Positions 1-14,840 of a stretch of 14,840 nucleotides of DNA are shown one piece after another; the stretch's first letter is position 1; the number at the start of each line of letters is the position of its first letter. Origin of the DNA: Thermoplasmata archaeon (lineage in GTDB: Archaea > Thermoplasmatota > Thermoplasmata > Thermoplasmatales > GCA-001856825); the NCBI GenBank assembly GCA_021793855.1, contig JAJYRY010000013.1, forward strand, positions 1 through 14,840, given 5' to 3'. The notes below the pieces were generated by a model that did no database searches, was not told where the DNA came from, and worked only from the letters and a program-made list of their open reading frames with translations. Position numbers and translations under genes: made by a program.

Positions 1-78
1 AAGAACTGCTAAAGCACTGAATATCATTGCTACTGTGATCAATACCGTAAGCATTTTTTTGTTGTTAGGTTTATACAT
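1..78 (-). CDS. Exported protein, N-terminal signal peptide only (partial)
   Basis: Only the first 26 codons are inside the window; the gene continues past the left edge. The translation starts MYKPNNKKM and runs into a hydrophobic stretch (LTVLITVAMIFSALAVL), the form of a Sec signal peptide or N-terminal membrane anchor: basic n-region, then an apolar core. The ATG at 78 is chosen because a strong Shine-Dalgarno GGAGGT (92-87) lies 8 nt upstream and a TATA-like TTTATATAT (122-114) lies about 25 nt before the SD. The product is therefore probably secreted or membrane-anchored, like the two large surface proteins further right, but nothing of the mature protein is visible and no family can be named. 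It is divergent from the rest of the window. Confidence 0.7.
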   Translation of the reverse strand, partial: MYKPNNKKMLTVLITVAMIFSALAVL

Positions 79-86
79 TATTTTAA

Positions 87-122
87 ACCTCCAACCTTAG
101 GAGAATATTAATGATATATAAA
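87..122 (-). promoter_or_regulatory. TATA box and Shine-Dalgarno of the left-edge exported-protein gene
   Basis: On the minus strand TTTATATAT (122-114) is a good archaeal TATA box. Transcription would be expected to begin near 90-95, giving a very short leader that carries GGAGGT (92-87) before the ATG at 78. The match to both elements at sensible spacing is direct; the transcription start is inferred. Confidence 0.55.
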
Positions 123-152
123 CGTTGTGAATTTTTTATCCACCTGTGACAT

Positions 153-170
153 TTTTCTGACGTCAGAAAA
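153..170. promoter_or_regulatory. 18-bp perfect palindrome upstream of the left-edge promoter, possible operator
   Basis: TTTTCTGACGTCAGAAAA is a perfect inverted repeat with no spacer, centred between 161 and 162. It sits about 30 bp upstream of the TATA box of the leftward exported-protein gene. A spacerless palindrome at this distance suits the binding site of a dimeric regulator acting on that promoter. Which protein binds it cannot be told from sequence. With no loop and no T-tract it is a poor terminator. Confidence 0.4.
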
Positions 171-225
171 CCTCATATTTTCTGCAAGTGAATAAACAAT
201 TTATATTTAGATATTTATTTTGAAA

Positions 226-483
226 TCAAAAGTTGTCATACGTTTCATTTTTAAACTCTTCTTCAGGAAGTAAGCTACAAATCTCACTTCCTAAGAGAGA
301 ATTGACCTTGAACCTTGCGGCCAGTTCAAAGCATATGACTTCTTTGCACGGCTTAGTAATAAGTTAGATTGTTCCGTTAGTCTCGAGCGACTATTCATCA
401 TTACCTATAACAGATAGTCTCTTATGCTCACTGAAATTCGTCTCTGGAGAGCGGCGAGACCCATATTGCCATTTCGGAACTGA
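226..483 (-). pseudogene. Probable decayed DDE-transposase C-terminus
   Basis: One minus-strand frame reads as protein-like sequence interrupted by two stops. From the start: SVPKWQYGSRRSPETNFSEH then KRLSVIGNDE, stop TAG, eight residues, stop TAA, then 45 residues including KEVICFELAARFKVNSLL and LLPEEEF before a TGA at 228-226. The run 'YG.RRSPETNFSEHKR' resembles the region around the last catalytic Glu of IS4/IS5-type DDE transposases (pattern R..vEt.FS..KR). The downstream part resembles the helical C-terminal tail of such enzymes. No intact start is visible, and a further frameshift around 484-540 is possible. No terminal inverted repeats or target duplication were found. Two internal stops in 86 codons is not by itself unusual for noncoding DNA, so the call rests on the motif. 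Alternative: unrelated noncoding sequence. Confidence 0.35.
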
Positions 484-585
484 CTAGCCTACTTATTCCG
501 ATGCCGGAGATTGTTTATTCATACTCGTTCATTCATCCGAATCGTACTTTAGGACCGAGAATTAAGTCAAGGGAAGAGGATGGAG

Positions 586-595
586 CATATAAATA
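586..595 (+). promoter_or_regulatory. TATA box of the AbrB-like gene (leaderless transcript)
   Basis: CATATAAATA is centred about 28 nt before the ATG at 619, which would place transcription initiation at or next to the start codon. There is no convincing SD directly before this ATG, which fits leaderless translation. Confidence 0.5.
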
Positions 596-618
596 ACAGT
601 TAATACATATACCAGGAA

Positions 619-876
619 ATGGCAAGGAGAATGAAGGTAGGACCTAAAGGACAAATCGTGATACCTAAGGACATAAGAGATAAACTTGGAATCAAAGAGT
701 TCTCTGAGGTATTGATTGATCTTAGAGGTACAGAAGTAGTAATCAGCCGATCAGCACCAACATCAGTATCACACACGGATTTTTTCACTACCACTTATGC
801 AAAAAAACTCAAACAAAAAGTAGACCTTAAAAAGGTCCTGGATGAGGAATATGAAAGGAACTTACAAATGAAGTAG
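619..876 (+). CDS. AbrB/MazE/SpoVT-fold DNA-binding protein (antitoxin-like)
   Basis: An 85-residue protein. Residues about 4-46 form a swapped-hairpin AbrB domain, recognised by KVGPKGQIVIPKDIRDKLGI followed by a 'vlidlrgtevvis' beta segment. Proteins of this size with this N-terminus are usually dimeric DNA-binding antitoxins of the VapB/MazE type or small transcription regulators. The C-terminal half (about 55-85) is charged and helical (KKLKQKVDLKKVLDEEYERN), the kind of tail that wraps a toxin partner in VapB proteins. No PIN-domain or MazF toxin follows; the next gene is a recombinase about 160 bp downstream. It may therefore be an orphan antitoxin or a regulator of the neighbouring integrase. 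The ATG at 619 is supported by a TATA box 28 nt upstream. The fold is fairly certain; the role is open. Confidence 0.85.
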   Translation: MARRMKVGPKGQIVIPKDIRDKLGIKEFSEVLIDLRGTEVVISRSAPTSVSHTDFFTTTYAKKLKQKVDLKKVLDEEYERNLQMK

Positions 877-1006
877 CAGGAAAGTTCCGATGTTTAGGGT
901 GGAGACGAATTGTGAAATATTTATACCAAGACCTAAGGTACAAAAAATTTGGAATGACTGCCATAGAATTGAATTGTTTGATTTTTGTTTGATGTGTTGA
1001 ATCAGA

Positions 1007-1013
1007 TTTATAT
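1007..1013 (+). promoter_or_regulatory. TATA box of the recombinase gene
   Basis: TTTATAT is centred 26 nt before the ATG at 1036, the spacing expected for a leaderless archaeal transcript. This argues for the ATG over the upstream in-frame TTG (985) and GTG (994), neither of which has an SD. A second A/T-rich TATA-like stretch at about 914-925 could be an alternative promoter. Confidence 0.45.
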
Positions 1014-1035
1014 CACCTTACTTTCTTACTTCTTC

Positions 1036-2328
1036 ATGGAGGGGGATAGCGTTTATCATATAGAGGAAACTCTAGAACAGACAAAAATTCGTTTGAATCG
1101 GGATGATTCTTTAAGTCCTGGGGTTAAGAAAGCAATTCTAGATTTCATAGACGACCTAACTATGGACAACCTATCTAAGCACAGGCAGTACTTCTACATC
1201 ACGAGATTGAAGGTACTGGGCCGAATCATGGGAGATTCGTTCCTGCATCCTACTAAACAGGATATCAAGACTGCAATACTGAAACTCAAAGCATCCAAGA
1301 CGAGGAGAAACGGAAATTATGCTGACAGCACGATGAATGGAATGTACATGACCCTCAAGAAATTCTACCGCATTTATGACGATGGGAAGTATATGGAATC
1401 TGTTAGATGGCTAAGATTGAACTGGAATCCTGCCAAGGAGAAGAAACCGGAAGACATAGTGACTGCAGACGAGCTAACAAAACTTCTAAGCGCTTGCCGT
1501 AACGATAGGGATAGTGCCATGATATCGATGCTATACGATTCCGGATGTAGGATTGGTGAACTCTTAACTCTTAGGGTAAAGGACCTGGATTTCGACACTT
1601 ATGGACTGAGACTGACGGTGAAGGGAAAGACAGGAGTAAGGAAGGTAAGGGTTGTGGGGAAAAGTGTTGCACTGGCACGACAGTACCTAGAAGGTTCTAA
1701 AAGAAATGATCCTGATGGTTTCTTCTTTACCATGATACGTGGAACTGGGCCCATGAAATGGAATGACGTGAATATGATGCTCTATAAAGTTAGCAAGAGG
1801 GCGGGAATCAATAGAAAGATACATCCTCACTTGTTCAGGCATACGAGAGCGACAATCCTGGCCAAAGACTTGAAACAGGCACCTCTGGAATCCACTATGG
1901 GATGGGTCCATGGATCAAGGATGTCCAGGATTTATGTGAATTTCAGCGATGAGCAGGTAGATGATGCGATTTTGAAGGTCTATGGAATTGATAAGGAGAG
2001 GGGTAGAGAGAGAAATACGAATCAGCCTCAACCAGTGATATGCCAGAGCTGCGGGGCAGAGAATTCTTCCAATGCCTCTTACTGTTACAGATGCGGTACT
2101 TCTCTGTATAAGAAAGATGACAGTAAGACAGCGAGCGAAGTAAAGGAGACTTCAATTTCTTCTGCTACTTCTTCAGAAGATGATGACAGAACAAAGAAGA
2201 TACTGAAGAATTTCGATCCAGAATCCAAGGACGAGATAGTTGAAGCGGTTATATCAGAAATCGTTAAGAATCCTCAACTGGCACAGAGATTCCTTGAAGC
2301 GCTTGTAACAAAAAAGAGAACTTCCTAG
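1036..2328 (+). CDS. Tyrosine recombinase/integrase with C-terminal zinc ribbon
   Basis: A 430-residue site-specific recombinase of the lambda-integrase/XerD class, which breaks and joins DNA through a 3'-phosphotyrosine. The helical N-terminal core-binding part spans about 15-125. The catalytic domain spans about 140-320. Visible active-site candidates, numbered from the ATG, are Arg172 (GCRIGELL), Lys196/198 (VKGKTG), His265 and Arg268 (HPHLFRHTRAT), His292 (GWVHGSRM) and nucleophile Tyr300 (RIYVNF). All are present, so the enzyme is probably active. Beyond the usual end are a CxxC-x10-CxxC zinc ribbon (Cys336, 339, 350, 353) and a Ser/Glu-rich linker with a helical tail. This extension of about 100 residues is not part of the minimal XerD architecture and may add DNA or partner binding. 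The start could also be TTG 985 (447 aa); ATG 1036 is preferred because a TATA box lies 26 nt upstream. Partner att sites were not found. It could be a resident Xer-type enzyme or the integrase of an element. Confidence 0.9.
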   Translation: MEGDSVYHIEETLEQTKIRLNRDDSLSPGVKKAILDFIDDLTMDNLSKHRQYFYITRLKVLGRIMGDSFLHPTKQDIKTAILKLKASKTRRNGNYADSTMNGMYMTLKKFYRIYDDGKYMESVRWLRLNWNPAKEKKPEDIVTADELTKLLSACRNDRDSAMISMLYDSGCRIGELLTLRVKDLDFDTYGLRLTVKGKTGVRKVRVVGKSVALARQYLEGSKRNDPDGFFFTMIRGTGPMKWNDVNMMLYKVSKRAGINRKIHPHLFRHTRATILAKDLKQAPLESTMGWVHGSRMSRIYVNFSDEQVDDAILKVYGIDKERGRERNTNQPQPVICQSCGAENSSNASYCYRCGTSLYKKDDSKTASEVKETSISSATSSEDDDRTKKILKNFDPESKDEIVEAVISEIVKNPQLAQRFLEALVTKKRTS

Positions 2329-2381
2329 TAATTCAGCCATTTGGTGCAACAGGTCATCCCCAACACTATGTCACATCTCGC

Positions 2382-2398
2382 CCCTTTCAAAGGGTTTT
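2382..2398 (+). terminator. Hairpin and T-run after the recombinase gene
   Basis: CCCTTT and AAAGGG flank a single C (2382-2394; in practice a 4-bp stem with a 5-nt loop), followed by TTTT. It lies about 55 nt after the recombinase stop. Archaeal termination depends mainly on T-tracts, so this is only a moderate candidate. The T-rich stretch at 2526-2546 is an alternative. Confidence 0.35.
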
Positions 2399-2519
2399 CT
2401 TATGGAGCTTTCGTAAAACGTTCAAATAATCATGCTTAAATCCTTTAATTAAGATCTTCAGGAATTTTTTAAAACATACTGAATATCCGTGTATAAGAGG
2501 ATGAAGACTCAATGAGCAT

Positions 2520-2651
2520 GTGAATTACTTTTTCTTTTTGCTTTCAGGTACTACTTGGACAATGACGCAATTCAAAACTAAATATTCTCAGGTCTTGAAA
2601 ATAAACATCGTTTACCCCAATACATCGACCGATTTGCTTGGTTGTTATTGA
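2520..2651 (+). CDS. Possible 43-codon ORF, perhaps a decayed surface-repeat fragment
   Basis: A GTG at 2520 opens a short frame ending at a TGA (2649-2651). A TATA-like GTGTATAAGA (2489-2498) lies 26 nt upstream, right for a leaderless transcript. The product begins with a hydrophobic FFFLL stretch, then SGTTWTMTQF, which recalls the SGT.W.VTLN core of the beta-repeats in the two surface proteins downstream. An I.I...PNTS stretch follows at roughly the expected distance. It could be a remnant of a third repeat protein, a short leader peptide, or chance. It has no SD and T-rich DNA in its first half, and the length is too short for statistics to help. The rest of the gap between the recombinase and the thermopsin gene shows only the hairpin noted above. 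Confidence 0.22.
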   Translation: MNYFFFLLSGTTWTMTQFKTKYSQVLKINIVYPNTSTDLLGCY

Positions 2652-2715
2652 ATTTTTAGCGGACAAAAAGTACTTAGGATATTAAGAGTCAAAGTTTTAT
2701 GGAGAAAAGATTCAA

Positions 2716-5505
2716 ATGAAGAGCGAGAAGTACATCAAGGTCTTTGCAATTGTCATTATATCATTATTCTTGCTCTCAGGAGCGATTCAATTCGCTGTAA
2801 ACCAAAATTCCCCATTGGGGACAGACGCTAAGTCAGCAGCCCTCTCAAACTACATCCCTGCTACCGGTAGCGGAAATAAACAATCCGGGCAAGTAGTGAG
2901 TGTAAACAGTCTATATTCTGCGGAACCGGCACCTATGGGTATAGCTGATTATGGAATCGGTTCAGGGGGTATACCGTACAACTATTCTACTACCTCATTC
3001 CTTGGGCATGTTGACATAAAGAATCTCAGGACTTACAATTCCTCACTTAATGCTTCTGCCACCGAGATGACATTCCAGCTAAACATAAACTTCGTCTTCT
3101 ACGATGGATCTAAGGAGTATGTGTACTGGGTACAGAACGTTGCAGATTTCAACACCTCTTCCACCCCCTCAATAGGGTTTATAGACAACGTGTGGAATAT
3201 TAGCGCGCCAAGCGCCGGCGTCTACAATTCGACTCTAAGCGGAAATGGAACGGTAGGCAATTCCTCCGGCACATTCTTCTACTATTCTTTCGCGAACCAG
3301 AGTCTTCCTGGGAATGACATCTACGTCTCCTACCCCTTCAACATGGAGATGGCTATAAATTATACCTCCACTTCACATGGAATCCCTGAATTAGAGTTCA
3401 CTTACAATGATGGTCACGGCTGGCAAACCTACGACAACGTGCTTTTCAACTTCGCTACCAATGTAACAAAGATCAGTGGCTTCGTTGTCAATGGCTTTAA
3501 TTATGAGCCTAATGGCTATTCTTTCTACGATGCGGAACTGATACTTGGCGGACCAGGTGACGGAACGCAGACAAATGACACGAATTCATCAGTCGCTCTG
3601 CAGCTGGATTACTTCAACGGACACAACTACCAGATGATAACGAATGCATACAACTTCGGGAGTGATACTGCTGAAGGAATCAGGAACGTTACTTCAAATG
3701 CACAATATTACCTCTCCAACGGTTCCCTCTTCGCTTCCATCACTAGTGGCCCAGGTAAACTTGAGCAGATATACAACAGGAGTGCGATAGCACTGCTGAA
3801 CATATCCGTCCCTGGAACATCAGGGTATGTTGTTGTTAACGGTACAAGGTACAATTTCGTGGGAGGGGACGCAAATCTCACATTAGCAGCTGGCACTTAC
3901 AATATAAAGGTTTACAACTCAAATTCATCGATCATTCTTCAGAAGAACGAGACTTTAGCTGCAGGAAGCTATGTTTTCCTTTCGGCAGTTTCATCCTATA
4001 AAGTCACATTCATGAGTTCGGGTTTACCCAGAGGTACTACCTGGTATCTCAACCTTTCAGATGGAAAATCACTTCGAACGGATACTTCCAGCATCTCCAC
4101 TAACCTCACAAACGGCAGCTATTCCTACAATGCAACAGCAGGGGCTACATATCATGCAACCGGCAGCTTTAACGTATCTGGGAAAACCGTGACAGTGGAT
4201 GTTGTTTTCAAGACACTTGTTCCAAAAACATACCAAATTGCATTCCAGGAAATTGGGCTGTTATCAGGGACTGCGTGGAATATAACTCTGAATGGGACCC
4301 TGAAGTCTTCCTCTTCGTCTACGCTCATATTTGACGAATCAAATGGCACATATTACTATGCAGTCGGAACTGTTGAGGGATTCACTGCAATACCGTCTTC
4401 TGGAGAGGTCAATATCACAGGTAAGAACGTGAGCATCACGATAGTCTTTTCACCTTCAGTAACTGTTTCCAAGTACAGCGTCATATTCACGGAGACAGGA
4501 CTGGTTTCCGGGATATGGTATGTGAACCTTACAAATGGGCAAAGCGCTTATTCATCTTCGGCAACCATAACTTTTCTGCTGGCAAATGGCACTTACAACT
4601 ATTCAGTATCTACAGGCAACACTCTGTTTGAACCAAGTCCCGTTAACGGTACTTTCACTGTGAAAGGGTCGACAGTGACTGTCAACATCAAGTTCTCTGA
4701 ACTGCAATATTCGCTCCAGTTCAACGAGACTGGCCTGCCTGCGGGCTCACAGTGGTCAGTGACACTGAACGGAACCACTGAGTCCTCCACATCCAACAAC
4801 ATATCGTTCCTTGTACTACCCGGAAATTACACTTACATCATAGTCCCCCCATCTGGATATACAGCCACGCAGATCTCGGGTGAAGTAAGGGTTGTCGATT
4901 CACCACTATACATCAACACAGCATTCTATCAGGAAAAATACAACGTGACCTTCTTTGTAACGGGGCTTGCTTCGGGAACACTTTGGACAGTTGATTTCAA
5001 CGGTACATCGGTGTCCACCTCGTTTGATTCCGTCACGTTCTCTGTGACTAATGGGAGCTATACCTTTGCGATAGCTAACGTGACTGGCTATACAGTGTCA
5101 CCTGAAAATGGGAATGTCATTGTGAATGGTTCTTCAATGACTGAATCAATCGTCTTCTCCCAGGTCATAACTGCAGGTTACTTCACCGGTTCTGTGACAC
5201 CGGCAAATGCCACCATATACGTGAACGGACAGGCGTACACACAAACAAATGGCCAGTTCAACATCTCGCTGCCCCCTGGAACATACGAGGTGAAGGTAAG
5301 TGCTCCTGGATACAGCACCTATACGGAAAACATAACGGTAACGTCATCCACAGCAACGCAGCTGACCGCCCTGTCCCTTGAGAAGACAAATACCCCTGCC
5401 AAGACATCCCCGACCAATGATGTGGTCATAGTTGTTTTCGTGATAGTTATAGTCATAGTACTAGCGGGAGTGAGTCTCGCAATGAGATCTAGGAGGAAGA
5501 AGTAG
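2716..5505 (+). CDS. Membrane-anchored thermopsin (peptidase family A5) with Ig-like repeats and PEGA-like domain
   Basis: A 929-residue secreted acid protease. The signal peptide is residues about 1-30. The thermopsin domain spans about 66-360, recognised by PMGIADYG (73-80), 'TTSFLGHVDIKNL', 'YVYWVQNVADFN', 'VWNISAPS', 'YNDGHGWQTYDNV', 'YDAELILGGPG' and 'NFGSDTAE' (314-320). Thermopsins digest proteins at low pH and high temperature; I cannot assign their catalytic residues from this sequence. A small PEGA-like domain (about 365-425) follows. Five tandem beta-repeats start at Tyr428, 506, 587, 665 and 742, period 77-81 residues, with core motif 'TGL.SGT.W.v.lNGT'. A PEGA-like domain (about 821-893), a transmembrane helix (903-922) and a basic tail RSRRKK complete it. 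N-x-S/T sequons are dense. The repeats probably hold the protease away from the membrane. The ATG at 2716 has GGAG 11 nt upstream and begins a clear signal sequence. The gene stands alone, with a T-rich terminator after it. Confidence 0.88.
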   Translation: MKSEKYIKVFAIVIISLFLLSGAIQFAVNQNSPLGTDAKSAALSNYIPATGSGNKQSGQVVSVNSLYSAEPAPMGIADYGIGSGGIPYNYSTTSFLGHVDIKNLRTYNSSLNASATEMTFQLNINFVFYDGSKEYVYWVQNVADFNTSSTPSIGFIDNVWNISAPSAGVYNSTLSGNGTVGNSSGTFFYYSFANQSLPGNDIYVSYPFNMEMAINYTSTSHGIPELEFTYNDGHGWQTYDNVLFNFATNVTKISGFVVNGFNYEPNGYSFYDAELILGGPGDGTQTNDTNSSVALQLDYFNGHNYQMITNAYNFGSDTAEGIRNVTSNAQYYLSNGSLFASITSGPGKLEQIYNRSAIALLNISVPGTSGYVVVNGTRYNFVGGDANLTLAAGTYNIKVYNSNSSIILQKNETLAAGSYVFLSAVSSYKVTFMSSGLPRGTTWYLNLSDGKSLRTDTSSISTNLTNGSYSYNATAGATYHATGSFNVSGKTVTVDVVFKTLVPKTYQIAFQEIGLLSGTAWNITLNGTLKSSSSSTLIFDESNGTYYYAVGTVEGFTAIPSSGEVNITGKNVSITIVFSPSVTVSKYSVIFTETGLVSGIWYVNLTNGQSAYSSSATITFLLANGTYNYSVSTGNTLFEPSPVNGTFTVKGSTVTVNIKFSELQYSLQFNETGLPAGSQWSVTLNGTTESSTSNNISFLVLPGNYTYIIVPPSGYTATQISGEVRVVDSPLYINTAFYQEKYNVTFFVTGLASGTLWTVDFNGTSVSTSFDSVTFSVTNGSYTFAIANVTGYTVSPENGNVIVNGSSMTESIVFSQVITAGYFTGSVTPANATIYVNGQAYTQTNGQFNISLPPGTYEVKVSAPGYSTYTENITVTSSTATQLTALSLEKTNTPAKTSPTNDVVIVVFVIVIVIVLAGVSLAMRSRRKK

Positions 5506-5558
5506 CTGCTTTCACGATAGAACTATTGTGTGAGAATTTCAGAACCCATTATTACTCT

Positions 5559-5572
5559 CCTTTTTATTTTTC
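5559..5572 (+). terminator. T-rich terminator after the thermopsin gene
   Basis: CCTTTTTATTTTTC, two T5 runs in about 14 nt, lies roughly 55 nt after the thermopsin stop. This is the usual look of an intrinsic archaeal terminator. It separates this gene from the giant surface-protein gene, which has its own promoter. Confidence 0.5.
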
Positions 5573-5754
5573 GCCCTTTGTTGATGTCCACTTGATATGC
5601 GGCTAACCAATTAGATTTATCGATTTCAACGATATCAAACTAAAAGTTCGGGAAGGAGCTCTACCTTGTTTTGGGACAATTGTTCGTGCGCTAAGCTCTA
5701 TCAATTAGCACTTACAATGCCGTTTATTACAACGAAGGAAATAGTTCCGAAAGG

Positions 5755-5793
5755 GATATATAAGCTACAGACCATTTATAGGCATAGAGAGGT
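5755..5793 (+). promoter_or_regulatory. Promoter and Shine-Dalgarno of the giant surface-protein gene
   Basis: GATATATAAG (5755-5764) is a strong TATA box with purines (CGAAAG) just upstream as a possible BRE. GAGGT (5789-5793) lies 7 nt before TTG 5801. A second TATA-like TTTATA (5775-5780) could drive a leaderless message from the same TTG. All of this lies inside the longer open frame that begins at TTG 5666, so the longer N-terminus is unlikely to be translated. Confidence 0.6.
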
Positions 5794-5800
5794 AATTATA

Positions 5801-8800
5801 TTGATCTATCAAAGGAAAAAAATTATAAGTCTCTCAGTGAAACTCCTTGTATTTTTCTTGATCGCTGTTCTAATGCTCGAGAACATGCCTGCGCTGAACG
5901 CTATGCCTCAAGTTGCTGCATCCAATGCTAACCTACCTGCACAGTATTCCATCACGTTCAATGAAAAGGGGCTTCCATCCGGAACATTATGGACTGTGGA
6001 AGTCATAATGAACAATTCGGGGAACATCTCTTACGGGTCTCGGAACTCAACGATTGAATTCTCCGAGCCTAATGGAAGCTACAACTACGTTGTACTGTCT
6101 TCCTCTTCATACGTGACACCTGAGGCCTCTGGATCGTTGAACGTTTCTGGTCTTCCTCTGACATTCGTGATAAATTTCCAAAGGACTGCCGTTTCCGAAT
6201 ATTACCAGCCTTATACTCCCCTTAACGTTTCTCAGGAAAGGACGTTCAGCTTGAGCTCGCAGCCAGGACCTAGTGCACTTGATTTTGGTGTCATGAACAC
6301 AACGTTGAATATCTTGGTTTACAATGGCACAGGACTAGTATACTACGAGAATATCACCGGTCAGCCGACCAACTTCAACACGACCACAACTACCAAAGGA
6401 TACGGTTACGTGAATTTCCAGTCATCGAGCATCATAACTGTCCAGGTAACAGATGTTGGACATTCATCAGGATACTTTGCGCTTGACCTGTGGAATTACT
6501 ACATCTCCAACAGTTCAGCCTCCCTGATAACGCTCCCGCCGCACTTCCAGGAGATATTTGGAACTGGAACCCTTAATCGAAATATCGGGACATTCCTTGT
6601 GAAGAACAATACGGGTATGTCATTCACTCTCGTCGCTCCGTACTACAATGAGGCCGTCCCACTCTCCATATGGATCGGTGAGGGGTACTACAACCTTGAG
6701 ACAGGGAAATACTGGTGGGCGCAGTTGGGGTTTGACAACGTGAGGAATGGAACGTACGACGTCTCATACGGAGGATGGGGCGTCTTCTCCAACTACGCAT
6801 CCACCCCTGGTGGAGTGGATACGAACTTCCCGCTTGTTCCCAACCAGACGTACACATTCACGATGCAGAGTGTGGCCAACGGTTCGTGGGAATTCCTGAT
6901 AAACGGTCTTCCAGTGACGGAAAGCGGCACTGCGTTCTACGATGCACCCACCGCTTTCGCAAACGGAAATGCATACCTTGGAGTGGAGGTCTCGCTCTAT
7001 TCGAGCCTCAATGAAGTTTACCCGGGATCGATCGTGATTCCGAATGTGGAGTCTTTCAGGGTGAACGGAAGCTGGGAGCGCGCAACTAACGTCTCCTTCC
7101 TCAACGGGGAAAGGGACTGGGAGGATGGGCATTACGGAACTGTAGCAGGGATGAACTTGTTCGGGGTGGAAGGCAATCTTCAGAACAGGAGCATTCCGCA
7201 GGGAGAGATGATAATCAACAAAGGGCCGTATACCCCATACGAAGTCCCGTCAGGGGTCAGCTACGATGTTTATCCTATATCAGGCAACTTCTCCTTTCCG
7301 TGGCAGAACGTGAGCAGATACGGTAAATTCGTAGATGTGACAAGTGAGACAAACGGCACACTCCTCATTGTCCCGCAGCATCCAAACACTGAAGTATTTG
7401 TAGTGAGATTCGAGAACTCCTCTAGCTACGTATACAGCGACCAGGACATGATAATTTCCCAGCCTGTTTATGTTGCCAATCCTGCGATGGATTTCAGGGC
7501 TGCCATATATGCAGTTCCGCTCAACTCTTCCACATCCTCTTTCAGGTATGACGGCATATACCAGGAGATTGCTCTTGGGCCTATCCTCCCGACACCCTCC
7601 AAGGGGGTTAGCACATTCTCCCTTGGAAATTCATCCACTTCCTACTCCGGAGAGGTTTACGTGCCTGTGTACCTGAATGGCGCTCCATCACTCACAAATC
7701 TGGAGCAGGTCTATTCCTATGACCCCTCACTGCTGAAATTCAATGGCACCCTTTCCGTCCCTTCCTCGGAGTACGTCTCCTTCAGCTACAGCAATCTTTC
7801 AAGTGGAGTAATGGAGCTCAGTGCAACTGGAAGTTTCACCATTGTCTCACCTCAAACCCTCCTCTTCTACCTCGTTTTCCAGCCTATCCTGAGGGAACAG
7901 GTATCCACGCAGATACTGCTGGACAGTTCAGTGATAAATGGCTTCATCATCAGCGGGAACAGCTCCTCAAGGATCACACTCGCAGAGGGATGGAGAAGCA
8001 TTGGGCCATCAGATATTTCCATCCCGGGAAGCAATATGACATCAGGTGGGATGATCTCGGACGTAGCCTATTCGCCTTATGACATGAACATACTTTATGC
8101 GGCTGCAGGACAGAGTTATCCTTTTGCAGGACCGAACGGATATCCTGGTGATACAGGATTCGGGGGAATATTGAGGTCAACGGACGGAGGGAAAACGTGG
8201 ACTGTGGAGAATCTCGGACTGACCTCTACAGCCATAACGGCAATTGCCGTCAATCCCAGCAATCCCAACATCGTCGTGGTGGAGAGCAGGGGGTTGAATG
8301 GGGGTGACCCTGTCGGCGGTGCCATTTTCAAGACAATTAATGGAGGAGAAAGCTGGGAAGAGACTTACGATCTAGGAGGGTTTGACCTGCAGTATCTCAA
8401 TGGTACACTCTACGCCACCACATTTTATTCCCTGCTGAAATCTACCAATTTTGGGACGACCTGGACCACCATGGCCAATTTTTCCCAGATTGTGACTTCT
8501 TCCCTTGTTCTTGACAACGGGTCTAGGATCTATGTGGGACTCTGGTCCCTATCAACCAACGTTACCGATCAGATACTTGAGTCCACTGATTACGGTGCGA
8601 GCTTCAAGCTCCTTCAGAACTTCACGCAGTCAGAATTCGACGGGAAGGAGCCTTCAATAAGCCAGATCATAGCCAAACCGTCTAACAGCTCTATAATGTG
8701 GGCACTCATAAGTTCACCATATATCAGGGGAAATGGACACGGGCTTGGAAACCCGTCTCTTTACAGTTCATCAGATGGCGGAAGAACATGGGAACAGGTC

Positions 8801-11800
8801 AACACTACACAGCTGGGAATGGGGTACTTGCCGGAACCACCATCATACATATCTTACGACCCCACTAATGGCAGCATTCTCTATGTTGTCGGCAATGGTT
8901 ACATCTTCAGGTCCACTGACGGAGGGGTCAGTTTTACGGGCCTCACTCCCCCCAGTACTTCCCTCTTTACCGATGAGCTGAACGTCGACCCGCTGAACAG
9001 CAGCATACTATTCCTATGCTCTGAAACGGGTTTATACCGGTCATTTGACAGCGGGAAAACATGGGCCCAGATATCGGATGCGCAGACGAACCTGCTGCTC
9101 CAGCTAGCGGTGGACAACCAGAGCATTTTTGCAGTTGGAGAAGGGACCAACCCATTATATTCCAATAACCTTGGAAACAGTTGGACGACAAATACGAAAG
9201 GATATCTGGGAGTTGTTGCAGTAGACCCATACAACTCGTCTATCGTCATAATATGGACGGAGACTCATACCACCGTGGGAGGACCATTCTTCTTTGTTTC
9301 AAATAATGGGGGAACGTCATTCTTCCTTCCTGACATTAATTTCACAGCAGAAGTCAATCCGAGCGTTGAAAACATTGCATTCTCAAGAAATGAAATATTC
9401 GTTCCTGGAGGAGACGGGATATTCATCAGCACGGATGGAGGATCAAGCTGGTCTCTCATAAAGAATTCGCCAGCCAACGCCTCTACTGTGGTTGATTCGC
9501 CCTCAGACCAGAGCATTCTCTATGCAGCCAACGGTTCCGGACTCTTCGTTTCACAGGACAATGGAATTTTGTGGAACAAGGTCAACACTGCCTACTTTGG
9601 ATCGCTAGCTGTTGATCCTTCTAACTCTTCGATAATTGCTGCCACCACTCTCTACGGCAGCCCTTACACATACAGGGCAGTGATAAGCTATAACGGAGGG
9701 AAGACGTTCGATTATCTCGGATTGAGTTCAGAAGAATACGAACTTTCTTTCGCATCCATTTATTTCCAGGAGATTGGGGGAAAATTAGAACTGGTCTTCA
9801 TTTCAGATGAGGGAATTTATCTCTCTGGAAATATGGGCAGTACTTGGACGAATGTATCTTACAACCTCCCCTCCACTCTAATAAACAGCTTTTTCTCGAG
9901 CGGCAATGGAACGTCCTACGTTGCAACGTATGGCTCTGGAATCTATGTTGATCCGCAATTATTCAACCTAAGCTTCAATGAAAACGCGCCAATACTGACA
10001 GGTTACCTTGGGGCAGGAAATAATGTGACGGTTGATGGATCCCTCATCAGAGGCTCGGGTTACTTTTCCCTTCGTTTGAGTGCAGGTAATAATTCTATAA
10101 ACTGGGAGGGAGAGAAACTTAACCTTGATGCTATGAATGGTAATGTCTACTTCATCAATTTCAGCAATATGCAGGTACATCTGACCATTACTGGCGAGAA
10201 CCTTCCTGCTGGGACTGAATGGAACATATCTGCTAACGGGAACATTTACGCAATCAAAGGAACATCCACAATCATTCTCCCTCCGTTCACGAGTGGGATA
10301 TATGTATATCCATTTGCAACCGAATATTCGATATACTACCCCTCCAAGACATTCTATCCCATCAAATCCTCCCTTTTCCCGTCAATCTCCATAAATTTCA
10401 CGCAGAAGGAAGAAACGTCAAACTCAAACATCACCTCCAAGGTTTCTGGAATAATGTGGGACGCTGGGTCCGTATATAATGATGGCTACATACTCTACTA
10501 CGGCCAGGGGCTTGGGTTATATGATGTGAAAGATGGTTCCTTTGTTCCAATAAATTCCCAGATACGGGGATACTTCAGGTCTGCAGTCTCATTTGGTTCA
10601 GGATTTGTTTTAGGGGGTTCTAACGACGGGAGTGGAGGCATCCTTGGATTTTACAATCTTACCGACATGAGCTTAGAGAACATGACCGGCCTGATGCCAC
10701 AGACCTGGCAGCATATGCCCTTAGGTACCATTACTTCCGTAACAGCATCCAGCAGCTCCATATATATTGCGCTTGCTGCAAGCGGCCACAACTATCTGGG
10801 AGAGATAAGTGGCACAAGGTTCACTAATCTCACTAGCTACATCCATCTCTATCAATACAACGGTGGTGAAGATGGTCTTGCCATTGATTATATAGAAGGC
10901 CTTGATGCCATTGCATTCTCCACCTACTGGAATCAGGGTTTCCTGGGTATTCTCTATCTGTCAAATTTAACTGCAGATAATTTGACTGCCATGCTTCCGC
11001 AGGGTATTGAAATAGGAAACGTGATGTCAACAAGTTCAGCCGTCCTCTCTTCAGGACAGTATTCATTCGACATAATTGCAACAGGGCAGAACGGAACTGG
11101 TTACGTTGGCATTTTCTATTATTCGGGGAATTCTTTCCTGCACACCGCCTTATGGCTTCCATACTTTAGCCCGAGTTCAACGGATTGGGATGGGCATGAT
11201 TACATTGTGAGCGGCCAGTGGTCTGATGGTGATTCCTACGTGGTTGCAGTCGGTTCAGGGAGTAAGGTATCGTACATCCCTACGGGCATCACAGGCTCTG
11301 GTACAATGATAAATTCAGCAACGAGCATCAACTATTCCAGATTTGCTCTTGTCTATTACTATAACGGGAGTTATTTCAATGACTATTATTCCATGGTAAG
11401 TGCCAATCCTGTATCTACCGTCAGAGGATTTGTATCTCCAAATAACGGGTCTCTCTACATAGACGGTATTCAAAGTGGCATCACCAATTCTGAATATTCG
11501 TTCCCTGTGTTCAGTGGTAATACAACGATCTCATATTCCTCTCCTGGGTACGTAACTGACAGTCGTCAAATATATTCACCACCATTCTCGACCACCTGGG
11601 AGAATATCAGCCTTAATACTGCACCAACGAAGTTGTACCAGATCGTTTTCATAGGGAATGGTCTCTCTTCTGGTACATCTTGGTCAGTCACACTTAATGG
11701 AACGACCGAATCATCGACCACCAATGATATAATATTCTCTGAACCTAACGGGACCTACCCTTACTCCCTTTCAATACCTCAAGGATACACTGCATCAAAC

Positions 11801-12271
11801 TCTTCTGGGACCATAATATTGAATGGAAGGAACATCACTCAAACCGTCATTTTCGTCTCAAACACCACAGCTACATATACGATAATATTCACCGAATCTG
11901 GACTACCGTCTAGCACATTATGGTCGGTGACACTCAACGGAACAATGAAATCTTCCACTGCTAACTCAATCACATTCACGGAACCGTATGGGACATATTC
12001 ATTCTCCATAACACTACCTAGTGGCTATAAAACCACCACATCAGGTGGTGAAATCACAACAACGCAATCGAGTACTAACGTTCCTATCAATGTCAGTCCT
12101 ATATCCAAGACCACAACTCCGCCTGCCACAACCAATTATCTGTTGATTGGCGTAATAGTGGTAATAATCGCGGCGATAGGAGCTGTGATTGCGATGAGGA
12201 GAAGAAGGAATAAGGGTCGCAAACCCGATAAACTGCAGGAACCACCCAGTCAACTACCGCCTAAAGGATGA
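5801..12271 (+). CDS. Giant anchored surface protein with Asp-box propeller(s), cohesin-like domain and Ig-like repeats
   Basis: A 2156-residue exported protein. Domains, numbered from TTG 5801: signal peptide about 1-40; one Ig-like repeat from Tyr49; an unrecognised beta-rich region about 130-590, whose middle (about 250-475) resembles a jelly-roll or lectin fold; a cohesin-like domain about 605-725 ('GEVYVPVYL', 'YDPSLLKFNGTL'); 13 Asp-box motifs (S.D.G.tW) at 793, 845, 881, 928, 990, 1038, 1081, 1121, 1167, 1210, 1251, 1296 and 1342, diagnostic of beta-propellers as in VPS10/sortilin, GH74 and sialidase-type folds; a divergent Ig-like repeat near 1457; a second propeller-like region about 1547-1867 without Asp boxes; a PEGA-like domain about 1870-1940; two repeats at 1946 and 2026; a transmembrane helix 2114-2132; and a basic, Pro-rich tail. 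A binding or glycan-processing role at the cell surface is inferred; no catalytic residues can be assigned. The start is TTG 5801 rather than TTG 5666, because SD and TATA fit and a signal peptide follows directly. Confidence 0.85.
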   Translation: MIYQRKKIISLSVKLLVFFLIAVLMLENMPALNAMPQVAASNANLPAQYSITFNEKGLPSGTLWTVEVIMNNSGNISYGSRNSTIEFSEPNGSYNYVVLSSSSYVTPEASGSLNVSGLPLTFVINFQRTAVSEYYQPYTPLNVSQERTFSLSSQPGPSALDFGVMNTTLNILVYNGTGLVYYENITGQPTNFNTTTTTKGYGYVNFQSSSIITVQVTDVGHSSGYFALDLWNYYISNSSASLITLPPHFQEIFGTGTLNRNIGTFLVKNNTGMSFTLVAPYYNEAVPLSIWIGEGYYNLETGKYWWAQLGFDNVRNGTYDVSYGGWGVFSNYASTPGGVDTNFPLVPNQTYTFTMQSVANGSWEFLINGLPVTESGTAFYDAPTAFANGNAYLGVEVSLYSSLNEVYPGSIVIPNVESFRVNGSWERATNVSFLNGERDWEDGHYGTVAGMNLFGVEGNLQNRSIPQGEMIINKGPYTPYEVPSGVSYDVYPISGNFSFPWQNVSRYGKFVDVTSETNGTLLIVPQHPNTEVFVVRFENSSSYVYSDQDMIISQPVYVANPAMDFRAAIYAVPLNSSTSSFRYDGIYQEIALGPILPTPSKGVSTFSLGNSSTSYSGEVYVPVYLNGAPSLTNLEQVYSYDPSLLKFNGTLSVPSSEYVSFSYSNLSSGVMELSATGSFTIVSPQTLLFYLVFQPILREQVSTQILLDSSVINGFIISGNSSSRITLAEGWRSIGPSDISIPGSNMTSGGMISDVAYSPYDMNILYAAAGQSYPFAGPNGYPGDTGFGGILRSTDGGKTWTVENLGLTSTAITAIAVNPSNPNIVVVESRGLNGGDPVGGAIFKTINGGESWEETYDLGGFDLQYLNGTLYATTFYSLLKSTNFGTTWTTMANFSQIVTSSLVLDNGSRIYVGLWSLSTNVTDQILESTDYGASFKLLQNFTQSEFDGKEPSISQIIAKPSNSSIMWALISSPYIRGNGHGLGNPSLYSSSDGGRTWEQVNTTQLGMGYLPEPPSYISYDPTNGSILYVVGNGYIFRSTDGGVSFTGLTPPSTSLFTDELNVDPLNSSILFLCSETGLYRSFDSGKTWAQISDAQTNLLLQLAVDNQSIFAVGEGTNPLYSNNLGNSWTTNTKGYLGVVAVDPYNSSIVIIWTETHTTVGGPFFFVSNNGGTSFFLPDINFTAEVNPSVENIAFSRNEIFVPGGDGIFISTDGGSSWSLIKNSPANASTVVDSPSDQSILYAANGSGLFVSQDNGILWNKVNTAYFGSLAVDPSNSSIIAATTLYGSPYTYRAVISYNGGKTFDYLGLSSEEYELSFASIYFQEIGGKLELVFISDEGIYLSGNMGSTWTNVSYNLPSTLINSFFSSGNGTSYVATYGSGIYVDPQLFNLSFNENAPILTGYLGAGNNVTVDGSLIRGSGYFSLRLSAGNNSINWEGEKLNLDAMNGNVYFINFSNMQVHLTITGENLPAGTEWNISANGNIYAIKGTSTIILPPFTSGIYVYPFATEYSIYYPSKTFYPIKSSLFPSISINFTQKEETSNSNITSKVSGIMWDAGSVYNDGYILYYGQGLGLYDVKDGSFVPINSQIRGYFRSAVSFGSGFVLGGSNDGSGGILGFYNLTDMSLENMTGLMPQTWQHMPLGTITSVTASSSSIYIALAASGHNYLGEISGTRFTNLTSYIHLYQYNGGEDGLAIDYIEGLDAIAFSTYWNQGFLGILYLSNLTADNLTAMLPQGIEIGNVMSTSSAVLSSGQYSFDIIATGQNGTGYVGIFYYSGNSFLHTALWLPYFSPSSTDWDGHDYIVSGQWSDGDSYVVAVGSGSKVSYIPTGITGSGTMINSATSINYSRFALVYYYNGSYFNDYYSMVSANPVSTVRGFVSPNNGSLYIDGIQSGITNSEYSFPVFSGNTTISYSSPGYVTDSRQIYSPPFSTTWENISLNTAPTKLYQIVFIGNGLSSGTSWSVTLNGTTESSTTNDIIFSEPNGTYPYSLSIPQGYTASNSSGTIILNGRNITQTVIFVSNTTATYTIIFTESGLPSSTLWSVTLNGTMKSSTANSITFTEPYGTYSFSITLPSGYKTTTSGGEITTTQSSTNVPINVSPISKTTTPPATTNYLLIGVIVVIIAAIGAVIAMRRRRNKGRKPDKLQEPPSQLPPKG

Positions 12272-12289
12272 AAAAATATTCCCACAATA

Positions 12290-12310
12290 GATGCCAGTTT
12301 TTCTGGCATC
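12290..12310 (+). terminator. Perfect 8-bp hairpin after the giant gene
   Basis: GATGCCAG, TTTTT, CTGGCATC: a perfect 8-bp stem closed by a T5 loop, starting 19 nt after the stop codon. Its position fits a transcription terminator or an mRNA 3'-end stabiliser. The T-run is in the loop rather than after the stem, which is atypical for a bacterial-style terminator, though the T5 itself could signal archaeal RNA polymerase. Confidence 0.5.
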
Positions 12311-12367
12311 AACATTTATTTCTGTGTCATTTACGTTGCTTGAACTTGAGTTCTCACAAAATATCGA

Positions 12368-12598
12368 GTGCAGAAGTCGGGTTCAGAGCGAAAGAGTCTC
12401 GACACCCGGGCAGCGAAGAGGATAATACGGAAAATAGAAAGTGCGAGAAGTGACCCACACAGATTTTTCGTGAGGCTCGTTGGAAAGATAGAGTTCAAGC
12501 TGAGGGTAAGTGACTACATTGTGATCGCTGATATCGATGAAGAGAGGAGGGTCATTATCATCAGGTCTCTGGGGCACAGGAAGAACATCTATAAGTGA
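12368..12598 (+). CDS. RelE/ParE-family toxin, N-terminus disrupted; possibly a pseudogene
   Basis: A 76-codon frame from GTG 12368. 'KSLDTRAAKRIIRKIESA' forms the helical hairpin, 'DPHRFFVRLVG' the linker, 'FKLRVSDYIVIADIDEE' the central strands, and 'IIIRSLGHRKNIY' the C-terminus with the family's His-Arg...Tyr. RelE proteins cleave mRNA at the ribosome; ParE relatives inhibit gyrase. The first beta-strand is missing here. It appears instead in another frame: GTG 12324 gives 'LLELEFSQNIE', the usual RelE opening. A frameshift at about 12366-12391 would therefore restore a full toxin. The usual LRVGDYRV motif reads LRVSDYIV, so a generally conserved Arg is Ile. No antitoxin gene adjoins it. 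Membership of the family is quite secure; activity is doubtful. It could be a decayed toxin, or a sequencing frameshift in an intact one. Confidence 0.7.
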   Translation: MQKSGSERKSLDTRAAKRIIRKIESARSDPHRFFVRLVGKIEFKLRVSDYIVIADIDEERRVIIIRSLGHRKNIYK

Positions 12599-12954
12599 TC
12601 TTGACTTCAATGTAATCACGCCTGGCCTGAGCCTCATCATCAACCAAAGCGGTATGACGTTACAATTGGTACCTACATTTGAATGTGAGTCGTTGTAATT
12701 CGACGGTTAATCTGCAGAATATTAAGTCTGCAATTTTAATCTCATTCCCATTCGATGCGAATTCCTATCTCATCCCATTGCATAATTGTCATCCGTCCCA
12801 CGAAAGACAAGTGAACTATATCCCGGAGGGAGTTCTCTTTTCCAATGCTTTCGTCAGACAGGATATACTCCAAAAATATTATCTTGAAATTTCAGATATG
12901 AATGCATTAACAATTTAAGGGAATGGGAGAGCTTTCGTTTGGAGGAATAAATAA
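12599..12954. other. Intergenic gap with no supportable gene
   Basis: About 355 bp between the RelE-like frame and the glycosyltransferase gene. A 79-codon TTG-initiated frame (12679-12918) is open, but its product has no recognisable motif and a non-protein-like composition, and no SD precedes it. TATA-like A/T stretches near 12872-12883 and 12911-12919 may serve the downstream gene; neither is a strong match. A weak inverted pair (TTACAA/TTGTAA near 12660-12700) is the only other structure noticed. Confidence 0.4.
12941..12945 (+). promoter_or_regulatory. Shine-Dalgarno of the glycosyltransferase gene
   Basis: GGAGG lies 9 nt upstream of ATG 12955 and fixes that start. Its presence shows this gene has a leadered message, unlike several leaderless genes in the window. 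Confidence 0.65.
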
Positions 12955-13827
12955 ATGAAGAAGACGGCAGTGATATTCAGCTATAACGACGGGAATCTCG
13001 TGCTTTCTCCTCTCAAATCAGTCCTGGAAAGTGACATTGACCAGGTGTTCCTCCTTTATGGGGGGGAAAATGTGTCCCCTGAGATTGAAAAAATAGAGGA
13101 TATGAGGCTCATAAAAGTACTTGAAAAAGAGAGGAAAGGGAAGGTGAGTGCCCTCACTTCCATAGTACCGAACATAGGTGGCGACATAGTGTTCCTTTTA
13201 TCGGGGGATATAACGTTTGATCCTCTCCTGATCAAGAAATGCGAGGATTCTTTTGAAGGAACGACGGGTGTTGTCACAGTCAGGGTTGTCCCTTCCAACT
13301 CTTCGCACTACACTGAAAAGGTTGCATCACTGATGTGGGAAATGCACGATCTCCAGCTTTCATATCTTTCAGGAAGCGGGAAGAACGTACACGGCGGCGA
13401 ATTCATCTGCGCAAGGAAGGAACTGCTGTTTGACATCCCAGAGGTCGTGAACGAGGATGCATACATCTGCATAAGGGCTTCCAAGGCCGGCCTGTCTGTC
13501 GTCTATCTCGGTGATGAGAACGTCAGAAATATGGTACCATCGAATCCAATGGACCTTTTCCAGCAGAGGAGGAGGGTGAATTTTGGGCACATCGAGATTA
13601 GGAAAATAGGATGGGATCCCATGATAATGGATACGCTCATGTTCAGCGATACTTCCCTTTTCCTCAAAATTTTCATAAAATTCCTTAGGGAGAGGAAATG
13701 GGATCTTCTTACCCTCTTAGGCGCAATTTCAATTGAAATCGTATCAAATGTCTCGGCAAGAATGGATTTACTGCTAGGCAAGGATCACATAAGATGGACG
13801 ATGGTAAAGAGGAACAACCATTCCTGA
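12955..13827 (+). CDS. Family 2 glycosyltransferase (GT-A fold)
   Basis: A 290-residue enzyme expected to transfer a sugar from a nucleotide-sugar donor onto a lipid, glycan or protein acceptor at the inner face of the membrane. The N-terminal strand AVIFSYNDGN (5-14) begins the nucleotide-binding fold. 'KGKVSAL' (61-67) matches the GKa.AlN segment. 'LSGDITFDP' (82-90) is the metal-binding DxD region, with Asp85 central. 'VNEDAYICI' (165-173) carries the acceptor-side ED pair (Glu167, Asp168). 'QQRRRVNFG' (203-211) is the QxxRW-like motif, with Val replacing Trp. This D / ED / QxxRx layout is that of the processive or cellulose-synthase-like GT2 branch, but the multi-span transmembrane part is missing; only a moderately hydrophobic C-terminal helix (about 250-275) is seen. 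A complete SD precedes the ATG. Closeness to two sequon-rich surface proteins suggests a role in surface glycosylation, an inference from context only. Confidence 0.85.
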   Translation: MKKTAVIFSYNDGNLVLSPLKSVLESDIDQVFLLYGGENVSPEIEKIEDMRLIKVLEKERKGKVSALTSIVPNIGGDIVFLLSGDITFDPLLIKKCEDSFEGTTGVVTVRVVPSNSSHYTEKVASLMWEMHDLQLSYLSGSGKNVHGGEFICARKELLFDIPEVVNEDAYICIRASKAGLSVVYLGDENVRNMVPSNPMDLFQQRRRVNFGHIEIRKIGWDPMIMDTLMFSDTSLFLKIFIKFLRERKWDLLTLLGAISIEIVSNVSARMDLLLGKDHIRWTMVKRNNHS

Positions 13828-13940
13828 ATATTATTGGCAGTTTCAGGTAACGAAGTTCAGAACATATTGATTTCCATGAAGCAGTGTGTTCTGCGCTAAT
13901 GGAACCCCCTTCCACAAATTCCTTGCTCTTGCTATTTGAA

Positions 13941-13952
13941 AAGTATTAATAT
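13941..13952 (+). promoter_or_regulatory. TATA box of the DUF973-like gene (leaderless)
   Basis: AAGTATTAATAT is centred about 27 nt before ATG 13973, and no SD is present. Transcription is expected to start at or beside the start codon, so this gene is not simply cotranscribed with the glycosyltransferase 145 bp upstream. Confidence 0.5.
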
Positions 13953-13972
13953 GGATCGCACATTATTACAAA

Positions 13973-14641
13973 ATGAACGGAGTAGTGGGACAGGATCAAA
14001 CTGCCAAAACATCTTCTGAAATGGAAGCACTCAGGAGCATAAGGACGTTCTCCATCCTCTCGATTTTTGGTTTTGCGATAGATGCGGTCGTTGCTATTAT
14101 TGCACTGCTTTCACTGCCCAAGCTCATTACGTCATTTATAGCCCCTTCAGCTGCACCTGCTGCACCATTAGTAAGCCTGGGCATAGAACTGTCTCTTGGT
14201 GGGCTCGGGATAGCTGCCGCAGTATTGATGATAGTGTCGTTTGTTTTCCTGAGGAGAGGATACAGGGCGCTCAAAGGAGTATCAAAAGAATTTTCATCCC
14301 CGTATACGGGAGTAAATATGTTCTTCATCGGCTTACTTGTAATAATATTAGGTTCAATCATAATCATCCCTTTGGCATTGTTCTCTTCATCTGCAATTGC
14401 TCTGTCTATCGGCATCATAGCGGTGCTGGTAATCGGATTGATATTGGCATTCATAGGGGAGATTCTTGCACTCATAGTTGGTCCGTTCAGGCTTGGGACA
14501 TACTTCAACAAGTCAACTTTCAGAACTGCGGGAATAATGATGATAATAGGCCTGTTCGTACCTTTCATTTCGATAGCTGGTGTAGTGCTGATATATTCTG
14601 CGGCAAATTCTGTGCTCAGGATTACATCCCAAGTCATTTGA
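13973..14641 (+). CDS. DUF973-like integral membrane protein
   Basis: A 222-residue membrane protein of unknown function. After a polar N-terminus with 'SEMEALRSIRTFSILSIFG' there are about five hydrophobic segments: roughly 26-48, 68-93, 114-137, 141-171 and 186-212. Cytoplasmic-type loops are 'FLRRGYRALKGVSKEFSSPYTG' between the second and third, in which the FRRGY..L....YTG pattern is characteristic of the archaeal DUF973 family, and 'PFRLGTYFNKSTFRTAG' before the last, which fits the family's 'RLG.....  ..k.gg' segment. Length and topology agree with DUF973 proteins of Sulfolobales and Thermoplasmatales, whose role is not established. A long antisense frame overlaps it but has no coding character. 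It converges with the tRNA gene about 75 bp downstream; a T-rich TTTCTTTGATTTC stretch just after the stop may terminate it. Confidence 0.75.
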   Translation: MNGVVGQDQTAKTSSEMEALRSIRTFSILSIFGFAIDAVVAIIALLSLPKLITSFIAPSAAPAAPLVSLGIELSLGGLGIAAAVLMIVSFVFLRRGYRALKGVSKEFSSPYTGVNMFFIGLLVIILGSIIIIPLALFSSSAIALSIGIIAVLVIGLILAFIGEILALIVGPFRLGTYFNKSTFRTAGIMMIIGLFVPFISIAGVVLIYSAANSVLRITSQVI

Positions 14642-14717
14642 AATTTCTTTGATTTCAGTAACAAACACGGGTAAATTTGGAACTTGCACGACATGAAGAG
14701 CAAAGTTTGTATGGGTA

Positions 14718-14817
14718 TGCCGGGGCTGGGATTTGAACCCAGGGCCTCCGGATTTCTCCGGACGATTAAGCGTTATTCCCTATGAGTCCGGCGCTCCACC
14801 AGCTAAGCTACCCCGGC
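14718..14817 (-). tRNA. Elongator tRNA-Met(CAT) with a 27-nt intron at 37/38
   Basis: On the minus strand the gene folds fully. Acceptor GCCGGGG pairs with CCCCGGC. D stem GCTT/GAGC closes an 8-nt loop. Anticodon stem CCGGA/TCCGG holds loop CTCATAA, anticodon CAT. Variable loop is AGGCC. T stem CTGGG/CCCAG holds TTCAAAT. Discriminator is A and no CCA is encoded. Exon 1 is 14817-14781, the intron 14780-14754, exon 2 14753-14718; mature length is 73 nt. The CCGGA stem and acceptor match archaeal elongator Met rather than the initiator, which would show GGG/CCC in the anticodon stem. Around the junctions a bulge-helix-bulge forms: C32-U33-C34 pairs with GAG (A35 opposite G is a mismatch), 3-nt bulges UAG and AAA are cut between the second and third base, and an inner GGA/TCC helix follows. 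A tRNA-Ile(CAU) is the less likely alternative. Confidence 0.93.
14754..14780 (-). other. tRNA intron, spliced through a bulge-helix-bulge
   Basis: The 27-nt intron (starts GGGAATAACG, ends CCGGAGAA) lies after A37. It contains TCCGGAG, a 7-nt copy of the 3' strand of the anticodon stem plus two bases. The copy supplies both the central GGAG strand and the inner TCC strand of the splicing motif. Removal by the archaeal splicing endonuclease is expected. Confidence 0.85.
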
Positions 14818-14840
14818 TTCAGACTCCTCTTCCTCTTCTT

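Follow-up and report, generated by a model that had tools for sequence, protein, structure and literature searches.

Gene content and layout of the locus

The window, i.e. the whole stretch of 14,840 nucleotides analysed here, carries the gene of a long surface protein between a thermopsin gene and genes for a GT2 glycosyltransferase and a DUF973 protein. The features are listed below by their positions in the window.

2716..5505, + strand: thermopsin (peptidase family A5) with stalk and PEGA domain (PF05317, E 5.7e-91)
5801..12271, + strand: surface-protein gene (2156 aa from TTG 5801; 2201 aa from TTG 5666)
6182..7585, + strand: N-terminal module (residues 173-640)
7592..7972, + strand: cohesin-like sandwich (residues 643-769)
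7973..9961, + strand: tandem Asp-box propeller, predicted 7+7 (residues 770-1432)
8177..9847, + strand: 13 Asp-boxes from a pattern search, each at a third-strand end in the model
9962..10405, + strand: linkers of PEGA-like (1433-1503) and Ig-like (1504-1580) type, assigned by eye
10433..11410, + strand: third repeat module, non-Asp-box, probable propeller (residues 1590-1915)
11411..12088, + strand: PEGA-like domain (below the Pfam cut-off) and two Ig-like stalk repeats
12955..14641, + strand: genes for a GT2 glycosyltransferase and a DUF973 protein, closing the variable slot downstream (synteny)

Residues are numbered from TTG 5666, and subtraction of 45 gives the numbering from TTG 5801. 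The latter codon appears the likelier start, since a Shine-Dalgarno-like GAGAGG (5787-5792) lies just upstream and a relative of 78% identity, P0002, begins at the matching position. A hydrophobic segment is present near the N-terminus of the protein and a second one, read as transmembrane, near the C-terminus, followed by a basic tail of 19 residues (26% Lys plus Arg as compared to 3.2% outside the tail). Residues 76-2150 contain a single cysteine and 69 N-glycosylation sequons, against 33.8 in shuffled sequences (n=500, maximum 50). Pfam assigns Sortilin-Vps10 (8e-24) and PSII_BNR (1e-9) to the protein. Its stalk repeats recur in other reading frames of genome G001, being matched at 26 places.

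The surface-protein gene fills a variable slot between the thermopsin and GT2 genes. The upstream neighbour at 2716-5505 contains the thermopsin domain characteristic of peptidase family A5. The gene order of the window (thermopsin, propeller protein, GT2, DUF973) is repeated in genome G007 (record of L007), while in G006 (record of L008) the propeller gene is followed by thermopsin, an oppositely oriented amidohydrolase gene, GT2 and DUF973. The slot of G001, between thermopsin and GT2-DUF973, is occupied first by a 1369-aa protein with a pro-kumamolisin-activation domain (PF09286, 5.5e-16) and then by one of 864 aa; Pfam finds only the activation domain and no catalytic domain in the former, which is read here as a putative sedolisin. 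In G003, two thermopsin pieces have GT2 directly next to them.

Thermopsin adjoins the propeller gene in both genomes of the genus that carry a full tandem-propeller gene (G007 and G006). Among the 11 genomes of the nearest genome's genus (completeness 52-93%), full-length matches were obtained in these two and weak, short ones in two others, and most of the nine genomes without the full-length gene have thermopsins. At the six loci examined (L007-L012, on contigs with short flanks) thermopsin was seen twice. None of 27 pattern matches on viral contigs codes for a relative.

Comparison of the window with G001 reveals only 10 differences between positions 37 and 3794 and an abrupt divergence from about 3885, within the thermopsin stalk. 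Identity per 200 bases is 55-92% from 3801 to 5600, and the right flank is 78-98% identical. This pattern resembles the outcome of an allele having been replaced through homologous recombination.

Asp-box run and predicted fold of the tandem propeller

The Asp-boxes begin at bases 8177, 8333, 8441, 8582, 8768, 8912, 9041, 9161, 9299, 9428, 9551, 9686 and 9824, corresponding to residues 838, 890, 926, 973, 1035, 1083, 1126, 1166, 1212, 1255, 1296, 1341 and 1387, and the run covers residues 838-1394 (793-1349 when counted from TTG 5801). The preliminary description had placed thirteen boxes at residues 793-1349 with spacings of 36-62 residues, mostly 40-48; the bases agree exactly, the spacing range is reproduced and 9 of the 12 spacings fall within 40-48. 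A relaxed pattern finds 12 motifs in the protein, whereas shuffled sequences contain 0.13 on average and 2 at most (n=1000). The thirteenth box, SQDNGILW at residue 1296, is caught once the seventh position of the pattern is widened; the wider pattern gives 14 matches in the protein, the shuffle control covering the relaxed pattern with its 12 motifs. The single match of the wider pattern outside the propeller region, SPNNGSLY at 1924, is counted as chance.

Structure prediction, which the preliminary description had proposed as a check, gave an AlphaFold2 model (residues 770-1440, pLDDT 84.6, pTM 0.82) that shows a propeller fold with 14 blades. All 13 boxes start where a third strand ends, on its final residue, i.e. 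on equivalent hairpins, where boxes lying elsewhere would have spoken against the propeller. The protein thus shows in this model the hallmark of the Asp-box propeller family, a repeated S-x-D-x-G-x-x-W in the strand 3-4 loops of successive blades. With 13 boxes in 14 predicted blades the set is unusually complete: should the blades divide 7+7, a box must be present in every blade of one ring. The survey of Quistgaard and Thirup (2009) states that n-bladed structures carry at most n-1 boxes.

When the propeller model was searched against the PDB with Foldseek, the best 25 matches were all GH74 chains, and a GH74-like 7+7 tandem propeller is therefore the most likely fold. GH74 xyloglucanases (6p2n, 6mgj, 2cn3, 5fkq) match the propeller structurally over the whole length. 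Quistgaard and Thirup (2009) describe these enzymes as two seven-bladed Asp-box rings formed by one unbroken blade run (type 3). Our predicted model likewise has an uninterrupted run of boxes, which would form two rings. However, the ring orientation in the model departs from that of the xyloglucanases (rmsd 7.6-9.4 Å), which have 4+5 boxes and an RTDxGG motif where the window protein has 13 boxes and lacks the motif, and the window propeller is embedded in a 2156-aa anchored surface protein. A single-sequence phmmer search against the PDB gave nothing significant (best E 0.15).

The preliminary description had left the choice between a GH74-style pair of seven-bladed rings and a VPS10/sortilin-like ten-bladed receptor ring with extra blades, and of these the predicted model supports the GH74-style arrangement. 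The VPS10 domain has Asp-box blades in common with the window protein, which also matches its Pfam model. Quistgaard and Thirup (2009) describe sortilin as a single ten-bladed ring. The GH74 chains at the head of the structural matches disfavour such a ring, as does the single cysteine, since the Cys-rich 10CC domains that follow the VPS10 ring are absent from the window protein. Moreover, those single rings among the structural matches that are known to be seven-bladed align at 2.8-3.0 Å and take up both ends of the propeller model. We regard the ten-bladed reading as very improbable.

Other Asp-box-type propellers were matched by profile, namely Ycf48/HCF136 and the dispase autolysis-inducing protein (E 2e-9 for the latter). 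With 326-437 residues their chains are too short for a tandem, and we take them to be single rings without glycosidase activity. Judging from its name alone, the dispase autolysis-inducing protein presumably acts on a secreted protease, and by analogy it may serve as a precedent for an Asp-box propeller affecting such an enzyme.

Third module and apparent exchange of modules

The third module (residues 1590-1915) has no Pfam match. Its profile shows internal repeats, most strongly when offset by about 39-45 residues (E 1.8e-10), and on this sequence periodicity it is probably a further propeller.

Identity to the window protein was compared module by module across 22 proteins. It is even in P0002 (78% in the tandem propeller, 77% in module 3), which argues against a simple rate effect. 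In P0126 and P0127 the tandem propeller is 41% identical as compared to 86-87% for module 3 and 93-97% for the preceding linker. Along P0126 the identity rises from 41% in the tandem propeller through 59% in the PEGA-like domain to 97% in the Ig-like linker (Ig2), and what looks like a seam of exchange is located near residues 1489-1503 (10130-10174, NGNVYFINFS). P0028 has 37% identity in the tandem propeller and 78% in module 3; its record is annotated with Pfam labels of the beta-helix type, and over the first 500 residues the protein is different. The opposite is found in P0004, P0006 and P0008 (65-71% in the propeller versus 27-31% in module 3), and P0121 is 63% identical in the N-terminal module versus 44% in the propeller.

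Trees for the tandem propeller and module 3 were built from 21 sequences, comprising the window protein and 20 of 129 retrieved proteins and leaving aside the majority of the remoter matches as well as proteins that are truncated or lack a module (e.g. P0003, P0005, P0012). The trees conflict strongly, as would be expected from exchange: in AU tests the module-3 clade is rejected by the tandem-propeller data (p 2.4e-9), the propeller clade by the module-3 data (p 1.0e-5), and the pairing of P0006 with P0129, sisters in module 3, by the propeller data (p 2.5e-4). Chimeras of metagenome assembly could be present among the mosaic proteins and are the main caveat to exchange. The recurrence of the same pattern in P0126, P0127, P0128 and P0028 makes them less likely.

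In the propeller tree P0028 sits on a long branch, and the P0018 sequence used for the module-3 tree is of unusual composition.

Proposed role of the surface protein

We favour, with a probability of roughly 0.6, a C-terminally anchored surface protein with a binding head that works together with the neighbouring acid protease and whose modules have been exchanged by recombination. The tandem propeller would form the ligand-binding head, held between the N-terminal module with the cohesin-like domain on one side and the third propeller, stalk and C-terminal anchor on the other. Asp-boxes in 13 of the 14 blades would staple each blade to its neighbour, and we infer a split into two seven-bladed rings facing each other roughly as in GH74, so as to leave a broad cleft. 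For the head we consider binding of a polymer, glycan or peptide, without GH74-like cutting the most likely function. The N-terminal module is probably a sandwich that either binds sugar or resembles the glutamic peptidases. Gene order suggests that the protein partners the adjacent secreted acid protease, for which it would capture or present substrate outside the cell at low pH. Relatives would apparently swap heads, N-terminal and C-terminal modules through recombination in conserved linkers, changing the specificity while keeping the anchor constant. The presence of thermopsin at only two of six loci, and of thermopsins in most propeller-less genomes, counts against this explanation.

Alternatively, the propeller could be catalytically active, cutting extracellular polysaccharide in the cleft as a glycoside hydrolase either of the GH74 type or with its acidic pair at shifted positions. 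Besides being the best whole-length structural match, GH74, represented by six relatives taken from plasmid records, matches the propeller in profile comparison at 99.8-100% probability, and common descent is strongly supported. RTDxGGxYR is present in all six relatives with its Asp invariant, a residue which we take to be the first GH74 catalytic one. However, this motif was not found in the window protein, in which there is no RTD anywhere. The profile alignment has two competing registers, the best-scoring of which is displaced by about one blade. In the blade-for-blade register the first catalytic Asp pairs with Gly831, two residues from D829, in a column of 32 sequences that holds Gly in 28, Ala in 2, a gap in 2 and an acid in none. 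The second (GDxGGF, second ring) pairs with N1213 in one register only, E1159 being another candidate for its place in close relatives. Since the first Asp falls on a conserved Gly, the propeller is probably not a GH74 enzyme; by its standard residues that assignment is not supported in the blade-for-blade alignment, whose register is ambiguous, and the preference for binding over catalysis shares this ambiguity.

A catalytic pair specific to the sub-family could conceivably be formed by D829 and E1159, which occupy comparable loops between strands 2 and 3 in blades 1 and 8, respectively. D829 is kept in 12 of 12 close relatives covering the site (P0002, P0004-P0014) and E1159 in 13 of 13 (P0002-P0014), but in the wider alignment, counting D or E, the positions are acidic in only 18/32 and 15/32 sequences, respectively, the latter column being mostly Gln. 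The only invariant acids of an 18-sequence alignment are D1187 and D1317, both in DPxN turns; an acid occurs in 17/18 sequences at D1065, D1108 and D1150 and in 16/18 at E1057 and D1429. Catalysis by the propeller seems unlikely, and we consider the hydrolase reading improbable.

The N-terminal module offers another possibility. It is predicted to consist of two domains, a small beta-sandwich at about residues 175-279 followed by a ConA-like one at about 308-542, the latter with invariant Q353, E419 and E441 (Q353-E441 spacing 88). Foldseek with this model gave three matches at E up to 0.001, the best being 5g56 (4.2e-6, TM 0.12), and the prediction weakly suggests a lectin/glucanase-like sandwich nearest to glutamic peptidases. 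The known glutamic peptidases considered are eqolisin (G1), neprosin and HC7; profile comparison with the eqolisins gave no significant similarity, and the link has no support from sequence profiles. Relations of thermopsin to the module (E 0.28) and to the eqolisins (E 0.27) were likewise not significant, and the A3 profile retrieved propellers only, and no peptidase, from the PDB. The module is nevertheless a candidate peptidase and could, as can be tested, represent a new branch of the glutamic peptidases. That it is an acid glutamic peptidase for which the propellers hold the substrate, the whole protein being a cell-bound acid protease, is a tentative idea which we hold to be rather unlikely. 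A similarly doubtful reading is that of a mainly structural or adhesive coat protein, with propellers for cell-cell or cell-mineral contact and no protease link. The many sequons, the stalk and basic tail, the 26 stalk-repeat matches in G001 and the patchy distribution within the genus would suit such a coat, but, despite rearrangement, the gene is accompanied by thermopsin in G006 and G007 as well as in the window, and the slot of G001 contains a protease-like protein.

To our knowledge, little is understood of the binding and digestion of polymers by acidophilic archaea at very low pH. Under the favoured reading of a binding head, a GH74-like fold seemingly without the GH74 acid and apparently recombining beside a protease gene would represent a scaffold reused for binding and diversified modularly, and part-swapping may let these archaea vary what they bind or digest. 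A more speculative extension, for which the odds are low, is a Thermoplasmata cassette locus with a constant anchor and third propeller, swappable heads and N-terminal modules (one of them a new glutamic-peptidase branch), and alleles (propeller protein, sedolisin or nothing) swapped beside thermopsin via the stalk repeats. If true, this would give archaea a counterpart to modular systems of receptor binding or antigen variation, with the tandem propeller as variable reader.

Literature searches for a link between Asp-boxes and thermopsin, and for propeller/PEGA surface proteins of Thermoplasmata, turned up, among the matches listed, no account of such a protein or link that we recognised, from a coverage that mostly excludes subscription journals. 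Passages of PMC2605481 note a thermopsin-subtilisin fusion in Thermoplasma and a Streptomyces subtilisin with BNR repeats. Within the locus itself, thermopsin and the pro-kumamolisin-domain protein of G001 have an Ig-like/PEGA stalk similar to that of the window protein but carry a protease or protease-like head where the latter has propellers.

Breakpoint and slot content in the close relative

Comparison of the window sequence with L046, the locus of a close relative (G001) that carries other content in the slot between the thermopsin and GT2 genes, revealed just 10 differences between window positions 37 and 3794. This near-identity breaks off sharply at about 3885, within the stalk of the thermopsin (gene 2716-5505). 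The integrases of both loci and the G001 slot proteins are as follows.

Window 985-2328: intact tyrosine integrase whose C-terminus carries a zinc ribbon
L046 16559-17903: the same tyrosine integrase, broken into two frames
L046 8246-12355, minus strand: similarly stalked protein in which Pfam recognises a pro-kumamolisin activation domain
L046 5019-7613, minus strand: 864-aa protein, for which a Pfam search returned nothing above cut-off

Relatives of the propeller protein

Relatives at 36-39% are present at three loci (L009, L010 and L011), in MAGs labelled as Bacillota, Nitrososphaerota and archaeon. Since L010 and L011 have identical match and ORF lengths despite their differing taxon labels, mis-binning of these MAGs is suggested. 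Within the same genus, 385-aa frames in G004 and G008 (L051 and L052) weakly match query residues 432-541, which correspond to blades 9-12. The C-terminal module and tail of another protein, P0028, are similar to those of the propeller protein, yet its Pfam labels are those of a beta-helix (NosD-like).

Thermopsin and eqolisin profiles

Matches above cut-off to Pfam Peptidase_A4 (eqolisin) were found in 22 of the 101 genomes of the order (loci L067-L083). When thermopsin and eqolisin profiles were compared, the sole match, which was not significant (E 0.27), aligned the thermopsin DAEL with the eqolisin SAEW. The DAEL stretch is kept, together with Q121 and Q140, in no fewer than 90% of the 25 thermopsins compared. 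Residues singled out in the thermopsin encoded at 2716-5505 are Q121, Q140 and E274.
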